A model generated the notes under the pieces. The model was given only the letters and a program-made list of their open reading frames with translations, made no database searches and was not told the origin of the DNA. DNA of 56,167 nucleotides. It comes from Oscillospiraceae bacterium (lineage in GTDB: Bacteria; Bacillota; Clostridia; Oscillospirales; CAG-272). Position numbers and translations under genes: made by a program. Of the stretch, positions 1-56,167 are shown one piece after another (position 1 is the stretch's first letter; every line of letters begins with the position of its first letter). The DNA lies in assembly GCA_015064555.1 (NCBI GenBank), contig SVRZ01000015.1:1-56167 (forward strand), written 5' to 3'.

Positions 1-128
1 AGGAGAGAACTAAGCTATTAAATTGTATTCGCTCCGTGCGAAACCCTTATAAATCAAGGGATTTAAGGTGGGAGGTTCCAAAGTGACTACAAAATTTCGA
101 GTCAGCCCCGTTATGACCACTTCGATAC

Positions 129-176
129 CTCTGCATAAAATATGATGCAATAGTTTGCATCATATTTTATGCAGAG
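129..176. repeat. Perfect 22-bp inverted repeat (hairpin)
   Basis: Two 22-bp arms (CTCTGCATAAAATATGATGC plus AA, and its exact complement) are separated by the 4-nt loop TAGT. The right arm is also the start of the tandem repeat that follows. It resembles the end of a small mobile or REP-like element; no gene is nearby on the left. Confidence 0.85.
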
Positions 177-510
177 ACTTCTGAGAGGTGGCTCAATGAG
201 CGCAGCTCATTGAATCCACTTCGCATATCCCACTCGAAGTTCGACAAGCTCGCTTGTCAGACGTAGAGTGCGGATATATTCGCCATGCGCGAAATAACTC
301 TGCTGATGCAACTATATACATTTTTGTATGATGCAATAGTTTGCATCATATTTTATGCAGAGACTTCTGAGAGGTGGCTCAATGAGCACAGCTCATTTAA
401 TCCACTTCGCATATCCCACTCGGAGTTCGACAAGCTCGCTTGTCAGACGTAGGGTGCGGATATATTCGCCAAACGCGAAATAACTCTGCTGATGCAACTA
501 TATACATTTT
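141..510. repeat. Two tandem copies of a 186-bp hairpin-rich repeat
   Basis: Copy 1 is 141-325 and copy 2 is 327-510, offset by 186 bp and nearly identical. Differences include AAGTTC/GAGTTC before the second hairpin and a CATG/CAAA change near the end. Each copy holds the TATGATGCAA/TTGCATCATA hairpin, a palindrome around AATGAGC-GCTCATT (third-base variant between copies) and GACAAGC-GCTTGTC. No coding potential is credible. The region before it (1-128) shows nothing recognisable. It is probably a non-autonomous repeat of the host genome. Confidence 0.8.
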
Positions 511-650
511 AAATCACTCACTTCGCAATAAAAATCACAAAGTGCTTATATATTCTAGCACAAAGATTTGGATTTTGCAATACCTTTTTTCAAAAAAAAC
601 TTCCTTTTTTGCTTTTTTTATTAGATTTTGGTATGAATTACGGATTGCAC

Positions 651-679
651 TTTACATTTTATGCAGCTTGTGATATAAT
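651..679 (+). promoter_or_regulatory. Sigma-A promoter for the lipoprotein pair
   Basis: TTTACA, a 17-bp spacer and TATAAT with an extended TG just before it lie 40 bp upstream of the first lipoprotein start, followed by a GGAAGGAG ribosome site. Confidence 0.7.
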
Positions 680-718
680 TCAGATACAGAACTATAGTGC
701 GGAAGGAGAAATCGGCTT

Positions 719-1609
719 ATGAAATTGCTTGCACGCGGCATTGCTTTACTGCTCATAACGGTTACCTTGCTTTCTTCTCTTGCCGGCTGCTCCTATCGGG
801 GCTATCGCGGAGATCATCCCGATGCTTACACGCTTATTTACAGTCAGGTGCCGGATATTCTCGGAGCAAGGACCAGAGGCCCTTTGCTTGTCGATCCTCA
901 GATATTTCTGCTTGAAGATGACGAGTACGGGCGTGCTCTTTACCTTTATCTCGAAGATACAGACGGATTTTTGTCTGTTGGTATTGCTCAGACGGTTAAG
1001 GAAGGCAGAGTTTATTATTATCCCGAGGACTCTACCATGTCATTCCGACTCCCCGACCGTGTATACGATATTGATAATGGGAGCATCCCTGAGGAGGATA
1101 TGATATCGCTCCTTTCCGAGCTTTGCCCCGATGATGTGATGGAGGACTTCAAGAGAGTAAACGGTTGGAATTCACCAATCGATGACTCCCGCCTTGAGAG
1201 CGCGGAAATCTGCGCCCCTGTTATCCCTTTACGTTGGGAAACACGTACCGACAAGGTAAACCTCCCGGATTATAAGTGGGAGGAGCTGATATTCGCGCTT
1301 GCCGAGAGAAACGGACATAAGCTCGGAGGCGAAAACGATACAAACAAGTATTTTTCTCACGAAAGCTGGATGGCAACCGATGATTACGGGCGCAGGCTTT
1401 ACTACGTTGAGGCATATTATTACGAATATCCCGAGGGAAGCACACGGATAGCTTACGTCAGGCATTTTCTTGAAATGATCGCGATAATAAACCCCGACGG
1501 AAGCTATAATGAAGATGCGTTCATGACAGAGCTTGCAGACAAATCAGATTACCGCGCACAGATACGCGAGCTCAAGCTCGCAAACGGCTGGAATCAGCCG
1601 CTTGAATAG
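719..1609 (+). CDS. Lipoprotein of unknown function, paralog 1
   Basis: A 296-aa exported lipoprotein. Residues 1-23 form a signal peptide with two basic residues and a hydrophobic stretch, ending in a lipobox LAGC, so Cys24 should be lipidated and the protein held on the outer face of the membrane. No known domain is recognised. It is a clear paralog of the next gene. Both have C-x-YRGY-x-G-x-HP right after the lipid cysteine, two NGWN motifs (one mid-protein, one at the C-terminus), a D-x-YGR-x-x-Y motif and an NPD-x-SY motif. Its own promoter and a strong ribosome site support the chosen ATG, and its stop overlaps the ribosome site of the next gene, so the two are one operon. Confidence 0.85.
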   Translation: MKLLARGIALLLITVTLLSSLAGCSYRGYRGDHPDAYTLIYSQVPDILGARTRGPLLVDPQIFLLEDDEYGRALYLYLEDTDGFLSVGIAQTVKEGRVYYYPEDSTMSFRLPDRVYDIDNGSIPEEDMISLLSELCPDDVMEDFKRVNGWNSPIDDSRLESAEICAPVIPLRWETRTDKVNLPDYKWEELIFALAERNGHKLGGENDTNKYFSHESWMATDDYGRRLYYVEAYYYEYPEGSTRIAYVRHFLEMIAIINPDGSYNEDAFMTELADKSDYRAQIRELKLANGWNQPLE

Positions 1610-1619
1610 GAGGTGCGCT

Positions 1620-2441
1620 ATGAAGCATTTATCAAGAAAGATTACCTTACTACTGCTTATCGTCTCACTTTTCCTTCTCTGCTTATCTATGATGGGATGT
1701 GTATACAGGGGCTATATGGGTGAGCATCCCGAGCTATGCTCGATAGCATGGAGCAATATCCCCACTCTCCGGGGATATATCAGCAACGGAGAGGCGCTCT
1801 ATGACGCAGATGTTTCGGTACTCGATACCGATGTTTTCGGAAGAGTGCTCTTCGGATATTCCGAAAGTAATTACAACGACCGCGAATATTACGTTCTCAT
1901 CATGCAGTACACCGAAAGCGAGAAGGCATACTACTACCCCGACGATTGCTTTGCCGCGATAAGACTTGAGTCCCACGGCTCAAAGCCCGATATCAATCAC
2001 GACAGGATCACCAATCTGAAGAAAAGAAACGATTGGGGGATTCCCATCGATGAATCCAAGTGCGAGGCAACCGATATCGTCAGGAAAAAGCCCGACGGTA
2101 AGCTTTCTCCAAATGATATTCTTTTTGAGGGCATCGTCAGTGAATACATTGAGAACTCCGAAATATACATACACCCGAAAAACGGAAGCCTTGTGCATAG
2201 ATTCTCATTCGTATCGGCTGATGCCTATGGACGGGAGATCTATACCGTTTACACTAATTACACCGAATATACCGACAAGACCGAAACGATGTATTCCTGC
2301 ATTTTCCTTGTGGTGCTGAATCCCGATGAGAGCTATGATCCCGAAGGTGTCATCCTCATGGAAGATCCGACAGATCCCGCGGAGGATATGCGGGCGGTGC
2401 GTGCCTTGAATGGATGGAATTCCGAATTCAAGCCCGGGTAG
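1620..2441 (+). CDS. Lipoprotein of unknown function, paralog 2
   Basis: A 273-aa lipoprotein. The start is the ATG ten bases after the upstream stop, because AGGAGGT overlaps that stop; a longer reading into the upstream gene has no such site. The signal peptide ends at MMGC (Cys27), followed by VYRGY and a GEHPE segment like that of paralog 1. The middle NDWG and C-terminal NGWN motifs, the D-x-YGR segment and the NPD-x-SY segment are shared, and identity is spread over the whole length, so this is a tandem duplication with strong divergence. The function is unknown. The family could be a small surface adhesin or a sensor, but nothing in the sequence decides this. A strong hairpin follows. 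Confidence 0.85.
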   Translation: MKHLSRKITLLLLIVSLFLLCLSMMGCVYRGYMGEHPELCSIAWSNIPTLRGYISNGEALYDADVSVLDTDVFGRVLFGYSESNYNDREYYVLIMQYTESEKAYYYPDDCFAAIRLESHGSKPDINHDRITNLKKRNDWGIPIDESKCEATDIVRKKPDGKLSPNDILFEGIVSEYIENSEIYIHPKNGSLVHRFSFVSADAYGREIYTVYTNYTEYTDKTETMYSCIFLVVLNPDESYDPEGVILMEDPTDPAEDMRAVRALNGWNSEFKPG

Positions 2442-2450
2442 GACACACGT

Positions 2451-2510
2451 CGGATAAATAGAAAACGAGATAGAGTCGCAATGCGATCTACCTCGTTTTC
2501 TGTTTATCCG
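2451..2510. terminator. Long hairpin terminator between convergent genes
   Basis: CGGATAAA...TTTATCCG flanks an inner stem GAAAACGAG/CTCGTTTTC and a further CGATC/GATCG-type inner pairing. It lies between the plus-strand lipoprotein operon and minus-strand ppa and probably serves both directions. Confidence 0.75.
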
Positions 2511-2524
2511 CAATATAAGATTCC

Positions 2525-3058
2525 CTATTTACAGAAATGCTCTATATAATTATCTATTGCTTCGGATACTACCTTGACGGCGCTTGCCCTCGCGCTCACC
2601 TCGTTCACCGCGGTGCTCTTGTGCTCAAGATTTTTATAGACGGTAAAGAAATGACGCATTTCCTCGAATATGTGCGCGGGGAGCTCATCTATATTTTTGT
2701 AATGATTGTAATTCGGATCATTGAAGGGAATGGCTATTATCTTTTCGTCATTCCTTCCGTTATCTATCATCGATATCACACCTATCGGGTATGCACGGAC
2801 AAGTGACATCGGCTCAAGCGGCTCGGCACATATGAGCAAAACGTCCAAAGGATCTCCGTCATCACCGTAGGTCCTCGGAATAAATCCGTAATTTGCAGGA
2901 TAATGCGTGGAGGTATAAAGTATTCTATCAAGAATTATGTAGCCAGTTTCCTTATCAAGCTCGTATTTTTTCTTGCTTCCCTTTGATATTTCTATTACGC
3001 ATATGAAATCCTCGGGGGTTATGCGCTTTGGCGAGATATCGTGCCAGATGTTGGACAT
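2525..3058 (-). CDS. ppa: Inorganic pyrophosphatase (family I)
   Basis: A 177-aa soluble cytoplasmic enzyme that hydrolyses pyrophosphate to two phosphates and so pulls biosynthetic reactions forward. The family signature DDGDPLDVL is at residues 66-74, giving the metal-binding aspartates D67, D69 and D72. The upstream YPANYGFIP block (about 53-61) is also typical. Length fits the bacterial family I enzyme. The ATG is preceded by AAAGGAGAT. It lies downstream of wecB on the same strand with about 80 bp between them, where a promoter of its own can be seen. Confidence 0.95.
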   Translation of the reverse strand: MSNIWHDISPKRITPEDFICVIEISKGSKKKYELDKETGYIILDRILYTSTHYPANYGFIPRTYGDDGDPLDVLLICAEPLEPMSLVRAYPIGVISMIDNGRNDEKIIAIPFNDPNYNHYKNIDELPAHIFEEMRHFFTVYKNLEHKSTAVNEVSARASAVKVVSEAIDNYIEHFCK

Positions 3059-3102
3059 ATATCTTATCTCCTTTCATTTCACGCTCTTTGTTTTATACTA
3101 CT

Positions 3103-3131
3103 ATAATAGCACATTTTCAGACGAAATACAA
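3103..3131 (-). promoter_or_regulatory. Probable sigma-A promoter of ppa
   Basis: On the minus strand TTGTAT, 17 bp, then TGC-TATTAT (extended -10). It lies between the end of wecB and the start of ppa. Confidence 0.5.
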
Positions 3132-3137
3132 GTTTTT

Positions 3138-4238
3138 TTACAATTTAAATATTTGCCTTACGAGGACGTCCGCAATTTTCACAGCAGCATCGCCTCTGCC
3201 AAAAGCATCTGTGCTCACAGATGCCCTTCTGTATTCCTCTTTATCGGTGAGAAGTGTACAGATCATTCGGTATATTTCTTTCTCGCCGATGCCCGCAAGT
3301 CGGCAGGATGCCGAGAGCGCCTCAGGGCGCTCTGTGGTATGCCTCGCAACGAGAGTCGGCTTTCCGAGAAATGCCGCTTCCTCCTGTACACCACCCGAAT
3401 CGGTAACGACAAGAGTTGACCGAGCGAGCAGATTATGGAAATCGGTTACAGAGAGGGGCTCTGTCAGTATTATGCGTCCGGATGAGGAAAGCTCACACTC
3501 GGCTATCCTTCTTACCGCAGGATTCTTATGCATCGGGTATACGACAGACAGTCCGCTATGCTCCGCCGCGCGACGGACGGCGCGGAATACCGCTCGCATA
3601 GGTTCGCCTATACTCTCGCGGCGGTGGAGAGTCAGAAGAAGGAAGGGCGAGTCTCCGATGCGCTCGGTTATGCTGCTTCTGTAATCGGATCTCACGGTAA
3701 GGCGCAGAGTGTCTATGGCGGTATTGCCCGTCAGGTGGATTCCGGCGCGAGGTATTCCCTCCCTTATGAGTGCTTCCGCGGCACCCGCCGTTGGGGCAAA
3801 ATGCAGATCTGACATTGCAGAGATAGACCTGCGGTAAAACTCCTCGGGAAAAGGATCGCGCGAGCGATAGGTTCTTAACCCTGCCTCCACGTGAGCTATC
3901 GGTATTCCCGAATAAAAGGCGGCGAGGGCGGCAGAAAATGCGGTTGCAGTATCGCCGTGGACCAAAACGATATCGGGCAGAGCCTCGTCCATAACCGCCC
4001 TCAGCCCGATAAGTGCTTTGGCGGTCAGATCGCAAAGGCTCTGCCCTTCTGTCATAAGTGACAGATCATAATCGGGATCTATCGAAAACTCCCTCAGCAC
4101 TCCATCCAGCATTTCTCTGTGCTGCGCGGTAACCGCTATCCTCAGATTTATCTGTCTATTATCTTTTAATTCCTTTATTATCGGGTACATCTTGATTGCC
4201 TCGGGCCTTGTGCCGAAGACTGCCAGCACCCTTCTCAA
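3138..4238 (-). CDS. wecB: UDP-N-acetylglucosamine 2-epimerase (non-hydrolysing)
   Basis: A 366-aa enzyme that interconverts UDP-GlcNAc and UDP-ManNAc, the ManNAc donor for teichoic-acid linkage units or capsules. The N-terminal FGTRPEAIK signature (residues 8-16), VHGDT, HVEAGLR, the RxxxxS segment after PEEFYRR, LTLHRRE and TDSGGVQEEA are all present in the family order. The start appears to be TTG. It overlaps the TGA of the upstream gene (TTGA), a GAGGT ribosome site lies upstream, and no ATG exists before the conserved N-terminus. Translational coupling to the upstream unknown gene is likely. Confidence 0.93.
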   Translation of the reverse strand: MRRVLAVFGTRPEAIKMYPIIKELKDNRQINLRIAVTAQHREMLDGVLREFSIDPDYDLSLMTEGQSLCDLTAKALIGLRAVMDEALPDIVLVHGDTATAFSAALAAFYSGIPIAHVEAGLRTYRSRDPFPEEFYRRSISAMSDLHFAPTAGAAEALIREGIPRAGIHLTGNTAIDTLRLTVRSDYRSSITERIGDSPFLLLTLHRRESIGEPMRAVFRAVRRAAEHSGLSVVYPMHKNPAVRRIAECELSSSGRIILTEPLSVTDFHNLLARSTLVVTDSGGVQEEAAFLGKPTLVARHTTERPEALSASCRLAGIGEKEIYRMICTLLTDKEEYRRASVSTDAFGRGDAAVKIADVLVRQIFKL

Positions 4239-4873
4239 ATAACGTCTACCTCAAGAATGCGGCAGAGCTCGTCAAAATTGTATGGATAGATACCGACACC
4301 GTCCGAGAAGTAGGGCGCGGATCCGTTATTATATTCGATGCGGAGCTGCCATTTCTCGGGATCGCTCAGCGTGCATCCGTACTGCTCGGGACTGTATACG
4401 TCGCGCCACTCACCGAGGTGAAGCTCGGAAAGCTCGGACAGTATCTTATCTCGGTCAACCTCTCTTGTATGCGCCTCTCCGCCAAGAACGGACGACGTAA
4501 CGGTCGCTGTGCTCTCGGTCACCGACAGCCTATACTTATATTGAAGATAGCAGCCTACGGTGAGCGTAAGAACCGTCATATCGGGAAGCATAGAGTCTAT
4601 TATCATCGCTCTTTTCTCCTCCTCGGTCAGAACCGATGATACGCCCTGCTTTTTCGCAAGCTCTGCGAGTGCCGCCTTTAAATATCCGCGGTATATTCCA
4701 ACCACTTCCAGCCCTGAGACGGACACGTCGCTTTCATAAGCATATGCCGGGGACTCCATTTTTCTCTTGAGCCTTTCGATCTCTGACCTGAGCTTCTGAA
4801 CCTCCGAGTTTACCACATCCAGGCTCTTATCCTTCAGGTACATATCGTAATAGCTATCAACGCTGATATACAT
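4235..4873 (-). CDS. Conserved-looking unknown protein with N-terminal coiled coil
   Basis: A 212-aa protein with no domain that I recognise. Residues 17-40 form a charged heptad-like helix (VNSEVQKLRSEIERLKRKME), followed by a mixed region and a C-terminal part rich in aromatic and acidic residues. There is no signal peptide or membrane segment. The ATG has a GGAGA site at good spacing. Its stop overlaps the TTG start of wecB, so the two proteins are made from one message, but that coupling alone does not show a role in sugar-nucleotide metabolism. Confidence 0.75.
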   Translation of the reverse strand: MYISVDSYYDMYLKDKSLDVVNSEVQKLRSEIERLKRKMESPAYAYESDVSVSGLEVVGIYRGYLKAALAELAKKQGVSSVLTEEEKRAMIIDSMLPDMTVLTLTVGCYLQYKYRLSVTESTATVTSSVLGGEAHTREVDRDKILSELSELHLGEWRDVYSPEQYGCTLSDPEKWQLRIEYNNGSAPYFSDGVGIYPYNFDELCRILEVDVI

Positions 4874-5148
4874 ATTTGTTCTCCATGTGAGTCTTTATTA
4901 CATATAGTATAGCATTTGTTTTTACAATTGTAAAGGCACAAAATGCCGATTTTTTTGGGCATTTTGCACAAAAGTCGAATTATGATATTTAAATTACTGT
5001 ATTTTTTGACAAATTTCGTCCGCCAATACGAACGTATATGAAGTTTCCTTGCGTTTTTCGGACCGCCTTGTGAATAAACCGCACTGTTGTACGCAATAAT
5101 AAAATCATCGCTCACCGCGTGAAATACAAAAGAAAGGATTGAAAGAGA

Positions 5149-5601
5149 ATGATTCTTACAAGTAAGGAGACCGACCTTCTCAAGGATATGAAGGAGCAGG
5201 AGGAATTATGCATAGAAAAGTATACGCGCTATGCCTCCCTTGCAAAATGCCCCGAGCTATCGACACTGCTCAACTCGCTCGCGGACACCGAGAGAAAGCA
5301 TCTCACCACCATCAACTCGATGCTCGCAGGAAATGAACCCGCCGCTCCCGGAGCACTCTCCGAAAATAATGCGCTTGCCACAGCCTGTACCTATAGCGAT
5401 GCAGATGCCAAGAAGGAGGACAAATTCCTCTTATCCGATATGCTTTCCACCGAAAAGCACGTTTCCTCCGTGTACAATACCGGAGTTTTTGAGTTTAAGT
5501 CGCCCGCGGCAAGAAGAATGCTCTCGCATATACAGGCAGAGGAGCAGCAACACGGAGAGCTGATCTACGCATTTATGAATGCGAACGGCATGTATTCCTG
5601 A
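5149..5601 (+). CDS. Ferritin-like / spore coat CotF-type protein
   Basis: A 150-aa all-helical protein resembling the CotF/ferritin-like family of spore-forming Firmicutes. The opening LTSKETDLLKDMKEQEELC begins the first helix. The pattern continues with E-x-x-C-x-x-KYxxYA, D-T-E-R-K-H in helix two and A-E-E-Q-Q-H-G-E near the C-terminus. E-x-x-H pairs of this type bind metal in ferritin-like proteins, but metal binding here is inference. In relatives the protein is a spore coat component; a cytoplasmic ferritin-like role is the alternative. It is monocistronic, with a 275-bp AT-rich region upstream where I see no convincing promoter and a hairpin downstream. Confidence 0.75.
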   Translation: MILTSKETDLLKDMKEQEELCIEKYTRYASLAKCPELSTLLNSLADTERKHLTTINSMLAGNEPAAPGALSENNALATACTYSDADAKKEDKFLLSDMLSTEKHVSSVYNTGVFEFKSPAARRMLSHIQAEEQQHGELIYAFMNANGMYS

Positions 5602-5615
5602 CAGTGTAATACAAA

Positions 5616-5660
5616 AGAAAACGAGTAGAGGCACCCTTCACAGTGCTTCTACTCGTTTTT
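5616..5660. terminator. Terminator between convergent genes
   Basis: AAAACGAGTAGAG-GCAC pairs with GTGC-TTCTACTCGTTTT. T-runs on the right and A-runs on the left suit use from both strands. Confidence 0.8.
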
Positions 5661-5687
5661 CGTAAGATTGCATCCGAATACGCAGGC

Positions 5688-5897
5688 TCAACTCTGCTTC
5701 GCTTTGTAATAGAGCATACAATGGCAAAATCCCTCAAAATCGGGATCGGCTATCTGATGCCTGAATTCCTCGCATATGCATTTGTTTTTCTCCTCCTTGC
5801 CGATGCGGCAGGGGCAATATCCATCCTTCGCTTTAAGTCCTGCACGAATAGCATCAACCACGGACTTATCGGGATTCAACGTAATCTTTGGTTTCAT
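5688..5897 (-). CDS. Small ferredoxin-thioredoxin reductase catalytic-like protein
   Basis: A 69-aa protein like the catalytic (beta) chain of ferredoxin:thioredoxin reductase. It has the cysteine pattern CPCR (about 28-31), CIC (about 40-42) and CHC (about 58-60), which in the family supplies a 4Fe-4S cluster next to a redox-active disulfide. It is shorter than plant-type beta chains, as is usual for stand-alone bacterial and archaeal versions. The likely role is reduction of thioredoxin-like partners with electrons from ferredoxin; the partner cannot be seen here. AAAGGAGAT precedes the ATG. It sits just downstream of another Fe-S protein gene on the same strand. Confidence 0.8.
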   Translation of the reverse strand: MKPKITLNPDKSVVDAIRAGLKAKDGYCPCRIGKEEKNKCICEEFRHQIADPDFEGFCHCMLYYKAKQS

Positions 5898-5927
5898 TTT
5901 ATCTCCTTTTGTAAATAATTGTTTCCA

Positions 5928-6755
5928 TTATTTTGTTTTTTCATCACTTCCGTAGCCAAGTGCTCTCAGATTTCTTCGCACTGTTGATTTGCCTCTCCAG
6001 GCAAATGCGCGCGCTCGGAATTGCGACTTATCCATATGGTTAAGTATGTCCTCTGTGAGAAGCGGTATTCTGTCGAGGTAAAAGAATTCTATAGGAGTTT
6101 TCACGGGAGCGCAGTTGTGTGGGCAGCTGCTCTGACATACATCGCAGCCCCAGACGGTATTATATTCCTTCATAAGGGAAATCTCACCGTCAGAAAGCTC
6201 CCCGCGCCGCTGAGTTACAGCCGAAAGACAGTCATTCCCCTCACCACGGAGGATGCCTGTCGGGCAAGCCGTTTTACAGGCCCCACAACCGCTACAACTT
6301 AGCACGGGACGGGGGGTAATCGCTCCAAGGCGCTCGGGCGATATATCCGTTATGACGTCTGCGATGAATATATAGCTTCCGTATTTTTCGTTTATCAGAA
6401 GTCCATTATCCCCTTTTATACCGAGGCCTGCGGCTAGTGCGGCACCGCGCTCATCTATCGGCGAGTGATCACCGAAGCCGAAGGACCTGCTCCCCGGAAA
6501 AAGCTCAGAGAGAAGACCGATCACCCTATCCGTCATCCGCCTTATCAGGATATGATAATCCAAGGATGCGCTATAGCGCGAGAGATTGACGGTTTCGCCG
6601 CAATAGTACGGCAAGAGGAATACTATTATACTGCGCGGTGTGATATCACCGTTACGCTTCAGGATATCCGGATTTGTTTCGGTGACTGCCTTATAATCAA
6701 GGACGGCATAATATTCAATTTTTTCCTCGCGGAAAAGCTCGTCCAATTCCTTCAT
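5928..6755 (-). CDS. QueG-like double 4Fe-4S protein (epoxyqueuosine reductase family)
   Basis: A 275-aa iron-sulfur protein of the epoxyqueuosine reductase family. The family catalyses the last step of queuosine formation in tRNA, reducing epoxyqueuosine with a cobalamin cofactor. Visible are the DUF1730-like N-terminal half and two ferredoxin-type clusters: CSGCGACKTACP at about 154-165, and CDVCQSSCP at about 203-211. It is shorter than typical QueG (310 to over 350 aa), with a trimmed N-terminus. It could therefore be a QueG relative with another substrate. The presence of queT in this window fits queuosine salvage. The ATG follows GGGGAGATGAGG. Confidence 0.75.
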   Translation of the reverse strand: MKELDELFREEKIEYYAVLDYKAVTETNPDILKRNGDITPRSIIVFLLPYYCGETVNLSRYSASLDYHILIRRMTDRVIGLLSELFPGSRSFGFGDHSPIDERGAALAAGLGIKGDNGLLINEKYGSYIFIADVITDISPERLGAITPRPVLSCSGCGACKTACPTGILRGEGNDCLSAVTQRRGELSDGEISLMKEYNTVWGCDVCQSSCPHNCAPVKTPIEFFYLDRIPLLTEDILNHMDKSQFRARAFAWRGKSTVRRNLRALGYGSDEKTK

Positions 6756-6832
6756 AAAAGCCTCATCTCCCCTCGGAATATTATAGGACGTTTATATTAT
6801 ATAATATATTTTTCAAAATTTCAACCTATTCA

Positions 6833-6861
6833 TTGACAATTTCGCCGATTTGTTGTATAAT
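6833..6861 (+). promoter_or_regulatory. Consensus sigma-A promoter of the plsY operon
   Basis: TTGACA, 17 bp, TATAAT, about 50 bp upstream of plsY. Confidence 0.85.
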
Positions 6862-6909
6862 TATGGGTAATATATACTTTAAAGTGGCTTTTGCCGGAAT
6901 GGAGTAGAA

Positions 6910-7692
6910 ATGTTCAACTTAAACGAAGGATTGTGGTATTACATTGTAAACGTTGCAAATGACGGACTTCCGAAGGAAAAATATATTCTTCTCACGCTCG
7001 GATTTGCTCTTATATCCATAGCGGCGGGATATCTCCTCGGAAGCATCAACTCGGCTATACTCGTTTCACGCCTTAAATACGGTGAGGATATCCGCAAGTT
7101 CGGAAGCGGAAATGCGGGTATGACGAATATGCTCCGCACATACGGAAAGGGTGCAGCGGCTCTCACGGCTCTTGGCGACGTTATGAAAACGGTGATCGCA
7201 ATATTCATCGGCTGCCTTCTCGGAGGCTTCGGATATATGGGCGGTATAAGTGTCGGCGGTCTTTATTGCGAGCTTCCGCTTGGATATATCGCGGGCTTCT
7301 TCTCGATCGTAGGACATATACTCCCTCTTTACTACGGATTTAAGGGCGGTAAGGGTGTTTTATGCACTGCGGCTATGGCACTTGTGCTCACACCTGTTGA
7401 ATTCGCTGTTCTGTTCGTTGTCTTCGTGCTTATCGTCTATTTCTCAAGATATATTTCGCTCGGTTCTGTGTCGGTGGCATTTCTCTACCCCATGGTAGTA
7501 TCCTTCCACATCCGCTTAGCATTCAGCGGCGCGAATGCGCAGAATGGAATCATGGCGCTTATCACCATCGTTATCGCTATTATCGTTATATACTGCCACA
7601 GAGGTAATCTCAAGCGCATCTCGGAGGGCACCGAAAGAAAGCTCTCTATAGGCTCACGCAAGGGAAACGGTGACGGCACCGATTCAAAGTAA
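6910..7692 (+). CDS. plsY: Glycerol-3-phosphate acyltransferase PlsY
   Basis: A 260-aa integral membrane enzyme that moves the acyl group from acyl-phosphate to glycerol-3-phosphate, the first step of phospholipid synthesis. The three conserved cytoplasmic motifs are visible: GSINSAILVS with the following RKFGSGNAGMTNMLR, the GHILPLYYGFKGGKG block at about 136-150, and a late short loop. About six hydrophobic segments are present. It is somewhat longer than most PlsY (about 200 aa), with a 35-residue N-terminal extension and a charged C-terminal tail. It heads an operon with a methyltransferase, tsaE, tsaB and rpiB. Confidence 0.93.
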   Translation: MFNLNEGLWYYIVNVANDGLPKEKYILLTLGFALISIAAGYLLGSINSAILVSRLKYGEDIRKFGSGNAGMTNMLRTYGKGAAALTALGDVMKTVIAIFIGCLLGGFGYMGGISVGGLYCELPLGYIAGFFSIVGHILPLYYGFKGGKGVLCTAAMALVLTPVEFAVLFVVFVLIVYFSRYISLGSVSVAFLYPMVVSFHIRLAFSGANAQNGIMALITIVIAIIVIYCHRGNLKRISEGTERKLSIGSRKGNGDGTDSK

Positions 7693-7716
7693 CAAAACGA
7701 TTTAAAGGATTTAAAA

Positions 7717-8877
7717 ATGACTGATATCAAGGAGCTTTTGCTTCTCTCCTTCAGAAGAGATGCGCTTAAGAAGATAATTTTCTCACGCCCTGTCGGCTCT
7801 GCGCCCGAAAAGATCAGCGCGCGCCTTTGCGCTCACAGGGGCAGGCGCATACTCGCCGCAGAGCTTTCTCTGCCCGGGAATACCGTTTCTCAGGTGAATC
7901 TCACAGAGGACGGCATAGGTGATTTCTTCGATAAATACGCAGGCGAGTACCGCCAGATAAATCTTCTGACTCATCTCGGAGATGCCGAGATGAAGCTCGG
8001 AAAAAAGAGCGCTGTGGTGCTTGGAGGCGATCGCCTTCTCGCCCGTCTATCGGGAGATACCCCGTCCTTCGAGGCGGCTATAGAATCGCTCGAGAGAAAA
8101 AAGAGCAGAATGCTTTCGGGCTCTGAGGACTTCCTCATAAAGCTCGGTATAAGCGACAAGAGCGGCAGAGTTCACGATAAAAAACAGGCGAAATTCCGCC
8201 AGATCTGCAAATTTCTCGAATACGTTGATGAAATATACTGCGAGCTCCCCGCCAAGGGCGAGATATGCATATACGATCTTTGCTGCGGAAAGAGCTATCT
8301 CAGCTTTGCGGTATACTACTACTTTACCGCTATAAAGAACAGAAGCATCTATATGCTCGGAATTGATCTTAAGCGCGACGTTATTGATTTCTGTAACGGA
8401 ATGGCAGCAGAGCTTGGATTTTCGGGAATGCAATTCATTACCGATGATATAACGAACACACCGAAGGACAGGACACCCGATATGGTCATCTCGCTCCATG
8501 CCTGCGATATAGCTACAGATATAGTCCTGGATACGGCGGCAAAGCTCTCAGCAAAGGTCATACTTTCAACACCCTGCTGTCACAGAGAGCTTTCGACTAA
8601 GATATCGGCACCCGAGCTGGCGTTTGCCACGAAATATCCGAAGCTCAGGAGAACTCTTTCTGATGCCCTGACCGATGCGCTGCGCCTTGAGCGGCTTGCA
8701 GCACTCGGATATGAGGTAAATGCCACGGAGCTGGTAGATCCCGAGGACACGCCGAAGAATACCCTTCTCCGCGCAATAAAGCGCAAGGAGGCTTCGGCAG
8801 AGCTGACAGAAAAATACTCGGCACTTCTTAGTTTTCTTATGGGTGAGAATGCCGACGGATACATAGGAAAATTGTAA
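7717..8877 (+). CDS. SAM-dependent methyltransferase (Methyltransf_32 type)
   Basis: A 386-aa class I methyltransferase. The SAM-binding motif I is IYDLCCGKSYLSFAV (about 186-200). GIDLK follows at the end of strand two, then ISLHACDIATD and a TPCCHREL segment typical of the Methyltransf_32 family, whose substrates are mostly unknown. The N-terminal 170 residues are a helical/mixed domain seen in these proteins. It is placed between plsY and the tRNA t6A genes, which hints at an RNA or housekeeping substrate but does not prove one. AAAGGAT lies at good spacing from the ATG. Confidence 0.85.
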   Translation: MTDIKELLLLSFRRDALKKIIFSRPVGSAPEKISARLCAHRGRRILAAELSLPGNTVSQVNLTEDGIGDFFDKYAGEYRQINLLTHLGDAEMKLGKKSAVVLGGDRLLARLSGDTPSFEAAIESLERKKSRMLSGSEDFLIKLGISDKSGRVHDKKQAKFRQICKFLEYVDEIYCELPAKGEICIYDLCCGKSYLSFAVYYYFTAIKNRSIYMLGIDLKRDVIDFCNGMAAELGFSGMQFITDDITNTPKDRTPDMVISLHACDIATDIVLDTAAKLSAKVILSTPCCHRELSTKISAPELAFATKYPKLRRTLSDALTDALRLERLAALGYEVNATELVDPEDTPKNTLLRAIKRKEASAELTEKYSALLSFLMGENADGYIGKL

Positions 8878-8889
8878 ACAAGAGGAAAT

Positions 8890-9363
8890 ATGGAAACAAT
8901 AGTTAACGTAGAGAGTGCAGAAGAGACCGAAGCGGTCGGACGTGCGCTTGCCGCACTCCTTGAAAAAAACGGCATCGGGCGCGCGTTTATCGCTATGCGC
9001 GGAGAAATGGGTGTAGGAAAAACAGCCTTCACGCGCGGCTTTGCCTCTCATTTCGACATACGCACGGTAAAGAGCCCCACCTACACTATTCTTAATGAGT
9101 ACATAGGCAGATGCAGAATACACCACTTTGATTTTTACAGAATAACGGACGGTGACGACCTTTATTCTATCGGATACGACGATCTTATCGAGCAGGACGG
9201 ATATTCGATAGGCGAATGGTCCGAAAATATAGAGGATTTTTTGCCTGCCGATGCTATCACCGTCGCTATATCGAGAGTCACAAGCGAGGATAGCGGCAGC
9301 TGCCTGCGTAAAATAAGCATAAATTCACCAATTAATCTGAACGGAGAGCTTCTTTTGAAATGA
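8890..9363 (+). CDS. tsaE: tRNA t6A-synthesis ATPase TsaE
   Basis: A 157-aa P-loop protein of the TsaBDE complex, which makes N6-threonylcarbamoyl-adenosine at position 37 of ANN-decoding tRNAs. The Walker A motif GEMGVGKTAF is at about 39-48, the conserved SPTYTILNEY follows, and HHFDFYRI is the family block around the Walker B region. The C-terminal WSENI motif is also present. It overlaps tsaB by four bases (ATGA), so the two are translationally coupled. tsaD is not in this window. Confidence 0.94.
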   Translation: METIVNVESAEETEAVGRALAALLEKNGIGRAFIAMRGEMGVGKTAFTRGFASHFDIRTVKSPTYTILNEYIGRCRIHHFDFYRITDGDDLYSIGYDDLIEQDGYSIGEWSENIEDFLPADAITVAISRVTSEDSGSCLRKISINSPINLNGELLLK

Positions 9364-10076
9364 TAACTCTTGCATTTGACAGCACCGCTCGGGCGGCATC
9401 GGTTGCCGTTACCGATTCGGACAGGCTGCTTGGACTTTATAACATAGATAACGGACTTACCCAGAGCGAGCTTCTTCTGCCTATGGCAGAGGATCTTCTC
9501 AGATCGCTGAAGCTCTCCTTCTCGGACGTTGAGCTGCTTGCCGCATCTGTCGGCCCCGGATCATTCACCGGCGTTCGCATTGGTACGGCACTCGTCAAGG
9601 GCATCGCCTTTGGCAAGGGAATCCCCTGTGCATCGGTCTCAACGCTTCGGGCACTTGCCGAAAATTTGCGCGGCATCGAGGGTATAATCGTACCCGTGAT
9701 GGATGCCAGACGCTCGCAGGTCTATACTGCGATCTTCAGATATAAGGATGGCGATCTCTCAAGACTCACCGAGGATCTTGCTATATCCATAGACGAGCTT
9801 TCGCGTATGCTGGCTGAATTTTCGGGCTGGCCCGTTTACCTTGTGGGTGACGGCTACCGCGTTGCCGCGGCGGGCATTTCAAAAAACGGAATAGACTTGC
9901 GCGAAACGCCCGAGCTTCTCAGATGCGAAAACGCATACTCGGTGGCAAGAGTCGCCGTGCAGATGCATAACGAGGGCAAGACCGTCAGCGACAGCGAGCA
10001 TCTGCCAACCTACCTGAGAGTGCCTCAGGCAGAGCGCGAAAGACTCGAAAGACTAAATAACGTGCAAAAAAATTAA
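9360..10076 (+). CDS. tsaB: tRNA t6A-synthesis protein TsaB
   Basis: A 238-aa protein of the ASKHA fold that dimerises with TsaD in t6A synthesis and is not itself catalytic. The start ILAFDST-like segment (ITLAFDSTARAASVAV), the SELLLPM block, and the hallmark GPGSFTGVRIG at about 65-75 are all visible, as is PVMDARRSQVY. It starts within the end of tsaE. A rimI gene, often next in line, is absent; rpiB follows 16 bp later. Confidence 0.93.
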   Translation: MITLAFDSTARAASVAVTDSDRLLGLYNIDNGLTQSELLLPMAEDLLRSLKLSFSDVELLAASVGPGSFTGVRIGTALVKGIAFGKGIPCASVSTLRALAENLRGIEGIIVPVMDARRSQVYTAIFRYKDGDLSRLTEDLAISIDELSRMLAEFSGWPVYLVGDGYRVAAAGISKNGIDLRETPELLRCENAYSVARVAVQMHNEGKTVSDSEHLPTYLRVPQAERERLERLNNVQKN

Positions 10077-10092
10077 CAGGAGATACATAACA

Positions 10093-10539
10093 ATGAGAAA
10101 AATCTTTATTGGTGCAGACAGTGCGGGATATGCTCTTAAGGAGGAGCTACGCGAATATCTTACGGCAAAGGGCTACGACGTTACCGATTGCGGTACGGAT
10201 TCGCCCGCTTCCTGCCATTACCCTATTTTTGCAAATGCCGTTTGCGAGGGCGTTAAGGCAGATCTCGAGGGAAGCTTCGGTATTCTCATTTGCGGAACCG
10301 GAGTCGGAATGAGCATGTGTGCAAATAAGCACAACGGAATTCGTGCCGCTCTCTGCTCCGACACATATTCGGCGAAAATGACAAGACGCCACAACGATGC
10401 AAACGTGCTCTGCATGGGCGCAAGAGTTATAGGCTCCTGCCTCGCCACCGACATTCTCGATCAGTTCCTTGAGAATGAGTTTGAGGGTGAGCGCCACGCA
10501 GTACGTGTCGGTATGATGATGGAAATAGAAAAGCTTTGA
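10093..10539 (+). CDS. rpiB: Ribose-5-phosphate isomerase B
   Basis: A 148-aa isomerase of the pentose phosphate pathway (ribose-5-phosphate to ribulose-5-phosphate). The family core ICGTGVGMSMCANK is present with the catalytic-base cysteine at about C67, as is GIRAALCSD and the RRHNDANVLCMGARVIG block. Oddly, the N-terminal substrate loop reads GADSAGY where nearly all relatives have a histidine after the aspartate (D-H-A/G-G), so Ser10 replaces a phosphate/ring-opening residue. It is the last gene of the plsY operon. The change may alter substrate preference; a second RpiB/LacAB-like gene lies at 36.8 kb. Confidence 0.9.
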   Translation: MRKIFIGADSAGYALKEELREYLTAKGYDVTDCGTDSPASCHYPIFANAVCEGVKADLEGSFGILICGTGVGMSMCANKHNGIRAALCSDTYSAKMTRRHNDANVLCMGARVIGSCLATDILDQFLENEFEGERHAVRVGMMMEIEKL

Positions 10540-10567
10540 TAATGCCCTGTTTTGATTTAAAATAGGC

Positions 10568-10606
10568 ATAGAAGGATGCCTTTTTTAGGGTATCCTTCTA
10601 TTTTAT
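10568..10606 (+). terminator. Terminator after rpiB
   Basis: A 13-bp stem ATAGAAGGATGCC/GGTATCCTTCTAT with an 8-nt T-rich loop, followed by TTTTAT, ends the plsY operon. Confidence 0.85.
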
Positions 10607-10621
10607 AAGAAGGAGTTATAA

Positions 10622-13600
10622 ATGACGGTGAATAACAGAAAAAAGTCTATCATTTTCATTTTGCTCATCCTGATATGTATATCGTTTACTCTTACGGCGT
10701 GCAAGGATAAGCACGATGAATCTGATGAAAGCAATACCAATAGTGGTAATTCGGGCAATACAACAGAGGTCGATCCCGAAAAAGAATCCAGTCATATTGA
10801 AATAACTGAGTTTTCTGTGGGATATCTCACGGAGGGCAATTATGACAGTGGAGATTATGATGAAAAGAATATAAAAAGCTCCATAGCCTTTGCTGACGAC
10901 TCAAATGGGTACATGGTCGTAGATTTTTCCTACACATTGCTGAAAGATATCGGCAACGGTAAGAACATGTTACTGGAGACCGTATTCCCGGGAAGAGGTG
11001 TGCTGGATATTACTATTGAGGATGCTCCCACCTCCGGTACGGAGGAAATAGAATCTGCCGATGGCACAACACTCAGCGCAAAATTCTCTATGCCCACAAC
11101 AACCAATGAATCAAAATCGGTGCGAGTTATACTCAGACTTATGCCTGTCAGCGGAGGCGATGTTACCTTCAGCCTTAAGTTAAACGCAGGTGATGATATC
11201 AAGCTTTACGGAAACAACGAAATAACGCAGACGATAAATACCGGCGGTCCTTCCATAGTATATGAAATAAACCCGGACGGAAAATCATACACCATAGCCG
11301 ATGTAACCAATCGAATGAGAGAGGTTGTAATTCCCGACAAGCTCAAGGACGGTCTACCCGTAACAGGCATAAAGGACAGTGCCTTCAAGGATTGCACTAA
11401 TCTCAACCGCGTAGTTATAGGAAGCAACATAACCGATATCGGCACGTCCATATTCGAGGGATGCACCAATCTCAAAACCGTAATATTCGCAAGCGGTGTC
11501 AGCGCGATAACCGACAGTATGTTCAAGAACTGCCGCAATATCGAGCACATCAATATTCCGGGCTATATTACGTCAATCGGCGAATCGGCATTCGAGGGAT
11601 GCTCGGCACTGAAGGAAATATCTATACCCGACAGCATTTTGTCGATTGAAAATTCCGCATTCAAGGGTTGCTCCGAAATCACCGAACTCTCTATCGGAAA
11701 TGGACTGAGCTCTATAGGAAATAACGCCTTTTCGGGATGTAAGAAGCTTACCGCGGTTACCGTTCCGGAAAATGTTATATCTATCGGGAAAGCGGCATTC
11801 GAAGGATGCTCCGCGCTCACCGATATGATCCTCCCGTTTGTGGGATCATCGGCTCATTCTATCGAAAATGCTTATATAGGTTACATATTCGGAGCTGAAA
11901 GCAGCTCGGATAATAACAGGCATCTCCCTACCGGCTTAAAAACAATAACGGTGACAGGCGGAGAGGCTATTTCCGCAAATGCATTCGAAGGATGCACTTC
12001 TCCGGTAACCATTAATATAAGTACCGAAATCAAAGCAATTGGCGACTTTGCATTTTCCGGCTGTACAAGCCTCTTATACATTAATATTCCCGGCGCCGTT
12101 ACCATCATAGAAGATGGTGCATTTATGAACTGCACGTCCTTGGCCGATATCATAATACACGACGGAATCACAGGAATCGGCAATCAGGCCTTCACGGGCT
12201 GCTCGGCATTAAGATCGATAACGCTTCCAAGCTCCGTTACCATCATAGGAGAGAGTGCATTTATGAATTGCACGTCCTTGACCGATATCGTAATACGTGA
12301 CGGAATCTCAGAAATCGGCAATCAAGCCTTCAGGGGCTGTTCGGCAATAACCTCTGTAACGCTTCCGAGCACCCTTACTCATATCGGCGAATCGGCATTC
12401 GAAGGTTGCTCATCTGTATCCGAAATAACGCTGCCTTTTGTCGGCTCTTCTGATGATATGACAAAAAATTCTCATTTCGGATATATCTTTGGCGCCGCTG
12501 ATTATTCGCTCAACGGTGGATTTGTTCCTACAAGCCTGAAGAGCATAATCATTGTCAGGGCAAATGCTATAGCCGATCACGCATTTGAAGGATGCTCATC
12601 CTTAATAGATATACGCATCAATAGCGGCATTGCATACATTGGAGATTTTGCATTCAGCGGATGCTCATCACTTAAAAGCATATCACTCTCCGATAACGTA
12701 ACCCAAATCGGCGAATATGCCTTCAAGGATTGCACCTCTCTTTCATCCGCAATGCTGGGTAGCGGGATATCAATACTCAACAATGCTCTATTTTGCGGAT
12801 GCACAGCACTCAAAGAAGTTGTGATACCCGAAACAATTGTATCAATAGGAAATTCATCGTTTGAAAATTGTTCTTCCCTTACCTCCTTGAATATTCCGGA
12901 TACTGTTACAAAAATCGGAGATTCGGCATTCAAAAACTGCGCATTACTCGAGAACCCAATATTCCCCGCCGCGATCCAAAGCATTGGAAGCTCAGCGTTT
13001 GAGGGGTGTGCGGCAATAACTGAAATTCACATTCCGAAAAGCGTTACTTCTATCGGATTTTCCGCATTCGGAGGGTGTACCTCGCTTGTCGATTTATCAA
13101 TCCCATTCGTGGGCGATTGTATTGACTCTTCGTCCAACACGCATTTCGGATATATATTCGGAGCACCGACGAAAAATGCCAATAATGATCACGTACCCGC
13201 ATCATTAAAAACCGTAACGGTTACCGGAGGAATTTCCATAGCCGTATCCGCCTTCAATGGATGCTCCGCTATCACCGACATAACAGTCCTTGGCAATGTA
13301 ACATCCATTGGCTTCAACGCATTTGGCAATTGCTCATCATTGGAAAATATTTCGCTTCCGTTCATCGGAATGCGCGCAAATGGAAACAATAATACTCATT
13401 TTGGCTATATATTCGGAGCTGACACATATGCAAATAACAAGGCAAGTGTTCCCAAAAGTTTAAAAACAGTAACGATTACAGGTAATTATAATATTGGTAG
13501 TTATGCCTTCAGATACTGCGAAATAGTTACAGTCATCATAGAAAACGGAGTAACCGCTATATCTTCTTTAGCATTTGCGGAATGCCCGTATCTCAGTAAC

Positions 13601-15169
13601 GTTACCATCGGAAACGGTGTTACCTCGATTGGCGCGTCTGCATTTTATGGCTGCACTTCGCTTACCGATATCACTATCCCTGACAGCGTAACCGCGATTG
13701 AACACGATGCATTCCGTGATTGCAGCAACCTGAAAAATATAAGTCTCGGAAAAGGCGTTCAATCTATCGGAAGTTATGCATTCGACGGATGCACTGCAAT
13801 CACCGAGATCATTCTTCCCGACAGTCTTCAGAAAATCGAAGGCCATTGCTTTGCGGATTGCACTGCACTAGAGACGATAACTCTCGGAACCGGACTTGCA
13901 AGTGTTGGTTCATATGCATTTGGAAATTGCAAAAACCTAAAGAAGGTCAATGTACCCGATATAAGCGCGTGGTGCAGTATCAGCTTCTACGATTCTACCT
14001 CGAACCCCTTATATTATGCGGATGCCCTTTATCTCAACGGTGCCCCTATAACCGAACTGATTATTCCAGATAACGTTACGGCTATTTCGAACTATGCATT
14101 CAGCGGATATACAAGCTTAAAGAAGGTCATTGCTGCAGGCAATCTGACTTCTATCGGAAGCTATGCCTTTTACGGTTGCTCAAATTTAATCTCCGTAACC
14201 CTCGGTTCCGGTATTTCGTTAATAGGCGAACGGGCATTTAGTGAATGTACCGAATTGCAGCAGATAAGCCTTCCCGATAATATCACGTCGATTGCCGTGG
14301 GAACATTCAGCAATTGCTCCAAGCTTGAATCAGTAAACCTTCCCAAAGGTATCGAAAGCATCGCCGATTACGCCTTTAACGCATGTGCAAGTCTCACTTC
14401 TGTAAACCTTCCCAATACCGTCAGCGAAATCGGAAGATATGCATTTGCAGACTGCGTAAGTCTTACCGATATAACTCTTCCGGCATCCCTGAAGAGCCTG
14501 CTCGAATATGCTTTCCGGAATTGCGTGTCGCTTAAGAGCATCAAAATAGATAACACATATATTTCCAATTATGCATTTAACGGATGCTCGGGCATCGAAT
14601 CCGTAACTATCGGAAGTGGAGTAACCGGCATTGGTGCACATGCATTCGATGGCTGCACATCAATCACAAGCCTTAGCCTTGGCAACTCTCTCTCAACTAT
14701 ATCGGAAGCAGCCTTCAAGGGATGCTCTTTAATTACAAGCATTATTGTTCCTCAGAGCGTTACGTATATAGGCAAATCTGCATTTGAGAAATGCTCGGGT
14801 ATCACAAGCCTGACAATTCCGTTTTTAGGCTCAAGCTCCGATTCATACAAAAACGCATTTCTTGGATACATTTTCGGTGCATCAAACTACACCGACAATG
14901 CATCCTACGTTCCGAAAAGTTTAAGCTCCGTTACCATAACCTCCGATGACGATCTCGGAAGCGGTGCTTTTTACGGATGCTCAGGTATCACAAAGCTTAT
15001 TATCTCAAAAACGGTCACAATGTTTGGAAGCGATTCGTTTGAGGGCTGTACCGGACTTAATACCGTGTATTATACCGGAAGCTACTCAGAGTGGAATAAA
15101 ATCGCTAACAGAACTCAGCTTCCCTCTTTGGTATCCGTCAGCTTTAACTACACCATACCAAAAACTTAA
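10622..15169 (+). CDS. Very large BspA-type leucine-rich-repeat lipoprotein
   Basis: A 1515-aa surface protein. Residues 1-26 are a signal peptide ending in a lipobox LTAC (Cys27), followed by an acidic Ser/Asn-rich linker. Residues about 60-195 form a non-repeat domain. From about 210 to the end there are several dozen LRR_5 (BspA/Treponema-like) repeats of about 23 residues with the pattern I-x-x-x-AF-x-GC-x-x-L-x-x-I-x-I-P. Longer inserts of the type LPFVG...GYIFGA recur about six times, which suggests duplication of a larger unit. No cell-wall sorting motif is present, so the lipid anchor holds it. Relatives bind host or bacterial surfaces; that role here is inference. It starts 15 bp after a terminator, so its own promoter must overlap that region. 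Confidence 0.9.
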   Translation: MTVNNRKKSIIFILLILICISFTLTACKDKHDESDESNTNSGNSGNTTEVDPEKESSHIEITEFSVGYLTEGNYDSGDYDEKNIKSSIAFADDSNGYMVVDFSYTLLKDIGNGKNMLLETVFPGRGVLDITIEDAPTSGTEEIESADGTTLSAKFSMPTTTNESKSVRVILRLMPVSGGDVTFSLKLNAGDDIKLYGNNEITQTINTGGPSIVYEINPDGKSYTIADVTNRMREVVIPDKLKDGLPVTGIKDSAFKDCTNLNRVVIGSNITDIGTSIFEGCTNLKTVIFASGVSAITDSMFKNCRNIEHINIPGYITSIGESAFEGCSALKEISIPDSILSIENSAFKGCSEITELSIGNGLSSIGNNAFSGCKKLTAVTVPENVISIGKAAFEGCSALTDMILPFVGSSAHSIENAYIGYIFGAESSSDNNRHLPTGLKTITVTGGEAISANAFEGCTSPVTINISTEIKAIGDFAFSGCTSLLYINIPGAVTIIEDGAFMNCTSLADIIIHDGITGIGNQAFTGCSALRSITLPSSVTIIGESAFMNCTSLTDIVIRDGISEIGNQAFRGCSAITSVTLPSTLTHIGESAFEGCSSVSEITLPFVGSSDDMTKNSHFGYIFGAADYSLNGGFVPTSLKSIIIVRANAIADHAFEGCSSLIDIRINSGIAYIGDFAFSGCSSLKSISLSDNVTQIGEYAFKDCTSLSSAMLGSGISILNNALFCGCTALKEVVIPETIVSIGNSSFENCSSLTSLNIPDTVTKIGDSAFKNCALLENPIFPAAIQSIGSSAFEGCAAITEIHIPKSVTSIGFSAFGGCTSLVDLSIPFVGDCIDSSSNTHFGYIFGAPTKNANNDHVPASLKTVTVTGGISIAVSAFNGCSAITDITVLGNVTSIGFNAFGNCSSLENISLPFIGMRANGNNNTHFGYIFGADTYANNKASVPKSLKTVTITGNYNIGSYAFRYCEIVTVIIENGVTAISSLAFAECPYLSNVTIGNGVTSIGASAFYGCTSLTDITIPDSVTAIEHDAFRDCSNLKNISLGKGVQSIGSYAFDGCTAITEIILPDSLQKIEGHCFADCTALETITLGTGLASVGSYAFGNCKNLKKVNVPDISAWCSISFYDSTSNPLYYADALYLNGAPITELIIPDNVTAISNYAFSGYTSLKKVIAAGNLTSIGSYAFYGCSNLISVTLGSGISLIGERAFSECTELQQISLPDNITSIAVGTFSNCSKLESVNLPKGIESIADYAFNACASLTSVNLPNTVSEIGRYAFADCVSLTDITLPASLKSLLEYAFRNCVSLKSIKIDNTYISNYAFNGCSGIESVTIGSGVTGIGAHAFDGCTSITSLSLGNSLSTISEAAFKGCSLITSIIVPQSVTYIGKSAFEKCSGITSLTIPFLGSSSDSYKNAFLGYIFGASNYTDNASYVPKSLSSVTITSDDDLGSGAFYGCSGITKLIISKTVTMFGSDSFEGCTGLNTVYYTGSYSEWNKIANRTQLPSLVSVSFNYTIPKT

Positions 15170-15248
15170 ATTCAACCGCACGATGGTACCGCAGAGAGGC
15201 TTTGACGTTTTAAAATGTAAAGCAAAAGCTTTAAAAGCGATACAAAAC

Positions 15249-15295
15249 AAAAAGCAAGAATACGAGGACGAAAATCCTCTTATTCTTGCTTTTTA
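15249..15295. terminator. Terminator between the LRR gene and queT
   Basis: AAAAAGCAAGAATA...TATTCTTGCTTTTT with an inner GAGGA/TCCTC pair. The arms are A-rich and T-rich, so it can act on both strands. The 120 bp before it hold nothing else. Confidence 0.85.
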
Positions 15296-15311
15296 CTTTA
15301 TTCAATTCGGT

Positions 15312-15818
15312 TTATTGCGACAGCCGCGAAAGAATATCTTTAAACCTATAGTAGAACAGCGAGCCGAGCAGAGATGCGGTGACTATTTCTCCGACGGCGA
15401 CCGTCACTGCGAGGAACAGGTAGGATTCCGGGCTTCCGTATGCATACATTATAACAAATGGAACTATAAAAGCATTCGCAAGGACGGTGGGAAGTGTTGT
15501 CATCCACATAAGCTTATCAGGCAGGCGGCGGAGCGCATACGCGCCGAGTGCACCGATCAGGGTGGCGATGCTGCCGAAGATTATGTCAAACACGACCGCA
15601 CCCGACAGGTAATTTGCAATGATGCATCCTATAAACAGCCCGGGGATAGCCTCGGGCATAAATATCGGGAGGATACACATTGCCTCGGAAAGTCTGAACT
15701 GAAAGAAAAACAGCTGCAGAGGTGCCGATACGTACGCCAATGATGCGTAGATGACTGCGATTGCCGCGCTGCGCGTAATATAACGCACAGAATGGCTTGT
15801 CTTTTTGCCTTTTTTCAT
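15312..15818 (-). CDS. queT: Queuosine precursor transporter QueT
   Basis: A 168-aa membrane protein of the QueT family, the substrate-binding (S) component of an ECF-type importer for a queuosine precursor such as preQ1. About five hydrophobic helices are visible. The conserved block QFRLSEAMCILPIFMPEAIPGL lies at about 41-62, and GCIIANY and IATLIGA segments follow. The ATG is preceded by AAAGGAG. The gene has its own consensus promoter and a short leader with a 5' hairpin, as expected for preQ1 control. The ECF ATPase and T components are not in the window. Confidence 0.92.
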   Translation of the reverse strand: MKKGKKTSHSVRYITRSAAIAVIYASLAYVSAPLQLFFFQFRLSEAMCILPIFMPEAIPGLFIGCIIANYLSGAVVFDIIFGSIATLIGALGAYALRRLPDKLMWMTTLPTVLANAFIVPFVIMYAYGSPESYLFLAVTVAVGEIVTASLLGSLFYYRFKDILSRLSQ

Positions 15819-15893
15819 ATTTTGTTTTCTCCTTTAGTTTTGTTTTTTTCCAAGATTTCTCTTTTCGGTGAGGAAGGTCTCGAACTCACCGAG
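15819..15893 (-). ncRNA. Candidate preQ1 riboswitch in the queT leader
   Basis: Transcription should start near 15891. The RNA then begins directly with a 7-bp hairpin CGGTGAG/CTCACCG and a 12-nt loop TTCGAGACCTTC, followed by an A-rich linker and the ribosome site AAAGGAGAA 10 nt before the ATG. The loop CCTT can pair with AAGG of the ribosome site, the pseudoknot layout used by preQ1-II and related classes ahead of queT genes. The seen facts are the hairpin, the loop-to-SD complementarity and the gene; the class assignment is uncertain (II-like or III-like). Confidence 0.45.
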
Positions 15894-15897
15894 GCGT

Positions 15898-15926
15898 ATT
15901 ATATCATATAGTGAGGGCTTTGTCAA
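15898..15926 (-). promoter_or_regulatory. Consensus sigma-A promoter of queT
   Basis: On the minus strand TTGACA, exactly 17 bp, TATAAT. It fixes the 5' end of the short queT leader. Confidence 0.88.
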
Positions 15927-16147
15927 GGTCTTTATTGACGGAGAAGGAAATGAAATTTCACTTCTCCTCTTTAATTGTTTTTCTCGCTTTACTTGAAGCC
16001 GATAACTATTCTTAATGACTCGAAAATATGGCTGTAATCTTTATGGAAAATACCGAAAAATGTTGAAATATCTGAGATTGTACTTTGATATGTACCATTT
16101 TTCACCTAGGTTTCCTATACTTTTCTGTAGCAAGCTTTAGCGAAAAA

Positions 16148-16156
16148 TGATATAAT
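16148..16156 (+). promoter_or_regulatory. Extended -10 promoter of mecA
   Basis: TGA-TATAAT about 45 bp upstream of the start; no good -35 is seen, as is common with an extended -10. The remaining upstream region (15927-16147) shows nothing recognisable. Confidence 0.55.
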
Positions 16157-16202
16157 GCGTATGTAAAGATCACTCCAGATGCAAAAAGGAGGACAGCACC
16201 CG

Positions 16203-16793
16203 ATGGAGGTACTTAGAATAAATGACAGCAAAATAAAGATAATGCTTAACCGGACGGACGTTCACGCCTTCGGGCTGGATATCGATGCCGATGATTATAA
16301 CGATGCGAGGATGAAAAAGCAGGTTTGGGAAATTCTCGACAAGGTGAAGGCGGAATACGGATTCGACCACACGGCGGGAAAGCTGCTTATACAGTTCTAT
16401 CCCTCGCGCGACGGTGGCGCGGAGCTTTTCGTTACCATTCTCGGTTCTCTGCCGAAGGGGCGTGAGATATCCATGTCGCGCTCGGAAAACGTTACGATGC
16501 TTGACAGCCGAAGGCGAATCTATTTTTTCCGCAGCTTCCGCGACCTTCTGCAGGCGGCAAGAGCCGTTTCTCACACAAAAAGCATTGCACACAGCGAGCT
16601 TTTCTTCAGCCCTGATGAGGGATACTTCCTTGAGATAGAGGAGCGCGGATCGTCGCGGATGGGACAGATATGCGAATTTGCAATACTCTCCGAGTTCGCC
16701 GAAAGCGTGCCGCCGGAGCGATATCCATACATAGCAGAACGCTCGGATAAGCTCACAGACGGAAATGCGGTCGAGCTTCTCTCCTGTATCTGA
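16203..16793 (+). CDS. mecA: MecA-like ClpC adaptor protein
   Basis: A 196-aa protein of the MecA family, cytoplasmic adaptors that hand substrates to the ClpCP protease. The N-terminus MEVLRINDSKIKIMLN matches the family start, and the following V-x-x-KVKAEYGF and LLIQFYPSRDGGAELFVTI strand pattern is typical of the N-terminal substrate-binding domain. The C-terminal half (about 95-196), with the SFRDLLQAA segment, fits the ClpC-binding domain. I chose the ATG that follows AAGGAGGA by nine bases; the upstream ATG lies before that site. It is monocistronic with its own promoter. Confidence 0.82.
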   Translation: MEVLRINDSKIKIMLNRTDVHAFGLDIDADDYNDARMKKQVWEILDKVKAEYGFDHTAGKLLIQFYPSRDGGAELFVTILGSLPKGREISMSRSENVTMLDSRRRIYFFRSFRDLLQAARAVSHTKSIAHSELFFSPDEGYFLEIEERGSSRMGQICEFAILSEFAESVPPERYPYIAERSDKLTDGNAVELLSCI

Positions 16794-16887
16794 ATGCAAA
16801 AAATCCGCTCTCACAGCAATTTAACACTTTTTATGCAAAATTTATGCAAAACCAACACAAGTTTTTTGTTTTTTTCGTCTATAAAAC

Positions 16888-16916
16888 TTGACATCGCGTA
16901 TTATTAATGTTATAAT
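16888..16916 (+). promoter_or_regulatory. Consensus sigma-A promoter of the 1041-aa protein gene
   Basis: TTGACA, 17 bp, TATAAT. A small GC hairpin (CGCGC...GCGCG near 16937-16957) lies in the 5' untranslated part, which ends in GGGGAGA before the ATG. Confidence 0.88.
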
Positions 16917-16993
16917 AGTGTGTAAATATATAAAATCGCGCGTTATAACCTTGCGCGAGGACAATTTTCTTTCAATATGGGGAGAAATAAAAA

Positions 16994-19900
16994 ATGAGTG
17001 AAAACAAGCTTATCCTTTCGGGTGTATGCCCTTACTGCCCCGCGGTTCTCGATTATCCTGAGGATGCAAAGGCCGTTATGTGCCATTCCTGCGGTAACGC
17101 GGTTCCAACCTCCATTCTCAGACCGCTGAACTACGCGCAAAATAAGAATACCGCCAACGAAAAGGACAAAAGAATTGCAGACGGTGTTACGTCATCCGCT
17201 GCCGGACTCATATACTTTGATAATTTCTGCGAGAGCTATGACTGGAAGTCCTTTGCGCTCAACTCCGATCTTTCCATATCCACGCTTGATGCCATTTCAG
17301 AGGCATGCAAGATAAAGTTTTCTGCCGATCCTCTGACCTATTATCTGGATTTCAGATGCGTTGCAATTCCGATACTCAAGAAGATCGACGGTCTTGACGT
17401 TATCGAGCTTGAGATCATAGACAATTATCAGAGCGACGATATTTCCGACCTCTTCTCATACGTTGATCTCTACTCTACCATAACCCATCAGATCGTAGAA
17501 AAGAGAGATGCTCTCATCAAGACTCTTTCCACGGATATTATGCTGGCTAAGAGATTTTATGCAGATGAGCTTATCGTTGCGGATCTCGAGAAGAGCTTTG
17601 AGGTGTTCGTTGAAAAAATATCTGCTGTCAGCGCAGCATCCTCCGTAGAGGACGTTCCCGGCTACCAGAAGGCAAAGGAGCTAAAGGATGCAAGACTTGC
17701 AGAGAAGATCCGTGCAAAGGGATTTGATGCCGAAAAGACCTACAGAAAGGCTATGATACTGCTTAACGGCGGTAACGTGGATAATGCTCTGCATCTTTTC
17801 GTGGCTATAAACGGATATAAGGATTCCACCGAGCGCATTGCAGATCATTCAAGGATATTCAAGTTCAATAACGAGCTCGTCGAGATGGCAAAGCGCTACT
17901 ACTGTGTGCAGACTACCACGTCATATGACAACGTCAAGGATATGACGCTCTATTCTATTGAGAACGGTGTTCCTACCGGAGTTCCCGCGCTCACTCAGAT
18001 AACCGACGTTATACACAGCTTCGGTAACCGTATATTCTACATAAGGAACAACTCGAGCATCTGCTGCTATGACACCTCTGTCACCGATTTCCGCAGAAAC
18101 GTTAAGGTTCTTGACGAGGGTAACGTAGGCGATTACGCAATGACTTATAACGTCATTGACGGATATTCGGGTAATGCTCCCAGATACGAGGAGCTTTCCG
18201 AGATTTACGGTAAGCGTCGTCGAACACTTGATAAAACCAAGCGCTCGCTCGAAAAGCGCCTTCCTATGTTAGAAAGTTACGAGGAAGCGAAGAGTGGTAA
18301 CAGACTAGAGCTCAATGACGTTTACGAAATCGTTGAGGAATATGATGTTCCCGAAAAATACCTATTCAGAGGCTTCAAGACCAAAGAATACCGCTCTCCC
18401 GTTTACTATTCATCCGATATGTCCAAGTTCTTCATAAGGAAGAAGCTGCCGGAGGAAGAAACTGTTAAGCGCGGATGCTTTGGCAGGGAAAAGAAACCGA
18501 AAAACGTTTCCGAGGCGATCGCCAGAGGTAATAACTATTCGGTTCTTCTCGTTGATATGGACAATGCTGTGGCAAGCACCATACTGCCCGAGATAGTTGA
18601 CATTCTCTATTATCATAACGACAGAATATTCTACACCTCTGTTCCGGAGGGAAGCCGCAACTGCAATCCTTCCTTCTATATGTACGATATTGCAACCGGC
18701 AACAATACCCAGCTTCTCAACCCCGGATGCATCATCCATGAGGTCAATGACGGATACGTAATTTACTCCGTGACGATGCCTAACAAGCATAACACCAATC
18801 TCTATACTACCAATATCGAGAGTAAGACACATACACTTATAAGCGAGAACGTAAGCGGATTCTACGCAAGCTACGGTAACCGTGTCTTCTATACCGTCGG
18901 AACCGGCAAGGATGCAAGACTTTATTCTACCACGAATGACGGCAAGACCAGTGTAGAAATACTCGAGAATCCCGGAGATATAAAGGACGGAAAGTGCATC
19001 ATCCGCTCCGGTTGGCTCTATTACGTCAGCGGCGAGGGTATAAACACCTGTCTGATGAAGGTGCGCGTTACCGGATCGGAAAGAGTTCTCGTTGCATCGA
19101 GATTCTCGAATCTTGTCAAGATGGTGAACGGATATATCTTCTATATATCCACATCGGGAGATCTGCGTACCGTTCGTAGCGACGGTAACGTAGATACAAG
19201 GATCGCCTGCAACGTTGCGGGAACGCAGGTCATCATCGATGAAAACAGCGTTTACTATCTGAAGCACGACTTCGTCGGTGTTGATGATCTCCACGAAGAC
19301 GGCTTTGGTCTTTCGCTTTACAGCACCGATCATTCGGGTAAGAATCTTCGCAAGATCGCACACGACGTTATGGCTATACGCGAATATAATGACAGATACA
19401 TTTACATCCGCAAGCAGCGCCTTAACAATTATAAGATAACCACTCCCATCGACAAGAGAACTGACAGAACCGAGCTTGTTTCGATAAGCCTTACCTACTA
19501 TGAGGCATATGACAAGCAGACCAACAGCTTCACCGATATAGTTCACTTCGGCACACCCACTCCTACAAGCATTATCTACAAGAAGTCCTGGTGGCCCTTC
19601 AGCAAGAAGACAGTTACCAAGCGCGGTTCGGTTACCGAGATGCGCAGTGTCTATAAGCCTGAGAACGTTGCTGACGTTGGTATGATGCGTGATGCTACCG
19701 CGCATAAGGATGTTGATAAATGGACCCTTGATGATGCTTGGAGAGAGCTCGATATTAAGATGGCTAAGCAGCACAAGGAAGAAGAGCATACATACCTTTC
19801 ATCGAAATTAACCGATTTTGCAGTGCAGTGGGAAGCTGATAAGAAAGCACGTGAGGAAGCTCCGGAAAGAATACGCCGCGAGGCAGAGGAAGCTCAAGCA

Positions 19901-20119
19901 CGTCGTGAGGCCGAGGAAAAGGCACGCCGTGATGCGGAAGAAAAGGCACGTCGTGAGGCCAAGGCGCACGATACTGCAAAGGCTCTGGCGGACAAGATTG
20001 CCGAGATGCTGTTATCCCAGCCAAACTCCACAACAGAGAACAATAATACACAAAACACCAATACGACAGCAAATAATTCAGATTATCAGGATTTCAATTC
20101 TGACACAGATGATCTCTGA
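16994..20119 (+). CDS. Large zinc-ribbon protein with propeller-like repeats and coiled-coil tail
   Basis: A 1041-aa protein with no signal peptide, probably cytoplasmic. Residues 11-34 form a zinc ribbon (CPYC...CHSC). A helical part follows (about 50-300), including a YRKAMILLNGGNVDNALHLF repeat-like helix pair. From about 320 to 860 there are seven or more units of the type G-x-x-FY-x-x-x...L-Y-T/S, each about 40-60 residues, as in DUF5050-like beta-propellers. Residues about 945-1000 are a charged coiled coil built of AEEKARR-type heptads, and the tail is Asn/Thr-rich. The function is unknown. The layout (zinc ribbon first, effector or sensor, charged coil) parallels the TIR-MORN protein at 46.1 kb. 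Confidence 0.85.
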   Translation: MSENKLILSGVCPYCPAVLDYPEDAKAVMCHSCGNAVPTSILRPLNYAQNKNTANEKDKRIADGVTSSAAGLIYFDNFCESYDWKSFALNSDLSISTLDAISEACKIKFSADPLTYYLDFRCVAIPILKKIDGLDVIELEIIDNYQSDDISDLFSYVDLYSTITHQIVEKRDALIKTLSTDIMLAKRFYADELIVADLEKSFEVFVEKISAVSAASSVEDVPGYQKAKELKDARLAEKIRAKGFDAEKTYRKAMILLNGGNVDNALHLFVAINGYKDSTERIADHSRIFKFNNELVEMAKRYYCVQTTTSYDNVKDMTLYSIENGVPTGVPALTQITDVIHSFGNRIFYIRNNSSICCYDTSVTDFRRNVKVLDEGNVGDYAMTYNVIDGYSGNAPRYEELSEIYGKRRRTLDKTKRSLEKRLPMLESYEEAKSGNRLELNDVYEIVEEYDVPEKYLFRGFKTKEYRSPVYYSSDMSKFFIRKKLPEEETVKRGCFGREKKPKNVSEAIARGNNYSVLLVDMDNAVASTILPEIVDILYYHNDRIFYTSVPEGSRNCNPSFYMYDIATGNNTQLLNPGCIIHEVNDGYVIYSVTMPNKHNTNLYTTNIESKTHTLISENVSGFYASYGNRVFYTVGTGKDARLYSTTNDGKTSVEILENPGDIKDGKCIIRSGWLYYVSGEGINTCLMKVRVTGSERVLVASRFSNLVKMVNGYIFYISTSGDLRTVRSDGNVDTRIACNVAGTQVIIDENSVYYLKHDFVGVDDLHEDGFGLSLYSTDHSGKNLRKIAHDVMAIREYNDRYIYIRKQRLNNYKITTPIDKRTDRTELVSISLTYYEAYDKQTNSFTDIVHFGTPTPTSIIYKKSWWPFSKKTVTKRGSVTEMRSVYKPENVADVGMMRDATAHKDVDKWTLDDAWRELDIKMAKQHKEEEHTYLSSKLTDFAVQWEADKKAREEAPERIRREAEEAQARREAEEKARRDAEEKARREAKAHDTAKALADKIAEMLLSQPNSTTENNNTQNTNTTANNSDYQDFNSDTDDL

Positions 20120-20169
20120 TAGTCGAAGCTGCTGAATTTTCATAAACAAGAAAAATCATAAATAACGAC

Positions 20170-20215
20170 GGGAGAGACAGGCAAAATCACATCAGATTAT
20201 GCACCTCTCCCTTTG
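20170..20215 (+). terminator. Possible terminator before cysK
   Basis: GGGAGAG (20170-20176) pairs with CTCTCCC (20205-20211) across a 28-nt loop, then CTTTGTT. The loop is long, so it is a weak call. Confidence 0.45.
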
Positions 20216-20234
20216 TTATTTAATGGAGATCCAA

Positions 20235-21155
20235 ATGAATAAAATATATGATGATATAAGCCAGCTTATAGGCAACACGCCTCTGTTTAAGCTGAATAAA
20301 ATAAAAAGAGCTCTTTCTCTTGATAGCGAAATATATGCAAAGCTTGAATATCTCAATCCTACGGGAAGCGTCAAGGACAGAGCCGCCCGACAGATGCTTG
20401 ATGCCGCAATGGAAATGGGACTCATTTCTCCGGGTGGCACCGTTATCGAGCCTACCTCCGGAAATACGGGAATAGGTCTTGCGGCTATCGCCGCATCGCG
20501 CGGAATGAAGGCTATAATAGTTATGCCCGACAGCATGAGCCGCGAGCGTATCGCCTTGATGGAGGCATATGGAGCATCGGTTGTTCTTACCGAGGGAAGG
20601 CTCGGTATGAAGGGGGCTATCGAAAAGGCAGAAGAGCTGAACAGGACTATTCCCTGCTCCTTTATCCCCTCTCAATTTGACAATATTGAAAACAAACGTG
20701 CACATTTTCTTACAACAGGTCCTGAGATATATGATGCTCTTGCTGACAGTATAGATATTTTTGTAGCTACTGTCGGAACGGGTGGAACGCTCTCGGGAAC
20801 TGCAGAATATCTCAGATCAAAGAAGCCCGATATCCGTATTATCGCAGTTGAGCCAAGCGAATCTCCCCTACTCTCCGGTGGCATTGCCGCTCCGCATAAG
20901 ATACAAGGCATAGGCGCAAACTTCATTCCAAAGGTACTGAACCGCGATATCTATGATGAGGTCATCACGGTGAGCGCGGATGAGGCATATGAGTCAGCTC
21001 GCCTTCTCGGACGCACCGAGGGCATAGCTGTCGGAATATCCTCCGGTGCCGCGCTTGCGGCGGCTACCCACGTTGCAAAGCGCGAGAGTGGTAAGCGCAT
21101 CGTTACGCTATTCCCGGACGGGGTTGATCGCTATCTGTCCACCGACCTCTTTTAA
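20235..21155 (+). CDS. cysK: Cysteine synthase (O-acetylserine sulfhydrylase)
   Basis: A 306-aa PLP enzyme that makes cysteine from O-acetylserine and sulfide. The family blocks are LIGNTPL, NPTGSVKDRAA with the PLP lysine, PTSGNTG for the substrate carboxylate, the GTGGTLSGTAEYL phosphate loop, and GISSGAALAA near the end. The start is the ATG six bases after GGAG; two in-frame codons further upstream are possible but lack a site. It is 17 bp from the DUF4416 gene on the same strand, so the two are probably co-transcribed. Confidence 0.94.
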   Translation: MNKIYDDISQLIGNTPLFKLNKIKRALSLDSEIYAKLEYLNPTGSVKDRAARQMLDAAMEMGLISPGGTVIEPTSGNTGIGLAAIAASRGMKAIIVMPDSMSRERIALMEAYGASVVLTEGRLGMKGAIEKAEELNRTIPCSFIPSQFDNIENKRAHFLTTGPEIYDALADSIDIFVATVGTGGTLSGTAEYLRSKKPDIRIIAVEPSESPLLSGGIAAPHKIQGIGANFIPKVLNRDIYDEVITVSADEAYESARLLGRTEGIAVGISSGAALAAATHVAKRESGKRIVTLFPDGVDRYLSTDLF

Positions 21156-21172
21156 GAAAGGCGGACGATGAT

Positions 21173-21718
21173 ATGGGACTTGCAGAACAATTTGAAAAGG
21201 AAAAGCTGATCATCGGCTTCATATACAATACCGACGAGGCTTTCGAAAAGGCGCTTGAAATTATGACGGAGCGCTTCGGCCCGTATGATTTCGAGACCGA
21301 GGAATTTTCGTTTACGAAGGAATTCTCAGACTATTACGATGACGAGCTCGGCGGAGAGGCGAGAAGAAAAATACTTAGCTTCCGGGATCTTATAGATCCC
21401 ACTCTCCAGGCAGATATAAAGACCTTTACAAACGAGGTGGAGGCTATGCTTTCGATAGACGGTAAAAGGACTGTCAATCTTGATCCCGGATTTATGAGCC
21501 ATGGCAGACTTCTGCTTGCCACTACGAAAAAGACCGGATTCCGCATCCCACTGAAGGACGGAATATACACCGAGCTTACACTCTTCTACGCACGCGGCGG
21601 TTGGCAGAAGCTCCCCTGGACATACCGCGATTATCAATCGGAAAGAGTGCAGAAATTCCTCACCGAGGTAAGACGCGAATACCTGAGAGCCAGAAAAAAC
21701 GAAGCTGGTATATTATGA
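21173..21718 (+). CDS. DUF4416 family protein
   Basis: A 181-aa protein of the DUF4416 family. The family pattern is visible: an opening KLIIGFIYN (reading a 'make good on a count' style alpha/beta start), E-x-FGPYDFETEEFSFT, YYDDELGG, and the conserved middle NLDPGF-x-x-x-GRLLLATTK followed by H/R-x-PL-x-DGIY-x-E-x-TL-x-Y and LPWTYRDY. Biochemical function is unknown for the family. No signal peptide or membrane segment is seen. It follows cysK closely and ends just before a two-way terminator. Confidence 0.82.
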   Translation: MGLAEQFEKEKLIIGFIYNTDEAFEKALEIMTERFGPYDFETEEFSFTKEFSDYYDDELGGEARRKILSFRDLIDPTLQADIKTFTNEVEAMLSIDGKRTVNLDPGFMSHGRLLLATTKKTGFRIPLKDGIYTELTLFYARGGWQKLPWTYRDYQSERVQKFLTEVRREYLRARKNEAGIL

Positions 21719-21729
21719 TATGAAAAAAA

Positions 21730-21764
21730 GAGTGTGGCTGCAGGTGCCACACTCATATTTTTTC
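21730..21764. terminator. Two-way terminator between DUF4416 gene and rplL
   Basis: Stem GAGTGTGGC/GCCACACTC (9 bp, 7-nt loop), with an A-run on the left and ATATTTTTT on the right; it can end both convergent operons. Confidence 0.88.
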
Positions 21765-21776
21765 GGAAGTAGAAAA

Positions 21777-22151
21777 TTACTTAACTTCAACTTCTGCGCC
21801 TGCAGCCTTGAGCTGCTCAGCGATCTTCTCTGCCTCTTCCTTAGAAACAGCTTCCTTGATGGTCTTGGGAGCGGACTCAACGAGGTCCTTAGCATCCTTA
21901 AGACCAAGGCCGGTGATCTCACGAGCAACCTTGATAACAGCGAGCTTGTTAGCTCCTGCAGCCTTAAGAACAACGTCAAACTCGGTCTTCTCCTCAACGG
22001 GAGCTGCTGCAGCTGCGCCTGCTACGGGAGCTGCTGCTACGGGAGCTGCGGATACGCCGAACTCCTCCTCAAGTGCCTTAACGAGGTCAGCAAGTTCAAG
22101 AATAGTAAGTCCTTTTACAATTTCAAGGATCTGAGTGGTCTTTTCATTCAT
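21777..22151 (-). CDS. rplL: 50S ribosomal protein L7/L12
   Basis: A 124-aa stalk protein present in several copies on the 50S subunit, where it recruits translation GTPases. It shows the N-terminal dimerisation helix region, the Ala/Pro-rich hinge (about 37-55) and the C-terminal domain with [37 protein letters not shown] and [16 protein letters not shown]. Length and all blocks are normal. It is the second gene of the L10 operon. Confidence 0.98.
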
Positions 22152-22211
22152 TGTTAGATTCCTCCAATAATTTAAACAAATTTAATCAAATTAATAGTTG
22201 TCTGCAGTAAA

Positions 22212-22736
22212 TTAAGCCTCTGCAGGAGACTCGGCGCCTTCGCCGTTTTCCTTGTCGATCTTCGCCTGAAGAACGTATGCAAGTCCGTAAAGAGAGGACA
22301 TAAGGCTGCCCATCATCTTTGCAATGAGAACCTCCTTGGAAGGAGTTGCTGCAAGGGACTCAACGCCTGCAAGATCAATAACACCGCCGTCTACAAAGCC
22401 TGCCTTGATCTCAAAGCACTGGATCTTATCGGCAAATTCCTTCATGATCTTCGCGGGAGCGATAGGATCATCCTGGCTGAGTGCGATAGCAGTCATACCG
22501 GTAAGATGCTCCTTCATCTCGCCGTAACCTGCGAGATCACAAGCCTTACCTGTAAGAGTATTCTTCATTACGGTGTACTCAACGCCTGCCTTACGGAGAG
22601 CGTTACGAAGAGCGGTGTCTTCTGCTACCTTAATGCCTTCATACTTAACAAGCACGCCTGCCTTAGCGGTCTTCATCTTAGCGGCAAGTGATTCTACGAC
22701 TAATTTCTTTTCCTCAAGAATCTTATTGCTTGGCAT
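22212..22736 (-). CDS. rplJ: 50S ribosomal protein L10
   Basis: A 174-aa protein that anchors L7/L12 dimers to the ribosome and represses its own operon by binding the leader RNA. The start MPSNKILEEKK follows GGAGG by good spacing; a longer reading frame upstream is leader sequence. Family segments include VVESLAAKMKTAKAGVLVKYEGI, ALRKAGVEYTVMKNTL and the C-terminal helix that binds L7/L12. The upstream genes of the usual cluster (rplK, rplA) are not here. Confidence 0.97.
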   Translation of the reverse strand: MPSNKILEEKKLVVESLAAKMKTAKAGVLVKYEGIKVAEDTALRNALRKAGVEYTVMKNTLTGKACDLAGYGEMKEHLTGMTAIALSQDDPIAPAKIMKEFADKIQCFEIKAGFVDGGVIDLAGVESLAATPSKEVLIAKMMGSLMSSLYGLAYVLQAKIDKENGEGAESPAEA

Positions 22737-22744
22737 TATTCTAC

Positions 22745-22893
22745 CTCCATTTTTATTAAAACAAAAAATCCCTTCCGACAAAAGCGCATAGCACAAGCCG
22801 AGAAAGGACAAACAAATATCATATATTAATCTTTGTTGTTCACCTCGGCAGGAAAGCAAATGCTTTTACCGGAACCTGCTGTCTTAGGATACC
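22745..22893 (-). ncRNA. Ribosomal protein L10 leader RNA
   Basis: The untranslated leader from the promoter to rplJ carries the characteristic CAGCAGGTTCCGGTAAAAGC...TTTCCTGCCGAGGTGAACAA arrangement. In it, CAGCAGG and CCTGCCGAGGTG build the L10-binding kink-turn arm. Further down a GTCGGAAGG-TTTTTTG hairpin resembles an attenuator. This is the known L10 autoregulatory element of Firmicutes. Confidence 0.85.
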
Positions 22894-22899
22894 TATGGT

Positions 22900-22928
22900 A
22901 TTATAACAGATTGATTCTTGAATGTCAA
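22900..22928 (-). promoter_or_regulatory. Consensus sigma-A promoter of rplJ-rplL
   Basis: On the minus strand TTGACA, 17 bp, TATAAT. Confidence 0.88.
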
Positions 22929-22991
22929 GGGGTTTTTGAAAGTTTTTTCGTTTTTTTGAAATTTTTTTGTTGTTTTATCAAAATAATATAA

Positions 22992-23024
22992 GGAGTAGCT
23001 CTCATAATATAACAAAGCTACTCC
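22992..23024 (-). terminator. Terminator of the zinc-ribbon membrane operon
   Basis: Stem GGAGTAGCT/AGCTACTCC with a 15-nt loop. On the minus strand it follows the stop of the last gene and runs into a T/A-rich stretch. Confidence 0.7.
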
Positions 23025-23033
23025 CATACGGTT

Positions 23034-24029
23034 TTATACCGTTCTGTCACTATCTAACATTTTCTCTATAGCATAATCGGTATAATTTTTGATGTACTTT
23101 TCGTATTTTCTTGCTTTATCTGGCATATGTGTATTAATCCACGTGTCTTTTTTTAGCCCTACTTGTTTTTTCACATAATCATCAAAGAACCAACCAACAA
23201 ACAAGGCTACGCCCGCCGTTATGATCATCCAGAGATCAGTCAACATAGATATTTCGTACGAGGAAGAACCAACAAGATAAGCGGTTGTCATATAAACTTC
23301 CACATTACTAATGGCAAACATTGCTACGAATATAATAGAAATAATCTCAATTGCCGCATTTGTCAATAACAAAATTCTATCTTTGCTGATTGCTTTTTTA
23401 TTTTCTGCATATGTTGCTCCCTCCAGAACAAGCTCGGTCGCTATATGATATTGCTCCAGAGAATCTATTGTCATATTAGAAAACTTCAATTCAAGTGTCG
23501 AATTTACTATCGATTCTGCATTGATCTTATTCATCCTTAACCACGCTGACATATCGCAAGCTGCAATATGAGAACGCATTTTATTAAGCAACACGCGCAA
23601 TCCTGCCATAACAGCTGAAAAAATCAACAATGTTTTTACTCCGGAAAGCGAGCCGGAAAATTTTAATATGAAATTATCGTTATTTATGTCCAAAAACATT
23701 TTCAAAAAAGCTAACCCTATGAATATTAAAGATCCCGCAAATGCTATAGTATTGATTGCTTTTGTTCCATAAACTACTCTTATTGGATTCTCCGATCTCC
23801 ATCTGTCGTAAACATCCGTAGTTTCTTTCAAATTTACATCTGTTTTTTTGCTCTTTCCATCCTCATTTTCGGACTTCCAAACATAACCGCAAGTAGGACA
23901 ACTGTTAGCATCACCTACACTGATTCCACCGCATTCCGGACAAAGGTTGATTTTGCAACCGCAATGTATACAATTTTTTACGGTATCTGAAATTTTTTCT
24001 CCACACTCGGGACACACTATTACTGCCAT
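23034..24029 (-). CDS. Zinc-ribbon membrane protein, four predicted helices
   Basis: A 331-aa protein. Residues 6-50 contain two zinc ribbons (CPEC...CIHC and CPEC...CPTC). After a charged linker there are four hydrophobic segments at about 90-115, 130-150, 215-238 and 260-285, with a roughly 70-residue helical stretch between the second and third. The C-terminus is charged. No named family is recognised. The base composition is markedly more AT-rich than the flanking ribosomal and housekeeping genes. It is the last gene of a three-gene operon facing an XRE regulator, so the ribbons probably sense or bind something in the cytoplasm near the membrane; this is inference. Confidence 0.85.
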   Translation of the reverse strand: MAVIVCPECGEKISDTVKNCIHCGCKINLCPECGGISVGDANSCPTCGYVWKSENEDGKSKKTDVNLKETTDVYDRWRSENPIRVVYGTKAINTIAFAGSLIFIGLAFLKMFLDINNDNFILKFSGSLSGVKTLLIFSAVMAGLRVLLNKMRSHIAACDMSAWLRMNKINAESIVNSTLELKFSNMTIDSLEQYHIATELVLEGATYAENKKAISKDRILLLTNAAIEIISIIFVAMFAISNVEVYMTTAYLVGSSSYEISMLTDLWMIITAGVALFVGWFFDDYVKKQVGLKKDTWINTHMPDKARKYEKYIKNYTDYAIEKMLDSDRTV

Positions 24030-24040
24030 ACAAATTCTCC

Positions 24041-24646
24041 TTAAAGTTTCATTGTTCTTGTATCAATACTATCGTATATTTCTTTTTCCTTATCTCTAAA
24101 AAAATCAGGAATATATGAAATATTGCACTCTTTTTCCAGCCATTCACTAAACATTTTGAGATATACGTATTTCTTTATAGAGTGATTATATCTCATTCTA
24201 GATATTGTGTTAAAAACAAGCAATAGAATTCCTAAAACCATTAATGAAAAGCAACATACTGCACCTACAGCAAGATAATCTTCGTTATATATGTTTCCGT
24301 TAAAAATCTCATTGTAAGCATATCTACAAGCAATAATTTGTATTATCGACCAAAATGCACACGAAAATGAAAGCCCCGTAAATTTAGAAAATTCCAGTCC
24401 CTTTCTTCTGTATTTTCGCGCTGCATCATTTTTTTCTACAAAACGTTTTTCAAATTCTATCTGTTTTTTATGACTCAAAAATTTAAAATCACGGTCCTCA
24501 CTTTTAGATTTATCATGCTTTTCATCTTTACATTGTGATAAATTGTTGGTTTCACCGTTTTTTTTAATAGGTTTACAACAATGGATACATATATCTACCG
24601 TATCGCTCACTTTTTTGCCACATTCAGAACACTCAATCAGCGGCAC
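24041..24646 (-). CDS. Zinc-ribbon membrane protein, two predicted helices
   Basis: A 201-aa protein with a single N-terminal zinc ribbon (CSEC...CIHC, residues 6-23) close to that of its downstream neighbour, then a lysine-rich linker and two hydrophobic segments at about 97-117 and 126-150, and a charged C-terminal part. The start is GTG: it follows AGGTGAT and overlaps the end of the upstream gene by 14 bases, which suggests translational coupling. The shared ribbon points to a common origin or a common partner with the 331-aa protein. The function is unknown. Confidence 0.8.
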   Translation of the reverse strand: MPLIECSECGKKVSDTVDICIHCCKPIKKNGETNNLSQCKDEKHDKSKSEDRDFKFLSHKKQIEFEKRFVEKNDAARKYRRKGLEFSKFTGLSFSCAFWSIIQIIACRYAYNEIFNGNIYNEDYLAVGAVCCFSLMVLGILLLVFNTISRMRYNHSIKKYVYLKMFSEWLEKECNISYIPDFFRDKEKEIYDSIDTRTMKL

Positions 24647-25106
24647 TATTAATCACCTCGTTCCAAATAATCTCCAATTCAGTTGGATCTGTAAATCGTC
24701 TAATTACATTGACTTCTTTGTTAAAATAGAAATTTTGAGCCATAAGCCCACTACTCTTAAATCTGTATATTTGCTCATCACAAACTTCCTTTTCCATAAA
24801 ATCATATGCAACCGAAATTTGCTCCCCAAAGGCATCAATATACACTACAAGGGCATATGAATTATCTGGAAGTACCTCTACACATTTTAGCTCGTAAACC
24901 CGATGTCTCACCTTTTTCACAGCTTGAATTGCGACTTTTGTTTTAGTTTCTGCTAAAAATTCCGCTTTTGCGTCAGCTATTTTTTGTTCTTCGGTACGGG
25001 GATCATACAAACCTAAAAACATAAATAAAAATCCGACCATCGCAAGCATCAAAACACAGATGCGAGTTCCACGAAGAATCATACTTTTCTTTAATCCTAA
25101 ATCCAT
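24633..25106 (-). CDS. Single-pass membrane protein of unknown function
   Basis: A 157-aa protein, first gene of the operon. One hydrophobic segment at about 17-34 (ICVLMLAMVGFLFMFLGL) is followed by a charged helix (about 38-65) and a small mixed domain (about 68-157) likely on the outer side or as a tail. No family is recognised. AGGAGG precedes the ATG. It begins directly downstream of the operator-bearing promoter shared with the divergent regulator. Confidence 0.8.
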   Translation of the reverse strand: MDLGLKKSMILRGTRICVLMLAMVGFLFMFLGLYDPRTEEQKIADAKAEFLAETKTKVAIQAVKKVRHRVYELKCVEVLPDNSYALVVYIDAFGEQISVAYDFMEKEVCDEQIYRFKSSGLMAQNFYFNKEVNVIRRFTDPTELEIIWNEVINSAAD

Positions 25107-25152
25107 TTTTATATTTCCTCCTTTCTATTTATTTACATAACCAGTATGATTA

Positions 25153-25199
25153 AAATTCCGTTTTGGAATTTATTTATATTATAATTCCATTTTGGAATT
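25153..25199. promoter_or_regulatory. Two palindromic operators in the divergent promoter region
   Basis: AAATTCC-N5-GGAATTT at 25153-25171 and AATTCC-N5-GGAATT at 25183-25199, with centres about 29 bp apart (close to three helical turns). The right one sits inside the spacer of the minus-strand promoter and beside the -10 of the XRE gene; the left one sits at the minus-strand start site. Such symmetry fits binding by a dimeric XRE repressor. Confidence 0.8.
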
Positions 25200-25206
25200 T
25201 TGTCAA
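25178..25206 (-). promoter_or_regulatory. Consensus sigma-A promoter of the zinc-ribbon operon
   Basis: On the minus strand TTGACA, 17 bp, TATAAT. The spacer is occupied by one of the two operators, so binding there would block the polymerase. Confidence 0.88.
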
Positions 25207-25216
25207 GTCTTTTTGA

Positions 25217-25225
25217 TGATATAAT
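25217..25225 (+). promoter_or_regulatory. Extended -10 promoter of the XRE regulator gene
   Basis: TGA-TATAAT, about 30 bp upstream of the start and 18 bp from the right operator; no strong -35. Confidence 0.6.
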
Positions 25226-25256
25226 TTTTAAAACATCTATTTGTTACGGAGAATAT

Positions 25257-25523
25257 ATGAAAACTCGATCCAAGGATTACGGAAATGCAAATGTTGTCGG
25301 CAGATGTATTGAACGGATGAGGTTGCAAAAAGGTATAAAGCAAAGCGATTTTATCGCTAAATTACAATCTGCCGGTTTAGACATTAATCCCACCAGTTAT
25401 TCCAAGCTCGAAGGTCAGCTTCGACAGGCGAATGATCTGGAGCTATACTATATAGCAAAGGTTTTGAATATTAATATTGAAGTGCTTTTTACGGATTATG
25501 TTAATGTGCACAAAAACAACTGA
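25257..25523 (+). CDS. XRE-family DNA-binding regulator
   Basis: An 88-aa protein that is almost only a helix-turn-helix domain of the XRE/Cro-CI type. Residues about 12-70 show VGRCIERMRLQKGIKQSDF (helices 1-2) and the recognition part NPTSYSKLEGQLRQ, followed by the usual closing helix ELYYIAKVLNINIEVLF. I start at the ATG behind GGAG; upstream in-frame codons overlap the promoter. It faces the three-gene zinc-ribbon operon across two palindromes. It most likely represses that operon and perhaps itself. It has no ligand or protease domain, so relief must come from another factor. Confidence 0.88.
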   Translation: MKTRSKDYGNANVVGRCIERMRLQKGIKQSDFIAKLQSAGLDINPTSYSKLEGQLRQANDLELYYIAKVLNINIEVLFTDYVNVHKNN

Positions 25524-25574
25524 AAACAAAGTCGTGATCATCACCGGATTATCATTACTTTGCTTGAACATAAT

Positions 25575-25620
25575 AAAAGAGGGTAGCTCTTGTTTACAAC
25601 AAAAAGCTATCCTCTTTTTC
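25575..25620. terminator. Two-way terminator between the XRE gene and rsgA
   Basis: AAAAGAGGGTAGCT pairs with AGCTATCCTCTTTT (one wobble), loop 16 nt, T-run on the right and A-run on the left. Confidence 0.85.
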
Positions 25621-25688
25621 TATGTTAACCAATTCCCAACCCAATCCTCAGCGGATATTTCGCTTCAATATACAGAGGACCTATGTTA

Positions 25689-26633
25689 TCAGAATTTGTT
25701 TTTCTTTTCCTTTAATATTCTATATATAGCCCTGTAGGAGTCAAGACGAGTCGGTGCGATCATCCCCTCCTCGGCGGCACGGGCGACAGCGCATTCATCG
25801 CGCCCCTCACCAACGTGCGAGCAATCGGAATAGGTGCATCCGCCGGCATACGGAAGGATATCCGGGAAGGTGGCAGGCAGATCCTCAATGCTGAAGAAAT
25901 CAAATCTTGCGAAATCCACGAGCGAGAAGCCCGGAGTATCGGCTAAGAATCCCGCTTCACTTCCTTTATTATTAATATCAAATATCTCAACGTGGCGCGT
26001 GGTATGCCTTCCGCGCTCGATCTTCCTTGAAATTTCCGAGGTGCTGAGAGAAAGGGACGGAAACAGCGCATTCATAAGCGTTGATTTTCCGACTCCCGAT
26101 GCGCCCGCAAATGCGGCAGTCACGTTCGCCTTTACCGTTTTTTCTATAAATTCCTTCAGCTCAGCAACTCCGCCGCCGTTCTCGGAGGAGGTGATGAAGG
26201 TATCTATACCCGCACGGCGGTAGATGTCGGCGTATTCTGCCGCAAGCTCGTCCGAAAGATCCTGCTTGGTTATAACGACCACAGGTCTTATATCGTTATG
26301 TATCGCTATGGCTATAAGCTTATCGACTACCTCAAGGACAGGCATAGGCTTCCTCGCCGCAAATACCATAAAAAGGATATCAAGATTCGCCATAGGCGGA
26401 CGGATGAGCGCATTTTTTCGCTCGGCTATTTCGGAGATAACGATACTGTCCGGCGTTTGCTCGTCGATGGAAAGATATACGTTATCGCCTATGAGCACCT
26501 TTTCCTCTTCCTTATGGAGAGAGCCCTTCGCACGGCAGGAATAGATATTCACGCTGCCGTCATCCTCGTTTACTCTGATGCTGTAAAGTCCTCCAAGGCC
26601 TTTTATGACCTTGCCGTATTTTTCGATTATCAA
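25689..26633 (-). CDS. rsgA: Ribosome small-subunit GTPase RsgA
   Basis: A 314-aa circularly permuted GTPase that checks late 30S subunit assembly. The OB-fold N-terminus (about 1-65) is followed by the permuted G motifs in order: TKQDL (G4), GASGVGKST (G1, with Ala in place of the usual Pro), RGRHTTRH (G2), DTPGFS (G3). The C-terminal zinc site is C-x-x-x-x-C-x-H-x-x-x-x-x-x-C. The start is TTG behind AGAGGA; there is no ATG before the OB fold. It is the last gene of the long nrdR-rsgA operon. In many Firmicutes prpC and prkC stand between rlmN and rsgA; they are absent here. Confidence 0.95.
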   Translation of the reverse strand: MIIEKYGKVIKGLGGLYSIRVNEDDGSVNIYSCRAKGSLHKEEEKVLIGDNVYLSIDEQTPDSIVISEIAERKNALIRPPMANLDILFMVFAARKPMPVLEVVDKLIAIAIHNDIRPVVVITKQDLSDELAAEYADIYRRAGIDTFITSSENGGGVAELKEFIEKTVKANVTAAFAGASGVGKSTLMNALFPSLSLSTSEISRKIERGRHTTRHVEIFDINNKGSEAGFLADTPGFSLVDFARFDFFSIEDLPATFPDILPYAGGCTYSDCSHVGEGRDECAVARAAEEGMIAPTRLDSYRAIYRILKEKKNKF

Positions 26634-26662
26634 GCGTTTTCCTCTTATCTTATGATTTTTAC

Positions 26663-27712
26663 TCAGGTCGATGCCGCAGAGCGGCGAAGCTGACCGCAGG
26701 CGGCATTTACATCGGCGCCAAGACGTCTTCTCACGGTTGCGGTTATTCCGCGTGATTCCAAGCGCTCGGCAAATCTGCGCACCGATTCCTCGCTTCCCTT
26801 CTTGAAGCCGGTTTCCTCGACCTCGTTTACTCTTATGAGATTTACGTGAATAGGCGCACCTGTTCCCTTGAAATAGTGGCAGAGAAGCGATGAAAGCTCG
26901 TCAGCATCGGCTATACCGTCATTCTTTCCGGATATGAGGGTATACTCAAACGATATGCGTCTGCCTGTCTTTTTATAATAGCTGACACACGCCGTAAGAA
27001 GCTCGGATATCGGATATTTTTTGTTTATCGGCATTATCTCGCTCCGCTTTTCATCGGTTGCCGCGTGGAGAGATATTGAAAGCGTTATAGGAAGCTCCTC
27101 ATCCGATAGCTCGAGGATGCGCGGTACCACTCCGCAGGTGGAGAGAGATATATGGCGGTATCCTATATTAAGACCGCCCTCGCTGTTTACCAGCTTTAAG
27201 AATTTAATTACGTTGTCGTAGTTATCAAGCGGCTCACCGATTCCCATCATAACGATATTTGAAACGCGCTCGCCGCTATCCTTCTCTGCTGCTATGACCT
27301 GACCGAGAAGCTCGGAGGGCAACAGATCTCTCGACCTTCCCCCGATGGTGGACGCGCAGAAGCGGCATCCCATGCGGCAGCCTACCTGACTCGATATACA
27401 AAGGGTATTTCCGTGCTTGTATTTCATAAGCACGCTTTCTATCAAGGCATCATCATACAGGCGGAAAAGATATTTTACGGTTCCGTCTATTTGCGAAACA
27501 AGCTTTTTTTCAACTCTCGGCAGACTGTCAAGCGCGATCTGCGACAGTTTTTCCCGAAGTGCCTTAGAAAGATTTGTCATTTCGGATATAGAAGCTCCGC
27601 GGCTTATCCAGGTGAACACCTGCTCTGCGCGGAATTTAGGCTCGCCTATTGATTTGAAGAATGAGCATAGCTCATCCTTTGTCATAGATGCGATATCTAT
27701 TTTATCTGTCAT
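26663..27712 (-). CDS. rlmN: Dual-specificity 23S rRNA / tRNA adenine-C2 methyltransferase RlmN
   Basis: A 349-aa radical SAM enzyme that methylates A2503 of 23S rRNA and A37 of some tRNAs. The radical SAM cluster motif C-RMG-C-RF-C is at about 113-120. GIGEPLDNYDNV, LSTCGVVP and LSISLHA follow, and the catalytic C-terminal cysteine is in NAACGQL. The N-terminal helical domain (residues 1-60) with FRAEQVFTWI is normal. Its start overlaps the rsmB stop by four bases. Confidence 0.96.
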   Translation of the reverse strand: MTDKIDIASMTKDELCSFFKSIGEPKFRAEQVFTWISRGASISEMTNLSKALREKLSQIALDSLPRVEKKLVSQIDGTVKYLFRLYDDALIESVLMKYKHGNTLCISSQVGCRMGCRFCASTIGGRSRDLLPSELLGQVIAAEKDSGERVSNIVMMGIGEPLDNYDNVIKFLKLVNSEGGLNIGYRHISLSTCGVVPRILELSDEELPITLSISLHAATDEKRSEIMPINKKYPISELLTACVSYYKKTGRRISFEYTLISGKNDGIADADELSSLLCHYFKGTGAPIHVNLIRVNEVEETGFKKGSEESVRRFAERLESRGITATVRRRLGADVNAACGQLRRSAAST

Positions 27713-29013
27713 TTATTTTTCCTCAGCTTGGCTATATAAAATCCGTCCGTATTATGCTTATGCGGCAGAAGGGTTATTCTACCCTCGGGTGCATTTATAC
27801 CGCCGACACATATCGGATCATACGAAAAATCGGGATGCTCGGATATGAACCTGTCGGTTATCTCTGCATTTTCCGCGGGATTCACCGTGCAGGTGGAATA
27901 TATCAACACGCCCCCCGGCTTAAGATATTCTATGCTCTTGCAAAGTATCTCATACTGCAGAGGCGGAAGCGTTGATATCGCCTCTGTGTCCTTGTATCTC
28001 AGGTCGGGCTTTTTTGAAAAGACTCCAAGCCCCGAGCAGGGTACGTCGCATATGACCTTATCGGCTTTACCGTATAGCTCTGTCTTCGGTAACGTCGCAT
28101 CGTTTGCCTCCGCAAAAACGGAAGAAAGCCCAAGCCTTTGTGCTCCGGAGCGGATAAGCGAGAGCTTACTCTCGTGAATATCGAAGGAATATACCCTTCC
28201 GCTATCCTCGGCGGAAATCGCGGCAAGAAAGCTCTTTCCTCCGGGAGCGGCACAAACATCCACAACGGTATCCCCCTGTACCACCCCTGCGGAAAGCACC
28301 GCAATGCGGCTCGACTCATCCTGGACGAAGAACTCGCCATCCGCATAGCCGGGGATATCTGCGGGATAAGCGCGCTCGCTTATCATAACGCCCATATCGG
28401 TGTTTTCCGATGGATATGCTCCGAGGGCACGATTCTTTTCTATAAAAGCATCTCTTGATATTTTATTTGTATTGACCGTCAGCGAAAGCGGACGCTCGCG
28501 TATGACCGCCCTTATGTAATCCTCACACTCATCACCGAATATAGAGATGAACATTTTCACCGTTTTTTGAGGAATAGAGTAAAAAATGCTAAGAAATCTT
28601 GACAAATTCTTGGTTTTATCGGGATATGGAAGATTGTTTTTTTCTTTTACCGCGCGACGGAGAATTGCATTTATAAAGCCCGACTCTCCTTTATGACGCG
28701 CAAGTCTCACCGTTTCGTTCACGGCGGCAAAATCGGGAACACTGTCCATATGCAAGATCTGACACAGACCTATGCGGAGCACATCGCGCACGTATGGATC
28801 TATGTCGGATATCGGGCGCGCGGCGAATGCCGATATAAAATAGTCGTAGGTAAGCTTATTCTCAACCGTTGTATAAAGAAGCGCAGTTACTATCGAATGC
28901 TCATCTGTGCTCAGTGCGCGAATTCTGCTTGAATTCGGGAGAAGATTTACGTATCTTCCCTCCTCCTCATAGCTCCTGAGAAGCTCTAAGGTCAATTTTC
29001 TTACGTCTGCCAT
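27709..29013 (-). CDS. rsmB: 16S rRNA m5C967 methyltransferase RsmB
   Basis: A 434-aa enzyme with an N-terminal NusB-like RNA-binding domain (about 1-140) and a C-terminal RsmB/NOP2 methyltransferase domain. Motifs seen are VDVCAAPGGKS for SAM binding, CDVPCSGLG with the release cysteine and YSTCTVNPAEN with the catalytic cysteine, plus the PDLR segment. I start at MADVRKL, which begins one base before the upstream stop region; a longer frame would run into the neighbouring gene. It lies in the long housekeeping operon and overlaps rlmN. Confidence 0.94.
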   Translation of the reverse strand: MADVRKLTLELLRSYEEEGRYVNLLPNSSRIRALSTDEHSIVTALLYTTVENKLTYDYFISAFAARPISDIDPYVRDVLRIGLCQILHMDSVPDFAAVNETVRLARHKGESGFINAILRRAVKEKNNLPYPDKTKNLSRFLSIFYSIPQKTVKMFISIFGDECEDYIRAVIRERPLSLTVNTNKISRDAFIEKNRALGAYPSENTDMGVMISERAYPADIPGYADGEFFVQDESSRIAVLSAGVVQGDTVVDVCAAPGGKSFLAAISAEDSGRVYSFDIHESKLSLIRSGAQRLGLSSVFAEANDATLPKTELYGKADKVICDVPCSGLGVFSKKPDLRYKDTEAISTLPPLQYEILCKSIEYLKPGGVLIYSTCTVNPAENAEITDRFISEHPDFSYDPICVGGINAPEGRITLLPHKHNTDGFYIAKLRKNK

Positions 29014-29014
29014 A

Positions 29015-29728
29015 TCAACGTCTGTTATCCCTTCTACCCGTGAAGATAAAAAGAAGCCTGAGAAGCTGCACCGCAGATGCAAAGGTAGCGGCAACATAGG
29101 TAAGAGCCGCTGCGGTAAGCACCTGTCTTGCCGCCCTCAGCTCATCTGCCGTGTAGTCGCCTGTAGCACGAAGCGCAGTCATAGCCCGTCTTGATGCATT
29201 GAATTCACACGGGAGTGTCACCAGCTGGAAAAGCGTAGTTACCGCGAAAAGACCGATGCCGGCAAGTAGTATAAGATATCCGATATCGGATGCCGTAGCA
29301 AACATAGTTATAAGAAGTCCGAGCATTATAAAGAGCCATGATGCGCGCGAGGCAAAGCTCGTTACCGGAACGAGCGCTCCTCTGAGCTTTATCGGAAAAT
29401 AGCCCTCAGCATGCTGTATCGCGTGCCCGGCCTCGTGCGCCGCAACGCCTATTGCCGCTGCGGAGTAGGACGCGTAGGTGGTATCCGAAAGAGCAAGAGT
29501 GTTGCTCCTTGGATCGAAGTGGTCGGTAAGGTTTCCGCTTACTCTGCCTATCGAAACGTCGGTTACACCCGCCGAATGAAGCATCATACGCGCCACGTCG
29601 GTCGCGTTTTTGCCGCTCCCCGTATAAAGTCTTGAATATTTACGGTAGGTTCCCGACACCTTTATCTGTGCCCAGAACGAAAAAACGATAGATAGTATAA
29701 ACAGTGGATATAAAACATACTCGTACAT
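29015..29728 (-). CDS. YugP-type membrane zinc metallopeptidase
   Basis: A 237-aa integral membrane peptidase of the Zn_peptidase_2 (YugP) family. The zinc-binding HEAGH motif is at about 98-102, after the conserved D-H-F-D-P and AAHEAG context. Hydrophobic segments are at about 5-20, 128-150, 152-172 and near the C-terminus. Substrates are unknown. The gene is a regular member of the def-fmt-rsmB operon in Clostridia. Start and stop overlap or touch the neighbours, so it is translated with them. Confidence 0.9.
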   Translation of the reverse strand: MYEYVLYPLFILSIVFSFWAQIKVSGTYRKYSRLYTGSGKNATDVARMMLHSAGVTDVSIGRVSGNLTDHFDPRSNTLALSDTTYASYSAAAIGVAAHEAGHAIQHAEGYFPIKLRGALVPVTSFASRASWLFIMLGLLITMFATASDIGYLILLAGIGLFAVTTLFQLVTLPCEFNASRRAMTALRATGDYTADELRAARQVLTAAALTYVAATFASAVQLLRLLFIFTGRRDNRR

Positions 29729-30660
29729 TATGAAAGCACGTCTCCTTTAGCGATCTTTCTGCCTCTGACGAAATCACCTGCTGACATTCTGCCCTTGCCC
29801 TCGGGTATAACGCCCTCTATTCTGAGCGCGCCCTCTCCGCAGGCAACGATAATATAGCCTGTGCCTATACCGTTCGCCTCGAGAACCTCTCCGGGCTCTC
29901 CATTGCGTTCAACAGGTGTGGCCTTATATATTTTAAGCATTTTTCCGCCGAGATATGCAAATGCCCCGGGAATGGGTGTCACGCCCCTTATGATGCAATC
30001 AAGCCTTTTGGCAGGCAGTGTGAAATCTATTTTGCAATCCGCCTTCTCGATCTTTGCGGCATAGGTCGCCTCGGTATCTGCCTGAGGAGTACGCATAGCA
30101 GTACCGTTTCCGATATCAATAACAGTGCGCGAAAGAAGTGCGCCTCCGATATCGGCAGACCTGTCGTGTATCGCCTCAAAATCATCAAGAGGACCTATCG
30201 GGAAGACCTCCTTCGAAATAATATCTCCGGTATCAAGCCCCTCATTCATATACATAACGGTGACTCCTGTCTCGCTCTCTCCGTTCATTATAGCCCTCTG
30301 CATAGGAGCAGCTCCGCGATACTTAGGTAAAAGCGACACGTGAAGATTTATACATCCGTATTTCGGATAATTCAACACCGATGACGGCAGTATCTTACCG
30401 TAAGCAACTACTGCGATCAGATCGGGATCGATAGATGAAAGAAGCTCGGCAAATGCCTCGTCCTTAAGCGTAGTCGGCTCATATACAGGGATACCGCACT
30501 CGAGCGCAAGCACCTTTGTGGGCGTAGGAGTAAGAACGTTTCCTCTGCCGCGTACCTTATCCTCGCGAGTTACGACAGCCACGATGTCGTGACCGTCATC
30601 AATAAGACGGCGAAGACATATCGCAGAGATCTCGGGAGTTCCCATAAAAAGAATCTTCAT
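29728..30660 (-). CDS. fmt: Methionyl-tRNA formyltransferase
   Basis: A 310-aa enzyme that formylates initiator Met-tRNA with 10-formyl-tetrahydrofolate. ILFMGTPEIS opens the Rossmann-like domain. The catalytic asparagine/histidine block CINLHVSLLPKYRGAAP and the GVTVMYMNEGLDTGD segment are complete, and the C-terminal OB-like domain follows after about 205. I use the ATG behind GAGGATT; an in-frame TTG two codons upstream overlaps the def stop. It is partnered with def. Confidence 0.96.
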   Translation of the reverse strand: MKILFMGTPEISAICLRRLIDDGHDIVAVVTREDKVRGRGNVLTPTPTKVLALECGIPVYEPTTLKDEAFAELLSSIDPDLIAVVAYGKILPSSVLNYPKYGCINLHVSLLPKYRGAAPMQRAIMNGESETGVTVMYMNEGLDTGDIISKEVFPIGPLDDFEAIHDRSADIGGALLSRTVIDIGNGTAMRTPQADTEATYAAKIEKADCKIDFTLPAKRLDCIIRGVTPIPGAFAYLGGKMLKIYKATPVERNGEPGEVLEANGIGTGYIIVACGEGALRIEGVIPEGKGRMSAGDFVRGRKIAKGDVLS

Positions 30661-30662
30661 TT

Positions 30663-31121
30663 TCAATCCTCTTCAAGCTCTTCTATTTGTACGTCGGTAT
30701 AAAGCTTACCGTCCAGATGGTCGCATTCGTGGCAGATAGCTCTTGCAAGAAGCTCCTTGCCCGTAAGCTCATATTCCTCTCCGTATCTGTTCTGTGCCCT
30801 TACGGTAACAGCCATAGGGCGCTTGGTTATTCCCCATCTGCCGGGGTTGGAAAGACAGCCCTCAGTCTCGCGCTGCTCGCCTGTGTATGCTATTATTTTC
30901 GGATTGATAAGCTCATATACCTTACCCTCCTCGACCTCTATAACAGCGATACGGCGCAGGATTCCGACCTGGGGTGCGGCAAGGCCGCATCCGTTTGCCG
31001 CGCGCATTGTTTCTATCATATCATCAATAAGTGTCACTATCTTGGGAGTGATAACATCGACAGGGCGGCATACCTTGCGGAGCGCCTCGTCGCCAAACTT
31101 CAAAATATTAAGCTTTGCCAT
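30663..31121 (-). CDS. def: Peptide deformylase
   Basis: A 152-aa metalloenzyme that removes the formyl group from new proteins. All three motifs are present: motif 1 GCGLAAPQVG (about 44-53), motif 2 EGCLSNPG (about 87-94, metal-binding cysteine) and motif 3 HECDHLDG (about 130-137). Residue N replaces the more usual V or I in EGCLS-x-P. It ends three bases before fmt, with which it works. Confidence 0.96.
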   Translation of the reverse strand: MAKLNILKFGDEALRKVCRPVDVITPKIVTLIDDMIETMRAANGCGLAAPQVGILRRIAVIEVEEGKVYELINPKIIAYTGEQRETEGCLSNPGRWGITKRPMAVTVRAQNRYGEEYELTGKELLARAICHECDHLDGKLYTDVQIEELEED

Positions 31122-31180
31122 TGTATATTCCTTTCATATAAAGCCGTCCCGAAGCACGGCGCTTAAAATTATCAAATAGG

Positions 31181-33427
31181 CTATGACACCGTCATAGGGT
31201 TAAGATCTATCGAAACCGACGTATCGCGCGAGCTGCGTGATATCTCCCGAAGGAGCTCTGCAAGCATCGCACGCGTGGCTCTGTTAAGGCGGCATTTTAC
31301 CACCATTCTCATTCTGTATTTTTCGTTTACACGATATACGCCTGCCTCAAACGGACCGAATACCATAAAGGGATTTTTTCCGCCGTCGGCATTTATTTTC
31401 CCGACAAGGGCATCCGAAAGCGTCTTCGCATCCCGAAGCACGGCAACCTCGTCCTCACCCGTTACGGTGAGAGTTGCCATATCGCAGAATGGCGGATATA
31501 AAAGCTCACGGCGAAGTGCTATCTCGCCCTCATAGAATTTTTCGTAATCCTGCAGGCACGCAAGACGGATTATCTCGTTTTTCGGAGCAAAGGTCTGTAT
31601 TACCGCCCTTCCGTTCTTCAGCGCTCTGCCGGCTCTGCCTATAACCTGAGTCAAAAGAGAGAAGGTCTTTTCGGAGGCGCGGAAGTCGCTGACAAAAAGC
31701 GACGTATCGGCAAGAACCACTCCGACAAGCGACACCTTCGGAAAATCGTGGCCCTTGGCTACCATCTGCGTTCCGAGCAGAATATCCGCGCGAGATGCAC
31801 GGAAGTCCTCAAGCATACGGTCATAAGCAAGCTTTCCCGACGTTGTATCCGCATCCATGCGCATAACTCGCATATCGGACAGATACTGCGACAGCTCGGA
31901 CTCGACCTTCTGTGTTCCGTAGCCGAGGAAGGAAAGCTCGGTGCCGCCGCAACTCTCGCAGGAGCGAGGGACGGGAGAGGTATATCCGCACAGGTGGCAA
32001 AGCATTTTGCCGCCGGACGGATCGGTATGATATGTGAGCGAAACGGTGCATCTCGGACAGGTGACAACGTCGCCGCAGCTCTTACAGCTGATCTGGCTGT
32101 TATATCCGCGCCTGTTCAGGAAGAGTATCGCCTGCTCCTCATTCTCCGAGACCTCTGTAAGCGACTCGACAAGCCTCTGACTTATCGGAGAGGTATTTCC
32201 AAGTCTTAATTCCTCTCTCATATCAACTATGATCGCATCGGGGAGCTTCACTCCTCCGTATCTTTCCCTGAGAGAGATAAGAGTGTATATTCCGTTTTTC
32301 GCTTTATAGTAGCTTTCGATTGAGGGGGTTGCCGAGGCGAGCAGCAGGAGCGCATTCGTTTTGCCACATATGTATGAGGCGACCTCGCGCGCATGATATT
32401 TAGGATCGCTCTCGGACTTATAGGTATGCTCGTGCTCCTCGTCTATGACTATCATTCCGATATTTTCAAGCGGAGCAAATACCGCAGAGCGCGTTCCTAT
32501 AACCAGGTCAACATCACCGCGGCGGATACGGCGCCAGGCATCCGTGCGCTCGCCCGCAGAGAGCGAGGAATGGATGACGGCAACTCTTTCTCCGTACCGC
32601 TTACAGAATATTCCGACCGTCTGCGGAGTCAGTGATATCTCGGGGACCATCATAATGACGGTCTTTTTATCCTCAATACATTTATCTATCGCTTTGAGTA
32701 TTATTTTCGTCTTTCCGCTTCCCGTAACACCGTGCAGAAGCGCGCATTTCGGCGCATCTGCCGAATAGAGCTCCATAACGGTGGAATATGCCTCATTCTG
32801 AGCCGGGCTGAGAACTATCTCGGAGGTATCGCGCACAAGAGCATACGAAGCATACGGATTACGTATATTCTCACTCTCGGTGACCGATATTACCCCTCGC
32901 TCACGCAGGGCGGAGATATGGGCATAGCTGACGCCGGGAAGACTGCGCACCAGCTCATAATCGGCACTTCCTATGCCGAGAAGATATTTTATTATACTCT
33001 TCTGCCCTTCACTGCGTATGCCACGCCTGCCGGGAAGAGTAAGAAGTGCTTCTGCCTCCGCACTATTGATCGCAAGGACGCAGGTGCGGCGCACGCTCTC
33101 GTTCAGCTTATCTGTAAGCGCGCCGGGCGGAAGTATGCATTTTACCGCCTCGCCAACCGTGCAAAGCGTGTGCTCCTTCAGAAAAAGGCATAGCCCGCAC
33201 ATCTGCTCGGTCAGGCGTAAGCGCCCATCCAGTAACGAATGCACGGGCTTAAGATTTGCTGCCTCGACGGTCTGTTTTATCGCAGTTACCAAGCCAAGAC
33301 GAAGCTTATCGGCCTTTCCGAAGGGGACTCTTACAATATCCCCCACCGCAACCCGATCCGAGCAAATATAGTCGAAGGGGCGGTCCAAATGATACGGGAC
33401 GTCAAGAATATAAACCTCACAATACAT
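31181..33427 (-). CDS. priA: Primosomal protein N' (replication restart helicase PriA)
   Basis: A 748-aa DNA helicase that recognises stalled forks and starts primosome assembly. An N-terminal DNA-binding domain (CEVYILDVPYHLDRPFDY) is followed by the helicase with Walker A GVTGSGKT, DEEH, and LLLASATPS. The zinc region is CKSCGDVVTCPRC...CHLCGYTSPVPRSCESC, and motifs V and VI are GTQMVAKGHDFP and TQVIGRAGRA. I start at the ATG; an in-frame TTG four codons upstream gives a longer reading without a better site. coaBC, often just upstream in Firmicutes, is absent. Confidence 0.96.
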   Translation of the reverse strand: MYCEVYILDVPYHLDRPFDYICSDRVAVGDIVRVPFGKADKLRLGLVTAIKQTVEAANLKPVHSLLDGRLRLTEQMCGLCLFLKEHTLCTVGEAVKCILPPGALTDKLNESVRRTCVLAINSAEAEALLTLPGRRGIRSEGQKSIIKYLLGIGSADYELVRSLPGVSYAHISALRERGVISVTESENIRNPYASYALVRDTSEIVLSPAQNEAYSTVMELYSADAPKCALLHGVTGSGKTKIILKAIDKCIEDKKTVIMMVPEISLTPQTVGIFCKRYGERVAVIHSSLSAGERTDAWRRIRRGDVDLVIGTRSAVFAPLENIGMIVIDEEHEHTYKSESDPKYHAREVASYICGKTNALLLLASATPSIESYYKAKNGIYTLISLRERYGGVKLPDAIIVDMREELRLGNTSPISQRLVESLTEVSENEEQAILFLNRRGYNSQISCKSCGDVVTCPRCTVSLTYHTDPSGGKMLCHLCGYTSPVPRSCESCGGTELSFLGYGTQKVESELSQYLSDMRVMRMDADTTSGKLAYDRMLEDFRASRADILLGTQMVAKGHDFPKVSLVGVVLADTSLFVSDFRASEKTFSLLTQVIGRAGRALKNGRAVIQTFAPKNEIIRLACLQDYEKFYEGEIALRRELLYPPFCDMATLTVTGEDEVAVLRDAKTLSDALVGKINADGGKNPFMVFGPFEAGVYRVNEKYRMRMVVKCRLNRATRAMLAELLREISRSSRDTSVSIDLNPMTVS

Positions 33428-33454
33428 CCCTATCACCAATACGGCAAAAAACCG

Positions 33455-33721
33455 TCAGTTTTCCTCGGGGTGAGCCATTTTGAAGCGGCCAGAGCCGAGC
33501 TTTGCAATAGCGATTTTTACCGCCTTCTGATCCTTATACTCGGGATCGATAAGCGCCGAAAGAGACTTCTCGGTCTCTCTGTTGTCGATCATTCTCTGCG
33601 CCTTCGCTCTCATCTCAACATATTCGTCGGTGACGATGCGCGCGCACTTTGCAACACCGATAACAAGCTCGTAGCGGTTGAAATCTCCGTGAGTAAGCTC
33701 TTCAATAGTAGGGTAAATCAT
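33455..33721 (-). CDS. rpoZ: RNA polymerase omega subunit
   Basis: An 88-aa subunit that helps fold and hold beta' in RNA polymerase. The family pattern P-T-I-E-E-L opens the protein, followed by NRYELVIGVAKCARIV and a helix leading to KAVKIAIAKLGSGRF. Its place between remA and priA matches the standard Firmicutes order except that gmk is missing from its usual slot directly upstream. GGAGA precedes the ATG. Confidence 0.88.
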   Translation of the reverse strand: MIYPTIEELTHGDFNRYELVIGVAKCARIVTDEYVEMRAKAQRMIDNRETEKSLSALIDPEYKDQKAVKIAIAKLGSGRFKMAHPEEN

Positions 33722-33791
33722 TTTTTATCTCCATTTCAAATAATAATCTCGTTAGCTGCCGCACAGGCGGCATATAGCGGAAGAAGGAGGA

Positions 33792-34064
33792 TCACTCCTC
33801 TTCCTCTTCCTCTGCAGTATCGTCTGCAATATCGGATGCAAGACGGTTGGTAACGGTTTCTGCCTGTATCGCCGAAAGAATAACGTGCTCGGAGTCGGTA
33901 ATTATTACAGAGCGCGTTCTTCTGCCGCAGGAAACGTCTATAACACGGTTCTCCTCCTTGGCATCCTGAACCAATCTTTTAATGGGTGCGGAATCGGGGC
34001 TGGCAATAGCGACTATTCTGCTTGCCGACACCATATTTCCGAAGCCGATGTTTATGAATTTCAT
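33792..34064 (-). CDS. remA: RemA-like regulator (DUF370)
   Basis: A 90-aa protein of the RemA/DUF370 family, small DNA-binding regulators that in Bacillus switch on biofilm matrix genes. The start [18 protein letters not shown] is diagnostic, followed by [21 protein letters not shown] and [26 protein letters not shown] poly-glutamate tail closes the protein. Its targets in this organism are unknown. It sits directly after yicC, as in most Firmicutes. Confidence 0.93.
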
Positions 34065-34080
34065 ATCAAACCTCCAAAGG

Positions 34081-34968
34081 TCACTCGATATTCTGTATCT
34101 GCTCTCTGATCTTCTCGATCTCGCCCTTCATATCCACAACTATGCGGGCTATTGCGGCATTGTTGGCCTTAGAGCCTATAGTATTTGTTTCGCGATTAAG
34201 CTCCTGAATAAGGAAATCGAGCTTTCTGCCCGAGGGCTCGGGAAGCTCTGCTATCTCGTAGAACGCGCCGAAATGCGATCTCAGACGAACGAGCTCCTCG
34301 TCTATCGCTATCTTGTCAGCCCATATCGCGCACTCGGTGAGCAGGCGGTTCTCGTCAACCGTAACGGCATTATCCCCGAGTATCTTGCGGAGTCTGTCCT
34401 CAAGCTTATCGCGGTAGCCTACGGTATCACACTGCGATATGCGCTCTACCTCGTCTGCCATAGCGCGAAGATGCTCTATCTTTGCAGTTATATCCTCGTA
34501 TGCGCGCTTGCCTTCGCGCTCGCGCATATCCCGGTGACTTTCTATAGCACCGTCCAGCACCGAGGACACAAGGCGCCATTCCTCGTCGGCATCCTCCTCG
34601 GGCTTCGTGTATTTGAATACCTCCTGATTGCGCGCGACCGACATTACGCTTATATCGTCCTTCAGGGAAAATTTGTCGCGCAGGTCGGCGAGGGCGGCGA
34701 TATAACGTGCGGCAAATGCCTCGTCTACCGATATCTCACCGATATCCGAGCCGTGATTCTCAACCGTCACGAACACATCCACCTTACCGCGGGCTATAGA
34801 GTTCTTCTGAATGTACGACTTTATCTTTTCCTCAAGGTAAAGGAGGCTGCGCGGCAGCTTCACCGAGCAATCGAAGAAGCGCGAGTTTACACTCTTCATC
34901 TCTATGGTAATATCCCTTGCCTCGCCCTCAAGCCTTGCTCTGCCAAAGGCGGTCATGCTCTTAATCAT
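34081..34968 (-). CDS. yicC: YicC family endoribonuclease
   Basis: A 295-aa protein of the YicC/YloC family. The N-terminal domain opens with [11 protein letters not shown] and contains [11 protein letters not shown]; the C-terminal DUF1732 domain ends in the conserved form V[17 protein letters not shown]. Family members have endoribonuclease activity, shown for the Escherichia coli protein; the substrate here is not known. The start overlaps the end of nrdR by eight bases. Confidence 0.93.
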
Positions 34969-35449
34969 CAGTCTGTACCTCCGCAGTCTTTCTCGGCGCC
35001 CTCTTCTTCATACGGCTGAGCGATTTTATCTCCGCCATGAAGGAATCGATATCGCGGAACTCGCGGTATACACTGGCAAACCTGATATATGAAACGATAT
35101 CGACCGAACGAAGACGGTCGAGGACCATCTCTCCGATATCGGTGCTCGTTATCTCGGTAACAATAGAATTCTGAAGATCGCTCTCCACCGCATTTGCTAT
35201 CTCCTCGGGATCCACCGGGCGCTTCTGACAGGCGCGCTCAATACCGAGCTTCAGCTTATGCTTATCGAAGAATTCACGGTTTCCGCCTCTTTTGATAACC
35301 GTTATCGGAACGGTATCTATTACCTCATAGGTCGTGAATCGCTTACCGCAGGAGGGACACTCGCGGCGGCGCTTGATACTGTTGCCTTCTTCAACCGGTC
35401 TTGAATCAAGAACTCGCGAATCGGCAAAATTACATACAGGACATCTCAT
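34961..35449 (-). CDS. nrdR: Ribonucleotide reductase regulator NrdR
   Basis: A 162-aa repressor of ribonucleotide reductase genes. The zinc ribbon (MRCPVC...CPSC with RRRECPSCGKRFTTYE, residues 1-40) binds DNA and an ATP-cone (about 46-136) senses dATP/ATP. I start at MRCPVCNF, behind AAAGGA; an ORF extension upstream is not protein-like. It is the first gene of the long minus-strand operon that runs to rsgA. Confidence 0.95.
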   Translation of the reverse strand: MRCPVCNFADSRVLDSRPVEEGNSIKRRRECPSCGKRFTTYEVIDTVPITVIKRGGNREFFDKHKLKLGIERACQKRPVDPEEIANAVESDLQNSIVTEITSTDIGEMVLDRLRSVDIVSYIRFASVYREFRDIDSFMAEIKSLSRMKKRAPRKTAEVQTDD

Positions 35450-35559
35450 AGGTCTTTTTCCTTTGTCAAACCGGCGCTGACAATTTATACGGGAGGCGAG
35501 CGAAACCAAAATAAATACGCCCGGGCATAAATATTACGCGCAAAATAATTACTCTAGGT

Positions 35560-35588
35560 ATTATAGCATACAATTTTAAAAAAGTAAA
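35560..35588 (-). promoter_or_regulatory. Probable promoter of the nrdR-rsgA operon
   Basis: On the minus strand TTTACT, 17 bp, TGC-TATAAT (extended -10). The rest of 35450-35740 shows no gene and no other recognisable signal. Confidence 0.6.
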
Positions 35589-35740
35589 TACCTTTTGGGG
35601 AAATAAATATTTTTTTCGTAAAGGACACAGAATGGGATATAGGGTGAACAAAAACAGGCGCTGTATTCTCAGGCTGTGGCGGTAAGCGAGGAATTAAAAT
35701 AATTTTCGAATATCAAAAAATCCAATCTTGTTAATAGAAT

Positions 35741-35788
35741 AAAAAGGCGCACCTTTCCACGGTATAAACGTAAAAAGATGCGCTTTTT
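35741..35788. terminator. Terminator after the PAP2 gene
   Basis: AAAAAGGCGCA and TGCGCTTTTT form the stem, with a 27-nt loop. It lies just past the stop of the minus-strand PAP2 gene. Confidence 0.7.
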
Positions 35789-35805
35789 GAAAACAATTAT
35801 TTACT

Positions 35806-36801
35806 TTATTCGGATTTATCAGCTTCCGTTACTCTATTCTTGCGAGCGAAGATGTTCGCAAAGAATGCAGCAACGCGCTCACCGAATCTGTCAAGCACGG
35901 GAACCTTAAGCTTCGCAATATACTTGAAGGTAAGCGGCCATAAAGCACCTCCGAAGGCTACTATTACAAAATAGCGGATAGCTCTGCCGTAATCTCCGAA
36001 GAGTGCCTCAAAGGGATCGCGGAGAAGCTCCTTAAGAAGAAGGACTATAACGAAGCCGCCGACAAACTTTATAATGTGACCGTACCAGGTCGATTTCGTA
36101 TCGAACTTTATAACGAAGCGATCAAGAGGATAAACAAGGATCAGTCCCGCAGAGCACCCAAGCAGAGTCTTTGCATTTTTTGCTGCGCTGAGCGCATTGG
36201 GATCGGTGGATTCGGGAGCAAAGACAACGGCATAGAGGAAAAATGCCACAGTGCCGAGAGTAAGCAGACCTACGATGAACGGAACCCACTTATCAAAAAG
36301 CTTATCCGACTTGAATATTTCCTCAAGGATGAGAAGTATAACAACAGCGCACGCAGAACCCGCAAGCACGTCCCAAAGAGTATGTACACCGAGGTACATT
36401 CTTGACACGGGTACGAGGATGGCAGCTACAATACAAAGTATCTTGACCACCTTTTTATTGGCGGTAAGGAAGACGGCACCGAAGGTTGATACCGCATTCT
36501 GCGAGTGGCCTGAGGGGAAGGAATATCCGCTCGCCGCCTCGCGCGCCGACTCTACTATCGTGAAGGAAGGATCTCTTTCCCAAGGTCTCGGAATCTTGAA
36601 GGCAAGCTTCATCGTCTGATTTGCAAGTATTCCGAAAAATCCTGATGCGAGCATATAATATCCTGCCCTTTTGTTTACACACCAGAAGAGGGTTATTGCG
36701 ATGAGCATAAGCGCTATCTCGTCACCGAGATAGGTCACTGCGGAGAAGAAGAAATCGAATACAGGATTTCTTATCTTCTCAAAAAGATAAAGCAACTGCA
36801 T
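35806..36801 (-). CDS. PAP2-family membrane phosphatase
   Basis: A 331-aa integral membrane phosphatase. The three active-site motifs are present in order: KIPRPW (K-x6-RP type, about 70), SGYSFPSGHS (about 90-100), and SRMYLGVHTLWDV (about 133-145), giving the catalytic histidines. Around eight hydrophobic segments follow through the length. Substrates in this family include undecaprenyl pyrophosphate and phosphatidylglycerol phosphate. The C-terminal half after about 190 is an extra membrane region beyond the catalytic core, so the exact substrate is open. Confidence 0.88.
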   Translation of the reverse strand: MQLLYLFEKIRNPVFDFFFSAVTYLGDEIALMLIAITLFWCVNKRAGYYMLASGFFGILANQTMKLAFKIPRPWERDPSFTIVESAREAASGYSFPSGHSQNAVSTFGAVFLTANKKVVKILCIVAAILVPVSRMYLGVHTLWDVLAGSACAVVILLILEEIFKSDKLFDKWVPFIVGLLTLGTVAFFLYAVVFAPESTDPNALSAAKNAKTLLGCSAGLILVYPLDRFVIKFDTKSTWYGHIIKFVGGFVIVLLLKELLRDPFEALFGDYGRAIRYFVIVAFGGALWPLTFKYIAKLKVPVLDRFGERVAAFFANIFARKNRVTEADKSE

Positions 36802-36846
36802 ACAGCTTTTCCTTTCTTTTATCCGGAACAGATCCGGAGTGTTGGA

Positions 36847-37485
36847 TTATGCGAGAAGTGCCTTAACGCAAGCCGCAATTCTCTCGTCCTTGCAGTTGGC
36901 AAAGAAGAGCTCCTTGAAGTTCTTGCCGCCGAGTGCGCCCTTTACGAGCTCACGGTCGAGGTTTTCGAGAATGTAAACGATATCGGTATGGGTTACCTTC
37001 TTGACTTCATCGAGTATTCTCTTGTTTCTCTGCTCGGGAACTGCTCTCTCACGGGGATATCCAAGTCCCCACTCGGAAACAAAGAGCTTCTCAAAAACGT
37101 ACTGAAGATTTAGCTCACAGCCCCAGCCCCAGCCCTTTGCAAAGGGCATAGAGATAGCGTTTCCGTTATTTACCTGAGTGAACTGATAAGCATCTGTGGG
37201 ATCTACAACGTGGCCGCAAAGAACACCGGGGAAGGAGTTGCACGCGAGCATTGCGCCCTCGCCTGTGCCGCATCCGGTGATAACAAGATCGCAAGCTCCG
37301 GAATTGAGAAGAGTTGCAGCGAGGATACCGATCTGAACGTAGGTAAGCTGCTCCTCATCCTCTGCGGAATACATACCGTAATTGAACACCTCGTGTCCGA
37401 GAGGCTCGACTACACTCTTGAGAGTATCGCATATAAGGGCGTTCTTCGCCGCCTGGCTGTTTTCATTTATAAGTGCGATTTTCAT
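36847..37485 (-). CDS. RpiB/LacA/LacB-type sugar-phosphate isomerase
   Basis: A 212-aa relative of ribose-5-phosphate isomerase B. It keeps the core GCGTGEGAMLACNSFPGV (about 72-89) but lacks the N-terminal D-H-A-G loop and carries a 60-residue C-terminal extension (with an R-x-x-A-V-P-E-Q-R segment). Members of this longer branch act on other sugar phosphates or are of unknown substrate. It lies 28 bp downstream of aspS on the same strand. It is distinct from the rpiB at 10.1 kb, and neither copy has the full canonical loop. Confidence 0.82.
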   Translation of the reverse strand: MKIALINENSQAAKNALICDTLKSVVEPLGHEVFNYGMYSAEDEEQLTYVQIGILAATLLNSGACDLVITGCGTGEGAMLACNSFPGVLCGHVVDPTDAYQFTQVNNGNAISMPFAKGWGWGCELNLQYVFEKLFVSEWGLGYPRERAVPEQRNKRILDEVKKVTHTDIVYILENLDRELVKGALGGKNFKELFFANCKDERIAACVKALLA

Positions 37486-37513
37486 TTTATTTTATCCTTT
37501 CGTTTAAGTGATT

Positions 37514-38800
37514 TTAAGGTGTAAGACGGTTCGGGCCTCTGAAGAGGAACTGAACCTCCTTGATGGACATATTACAGAAGAGCATCGTGAGTCTGTCTAT
37601 ACCAAGACCGAAGCCGCCGTGAGGTGGGCAACCGTACTTGAAGAACTCAAGATAGAACTTAACGTCCTCGGCAAGTCCCTTCTCCTCCGCCTGAGCGCGA
37701 AGCTGCTCGTATCTGTGCTCACGCTGTGCACCTGTGGTTATCTCAACGCCGCGCCAGATAAGATCATATCCCTGCGGAACACCGTTTTCATCCCTCATAT
37801 GATAGAAGGCTCTTTCCTTCGCGTCATAGTCGGTGATAAAGAGGAATTCGTGACCGAATTTATCCATGCAAAGCTGCTTGGTCATTCTCTCTGCCTCGGT
37901 GGTGAGGTCGCCCTTGAGCTCATCGGGAACGGTATAGCCATATCTTTCCTCAAGCTCGGCGTAAACGTCCTTAAGCTTCATTCTCGGGAAAGGAAGGGTG
38001 GGAACGATAACCTCAAGACCGAAGGTCTCCTTGATCCTCTCACCATACTTCTCGGCAAGCGATGCAAATGCATAGGCAAGAAGCTCCTCCTCCATCTTCA
38101 TTACGTCCTCAAAGCTCTCAACGTAAGAGAACTCAAGGTCGAAGCCCGAAAACTCGGTTGCATGCTTGTTGGTATAGGACTTCTCTGCTCTGAATACAGG
38201 GCCTGTCTCAAAGATTCTTTCAAGACCTGCCGCCATAGCCATCTGCTTATAAAACTGAGGCGACTGGGCAAGGTAAGCCTTGGTATCGAAATACTTGACC
38301 TCAAATACGTCGGAGCCCGATTCACTTGCCGCCGCGATAAGCTTAGGGGTATGGATCTCCACGAAGTTCTTCGAAAGAAGGAACTCGCGCATAGCTGCGG
38401 TAAGTGCAGTCTGAAGCTCAAGCATAAGCTGATTCTTCTCGCGGCGAAGGTCTATCCAGCGATAGTCCATCTTAACGTCGATATCCGAATCCTCCTTGAT
38501 GGGAAGCGCATCGGCTATCGATTCGATACGCATAGAGGTGGGGTACATCTCCTTGCCGCCCATCTTTACGTACTCGCTGGCAACGACCTCTCCCTCGAAG
38601 GTTACTACCGAATGGATAGTAAGCTTGTCCAGCATCTCGGTAAATTCGGGGTGCTTCTCCTTTTCGATGGTTACCTGCAGCTTGCCGGTAATATCCTTGA
38701 CAACGATGAAAGCCATAGTACGCTTGTTACGGAAGTTTTCAACGAAGCCCGAGATCTTGTGTACACCGGGGCAGGTGTCCTTGATATAGGTTCTTTCCAT
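37514..38800 (-). CDS. aspS: Aspartyl-tRNA synthetase, archaeal type (probably non-discriminating)
   Basis: A 428-aa class II synthetase. The N-terminal OB-fold (about 15-100) binds the anticodon. Motif 2 FRAEKSYTNKHATEF and motif 3 GGFGLGIDRLTM are clear, and QSPQFYKQ is present. It lacks the GAD insertion of the long bacterial AspRS and matches the short archaeal/eukaryotic form. Such enzymes in bacteria often charge both tRNA-Asp and tRNA-Asn and then work with GatCAB; that use here is inference. It precedes the RpiB-like gene. Confidence 0.92.
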   Translation of the reverse strand: MERTYIKDTCPGVHKISGFVENFRNKRTMAFIVVKDITGKLQVTIEKEKHPEFTEMLDKLTIHSVVTFEGEVVASEYVKMGGKEMYPTSMRIESIADALPIKEDSDIDVKMDYRWIDLRREKNQLMLELQTALTAAMREFLLSKNFVEIHTPKLIAAASESGSDVFEVKYFDTKAYLAQSPQFYKQMAMAAGLERIFETGPVFRAEKSYTNKHATEFSGFDLEFSYVESFEDVMKMEEELLAYAFASLAEKYGERIKETFGLEVIVPTLPFPRMKLKDVYAELEERYGYTVPDELKGDLTTEAERMTKQLCMDKFGHEFLFITDYDAKERAFYHMRDENGVPQGYDLIWRGVEITTGAQREHRYEQLRAQAEEKGLAEDVKFYLEFFKYGCPPHGGFGLGIDRLTMLFCNMSIKEVQFLFRGPNRLTP

Positions 38801-38832
38801 TGTTTTTTCGTCCTTTCGACATTCTATATAAT

Positions 38833-39666
38833 TTATTTTTTATTTTCCGGATAATCGGGAAGCGTCTTCATCCATTCGTCTGCCTCACACGTCCAGGTCG
38901 CCGCAAGAGGCTGCACCATAGCGGGATTACCGCATCTTGTTACCTCATTGGCAAGCGCAAGTCCGTGCGGTCCGTAGGGATACATAGACAGCTTATATTT
39001 TACTCCGAGCACCGCAAGCGCGTGCGCGAAGGTGATAGTTCCCACAGGGGGAACGAGCTGATCCTCGGCGGTATGCCAGAGGAACATCGGTGCCGCATCG
39101 GGAGTTGCTGCGCGGTCAAGCGAGAACTTGCTGATCTCATCCTCGGTAAACTCTCCGCTTGGTCTGCCGAGCAGATTCTTGAAGGAGTTGATATGCGTGT
39201 CATCCGTAAGAACCGTAACGGGATATGAAAGTATCGCCGCAGTAGGACGGACAAGCATATAATCGTCACCGTAAGCCTCGAGTACCTCGTTATAATCAAA
39301 CATAGTCGCAAGGCATCCGCAAAGATGACCACCGGCGGAAAAGCCGACTGCGAATACGCGCGAGGGGTTTATGCAAAGCTTCTCGGCATTTTTACGTATG
39401 TAGATCATGGCGGCAGCGGCATCGAGCAGCTGCTTAGGAAAAACGTCGCCCTCCCTGCCTACTCTGTAGTTGAGAACGAAGGCATTATAGCCCTTTGCAA
39501 AAAAGTCAAGCGCGACAGGCTCGCCCTCCCTGTCGGTGCAAACACTGCCGTATCCGCCGCCGGGTATAACGAGCATGGCATCGCGGCATTTACCGAGATT
39601 GGCAATATAGGTATCGATATAAACCCTGTCATCATCGGGGTTAAGATAAATTCTTTCGTGCTTCAT
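38833..39666 (-). CDS. Alpha/beta hydrolase, acetyl-esterase-like
   Basis: A 277-aa carboxylesterase of the alpha/beta hydrolase fold. The oxyanion loop VIPGGGYG is at about 33-40, the nucleophile elbow GFSAGGH at about 108-114 (serine), the acid in HTAEDQLVP at about 198-206 and the histidine in YGPHGL at about 228-233. No signal peptide, so it acts inside the cell. Relatives deacetylate xylo-oligosaccharides. The GH51-like gene 9 kb away fits plant-glycan use, though the link is weak. AAAGGAGAT precedes the ATG. Confidence 0.88.
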   Translation of the reverse strand: MKHERIYLNPDDDRVYIDTYIANLGKCRDAMLVIPGGGYGSVCTDREGEPVALDFFAKGYNAFVLNYRVGREGDVFPKQLLDAAAAMIYIRKNAEKLCINPSRVFAVGFSAGGHLCGCLATMFDYNEVLEAYGDDYMLVRPTAAILSYPVTVLTDDTHINSFKNLLGRPSGEFTEDEISKFSLDRAATPDAAPMFLWHTAEDQLVPPVGTITFAHALAVLGVKYKLSMYPYGPHGLALANEVTRCGNPAMVQPLAATWTCEADEWMKTLPDYPENKK

Positions 39667-39796
39667 AGAACATCTCCTTTCGTCGAGCGAAAATCAACAT
39701 TATATATTATATATTATTTTTATAAAAAATGCAAGAGGTATTTTTGATTTGACGGGATTTTGTTTTATCACTCTCTGCTGTGTCTTTTAAAAAAGC

Positions 39797-39830
39797 GCGG
39801 AGCAGACCATAGTTTTGTCGGTCGCTCCGC
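39797..39830 (-). terminator. Terminator of the small LRR gene
   Basis: GCGGAGC-A-GACC pairs with GGTC-GCTCCGC (11 bp, one bulge), followed on the minus strand by GCTTTTTT. Confidence 0.8.
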
Positions 39831-39944
39831 GGACAATTTGATAACAAATTCATTGATACAAATCACTGCATTGATTCTTTTTAGCCAATAATTGAAACGC
39901 AAACAACACATATTGCAAATAAATGTTTGCAATATCGGCTGTTT

Positions 39945-40694
39945 TTATGATTTCTTTGCCCGATTTACTTCGTTGAGAGATCTGCATTCATCAAATGTGA
40001 ATACTCCTATTTTTGCATCGGGATTAAGGATGTCAACGCTCATAAGATTAGCGCAACCGAGGAAGGCTTCACTACCGATAGCGGTAACAGTTTCGGGTAT
40101 GGTGATAAAGCAGATGATATGAGAATACGAAAACGCATTTCTGCCTATAGCCCTCGTTCCCTCGGCTATAACAGGGTTCAATTTTACCTTAGCTATCGGA
40201 AACTGAACCAGCACCTCCGGCTTTCCTTCACTGTCAAGCTTATAAAGAGCTCCGTCTATCGAAGCATAGCCGCACACATCAAGAACGGTTATATCATTCA
40301 CACTCGTACAACCGACGAATGCCGATTCTGCAACATCTCTGAGACCTGCAAGCTTTATTTGTTTAACCAGATTGCAAGCATAAAATGCCTCGTCTTCAAT
40401 AACAGCCACTCCTCGGGAAAGATCAAGCTCACGAAGAGAAATACACCCTTGAAATGCACGCGTGCCAATTCTCTCAAGCGCACCGCAAAAATTGATTCTT
40501 TTAATACTGCCCTTGCCGCGGAAGGCATAATCATCTATGACCCTGACAGATTCCGGAATGGTAAGCTCTTCAAGGTTCTTGTATTCTTCGAAGGCTCTCC
40601 TGCCAATTTCAGACACGCCATCGGGGATAACGACTACAGGCTCGTCACCGACCGCCTCGGTAAGTATGCCGTCTGTTATAGTGAATTCGATCAT
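39945..40694 (-). CDS. Small BspA-type leucine-rich-repeat protein
   Basis: A 249-aa protein made almost wholly of LRR_5 repeats (about nine), with the recurring AF-x-x-C and I-x-x-x-AF pattern. It has no signal peptide or lipobox, so it is likely cytoplasmic or exported by an unseen route, unlike the 1515-aa lipoprotein. A break in the pattern at about 110-175 carries VCGYASIDGALYKLDSEG-like insert sequence seen in such proteins. The partner or ligand is unknown. AGAAAGGATC lies before the ATG. Confidence 0.85.
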   Translation of the reverse strand: MIEFTITDGILTEAVGDEPVVVIPDGVSEIGRRAFEEYKNLEELTIPESVRVIDDYAFRGKGSIKRINFCGALERIGTRAFQGCISLRELDLSRGVAVIEDEAFYACNLVKQIKLAGLRDVAESAFVGCTSVNDITVLDVCGYASIDGALYKLDSEGKPEVLVQFPIAKVKLNPVIAEGTRAIGRNAFSYSHIICFITIPETVTAIGSEAFLGCANLMSVDILNPDAKIGVFTFDECRSLNEVNRAKKS

Positions 40695-40807
40695 TTTTTA
40701 GATCCTTTCTGAAAATTTTATATCGAGCTTGTGGGTAAGTAACGCGTTTTTGTAGCAAATATACGTTTGACAAAGCGCGGATAATAGAACTCAGGCGAAA
40801 TCTCTGA

Positions 40808-41011
40808 TCATTCCCGATATTCGAGAATATCACCCGGTTGACAGTTAAGCGCCTTGCATATTGCCTCCAACGTCGAAAATCTTATCGCGCTGATGTGTCC
40901 GTTCTTCATCTTCGAAAGATTGACATTGGCGACACCGACCTTAGCGGCAAGCTCATTCAAAGACATTTTCCTATCTGCCATAACCCTGTCAAGTCTTAAA
41001 ATAATCGGCAT
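40808..41011 (-). CDS. XRE-family regulator of the DUF2975 pair
   Basis: A 67-aa helix-turn-helix protein, essentially the domain alone: LDRVMADRKMSLNELAAKVGVANVNLSKMKNG for helices 1-3 and TLEAICKALNCQPGDILEY for helices 4-5. It follows the DUF2975 gene by nine bases, the normal order for this pair in Firmicutes. It probably represses the operon through the AACGTT repeats at the start site. GGAGG precedes the ATG. Confidence 0.9.
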   Translation of the reverse strand: MPIILRLDRVMADRKMSLNELAAKVGVANVNLSKMKNGHISAIRFSTLEAICKALNCQPGDILEYRE

Positions 41012-41020
41012 AATCCCTCC

Positions 41021-41626
41021 TTAAAGCGTTTCATCGGAGTCCTGCTGAAGCTTCTGCCCATAGGAGAAGATATAGGAAAGGAGCATAATTAACATAAAAA
41101 TAAGAACGAAACCAAGGTCGATAGTATAGTTCGGCTCAATCTTTGAGATAAACACAGGGTTAACTATGTTCTCAATGTCAAATGCCTTTACAAGCAGGAT
41201 ACCCTCTATCATATTAGCGATCTCGATGATCAGACCGCAGCCAAGAACTACCCACGCAAGCTTTCTCATTTTAACCGGAATCTCGCTTTCGAAGGGACGT
41301 CCGTTTTTCATTGGCTCGAGCACAGAGTGAAGGAGCGCGGATGCGATATGTACGGCAACGCAGATCATCCCCACGGCGATAAGACCTACGATCACATACG
41401 CCTTCATAAAGCCGCTATTAACCTCAAGTGCCTCGGTCGCATACAACTTGACAAAGCCAAGGTCAAAAGATAGCTCATTGCTAAGAACCATCATCTTCTC
41501 GCCGAATATAGCCACCAAAATCGCCATAACACCGCAAACTATAGCGACTGCAATAACAATCCGCCCCATTACCTTAGCCAAGGTATCAAGTGTGCTCGCG
41601 GCATTCATCATTTTTTTGTTTTCCAT
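41021..41626 (-). CDS. DUF2975 membrane protein
   Basis: A 201-aa protein with four hydrophobic segments at about 20-42, 75-98, 125-145 and 172-190, the DUF2975 arrangement. Its function is unknown in any organism I can name; it is regularly followed by a small XRE gene. A cytoplasmic loop carries PMKNGRPFE. Promoter and operator lie directly upstream. Confidence 0.85.
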   Translation of the reverse strand: MENKKMMNAASTLDTLAKVMGRIVIAVAIVCGVMAILVAIFGEKMMVLSNELSFDLGFVKLYATEALEVNSGFMKAYVIVGLIAVGMICVAVHIASALLHSVLEPMKNGRPFESEIPVKMRKLAWVVLGCGLIIEIANMIEGILLVKAFDIENIVNPVFISKIEPNYTIDLGFVLIFMLIMLLSYIFSYGQKLQQDSDETL

Positions 41627-41650
41627 ATTTACCTCCCAATATAAATAATT

Positions 41651-41664
41651 TAACGTTTAACGTT
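41651..41664. promoter_or_regulatory. AACGTT direct-repeat operator
   Basis: TAACGTT occurs twice head to tail (41651-41657 and 41658-41664), each holding the palindrome AACGTT, exactly where the DUF2975 operon should start. A likely site for the XRE protein of the same operon. Confidence 0.6.
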
Positions 41665-41670
41665 AAAAAT

Positions 41671-41699
41671 ATTATATCATACGTAAATCTGCTTGTCAA
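41671..41699 (-). promoter_or_regulatory. Consensus sigma-A promoter of the DUF2975-XRE operon
   Basis: On the minus strand TTGACA, 17 bp, TATAAT with TGA just before the -10. Confidence 0.88.
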
Positions 41700-41730
41700 C
41701 ACTTTTTTGAAAATTTTCCTATATAAAAAG

Positions 41731-41768
41731 CCGCAACAGGAATCGAACCTGTAACTAACCCTTAGGAG
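41731..41768. repeat. 38-bp copy of the tRNA-Arg 3' half (attachment site)
   Basis: Identical to 43424-43461 inside tRNA-Arg(CCT), from the anticodon loop through the T arm into the acceptor stem. The flanks differ on both sides. It marks the far end of a 1.7-kb island inserted in the tRNA 3' end. Nearby (41895-41925) GGGTGTACAAGGGGTGTACA repeats resemble integrase arm sites; no integrase gene remains. Confidence 0.85.
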
Positions 41769-41932
41769 TTTTTATTGGTGTTCATTTCTATCTGCGAGTA
41801 GGTGATTTTCTTGCAAAACAAGCGTAAAATCCACGAAAAACGCAGATTTTACGCTTGGTAGGTTGTGTGTTTGTTGGTGGTTTTTGCGGTGCTTTGTAAT
41901 GTACGGGTGTACAAGGGGTGTACAAAACGAAA

Positions 41933-42958
41933 TCACTCAATATCGATATTTGAGAACATAACAACGGAATTAACTCCCGAATTTGATTGGATTCTCATTT
42001 TCCCATACAGACACACAGGAATCTTTTTATTGTCGCTAAAACGCTTGTCTGGGCCACCGGACTTGTTAACATACTTCCACGTGTGGTCTACAACTTTTGC
42101 ATCAGAAGGAACGCTGTCACTTTCAATAAAACGTGTACCTTTCACTGTGGTTGTTAAATCTTCATAATTCAATGCTCCAATCTTTGTTCCTTGAATTATA
42201 AAAAATTTATCAGGCAGAAACATTAGTGTTTCTGTACCACTTTTAAACGTTACAACCTGTGAATTGGTAACAAACGGGAAAGGTGATACTGTTTTTGCTT
42301 GGCAAGCAACTCTTTTTATCAAGTTGTTAGCACCGCTTGAGTATTTAGTATCAATTACTTTGCTTGTTTCCATTATGCGCCATACTTTTTTGCTTGTAGC
42401 AATTTTCAAAAGAGGCTTCATACGCTCATCAATAAGAGCTTGTTGATCGCTATCAATCGTATAATCCAAGTTAATAATACCATTCTTCTTTATGTATATC
42501 TTCCAAACAAGAAAACCAACAGATGCCAAGAAAAACAATGGGAATCCAAACCCAAGCAAAACAGATGCAATAAGCCCTATCGTTGCCCAATTATTATATT
42601 GGAGCGATTTTGTCGCAGATGCAATCATTTCTTCCAATCCCTCGGAAACAATACCCGTAGCGGCGCTATTTTCGATTGCCTGCGTATCATAGGTATTATT
42701 ATCGACTACAGGAACCGAGGGGTGTTGAGCATTATGATTTGCGCCCCCGTTGCCGTGAGATTTGCTCTTGTGCTTATGAGTATCATAAGTGTAGGAAATA
42801 CCTGTGCCCGGAATAGACAAGGTGCTTCTAAATCCCCCTTTAGCTTTCTTTGTTACTCTATAACCTTTTCCGCCCCAACTGTAGCCAATTCCTGATTTGC
42901 TTAAATTGATTTTGAATCCTCCGCCAAGATTGATGCTTTTTCTAAATCTTAATCCCAT
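41933..42958 (-). CDS. DUF4236 domain membrane protein
   Basis: A 341-aa protein. Residues 1-60 are the DUF4236 domain (GLRFRKSINLGGGFKINLSK, SGIGYSWGGKGYR, STLSIPGTGISY). A low-complexity His/Ser/Lys linker follows, then two close hydrophobic segments at about 125-155, and a C-terminal mixed domain (about 165-341) without a family I can name. The function is unknown. It is the only gene in the tRNA island, more AT-rich than its surroundings, and is transcribed behind an unusual 240-nt structured leader with an intrinsic terminator right before GGAGG. Confidence 0.88.
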   Translation of the reverse strand: MGLRFRKSINLGGGFKINLSKSGIGYSWGGKGYRVTKKAKGGFRSTLSIPGTGISYTYDTHKHKSKSHGNGGANHNAQHPSVPVVDNNTYDTQAIENSAATGIVSEGLEEMIASATKSLQYNNWATIGLIASVLLGFGFPLFFLASVGFLVWKIYIKKNGIINLDYTIDSDQQALIDERMKPLLKIATSKKVWRIMETSKVIDTKYSSGANNLIKRVACQAKTVSPFPFVTNSQVVTFKSGTETLMFLPDKFFIIQGTKIGALNYEDLTTTVKGTRFIESDSVPSDAKVVDHTWKYVNKSGGPDKRFSDNKKIPVCLYGKMRIQSNSGVNSVVMFSNIDIE

Positions 42959-43201
42959 TTTGTGTCCTCCATTCTCAAATTAAAAAAGTGCGCACAACCG
43001 AAGTCATACGCACCGAAAAACGCAAACCCCGATTGCTGCGAAACAAACTTTAACAGAATGGGGATATAAATCCGTGTCACCCTACTAAATGGAATTTGCA
43101 TTTTTGCCAAATTCATAAAAGTAGGGTCGACGAAAAAAGGGTATAGTATTCCCATAAAAAGAAAATACCCCTAATTCTGTTATTAAGTTTGTTTCGCAAT
43201 T
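42959..43201 (-). ncRNA. Structured 5' leader of the DUF4236 gene with terminator
   Basis: Read on the minus strand from the promoter. The 5' end (43201-43165) ATTGCGAAACAAACTTAATA... pairs with 43068-43032 to form a 28-to-30-bp interrupted outer stem. Inside lie a GGGTAT/ATACCC hairpin followed by a T-run (about 43135-43171) and a hairpin ACCCTACT/AGTAGGGT with inner GAATTTG/CAAATTC (43080-43128). After the outer stem comes a terminator (42982-43013): GTGCG-TATG-AC, UUCG tetraloop, GT-TGTG-CGCAC, then TTTTTT, ending 20 nt before the start codon. Also possible: a decayed inverted-repeat element. No known riboswitch class is recognised. Confidence 0.6.
43032..43201. repeat. Long imperfect inverted repeat around 43.1 kb
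   Basis: Arms 43032-43068 and 43165-43201 share GCGAAACAAACTT, AACAGAAT and GGGG-TAT blocks in inverted order with small gaps. The arms are the outer stem of the leader described for the DUF4236 gene. Confidence 0.8.
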
Positions 43202-43204
43202 GTA

Positions 43205-43233
43205 ATTATAACATAATCGGCGGAAAAAGTCAA
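43205..43233 (-). promoter_or_regulatory. Sigma-A promoter of the DUF4236 gene
   Basis: On the minus strand TTGACT, 17 bp, TATAAT. It places the RNA start right at the outer stem of the leader. Confidence 0.8.
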
Positions 43234-43261
43234 TTGTAATACACAAATTTAAGGAATCCCA

Positions 43262-43342
43262 TTCCCTAAAAATGCAATTTTAGGGAACAGGATAAGGAGA
43301 GGAGTCAAATTGCCATCACTCCGACAATTTAACCCCTCTCCG
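43262..43342. other. Two further hairpins between the promoter and the tRNA
   Basis: TTCCCTAAAA/TTTTAGGGAA at 43262-43288 and GGAGAGG...GTCAAATTG/CAATTTAAC...CCTCTCC at 43294-43342. No gene; they add to the unusual density of stems in this island and could be terminators or mobile-element ends. Confidence 0.65.
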
Positions 43343-43383
43343 AGCGTTTAACAAAGTGGGATACCCACCTTGCGAGAATGAAA

Positions 43384-43413
43384 AAAGGCAGCCGTATTTC
43401 GACTACCTTTCAA
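43384..43413 (-). terminator. Terminator of tRNA-Arg
   Basis: On the minus strand AGGTAGTCG/CGGCTGCCT (with G-T wobbles), then TTTTTTC, just downstream of the tRNA 3' end. Confidence 0.75.
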
Positions 43414-43417
43414 GAAG

Positions 43418-43492
43418 TGGCACCCGCAACAGGAATCGAACCTGTAACTAACCCTTAGGAGGGGTTTATTATATCCATTTAACTATGCAGGC
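43418..43492 (-). tRNA. tRNA-Arg (anticodon CCT), CCA encoded
   Basis: 75 nt including the encoded CCA. Acceptor GCCTGCA pairs with TGCGGGT (two wobbles), discriminator G. The D stem GTTA/TAAT encloses AATGGATA. Anticodon stem AACCC/GGGTT with loop CTCCTAA, anticodon CCT. The T stem ACAGG/CCTGT encloses TTCGATT. It is the insertion target of the neighbouring island: its 3' half is repeated 1.7 kb away. Confidence 0.93.
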
Positions 43493-43650
43493 GTGCTATT
43501 GAATTGTGGTTTTCGCTTGGTTGTACAAAGGGTGTACAAAACTATGTTTCGCACCCCTTGACACCTAAATTTGTGTAATGTTTTAGTCTATCCTCATAGG
43601 TTTGAGTCTATCGTGCCAAATAGACCTACTACTTAGGAGGGGTTTATTAT
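43454..43650. repeat. 19-bp repeat of the tRNA-Arg anticodon/5' half
   Basis: CTTAGGAGGGGTTTATTAT occurs at 43454-43472 (inside the tRNA) and again at 43632-43650. Between them lies a TTGTACAAAGGGTGTACAA repeat (about 43523-43541) like that at 41.9 kb. It suggests a second, older recombination at the same tRNA. The stretch 43651-44034 shows a GC-rich remnant and an AT-rich promoter-like region with no other gene. Confidence 0.7.
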
Positions 43651-44034
43651 TTTGCTCCACCGTCGCATAGTCGTTGCGCGGCGGGGTATAACCCCTTCTT
43701 CAACTCCTTGCTTTGGGCGGTCTCACTTCAAGATTCAATTTATATTTTTGCGATTTCTCGAACTCACGGACTATATTCTAACATAAAATTCGCAAAATTG
43801 CAAGGACTTTTTGAAAAATGTAGAGATTTTGATATATTTTTATTCCGAGTGCTATTTTCGCTGCTTTCTGATATGTAAAAATCTGTGCTGAAGCATTTTG
43901 AAAAATTTAAATGCATAAGTGCGTATGCTATTGACGTTCATGGAAAAAATATAAGCAAGGCGGTGGACGATATATTATTTTCTTCACTGCAGATAATTAT
44001 TGATCATAAAACCAAAAACGGAGGTTTAATACCT

Positions 44035-44280
44035 ATGGATAAAAAGAATGAGAAGAACAAAAAGGGCGGTAATTATTCGGGTGATCCGTCAGAGATGAGA
44101 AAGGCTCCCGGATATACAGATGCAGTTCCCGGCGTTAATACGCCCGATATCGAGCTCCCCGCATTCAATCCCCCTGTACCCAACAGAGCTTGGACGGCTA
44201 TGCGCAACGGCGTTGATATCGATGCGCTTTCCGAAGAAGAAAAGCGCGACCTCTACGTAGGCAGAGATAGAATCTTCTGA
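44035..44280 (+). CDS. Small hydrophilic protein of unknown function
   Basis: An 81-aa protein, lysine-rich at the N-terminus (MDKKNEKNKKGG), then a Pro-rich centre (NTPDIELPAFNPPVPN) and a helical end (EEEKRDLYVGRDRIF). No family is recognised. I start at the ATG 10 bases behind GGAGG; the longer upstream reading frame is AT-rich and not protein-like. A perfect hairpin follows. Codon use matches the host core genes, unlike the phage remnants downstream. Confidence 0.7.
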   Translation: MDKKNEKNKKGGNYSGDPSEMRKAPGYTDAVPGVNTPDIELPAFNPPVPNRAWTAMRNGVDIDALSEEEKRDLYVGRDRIF

Positions 44281-44301
44281 TATTTTTGCGACTCATATTT
44301 T

Positions 44302-44337
44302 GGGCTGTCACAATGCATTTTGTATTGTGACAGCCCC
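44302..44337 (+). terminator. Hairpin after the 81-aa gene
   Basis: GGGCTGTCACAAT pairs perfectly with ATTGTGACAGCCC (13 bp). No long T-run follows, so it may also be the end of the adjoining repeat. Confidence 0.6.
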
Positions 44338-44340
44338 TAG

Positions 44341-44558
44341 GGGCAAAGGGATTTTGAGCGGAAATCCTTGGCTGACGAACGATAAGCGTACAAGTGTACG
44401 CTGAGTGAGGAAACGAGGATAGAATAAAAAACTTCAATAAAGATGAAGAAAAACGGAGTTTTTCAACCTCTAAAATGTTATAAAAGCACGGCAAAGGCAC
44501 TGTGTTTTACAGTACTTTTGCCGTTTTTTATTCGCTTACGCCTAAATCACACAGCCCC
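44341..44558 (+). repeat. Dispersed repeat, copy A
   Basis: About 218 bp matching copy B (54327-54666) in inverted orientation with roughly 90% identity by eye. Copy A lacks a 120-bp inner part that B has, near the GATAAGCGTACAAG block. The end carries the hairpin CGGCAAAGGCACTGT/ACAGTACTTTTGCCG followed by TTTTTT. Confidence 0.85.
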
Positions 44559-44714
44559 ATTATTATTAAAAAGGCCTTACGGGGTAAGAAATACTATACT
44601 GCTTAACGGCAGGCTTATCCGAGCTGAGGCTTTTAACCCGTTTATGCTGTACCACGAAACGCAGCAGATCAAGGTCAAGGCATTCCCCTTGCCTTCCCCA
44701 TTGACCAAGAAGCA

Positions 44715-45249
44715 ATGGTCAGGGCTGTGCAGCTTGATTCAAAGATAAGCAAAAGGCTTTATTCCCGTTTGGGTGAGGATGTCACAAGGCAAAAGAAATT
44801 GGTGCAGACATTGTGAAGCAATGGGATTCAACCCTTGATTCAAGAACCCGTGAAAGCCATGCAATTGTTGATGGCGAAATAAGGGAGCTTGATGGACCTT
44901 TTTCCAATGGCTTAATGTTCCCCGGTGATCCTTCTTATGGGGCTGCAGAAGTCATCAATTGCCGTTGTGCTTTGCTTCAAAGTGCAAGAAAGGCGCTTCT
45001 TGATGATGACGATGATATTGAAACGGAATATATTGGTGATGTTAGTGCAATGACCGACAAACAAAAAGAAACACTCGCAAAAAAGCTGAATGTCCTGGTT
45101 GATGAATTGGAGAAATACAGCAAGCAAATAATTCCTATCAATGCCAAAGATTATGAGATTTCAAGAAGAAATATAACGAAATCTGGAATTATGACAACAG
45201 TGACTTCAAAAAAGAGGTTGATGAACGGCTTGCAAAACGGAAAAATTAG
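44715..45249 (+). pseudogene. Decayed phage head morphogenesis gene (SPP1 gp7-like)
   Basis: Remnant of a phage minor head protein. A first frame reads MVRAVQLDSKISKRLYSRLGEDV up to about 44797. A shift then leads into the frame with KQWDSTLDSRTRESHAIVDG, MFPGDPSYGAAEVINCRCALL, the typical C-terminal block of this family with its D-x-RTR-x-x-H and N-C-R-C motifs. A second shift near 45170 leads into EIWNYDNSDFKKEVDERLAKRKN and a stop at 45249. The middle of the protein is missing as well. It is therefore non-functional. Confidence 0.8.
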
Positions 45250-45267
45250 AAATCTTCAAAGAAATCC

Positions 45268-45296
45268 TTGACAAAAAATGGGAAAAGTGATAAAAT
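45268..45296 (+). promoter_or_regulatory. Promoter of the 55-aa phage gene
   Basis: TTGACA, 17 bp, TGA-TAAAAT. Confidence 0.7.
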
Positions 45297-45387
45297 ATCT
45301 TTGCTCAATATACAAATTGGCAGAAGTCCATTGGTCGCAATGCGCTAACATAGGAAAATTTGATTTCTTCGTCAAGAGGTGACTAGA

Positions 45388-45555
45388 ATGAAAGATATGA
45401 AAGTTAAATATCTTGGGAAATTTAAAACACCCGCCTTGGTAAAAGATAAGATATATGATGTCATTTCCATTGAAAAAGGGTGGTATCGCATTATGACGGA
45501 GCTTGATGAAGACTATCTTTTTCCCCCGGATCTGTTTGAAATTATAGAAGAATAA
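45388..45555 (+). CDS. Small phage-associated protein
   Basis: A 55-aa protein beginning MKDMKVKYLGKFKTPALV and ending DLFEIIEE. AGAGGTGA precedes the ATG and a promoter and terminator flank it, so it may still be expressed. It reads like an SH3-like small beta barrel that often follows phage head genes, but I cannot name a family with certainty. It lies within the prophage relic. Confidence 0.65.
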   Translation: MKDMKVKYLGKFKTPALVKDKIYDVISIEKGWYRIMTELDEDYLFPPDLFEIIEE

Positions 45556-45588
45556 AAAGCACTTTGCACCATGCAAGGTGCTTTTCTT
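45555..45588 (+). terminator. Terminator of the small phage gene
   Basis: AAAAGCACTTTGCA and TGCAAGGTGCTTTT form a 14-bp stem with a 3-nt loop, followed by CTTAT. Confidence 0.8.
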
Positions 45589-45663
45589 ATACAAAAAATA
45601 AAGGATTGACCGCAAATCAGTCCTTCTTCTATGCCAAAAATACACATAGAAAGGTAAATATAT

Positions 45664-45960
45664 ATGACAACGATATATGCAAGAGCGCAAGACCAAGCGC
45701 TTGCGGATGCGGGCTTCTTATTCATAAGCATACAGGGCATAAATTCAAGCACAGGGCGGTTGAAGTCAACAACCCCTATTCAGTATAGGGTATTGCCCGG
45801 AACACCGTCCTTGGTTGTTTCTGCCCCTACACCGCATGTTTATGAGCAGCTTGCTTCAAAAACTGCTGTACCATTATGGTACAAATCAAAGATGCAAGGC
45901 GATTTTTGTGGATTTTTTTGTTATTTTTGCGAATTTTTCGGGGTTTTACGTATATCCTGA
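45664..45960 (+). pseudogene. Phage tail/neck gene fragment
   Basis: The opening MTTIYARAQDQAL is the typical start of a phage neck/tail protein, but after about 17 residues the sequence jumps to unrelated phage-like pieces (GINSSTGRLKSTTPIQYRVLP...PLWYKSK) and finally an AT-rich stretch of Phe and Cys. It is a chimeric remnant and unlikely to make a working protein. Confidence 0.6.
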
Positions 45961-46026
45961 TATTTCCCGCCGTTTTTCTTCTTCCCTGCCTTTTCGGCGT
46001 TTTTTACGAACGGATGATATTTGGAA

Positions 46027-46055
46027 TTGACATTGCGGTAATCTTGTGCTATAAT
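46027..46055 (+). promoter_or_regulatory. Consensus sigma-A promoter of the TIR-MORN operon
   Basis: TTGACA, 17 bp, TATAAT with TGC before the -10. A 7-bp hairpin TTGCGCG/CGCGCAA (46076-46094) lies in the leader, upstream of the AAAGGA ribosome site. Confidence 0.85.
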
Positions 46056-46129
46056 TATAATATTATTATAAATTATTGCGCGCCAGCCGCGCAAATCCCC
46101 CTTAATGAGTGCTGAAAGGATTTTGATAT

Positions 46130-48523
46130 ATGGAACTTAAACTTATGAGATGCCCCTCCTGCGGAGCCGAAGGAAGCATCGACAGGCGCGGAGAAAAATG
46201 GTTCTGCGCGCACTGCGGAACGAGCTTTACCGATAATAGCGCAGAAAGAGCTTTTCAGAAAATGGAGAAATGTCTTTGCGAGCGAGTTGACGGCGTTATT
46301 GACGATGCTCTTATGCGCCAAAGAGAGGAAAACTATTACAATCTGCGCTCGGCACTCTGGGAGAAGATACACGCGCCTAATATCGACAGCGCAGAGATAC
46401 TCCGTATATGCAGAAGCATCAAGGATATTGCACCCTCTGATTTCCTCGCAGATTTCTTCGAGGTTGCAAACAGTGCGCCTATTGCACAGGTCGCGGCTTA
46501 TATCGGAAGCATAAATGCCGATGAAAACGAACTTTTCGCGGATCTCATTATCGAATTTGTGATAAAGTCGCTTAAGTTTGAATATATCGCTCCACTCAAC
46601 TACTTCATCGAGCGTTCCTATAGGAATCGGGATCTTGAAAAGTTTGAGGAATACATAACAAGGCTTGAGGATGAGGCGGAAAAGGTAAGCACCGGTATAT
46701 ATGAAACTCTGATGCCGAGAGACGTTTTCCTCGCCTACTCCAGCAAGGATCTCGAAAAGGTTATGGAGATAATGCAGCTTATTGAGGAAAGCGGACTTTC
46801 CTGCTTTGCCGCATTCAGAAACCTTCAGCACGGCAGAGGCGCGGTGGCAAACTACAGCGAGGCTCTGCATGAGGCTATTGACAACTGTAAGATAGTAGTT
46901 TTCGTTTCATCGAAGAATTCGAGAAGCTTTTCCTGCGATGCATTCAAGGAGGAGCTTGCATATATACGTAAAAAGGAGCTTGCAGAGGCACCGCCTCAGT
47001 ACAGAAGCAATTATGCAAAGCTGCCGCTGAAATACAGAAAGCCGCGTATTGAGTACAGGCTCGATAACGTAAAGACTATGGCGGCGGATATGTTTATGAA
47101 GGAGTTCTTTGCCGGTCTTGATTACTGCGAAACCCAGGATAAGGTTATGGCAAGACTCGTTGAGTACATAATGGAGGCCGAGAATGCTCCCGACGAGGAG
47201 GAAGAAGCGGCAAGGCTTGAGGAGGAGGCTCGCAGAGCCGAGGCTGCAAGACTCGAGGAGGAATTCGAGCGCAGAATGCGCGAGGCCGAGAAGAAGGCAG
47301 CCGAAGGCACGGCAGAGGTTCTCAAAAAGCTCGAGGAGGCGCGTATTGCCGAGGAGGCAAGACGTAAGGAAGACGAGAAGCGACGCGCCGAAGAAGCTCG
47401 CAGAGCTGAAGAGGCTCGCAGAGCTGAAGAGGCTCGCAAGGCTGAAGAGGCGCGCAAGGCTGAAGAGGCTCGCAAAGCCGAGGAAGCAAGGCGAGCCGAG
47501 GCAAAGCGCGCTGAGAATACCGGAAGGAATTCTGCTAAAACCGAGCCTAAGGCCTCTCCTGCGCGTTCGGCAAGCACCGCCACATCACGCGCACCCCAGT
47601 CACCCGCAAGATCAAATTCGCAGATGCAGAGCCGTACCTCGGCTTATCCCTCGCGTACCCCCACATACGGCGGTCCGCGCAAGATCGAAAAGATATATCA
47701 CGACGGCGGATTTGTTTACGAGGGCGAGGTCAAGGATGGACTTATGCACGGCAAGGGCAGGCTCACCGCGCCTAACGGCGACGTTTACGACGGATATTTT
47801 GCCGACAACAAAAAGTGCGGCAGAGGTACATACAGATGGGCGAGCGGCGACGTTTACGTCGGTGACTGGCTCGAGGACAAGAAGCACGGCAAGGGTACTC
47901 TGACCTATGCCGACGGAAGAGTTTATTACGGCCCCTTCGTCAATGGGCATATGCACGGTATCGGCAGGCTGAAATTCCCTAACGGTGACGTTTACGAGGG
48001 TAGCTACGTCAACAGCGCGAGAAGCGGCAGAGGAAAGCTGACCTTTGCTGACGGAAGAATATATACGGGTGATTTTGTCAAGGGTGTACGCACCGGTAAG
48101 GGCAAGATGGTATATAAGGACGGAAGAAGCTACAGCGGTGCATTTGTGAACGGAAAGCAGCACGGCTGGGGCAGATATACCTACGCTAACGGGGATATTT
48201 ACGAGGGCTTCTTCATAAACGATCAGAAATCCGGTAAGGGCAAATTCATTTATTCCACGGGTGACGTTTATGACGGTGAGTTTGCCAAGGACTTGAAGCA
48301 CGGCAAGGGTAAGCTCATCTGGAAGAGCGGCGCGAGCTATAACGGCGAGTGGAAGAACGGAAAGAAGCACGGTCAGGGACGCTATACCTTGCCGAGCGGA
48401 AACGTTTTTTCAGGCCCCTTCTATAACGATCAGATGCACGGCACCGGCGTTATGATCTACACCAACGGAAAGCGAGAAAACGTTACCTACAGTAACGGCA
48501 GGCTCGTGACCGGTAAAAAATAA
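46130..48523 (+). CDS. Zinc ribbon-TIR-coiled coil-MORN repeat protein
   Basis: A 797-aa protein with an unusual domain order. Residues 8-29 form a zinc ribbon (CPSC...CAHC). A helical part follows (about 35-190). A TIR domain lies at about 195-335, with DVFLAYSSKD as strand A/box 1, the AAFRNLQHG loop, and SFSCDAFKEELAYI as the helix that holds the catalytic glutamate in NAD-cleaving TIR domains. Residues about 350-470 are a charged coiled coil of AEEARR heptads, then a Ser/Pro linker. From about 520 to the end lie eleven MORN repeats of 23 residues (YxGxFxxxxxHGxGxxxxxxGD) and a partial one. No signal peptide. TIR domains are frequent in anti-phage systems; the role here is unproven. Confidence 0.9.
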   Translation: MELKLMRCPSCGAEGSIDRRGEKWFCAHCGTSFTDNSAERAFQKMEKCLCERVDGVIDDALMRQREENYYNLRSALWEKIHAPNIDSAEILRICRSIKDIAPSDFLADFFEVANSAPIAQVAAYIGSINADENELFADLIIEFVIKSLKFEYIAPLNYFIERSYRNRDLEKFEEYITRLEDEAEKVSTGIYETLMPRDVFLAYSSKDLEKVMEIMQLIEESGLSCFAAFRNLQHGRGAVANYSEALHEAIDNCKIVVFVSSKNSRSFSCDAFKEELAYIRKKELAEAPPQYRSNYAKLPLKYRKPRIEYRLDNVKTMAADMFMKEFFAGLDYCETQDKVMARLVEYIMEAENAPDEEEEAARLEEEARRAEAARLEEEFERRMREAEKKAAEGTAEVLKKLEEARIAEEARRKEDEKRRAEEARRAEEARRAEEARKAEEARKAEEARKAEEARRAEAKRAENTGRNSAKTEPKASPARSASTATSRAPQSPARSNSQMQSRTSAYPSRTPTYGGPRKIEKIYHDGGFVYEGEVKDGLMHGKGRLTAPNGDVYDGYFADNKKCGRGTYRWASGDVYVGDWLEDKKHGKGTLTYADGRVYYGPFVNGHMHGIGRLKFPNGDVYEGSYVNSARSGRGKLTFADGRIYTGDFVKGVRTGKGKMVYKDGRSYSGAFVNGKQHGWGRYTYANGDIYEGFFINDQKSGKGKFIYSTGDVYDGEFAKDLKHGKGKLIWKSGASYNGEWKNGKKHGQGRYTLPSGNVFSGPFYNDQMHGTGVMIYTNGKRENVTYSNGRLVTGKK

Positions 48524-48549
48524 ATTTCAGATTCTTTAGCGGAGGGCAT

Positions 48550-50019
48550 ATGAAAAGATTAGACACACACAGGATATCAAAATATCTGCACGGTACCTTC
48601 GGCGAGTTTTTCGGAAGCACCACCTATGACGGGCTGTGGGTTGGAAAGGACAGCGATATCCCGAATGTGGGCGGCATCCGTCTTGACGTTATAGAAGGCA
48701 TACGCGAGTGCGGACTTACCGTTTTTCGCTGGCCGGGCGGCTGCTGTGCCGAGAAGTATCATTGGATGGACGGCATAGGTCCGAACCGTATGCCCAGGAT
48801 GCACTTCCAGCGCGATAACAATCACGGGATCTGGGATATGTCCTTCGGAACGGATGAATTTATGGAGCTTTGCAGGCTCTGTGATATGGAGCCGATGATC
48901 GTCGCAAACGTATCCACGGGTACTGTGGCTGAATTCCGCGACTGGTATGAATACTGCAACGCGCCCGCAACGACAAAATTCGGAGCGATGCGCGCGGCAA
49001 ACGGCCATCCCGAGCCGTATAACGTTAAGTTCTTCGGCATCGGCAACACCGATGAAAATGCCTGGAAGGCGGCGTTCATACCCGAGGCGTATGCCATAGA
49101 TTACGTGCGCTTCGTTTCTGCGCTTGACGGCAGTCTCAATGCCTCGCAGGATCCCGATATGCCTGACGGATGCGTTATCGTCGGACTTGGATTAAGTATA
49201 AGACACGGTCATCACGATTGGCCAAAGCGCGTTATGGATCTTGTGACCTGTAACGGCACTATGAAGGGACCGGATATGCTTTCGGTTCATCATTACCTCG
49301 GCTCTATGAAGAATAAAAAATGCGGCGATGCGGTGGATTATACCGATGAAGAATACTATTATCTTCTTGACAGTCTGCCAAAGTATGAGGAGGATATAGC
49401 CTTCCACCGTACTGTCATAAACGAGCACGCCTGCAAACGCAAACCTACATATATCTCATTTGACGAATGGGGAACCTGGCACGACGAGGATGACGTTGTG
49501 CGTGAAACACATCAGAGGCAAACGGTGAGAGATGCGATCTTTGCCGCAATGGCTCTGCATATCTTCTACCGTAATTCGGACGTTGTTAAGATGGCTATGC
49601 AAACGCAGATATGCAACCTCAACGAGAGCCTTTTCGATACCGACGGCAAAAACTTCCTGAAGACTCCCACCTTCTACGTTATGAAGCTCTTCCGCGATCA
49701 TCTCAATCAGTATCTTCTCGACGCGGCATTCAATGCCGATAGCACAGTTGATGCTCTCGCATCGGTAAGCGAGGACGGATGCCGCGTTACCGTAACTGCC
49801 GCAAATCGCGATCTTTACCGCGAGGCATGCCTCACGCTCTGCGACGAGCTTTCCGGAATGAAGATCGTGCGTGCCGATATCGTTACGGCAGATGACGTCA
49901 GAGCGGTTAACACCTACGCAGAGCCCGAGCTTGTGCGCGATCTCCCCTTTGAGGCGACTTTGCCGAAGGTCACTCTTCCCCCTCACTCGGTCGTAAGAAT
50001 AGTGCTCGAAAAGCAATAA
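48550..50019 (+). CDS. GH51-like alpha-L-arabinofuranosidase with altered acid/base site
   Basis: A 489-aa protein of glycoside hydrolase family 51, without a signal peptide as is usual for this family. The TIM-barrel segments HGTFGEFFG, VFRWPGGCCAEKYHW, and SVHHY match. The nucleophile motif ISFDEWGTW is intact (Glu306). The acid/base motif, normally G-L-G-N-E, reads GIGNTDENAW, so Thr167 stands at the acid/base place, with Asp168 and Glu169 next to it. Activity may be lost, shifted or changed. It begins 26 bp behind the TIR-MORN gene with a GGAGGG site, so the two probably share a message. A two-way terminator follows. Confidence 0.88.
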   Translation: MKRLDTHRISKYLHGTFGEFFGSTTYDGLWVGKDSDIPNVGGIRLDVIEGIRECGLTVFRWPGGCCAEKYHWMDGIGPNRMPRMHFQRDNNHGIWDMSFGTDEFMELCRLCDMEPMIVANVSTGTVAEFRDWYEYCNAPATTKFGAMRAANGHPEPYNVKFFGIGNTDENAWKAAFIPEAYAIDYVRFVSALDGSLNASQDPDMPDGCVIVGLGLSIRHGHHDWPKRVMDLVTCNGTMKGPDMLSVHHYLGSMKNKKCGDAVDYTDEEYYYLLDSLPKYEEDIAFHRTVINEHACKRKPTYISFDEWGTWHDEDDVVRETHQRQTVRDAIFAAMALHIFYRNSDVVKMAMQTQICNLNESLFDTDGKNFLKTPTFYVMKLFRDHLNQYLLDAAFNADSTVDALASVSEDGCRVTVTAANRDLYREACLTLCDELSGMKIVRADIVTADDVRAVNTYAEPELVRDLPFEATLPKVTLPPHSVVRIVLEKQ

Positions 50020-50029
50020 ATACTCAATT

Positions 50030-50098
50030 AAAAGCTTAAAACGAGGAAAAGCTCTCAGGTCGTCAGATCTGTGAGCTTTTCCTCGTTTTAAGCTTTTA
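50030..50098. terminator. Strong two-way terminator between convergent genes
   Basis: AAAAGCTTAAAACGAGGAAA with GCTC pairs fully with its complement; loop about 18 nt. It ends both the TIR-GH51 operon and the minus-strand ferritin-like gene. Confidence 0.9.
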
Positions 50099-50135
50099 AA
50101 GACCAATATTGTAAATAATCATATACAAAATGCTC

Positions 50136-51416
50136 TTATTTATTGCAGTTAAATCCGGATGACCTTGCAGCGCCCGGGACTCTGCCAACATCGGTATTGT
50201 CACATTTGCGGTTTCTCAAGCCCTCTATTGGATTCTCTGCTATTTCATAGCGGTAATCGGTTCTGTGGCGGCAAAGGTAGGCTTCGATAACTCTGTGGGA
50301 GGGTGTCATTTCCACGTTTGGCTGAATGGTTTTCTGGAAGGTGAAGAAATCGGCATCACGACCGAGAGCGTCTACGTTATGGTATTCGTTATCCTTGCCC
50401 GAGGTGAACTGAACGGTGGTTCCGAGGATGCCGCGGACATACTCTATATTCTCGTGAAGCGAGAGGGGCGATGGGAATTCGGGATCGGTTATCACCTCGC
50501 ACCATTCCTTGCCCTCATACTTTTTAAGAAGCTCTGCGGCACGGTGCAGATGGGTTATCTCCATTCCGAGGTTTTCGCACCAGAGCTGCTTTATACAGGG
50601 ATCGCTCTCGGTCATATAGCAGGACCAGTAGAGATAGCATTCGCAGTATTCATGCCATAAAAGCATCTCGAGCCAGGTGGCATTCGGATCCATCAGCGCC
50701 TCATAATGAGTGACGTGCTCCTCCTCGACAAGTGCTATCTCCTGGTAGAGGCGGCGCGCTATATCGCTGCAGGCAAACGGCGTTGCATTCATATAATAAT
50801 TCATCGTCTGCTGCTCTGCCGCCGTTATAATCATCGTGGCAAGAACCGTTTCGGTGCTTGATTTTTTGGCATTTATATTTTTTCTCACGTTATCCTTGGG
50901 GCAGCGATGATGAGCTATGGTAGGTCTTGCCGGCATAATTTCGGTATAGCCGCCGACAAGTCGCTCTGCGGCAATTCCCTGCTCCATATTGAGAAGGTCA
51001 GCATAGCGATAAAGATGGTCAAAATCCTCAAGCAGCGCGAAATCAAGCGCGCGCTTGACGTCGCAGTCGCGCTCCCTCTTTGCCAGCTCGGCAGTGAGGT
51101 CGACTGCAAGCTGCTCATAGCCTATAGTATGCTCAAGGATAGACTCATTCGCAGGCTTGAGAAGGGCGAGCTTCAGCTGCTGCTGCTTTTCGACCTCGCG
51201 CGTCATGGCAATTTCGCGCCTCAAGTCATTGTTATCGGTGTGACGTGCAAGCTGATGCGAAAACCAGTTCGCTTCAAATTCGGTTCCGTTCATCAGGATT
51301 ATTCTGGTTTTGGTGTATGGATCTACCGTTCTCTTATTGTAAGGGTTAGGGTACATTTCAAGCCAGTTCTGAAACGATTTCTCTATTGTTGACGGTGATT
51401 CTTTGAATGGATTCAT
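50136..51416 (-). CDS. Ferritin-like diiron-type protein of unknown function
   Basis: A 426-aa mostly helical protein. Two E-x-x-H-type motifs typical of ferritin-like diiron sites are visible: EEEHVTHYE (about 229-237) and EITHLH (about 286-291), with supporting acidic helices and a conserved run of tryptophans and cysteines between them. The N-terminal MNPFKESP start with AAAGGAG is preferred; a longer frame upstream lacks a site. I do not recognise a named family. Possibly an oxygenase- or ferritin-like metalloprotein. The C-terminal tail after about 380 is of low homology. Confidence 0.72.
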   Translation of the reverse strand: MNPFKESPSTIEKSFQNWLEMYPNPYNKRTVDPYTKTRIILMNGTEFEANWFSHQLARHTDNNDLRREIAMTREVEKQQQLKLALLKPANESILEHTIGYEQLAVDLTAELAKRERDCDVKRALDFALLEDFDHLYRYADLLNMEQGIAAERLVGGYTEIMPARPTIAHHRCPKDNVRKNINAKKSSTETVLATMIITAAEQQTMNYYMNATPFACSDIARRLYQEIALVEEEHVTHYEALMDPNATWLEMLLWHEYCECYLYWSCYMTESDPCIKQLWCENLGMEITHLHRAAELLKKYEGKEWCEVITDPEFPSPLSLHENIEYVRGILGTTVQFTSGKDNEYHNVDALGRDADFFTFQKTIQPNVEMTPSHRVIEAYLCRHRTDYRYEIAENPIEGLRNRKCDNTDVGRVPGAARSSGFNCNK

Positions 51417-51542
51417 ATCTTTCTCCTTTTTGATTTGATACCATATCCATATTATGCACACCTCAGCTTTTTGCTATTCGGAAACATAAGCTCGATGTCG
51501 ACAGATAAAAAAAGGATTCGTCTTCCGGCTTATCCGATAAAA

Positions 51543-51580
51543 ATGGCAGAAGCATTGTCAAAAACAGTGCCTCTGCCATA
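51543..51580. repeat. Diverged copy of the dispersed-repeat hairpin (copy C)
   Basis: TGGCAGAAGCATTGTCAAAA and ACAGTGCCTCTGCCATACTT resemble the ends of copies A and B: CAGTGCCTNTGCCNTACTTTTAT is common to all three, but the rest of the unit is not. The remaining bases between the two neighbouring genes (51417-51693) hold nothing else clear. Confidence 0.5.
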
Positions 51581-51693
51581 CTTTTATGCGAATTCAGAGA
51601 AATTCAGGTATAAAACCTATAGCTTTCCTCGTTTTATTGTAGCTTTTATAGGTTCAACAGTCCGATAAATCCAAACAAATAAATGCTTGAAAA

Positions 51694-54102
51694 TCATTCC
51701 TCGCCGCAAACGCAAATTGCCGGCTGACCAAACAGACCGCGAATGAAGTTGATTATCATATTCACAAGCTTACGGAAGAATCCTGCATTTTCCTCGCATT
51801 TACTGTGATCCTTGGTTACGGTATCATCGTCGGGAGTATCCGGAGTATCCGGAGTGTCCGGAGTATCCGGAGTGTCGGGAGTGTCGGGAGTATCGGGAGT
51901 ATCCGGAGTATCGGGAGTATCGGGAGTGTCGGGAGTATCGGGAGTGTCCGGAGTGTCCGGAGTATCGGGAGTGTCCGGAGTGTCGGGAGTGTCGGGAACC
52001 TCCTCCGACTCAGCATATATAACCATATCGTATGCACGGCACTGACTGGTGAGGGTTGTATAAGTAACAGAATCGACCGCCTCGTCAAATACAATTGTAA
52101 CGATACCGTTATTGTTTGTTACGGTAGTACCTTCGGGTGCTGTTTCAATCCATCCTTTAACGTATTTATCATCAAGATTCTGGCAATTGATCTCGATCTT
52201 GGTCATGCCGGGATAAGCGATAGTAACATTAGAGCCCTTATAGAAGCGAGCTGGATTCTTATAATCTGCTACGTCGCTCTGCGAGCTTGCCTTATCGTTG
52301 GTAACGGTAATACCGTTCTGTACCCAAACCTGCTGAGAGGTATTAAATACCGTACGGTTGTCTACGTTATCGAATGTAATGGTAACGGTACCTGAGCTCT
52401 TGGTTGCTCCGCAAACAGTGCATTTATCGTTTACGTAATTGTGTCCCGTTGCGGCAACCTTGTCACCTGTGTAGCTATGCTTGCAAAGCGAACAGGTGTA
52501 GGTGGTATAACCTTCCTTGGTGCAGGTAGGAGCGGTTACGACCGATGTGTAATTATGCTCGCAGGAGGTATCGGGAGTCTCCTCATCACCATCAAACACA
52601 TACATGCGGGCAACGTAATCGGTATCCTTGTATTGGGAGGAACGAAGCACACCGACGGTTACATACTGAGCATACGTACCCATATAGCAGGTTTCACCGG
52701 AAACTTCGGTTTTGAATGCACTCTTTGCGGTATCCCAGGTGAATACCGAGGTAGCGGTAGCTGCATAGGTAAAGTTGTAATGCGTGCCGCTTGTAACGAG
52801 ATTAATATACTGCTTCTGTCCGCTGCTGTTATTGAAATAGAGGTGATAGCCTCCACTGACAGCCTCTGCGTATACGTCAACACCGTTTGCATAAGCAGTA
52901 TCGGTTGCACCGTAATAGCCGTTCATCGTACCGTTAAAGTAATACTCGGTGCCCTTCTGGCTGGAATAAAGACCGAGCTTATAGGGTACGCCTGCTGTTA
53001 CACTGGTTACGTAGGTAGGCTTTGCAGGCTCAAGGACCTCTGCCTCACCGCATACAGAACAAACGCCTGCACTATAGTTATGACCGGTCGCGTTAACTAT
53101 ATCAGTCTTGTAGCTGTAGCCGCATCCGGAGGTCTGACAGGTATAGAGAGTATATCCGTTTTTCTCGCATTCGGGAGCAACGACAATACCCGAATCAAAA
53201 TTATTATGATCGCACTTGCTGGCTGCATATCCGGAGGGGGTGGTCATTTCGGGAACCTCTTCACCGAAGAGAATGAATGCAAGCTCGGGATAGTCAACGA
53301 ATACGTTACGTGTACCGGTTATCGATTCTACGGAATCGTTACGGCCAAGCTCCCAGGTATCAACAGGATCTGCTTCCATCCATTCAAGAAGAACGGCCTT
53401 GCTCTCCATTACTCCGCCGGAGCCCCATGCATAGCTGGTATTTCCCCAACGAACGTAAACGTAAAGGAAGATACGTGCAACGTCACCGCGAAGATCATAC
53501 TTACCGTTCGACTCACCGTTAGGATTATAATATCCGCTGCTCTTGCCGTATGCGGTATTTCCTCTGGAGGAATTTTCGCTGCTAGAGGTAGGACGGAGCA
53601 TCATGATATCGTTTTCATCACTTCCGCCAAGCCCCTTACTGTTAGGCCAGGTATGCTCACGGTTCCAGTTACCTTCACCCCATGCGGGTCCTATTGCATT
53701 GCCCGAATAGAAGGAGGAGATTTTTCCGCCGTTATTCTGACAATCGGTATACTGGTAAAGGCTCTTGGTTGCGTCATAGCTGGTTATATAGCTATGGTTA
53801 GACGTCATCAGAGTCTTTAAGGTCTTATACAGCTCGCTCTTGGGAACATCCGAAGTGTTCGTGCTTCCGGCATAAGCGGCAAGATCACTGTATGAAACAT
53901 TGTTGTCATCATAGAATTTCTCGGCATTCGGGGACATAAAGGTCGCCGTAGTACCGCGCGTACCCCAGTTGTATATGTATTCTCCACTATACACATACGA
54001 TACGTCGGCAGCACTGACACCAACACCTGCCGCGAGCAGCATGGATATACTTAACACCATTACGAGAAGTAACGCCAGACTGCGCTTTGTCAATTTGTTC
54101 AT
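51694..54102 (-). CDS. Secreted endonuclease I with Cys-rich repeats and Pro-Asp-Thr linker
   Basis: An 802-aa exported nuclease. Residues 1-31 are a signal peptide ending VSAAD. The endonuclease I domain (about 40-285) contains the active-site block WNREHTWPNSKG (about 146-157) and NDIMMLRPTSSSENSSRGN, with the catalytic histidine, asparagine and arginine of the family. Two Cys-rich units follow (about 295-350 and 515-565, H/C-x-x-C...GHNY...C-x-x-C), flanked by beta-rich segments. Then come about eighteen Pro-Asp-Thr repeats and a tail with FFRKLVNMIINFIRGLFG, a common C-terminal amphipathic segment in Clostridia surface proteins. It probably degrades extracellular DNA for nutrition or defence of the niche. 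Confidence 0.88.
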   Translation of the reverse strand: MNKLTKRSLALLLVMVLSISMLLAAGVGVSAADVSYVYSGEYIYNWGTRGTTATFMSPNAEKFYDDNNVSYSDLAAYAGSTNTSDVPKSELYKTLKTLMTSNHSYITSYDATKSLYQYTDCQNNGGKISSFYSGNAIGPAWGEGNWNREHTWPNSKGLGGSDENDIMMLRPTSSSENSSRGNTAYGKSSGYYNPNGESNGKYDLRGDVARIFLYVYVRWGNTSYAWGSGGVMESKAVLLEWMEADPVDTWELGRNDSVESITGTRNVFVDYPELAFILFGEEVPEMTTPSGYAASKCDHNNFDSGIVVAPECEKNGYTLYTCQTSGCGYSYKTDIVNATGHNYSAGVCSVCGEAEVLEPAKPTYVTSVTAGVPYKLGLYSSQKGTEYYFNGTMNGYYGATDTAYANGVDVYAEAVSGGYHLYFNNSSGQKQYINLVTSGTHYNFTYAATATSVFTWDTAKSAFKTEVSGETCYMGTYAQYVTVGVLRSSQYKDTDYVARMYVFDGDEETPDTSCEHNYTSVVTAPTCTKEGYTTYTCSLCKHSYTGDKVAATGHNYVNDKCTVCGATKSSGTVTITFDNVDNRTVFNTSQQVWVQNGITVTNDKASSQSDVADYKNPARFYKGSNVTIAYPGMTKIEINCQNLDDKYVKGWIETAPEGTTVTNNNGIVTIVFDEAVDSVTYTTLTSQCRAYDMVIYAESEEVPDTPDTPDTPDTPDTPDTPDTPDTPDTPDTPDTPDTPDTPDTPDTPDTPDTPDTPDDDTVTKDHSKCEENAGFFRKLVNMIINFIRGLFGQPAICVCGEE
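51829..52000 (-). repeat. 9-bp tandem repeat encoding Pro-Asp-Thr
   Basis: About eighteen copies of a 9-bp unit (variants of GTATCCGGA and GTGTCGGGA on the plus strand), in frame in the nuclease gene as PDT-PDT. Such tracts can vary in length by slippage. The antisense reading is Gly-Val-Ser repeats, which are not real. Confidence 0.88.
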
Positions 54103-54326
54103 AAAAAGTCTCCTTTATATATTTTTAAACTGCCACTATAGTTTAACTCATTCGGAGCATAAAAGCAATAGTATTTTTAAATTTTATGCAACATTCTGTA
54201 AAATAAATGTTTTTTTCGTCATTTTCGCTTGCGCCGGATTCGCTCTTACACCCTAGTGCAAGATATCGATTCATTAAGAATTGAGTAAAAGCAAGGCGAA
54301 GATACAAAAAATGCAGTAAAAAACAT

Positions 54327-54666
54327 GGGGCTGTGTCATTTAGGCGTAACCGAAAAAACGGCAAAAGTACTGTAACACAGTGCCTTTGCCGTACTTTTAT
54401 AATATTTTAGAGGTTGAAAAACTTCGTTTTTCCTCATCTTTATTAAAGTTTTTTATTCTATCCTCGTTTTCTCACTCAGCGTACCCTTGTACGCTTATCG
54501 TTCGTGCTCTTTTCAGTGAAAGGATTTCATCCTTTGGTGTTGTGCACTGTACTCACTTATCGTGAGTCACCGAAGAACAATCTACGCGCGCTCTCTTGTG
54601 CATGGCACAGACTCGCTTTGCTTGATTATCAGCCGAGGATTTCCGCTCAAAATCCCTTCGCCCCGA
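54327..54666 (-). repeat. Dispersed repeat, copy B (inverted relative to A)
   Basis: About 340 bp. The outer parts match copy A on the opposite strand: the hairpin end CGGCAAAAGTACTG/CAGTGCCTTTGCCG, the AGGATAGAATAAAA part, GCGTACAAG and the GGCGAAGGGATTTTGAGCGG end. It holds an extra 120 bp in the middle. Between 54103 and 54815 there is no gene besides this; an inverted GGGGCTGTG motif and AT-rich sequence fill the rest. Confidence 0.82.
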
Positions 54667-54815
54667 GAGGCTGAGCCATCAAGAATTCGCGAAAATTATA
54701 TTTTTTGCTGATATTTTCATCTTTTCGTTTTGATTTTGTTGAATTCTTAATGACTCAGCCTCGAATGCGCTAATGGGATAGTGTGATTTGGAGCGAAAAT
54801 TGCTGGCTGATAACA

Positions 54816-55256
54816 TTACATATCGTACTCAAATTTTATCCAATCAATATCAGTAATCTTCACACTAAATTTGTTGTTGTTTAACATTCCAACAAGCATG
54901 GTTGATTTTTCAAATTCAGAATAATAATCAACATCTATTACAAATTCATGCTTTGTTAAAAGAGATTGAAAATGATGTAGATTCACTTCCTTTAAAAAGA
55001 TTCCTTGTTTTAAAATGAGTATATAACTACCATAGTTTTCTTCGTTTAAATTCGGCACAAAAAATATTATTTTACATCTGTTTTTTTGAACATGTCGTTT
55101 TTCAAAAAAACCTTCCTTGAAGTCTAATGTTACAGTTTCATTAGCTATAGTAATTTTTTCTATACTACTTTCATGTAGTATAAATGATCCTATATTATCC
55201 GATAAAAATTTTATGTTTTTCACCCCATTTCGAATAATTTTACAAATTCGTCCCAT
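54816..55256 (-). CDS. Putative immunity protein of the RHS toxin
   Basis: A 146-aa AT-rich protein with no family I can name. It is probably soluble, with a beta-strand-rich pattern and a closing acidic WIKFEYDM. Its reading frame begins within the end of the RHS gene: the ATG overlaps by 37 bases, and a GTG at 55223 would overlap the RHS stop by four (GTGA), which may be the true start. Such tight order, toxin then immunity, is the rule for polymorphic RHS toxins, so I infer immunity from position alone. Confidence 0.65.
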   Translation of the reverse strand: MGRICKIIRNGVKNIKFLSDNIGSFILHESSIEKITIANETVTLDFKEGFFEKRHVQKNRCKIIFFVPNLNEENYGSYILILKQGIFLKEVNLHHFQSLLTKHEFVIDVDYYSEFEKSTMLVGMLNNNKFSVKITDIDWIKFEYDM

Positions 55257-56167
55257 AAATTCTTCAAAGCCTTACGTTGCTGTGGATTTAATGGATGCTG
55301 CCCTCGAAGAGGATTTCCATCTCTTCCAATACGAATATCAGTTTTAGGGCCTTTTAAATGTATATGATCCGGAGCATGATCATCGCTGTATTTTTGTCCC
55401 CAATATCCATTGCTTTTGTTAGTTGTGATGGTATGTATTATTCCTGTAATTGTTGCCAAAGCGAATACTTGACTTCCAGTTAAAGTTACCGACAATGCTC
55501 CATTTCCTGCCAAAGATGGAATGGCAAATGTGAAACTGTTTGATAAAAATGAACTCATTGACGGAGCCACATATCCAACACCCAATCCTATTATACCGGT
55601 TACCAAGGTATTGGCAACATAATCTTTAGTATCTATACTACCGTTGAACACATCCCCATCATCTATATAATCCGAATATGCAGTTAATGTGAATCCTAAA
55701 AATAATCCTACAAATCCTCCTATTACTATCGAAGAAATTATAACATTTCCTTCCGGATCTGCATACATCACCGGATTATTACTGCAGTAAGCATACAGAT
55801 TATAGCTATTCAGATCACCGTTTGCGCCGAGGTAAGAAGGCGCATCGGGAGATATAAACCTACCGGTTCTACCATCGTAGTATCTTGCATTCAGATAGTA
55901 GAGATCAAGATCTTTATCGTAGTAATAGCCTCTATATCTGAATGGATTATAGTACGCACGTGTACTTGAACCATTGTTATCATAGCCTGCTATACAATAA
56001 CCAAATGCATCGTAGTAGTAGGTTACAAGCTTTGTGCCGGAATCGTTATAGACTGCAACAATATCTCCCTGGAGGTTCTTTTCATACCAGAATACGTCCC
56101 ATACGTCCTCTGCATAGCTTGAACCGTGGTATTGCATTCCTATAGGCGAACCGTTTGAGTCATAGAT
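55220..56167 (-). CDS. RHS-repeat polymorphic toxin, C-terminal part (gene continues off the right edge)
   Basis: The reading frame is open to the window end, so this is the last 316 residues or so. Visible are YD-repeat sequence (VYNDSGTKLVTYYYDAFGY, the conserved PFRYRGYYYD, LYYLNARYYDGRTGRFISPD, YCSNNPVMYADPEG), the RHS core end that cuts off the toxin tip. Then comes a hydrophobic segment (about 145-175 from my first ATG) and a C-terminal toxin domain with DHAPDHIHLKGPKTDIRIG and LNPQQRKALKNLWDEF. The H-x-x-x-H-x-H pattern suggests a metal-dependent nuclease; this is inference. The immunity gene follows. Confidence 0.85.
   Translation of the reverse strand: MYDSNGSPIGMQYHGSSYAEDVWDVFWYEKNLQGDIVAVYNDSGTKLVTYYYDAFGYCIAGYDNNGSSTRAYYNPFRYRGYYYDKDLDLYYLNARYYDGRTGRFISPDAPSYLGANGDLNSYNLYAYCSNNPVMYADPEGNVIISSIVIGGFVGLFLGFTLTAYSDYIDDGDVFNGSIDTKDYVANTLVTGIIGLGVGYVAPSMSSFLSNSFTFAIPSLAGNGALSVTLTGSQVFALATITGIIHTITTNKSNGYWGQKYSDDHAPDHIHLKGPKTDIRIGRDGNPLRGQHPLNPQQRKALKNLWDEFVKLFEMG

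Follow-up and report, generated by a model that had tools for sequence, protein, structure and literature searches.

A zinc ribbon-TIR-MORN protein of an Oscillospiraceae genome is one member of a TIR family with differing tails

What a bacterial protein that unites a zinc ribbon, a TIR domain and MORN repeats might do, and whether this union is its most telling feature, is the question raised by a gene in the window (the whole stretch of DNA analysed, 56,167 nucleotides of an Oscillospiraceae bacterium, contig SVRZ01000015.1). The gene, at 46130-48523 on the forward strand, is a single open frame of 797 aa. Pfam matches and the sequence give the order zinc ribbon, helical region, TIR, charged helix and 11 MORN repeats (Table 1), which confirms that ribbon, TIR_2 domain and MORN repeats stand in one protein, as an earlier note on this DNA had read it. 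The noteworthy part, in our view, is the tail-changing TIR family to which the protein belongs, rather than the MORN combination.

Table 1 Features of the window gene and its upstream region.
Feature	Position in window	Strand	Basis
Consensus promoter, TTGACA-N17-TATAAT	46027..46055	+	Exact match; one of seven in window
Whole gene, 797 aa	46130..48523	+	Open frame, Pfam
Zinc ribbon, residues 6-34 (C8, C11, C26, C29)	46145..46231	+	Conserved Cys; Pfam below cut-off
Helical region, residues 35-190, family-conserved	46232..46699	+	Alignment; low-confidence model
TIR and conserved stretch after it, residues 197-345	46718..47164	+	TIR_2 match 199-280
E275 codon, candidate catalytic glutamate	46952..46954	+	Glu in 40/40 rows with residue
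Charged helix, residues 350-465, EEARKA period six	47177..47524	+	Periodicity
18-bp DNA tandem repeat inside charged helix, 4.9 copies, 91% matches	47390..47478	+	Repeat search
Ser/Pro/Arg-rich low-complexity linker, residues 466-525	47525..47704	+	By eye
11 MORN repeats, residues 530-782, 23-residue spacing	47717..48475	+	Pfam, periodicity

The MORN family (PF02493) matched in 11 stretches of canonical 23-residue units (E 9.5e-63), and TIR_2 (PF13676) matched residues 199-280 with an E of 2.4e-6, at 28.5 bits against a curated cut-off of 28. Trimmed family members gave TIR_2 in 11/11 cases at E<=0.1 and in 22/22 at E<=0.01; in full-length Pfam scans the match fell under the cut-off in both L020 genes, L023, L094 and L096, and L021 yielded no TIR_2 line at E<=1e-4. 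The N terminus, with its CxxC...CxxC ribbon at residues 8-29, is matched by Pfam zinc-ribbon families below their own cut-offs and by none above, and the four cysteines are kept in 39/39, 39/39, 39/40 and 40/40 of the relatives with a residue at the position. Between ribbon and TIR, Pfam recognises no family at residues 35-190. A structure model built from two sequences places helices there with low confidence (mean pLDDT 49.6 overall; blocks of 51-82 over residues 31-150, lower beyond, and 27-46 in the TIR blocks).

Behind the TIR part, the 116 residues of segment 350-465 comprise 37 E, 30 A, 22 R and 10 K. Identity of this segment with itself is 0.45 at lag 6 vs 0.26 at lag 7, and over 59 residues in a row it has none of V, I, L, M, F, Y and W. 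The period of six together with the hydrophobic-free stretch indicates a charged helix, not the heptad coil that had been proposed to cluster the TIR domains.

The first ~345 residues of the window protein form a module that seven local genes share. A genome search with residues 1-351 as query returned seven places, at which the six other genes share 48-60% identity with the window copy over about 345 residues; the module match contains 0 stops in all seven. The tails behind it differ. Pfam assigns MORN repeats to three copies (the window copy and those on C14 and C20), LRR_5 to two tandem genes on C18 and DUF6273 to the copy on C22, and the C42 copy ends in a membrane segment recognised by eye. 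Recurrence of the module, together with the purifying selection described below, argues that the window architecture is not a chance one. Since MORN is only one among several tails, and sister copies bear others, the membrane or lipid placement that had been ascribed to the MORN repeats is not a general rule for these proteins.

The longest stretches of DNA identical between the window copy and the two C18 LRR copies measure 25 and 26 bp and lie in the low-complexity charged-helix repeat, which is a weak hint of exchange only. A MORN-only protein is encoded in another species of the window's genus (L106:1117-2784, minus strand); it shows 42% identity over 256 residues. The window protein, with its 11 canonical 23-residue units, is like other MORN-repeat proteins, and the L106 protein differs in that no TIR module was seen in it. 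The three local MORN blocks are no closer to one another than to this L106 protein, which lends no support to a recent exchange of such blocks among these copies.

We searched for the module at increasing distance from the window's genome. With an eight-module profile (E<=1e-15) it was absent from the other 68 genomes of the genus and the other 393 of the order, the single match in each set (1/69 and 1/394) being the window's own genome. With an eleven-module profile (E<=1e-12), again only the window's own genome matched in a class sample (1/391) and a phylum sample (1/398), for which 391 and 398 genomes were drawn from larger groups; the genus, order, class and phylum sets overlap. With the threshold relaxed to E<=1e-3, a search of 59 genomes yielded, apart from the own genome, nothing but partial matches, which covered either the zinc ribbon or the TIR part. 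Viral contigs, phages and plasmids yielded no relative of the module at the sensitivities used. Scanning contigs with six exact 8-residue peptides matched one relative among 129 stretches, a count that understates the distribution because exact peptides were demanded.

Another family provided the relatives. The named relative L018 comes from a sheep-colon Clostridia MAG (genome G458) with four copies; in its genus 1/15 genomes matched, G458 itself, and in its family, which is not that of the window, 41/301 genomes matched at E<=1e-5. The best match reached E<=1e-20 in 17/301 genomes and extended well past the TIR alone. Among these 17, G1307 matches the zinc-ribbon/helical part only, with no TIR, and G1418 and G1398 match without the zinc-ribbon part; in the other 24 of the 41 genomes the matches were weaker and shorter, with the TIR part as the usual target and the zinc-ribbon end in a few cases. 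Up to six copies occur in one genome of this family (G1500, which also holds a fragment). Checking this and other genomes for the domain order described in the earlier note recovered the module, in six further local genes and in 17/301 genomes of another family (one without TIR), and with it tails that vary. Flanks on the five other contigs of the window's genome resemble the window in tetranucleotide usage (r 0.83-0.88, vs 0.57-0.66 to G458); this likeness makes a binning error unlikely, and a binning artefact was rejected on its account.

To survey the tails we gathered 43 proteins from fetched flanks. Leucine-rich repeats follow the module in 20 (14 by Pfam LRR_5; L072, L074, L077, L085, L089 and L093 by eye), membrane segments in 6 (TM2 in L081 by Pfam; L022, L070, L071, L092 and L099 by eye), MORN in 4, Sel1 in 4, one of them also with LRR_5, and DUF6273 in 3 (2 by Pfam; L076, which is cut, by eye). 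One tail is a second TIR, one is UvrD, and four members are short or cut (L037, one L083 gene, L086 and L098). The junction of module and tail is often a charged helix. Most of these tails, namely BspA leucine-rich repeats, MORN, DUF6273, Sel1 and membrane segments, appear from their sequences to be of a binding or anchoring type; some, the UvrD and second-TIR tails, are by the same reading not recognition repeats. PMC10743442 reports a C-type-lectin-like model for DUF6273 and its hypermutation in receptor-binding proteins of phages, which favours recognition by the DUF6273 tail.

The module itself is at times incomplete. TIR is missing from L093 and L097, which keep the ribbon and the helical part, no zinc ribbon was seen in L095, L096 carries a different Cys cluster (by eye), and the start of the second L083 gene is called after the ribbon. 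Several single members are worth recording: L090:6378-7907 (minus strand) joins the TIR module to the second TIR domain at its C terminus; L088:3-1880 (minus strand) fuses it to the N-terminus of a UvrD helicase and ends at the contig edge; and L078:7113-12596 (plus strand) encodes a member of 1828 aa with six DUF6273 stretches. Four members (L022, L035, L072 and L099) have a leucine-rich segment standing by itself at a distance of 54-330 bp, positioned as tail cassettes would be. A lone leucine-rich-repeat gene, L022:10570-11178 (minus strand), stands 138 bp from the membrane-tailed copy on C42.

A tree of 39 modules, with four partial rows excluded, groups the seven local copies into one clade (99/97), and likewise the five copies of G1256 (100/99), whose tails are three LRR, one DUF6273 and one TM2. 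The copies of G1500, of G458, of G1387 and of G1462 do not form one clade each, and G1387 and G1462 share pairs; in-genome clades with differing tails are, as far as this tree indicates, not general across genomes. The minimum number of tail changes is 16 over 37 rows, with tail labels of our own, and within the local clade three tail replacements suffice by hand count if MORN is ancestral. Over the module, dN/dS is 0.055-0.133 in 9/10 gene pairs, some of them with high dS, indicative of purifying selection. Synonymous sites are saturated in the tenth pair, the window copy vs C22, so the copies are not recent. The seven may have multiplied locally, or an unsampled donor may have supplied them together.

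The explanation that fits best, at a rough probability of 0.42, is a TIR effector that works on its own and whose tails, for recognition or anchoring, are exchangeable. In its favour are the conserved module, the many tails of binding or anchoring type, the in-genome expansion with changing tails, the purifying selection and the invariant glutamate E275. Members would be cytosolic, single-gene proteins, to judge by sequence, made of a conserved zinc ribbon/helical/TIR module and an exchangeable tail. The tail would bind a ligand that serves as cue, or would anchor the protein, and so bring TIR modules together; the resulting oligomers would use E275 to act on NAD or a similar nucleotide, possibly with an immune or stress output. 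For the window copy, the MORN tail would be the binding or anchoring part.

We examined the neighbouring genes for signs of such an output. By-eye reading of the flanks of all seven local copies turned up no defence gene, and the PADLOC neighbour scan covered 10 chosen genes, all outside the window's genome; this speaks neither for nor against a defence role. Leucine-rich-repeat genes recur near the local copies at three places and AraC-like regulators (a by-eye label) at two. Near members elsewhere, a protein with DUF4062 and NPHP3_N and no PADLOC match (L092:2244-6563, minus strand) lies about 360 bp from a TIR module gene, and a protein in which one part resembles a type I specificity protein is encoded two genes away from the member L098.

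The other family offers a recurrent neighbour, which bears on a second explanation: that the TIR protein is an adaptor in a membrane- or envelope-stress module, serving membrane remodelling or the quality control of proteins, and not primarily immunity, as a partner of MIT-like AAA (Vps4-like), coiled-coil and SPFH proteins. In 6 genomes, genes of a cluster of coiled-coil proteins and AAA ATPases with an MIT-like front, the latter being our reading, with no Pfam match, are found no more than 8 kb from a member. The AAA protein has a full-length relative (E<=1e-70, alignment beginning at residue 1-7) in 9/18 holders of the module vs 0/18 controls, with a one-sided Fisher p of 5e-4 that overstates independence, as the genomes are related. 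The holders include G1307, whose member has no TIR, and G000 from a different family (9/17 without G000), and the controls are 18 of 20 negatives listed out of 260, the 24 weaker-match genomes being left out. The member L037 sits in a row (L037:3616-18001) comprising a P-type ATPase, four TerD, the TIR module protein, two AAA ATPases (Vps4_C matches the one below cut-off, and the other has an MIT-like front by eye), trypsin-like and Band_7 proteins with zinc ribbons, and coiled-coil proteins, a layout that resembles an ESCRT/Ter-type membrane system. In 3 genomes members have Band_7 or SPFH-like genes close by (by Pfam in two). However, the window's own genome, 82% complete, holds no such AAA relative (best match 2.4e-19, within the control range) and no TerD. 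TerD, present in 2/18 holders and 0/18 controls (p 0.24), was rejected as a general partner. Moreover, in PADLOC the MIT-like AAA protein matches IetA, a defence ATPase (E 5.9e-40), so its presence is compatible with defence as well. Taken with these points, we consider the membrane-stress explanation unlikely.

The motif of TIR NADases comprises a glutamate in the helix after the box-3-side strand and the aromatic residue of WxxxE. The glutamate singled out in the earlier note is E275, and it is Glu in 40/40 rows of the family alignment with a residue there, as D207, E219, C225, G235, S260, S264 and R265 are likewise invariant in 40/40. The aromatic position, residue 271, four before E275, is Ala in 38/40. 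When generic TIR frames were aligned to the family profile, 6/18 reached the helix and 12/18 stopped short; all of the former (6/6) have Glu in the E275 column, which is the expected Glu in 4 (HVxxE, WVxxE and CRKE contexts) and a Glu two residues further in 2. For L037, the member in a ter operon, a gap of one residue is needed to align the glutamate. The probable active-site Glu is thus retained and its usual aromatic neighbour not, and given the Ala at the WxxxE aromatic and the L037 gap, activity may be absent in some or all members.

The Ala in place of the aromatic residue speaks for a third explanation, in which the TIR is a homotypic interaction domain with a structural E275, and tail and helix assemble or recruit proteins as a non-catalytic scaffold. 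Repeat tails are typical interaction domains. Among the PDB profile matches, all weak, Toll-receptor-related 2 is best (E 3.5e-5), the others being TIRAP, MyD88, Roq1 and 8btn, so that the adaptors TIRAP and MyD88 are represented. Yet E275 and its surroundings stay invariant across strongly diverged members, probably beyond the need of a bare scaffold, and we hold this explanation, too, to be improbable. Least credible, and in our estimate very unlikely, is an ordinary mobile or drifting multigene family that owes its spread to transfer and repeat slippage and has no settled function, for which the patchy distribution (the own genome alone in genus and order), the slippage-prone 18-bp repeats, a serine-type integrase alongside L036 and phage-family matches alongside L035 would speak, but against which stand the purifying selection in 9/10 pairs, the stop-free modules of all seven local copies and the lack of relatives among the phages, plasmids and viral contigs searched.

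How does a TIR effector with exchangeable tails compare with described systems? In PADLOC, ThsB matches the TIR part weakly (E at best 1.8e-5 with the whole protein and 3.2e-6 with its first 373 residues), a profile resemblance to Thoeris. To our knowledge, ThsB has no MORN, LRR or zinc-ribbon parts, and by-eye inspection of the listed flanks of members showed no ThsA-like partner. Prokaryotic TIR_2 (PF13676) proteins, including the TIR-TPR proteins treated in the survey PMC7075850, are alike in joining TIR and repeats in one protein and in the glutamate in the expected helix; the window family differs by a fixed zinc ribbon and helical domain before the TIR, by Ala in place of the WxxxE aromatic and by a tail type that varies within a genome. 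The words MORN, Sel1 and zinc are absent from the main text of that survey, as far as it was accessible. The Swarozyc/DUF4062 proteins, reported as TIR-like antiphage NADases in PMC13174449 (a preprint), likewise combine a TIR-like and an auxiliary domain in one protein and are patchily distributed; the window protein, in contrast, matches TIR_2 and not DUF4062, and among the members examined a DUF4062 gene adjoins L092 only. In the literature searched, mostly papers open without subscription, we found no description of TIR with MORN in bacteria or of the present architecture. The impression of an unfamiliar arrangement in the earlier note therefore holds for TIR with MORN, with the qualification that MORN is merely one tail of a shared module.

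Plant TIR-NLR and animal TLR proteins offer the closest parallel in plan: TIR with leucine-rich repeats in many members, and paralogue expansion with changing recognition parts. The repeats of the window family are BspA-type, and we claim no descent. NACHT, NB-ARC and STAND domains are absent from the 31/43 members that were Pfam-scanned at full length. A bolder form of the favoured reading would make the family a counterpart of such receptor repertoires, with one TIR module multiplied within genomes and its tails (Sel1, MORN, C-lectin-like DUF6273 and BspA leucine-rich repeats) repeatedly replaced, giving strain-specific cytosolic sensors without an NLR-type ATPase and, in part, with an MIT-like AAA membrane-remodelling partner; this we regard as doubtful, if worth stating. 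Should the tails recognise, TIR sensors would be diversified by tail exchange within a genome, like plant TIR-NLR minus the nucleotide-switch ATPase. The family would then be a compact system for wiring one TIR module to unrelated sensing repeats, and a way to ask what MORN and BspA repeats detect inside bacteria.

The surroundings of the window gene are less distinctive than they had seemed. Its upstream promoter does match the consensus exactly, but the window holds seven such matches and this one is not special. Instead of a tRNA island, the window has one tRNA, at 43418-43492. The suspected prophage relic comes down to a phage head-morphogenesis fragment at 44813-45271 (plus strand), which stands, whereas the ORF at 43885-44280 has no PHROG match. 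An arabinofuranosidase-like gene, as we take it to be, begins 26 bp past the TIR gene on the same strand (48550-50019). Further on, the gene at 51694-54102 (minus strand) presumably encodes a secreted nuclease-like protein, with a long DTP repeat seen by eye. At 16994-20119 (plus strand) the window also encodes a 1041-aa zinc-ribbon protein that by eye has a similar charged stretch close to its end and no TIR.
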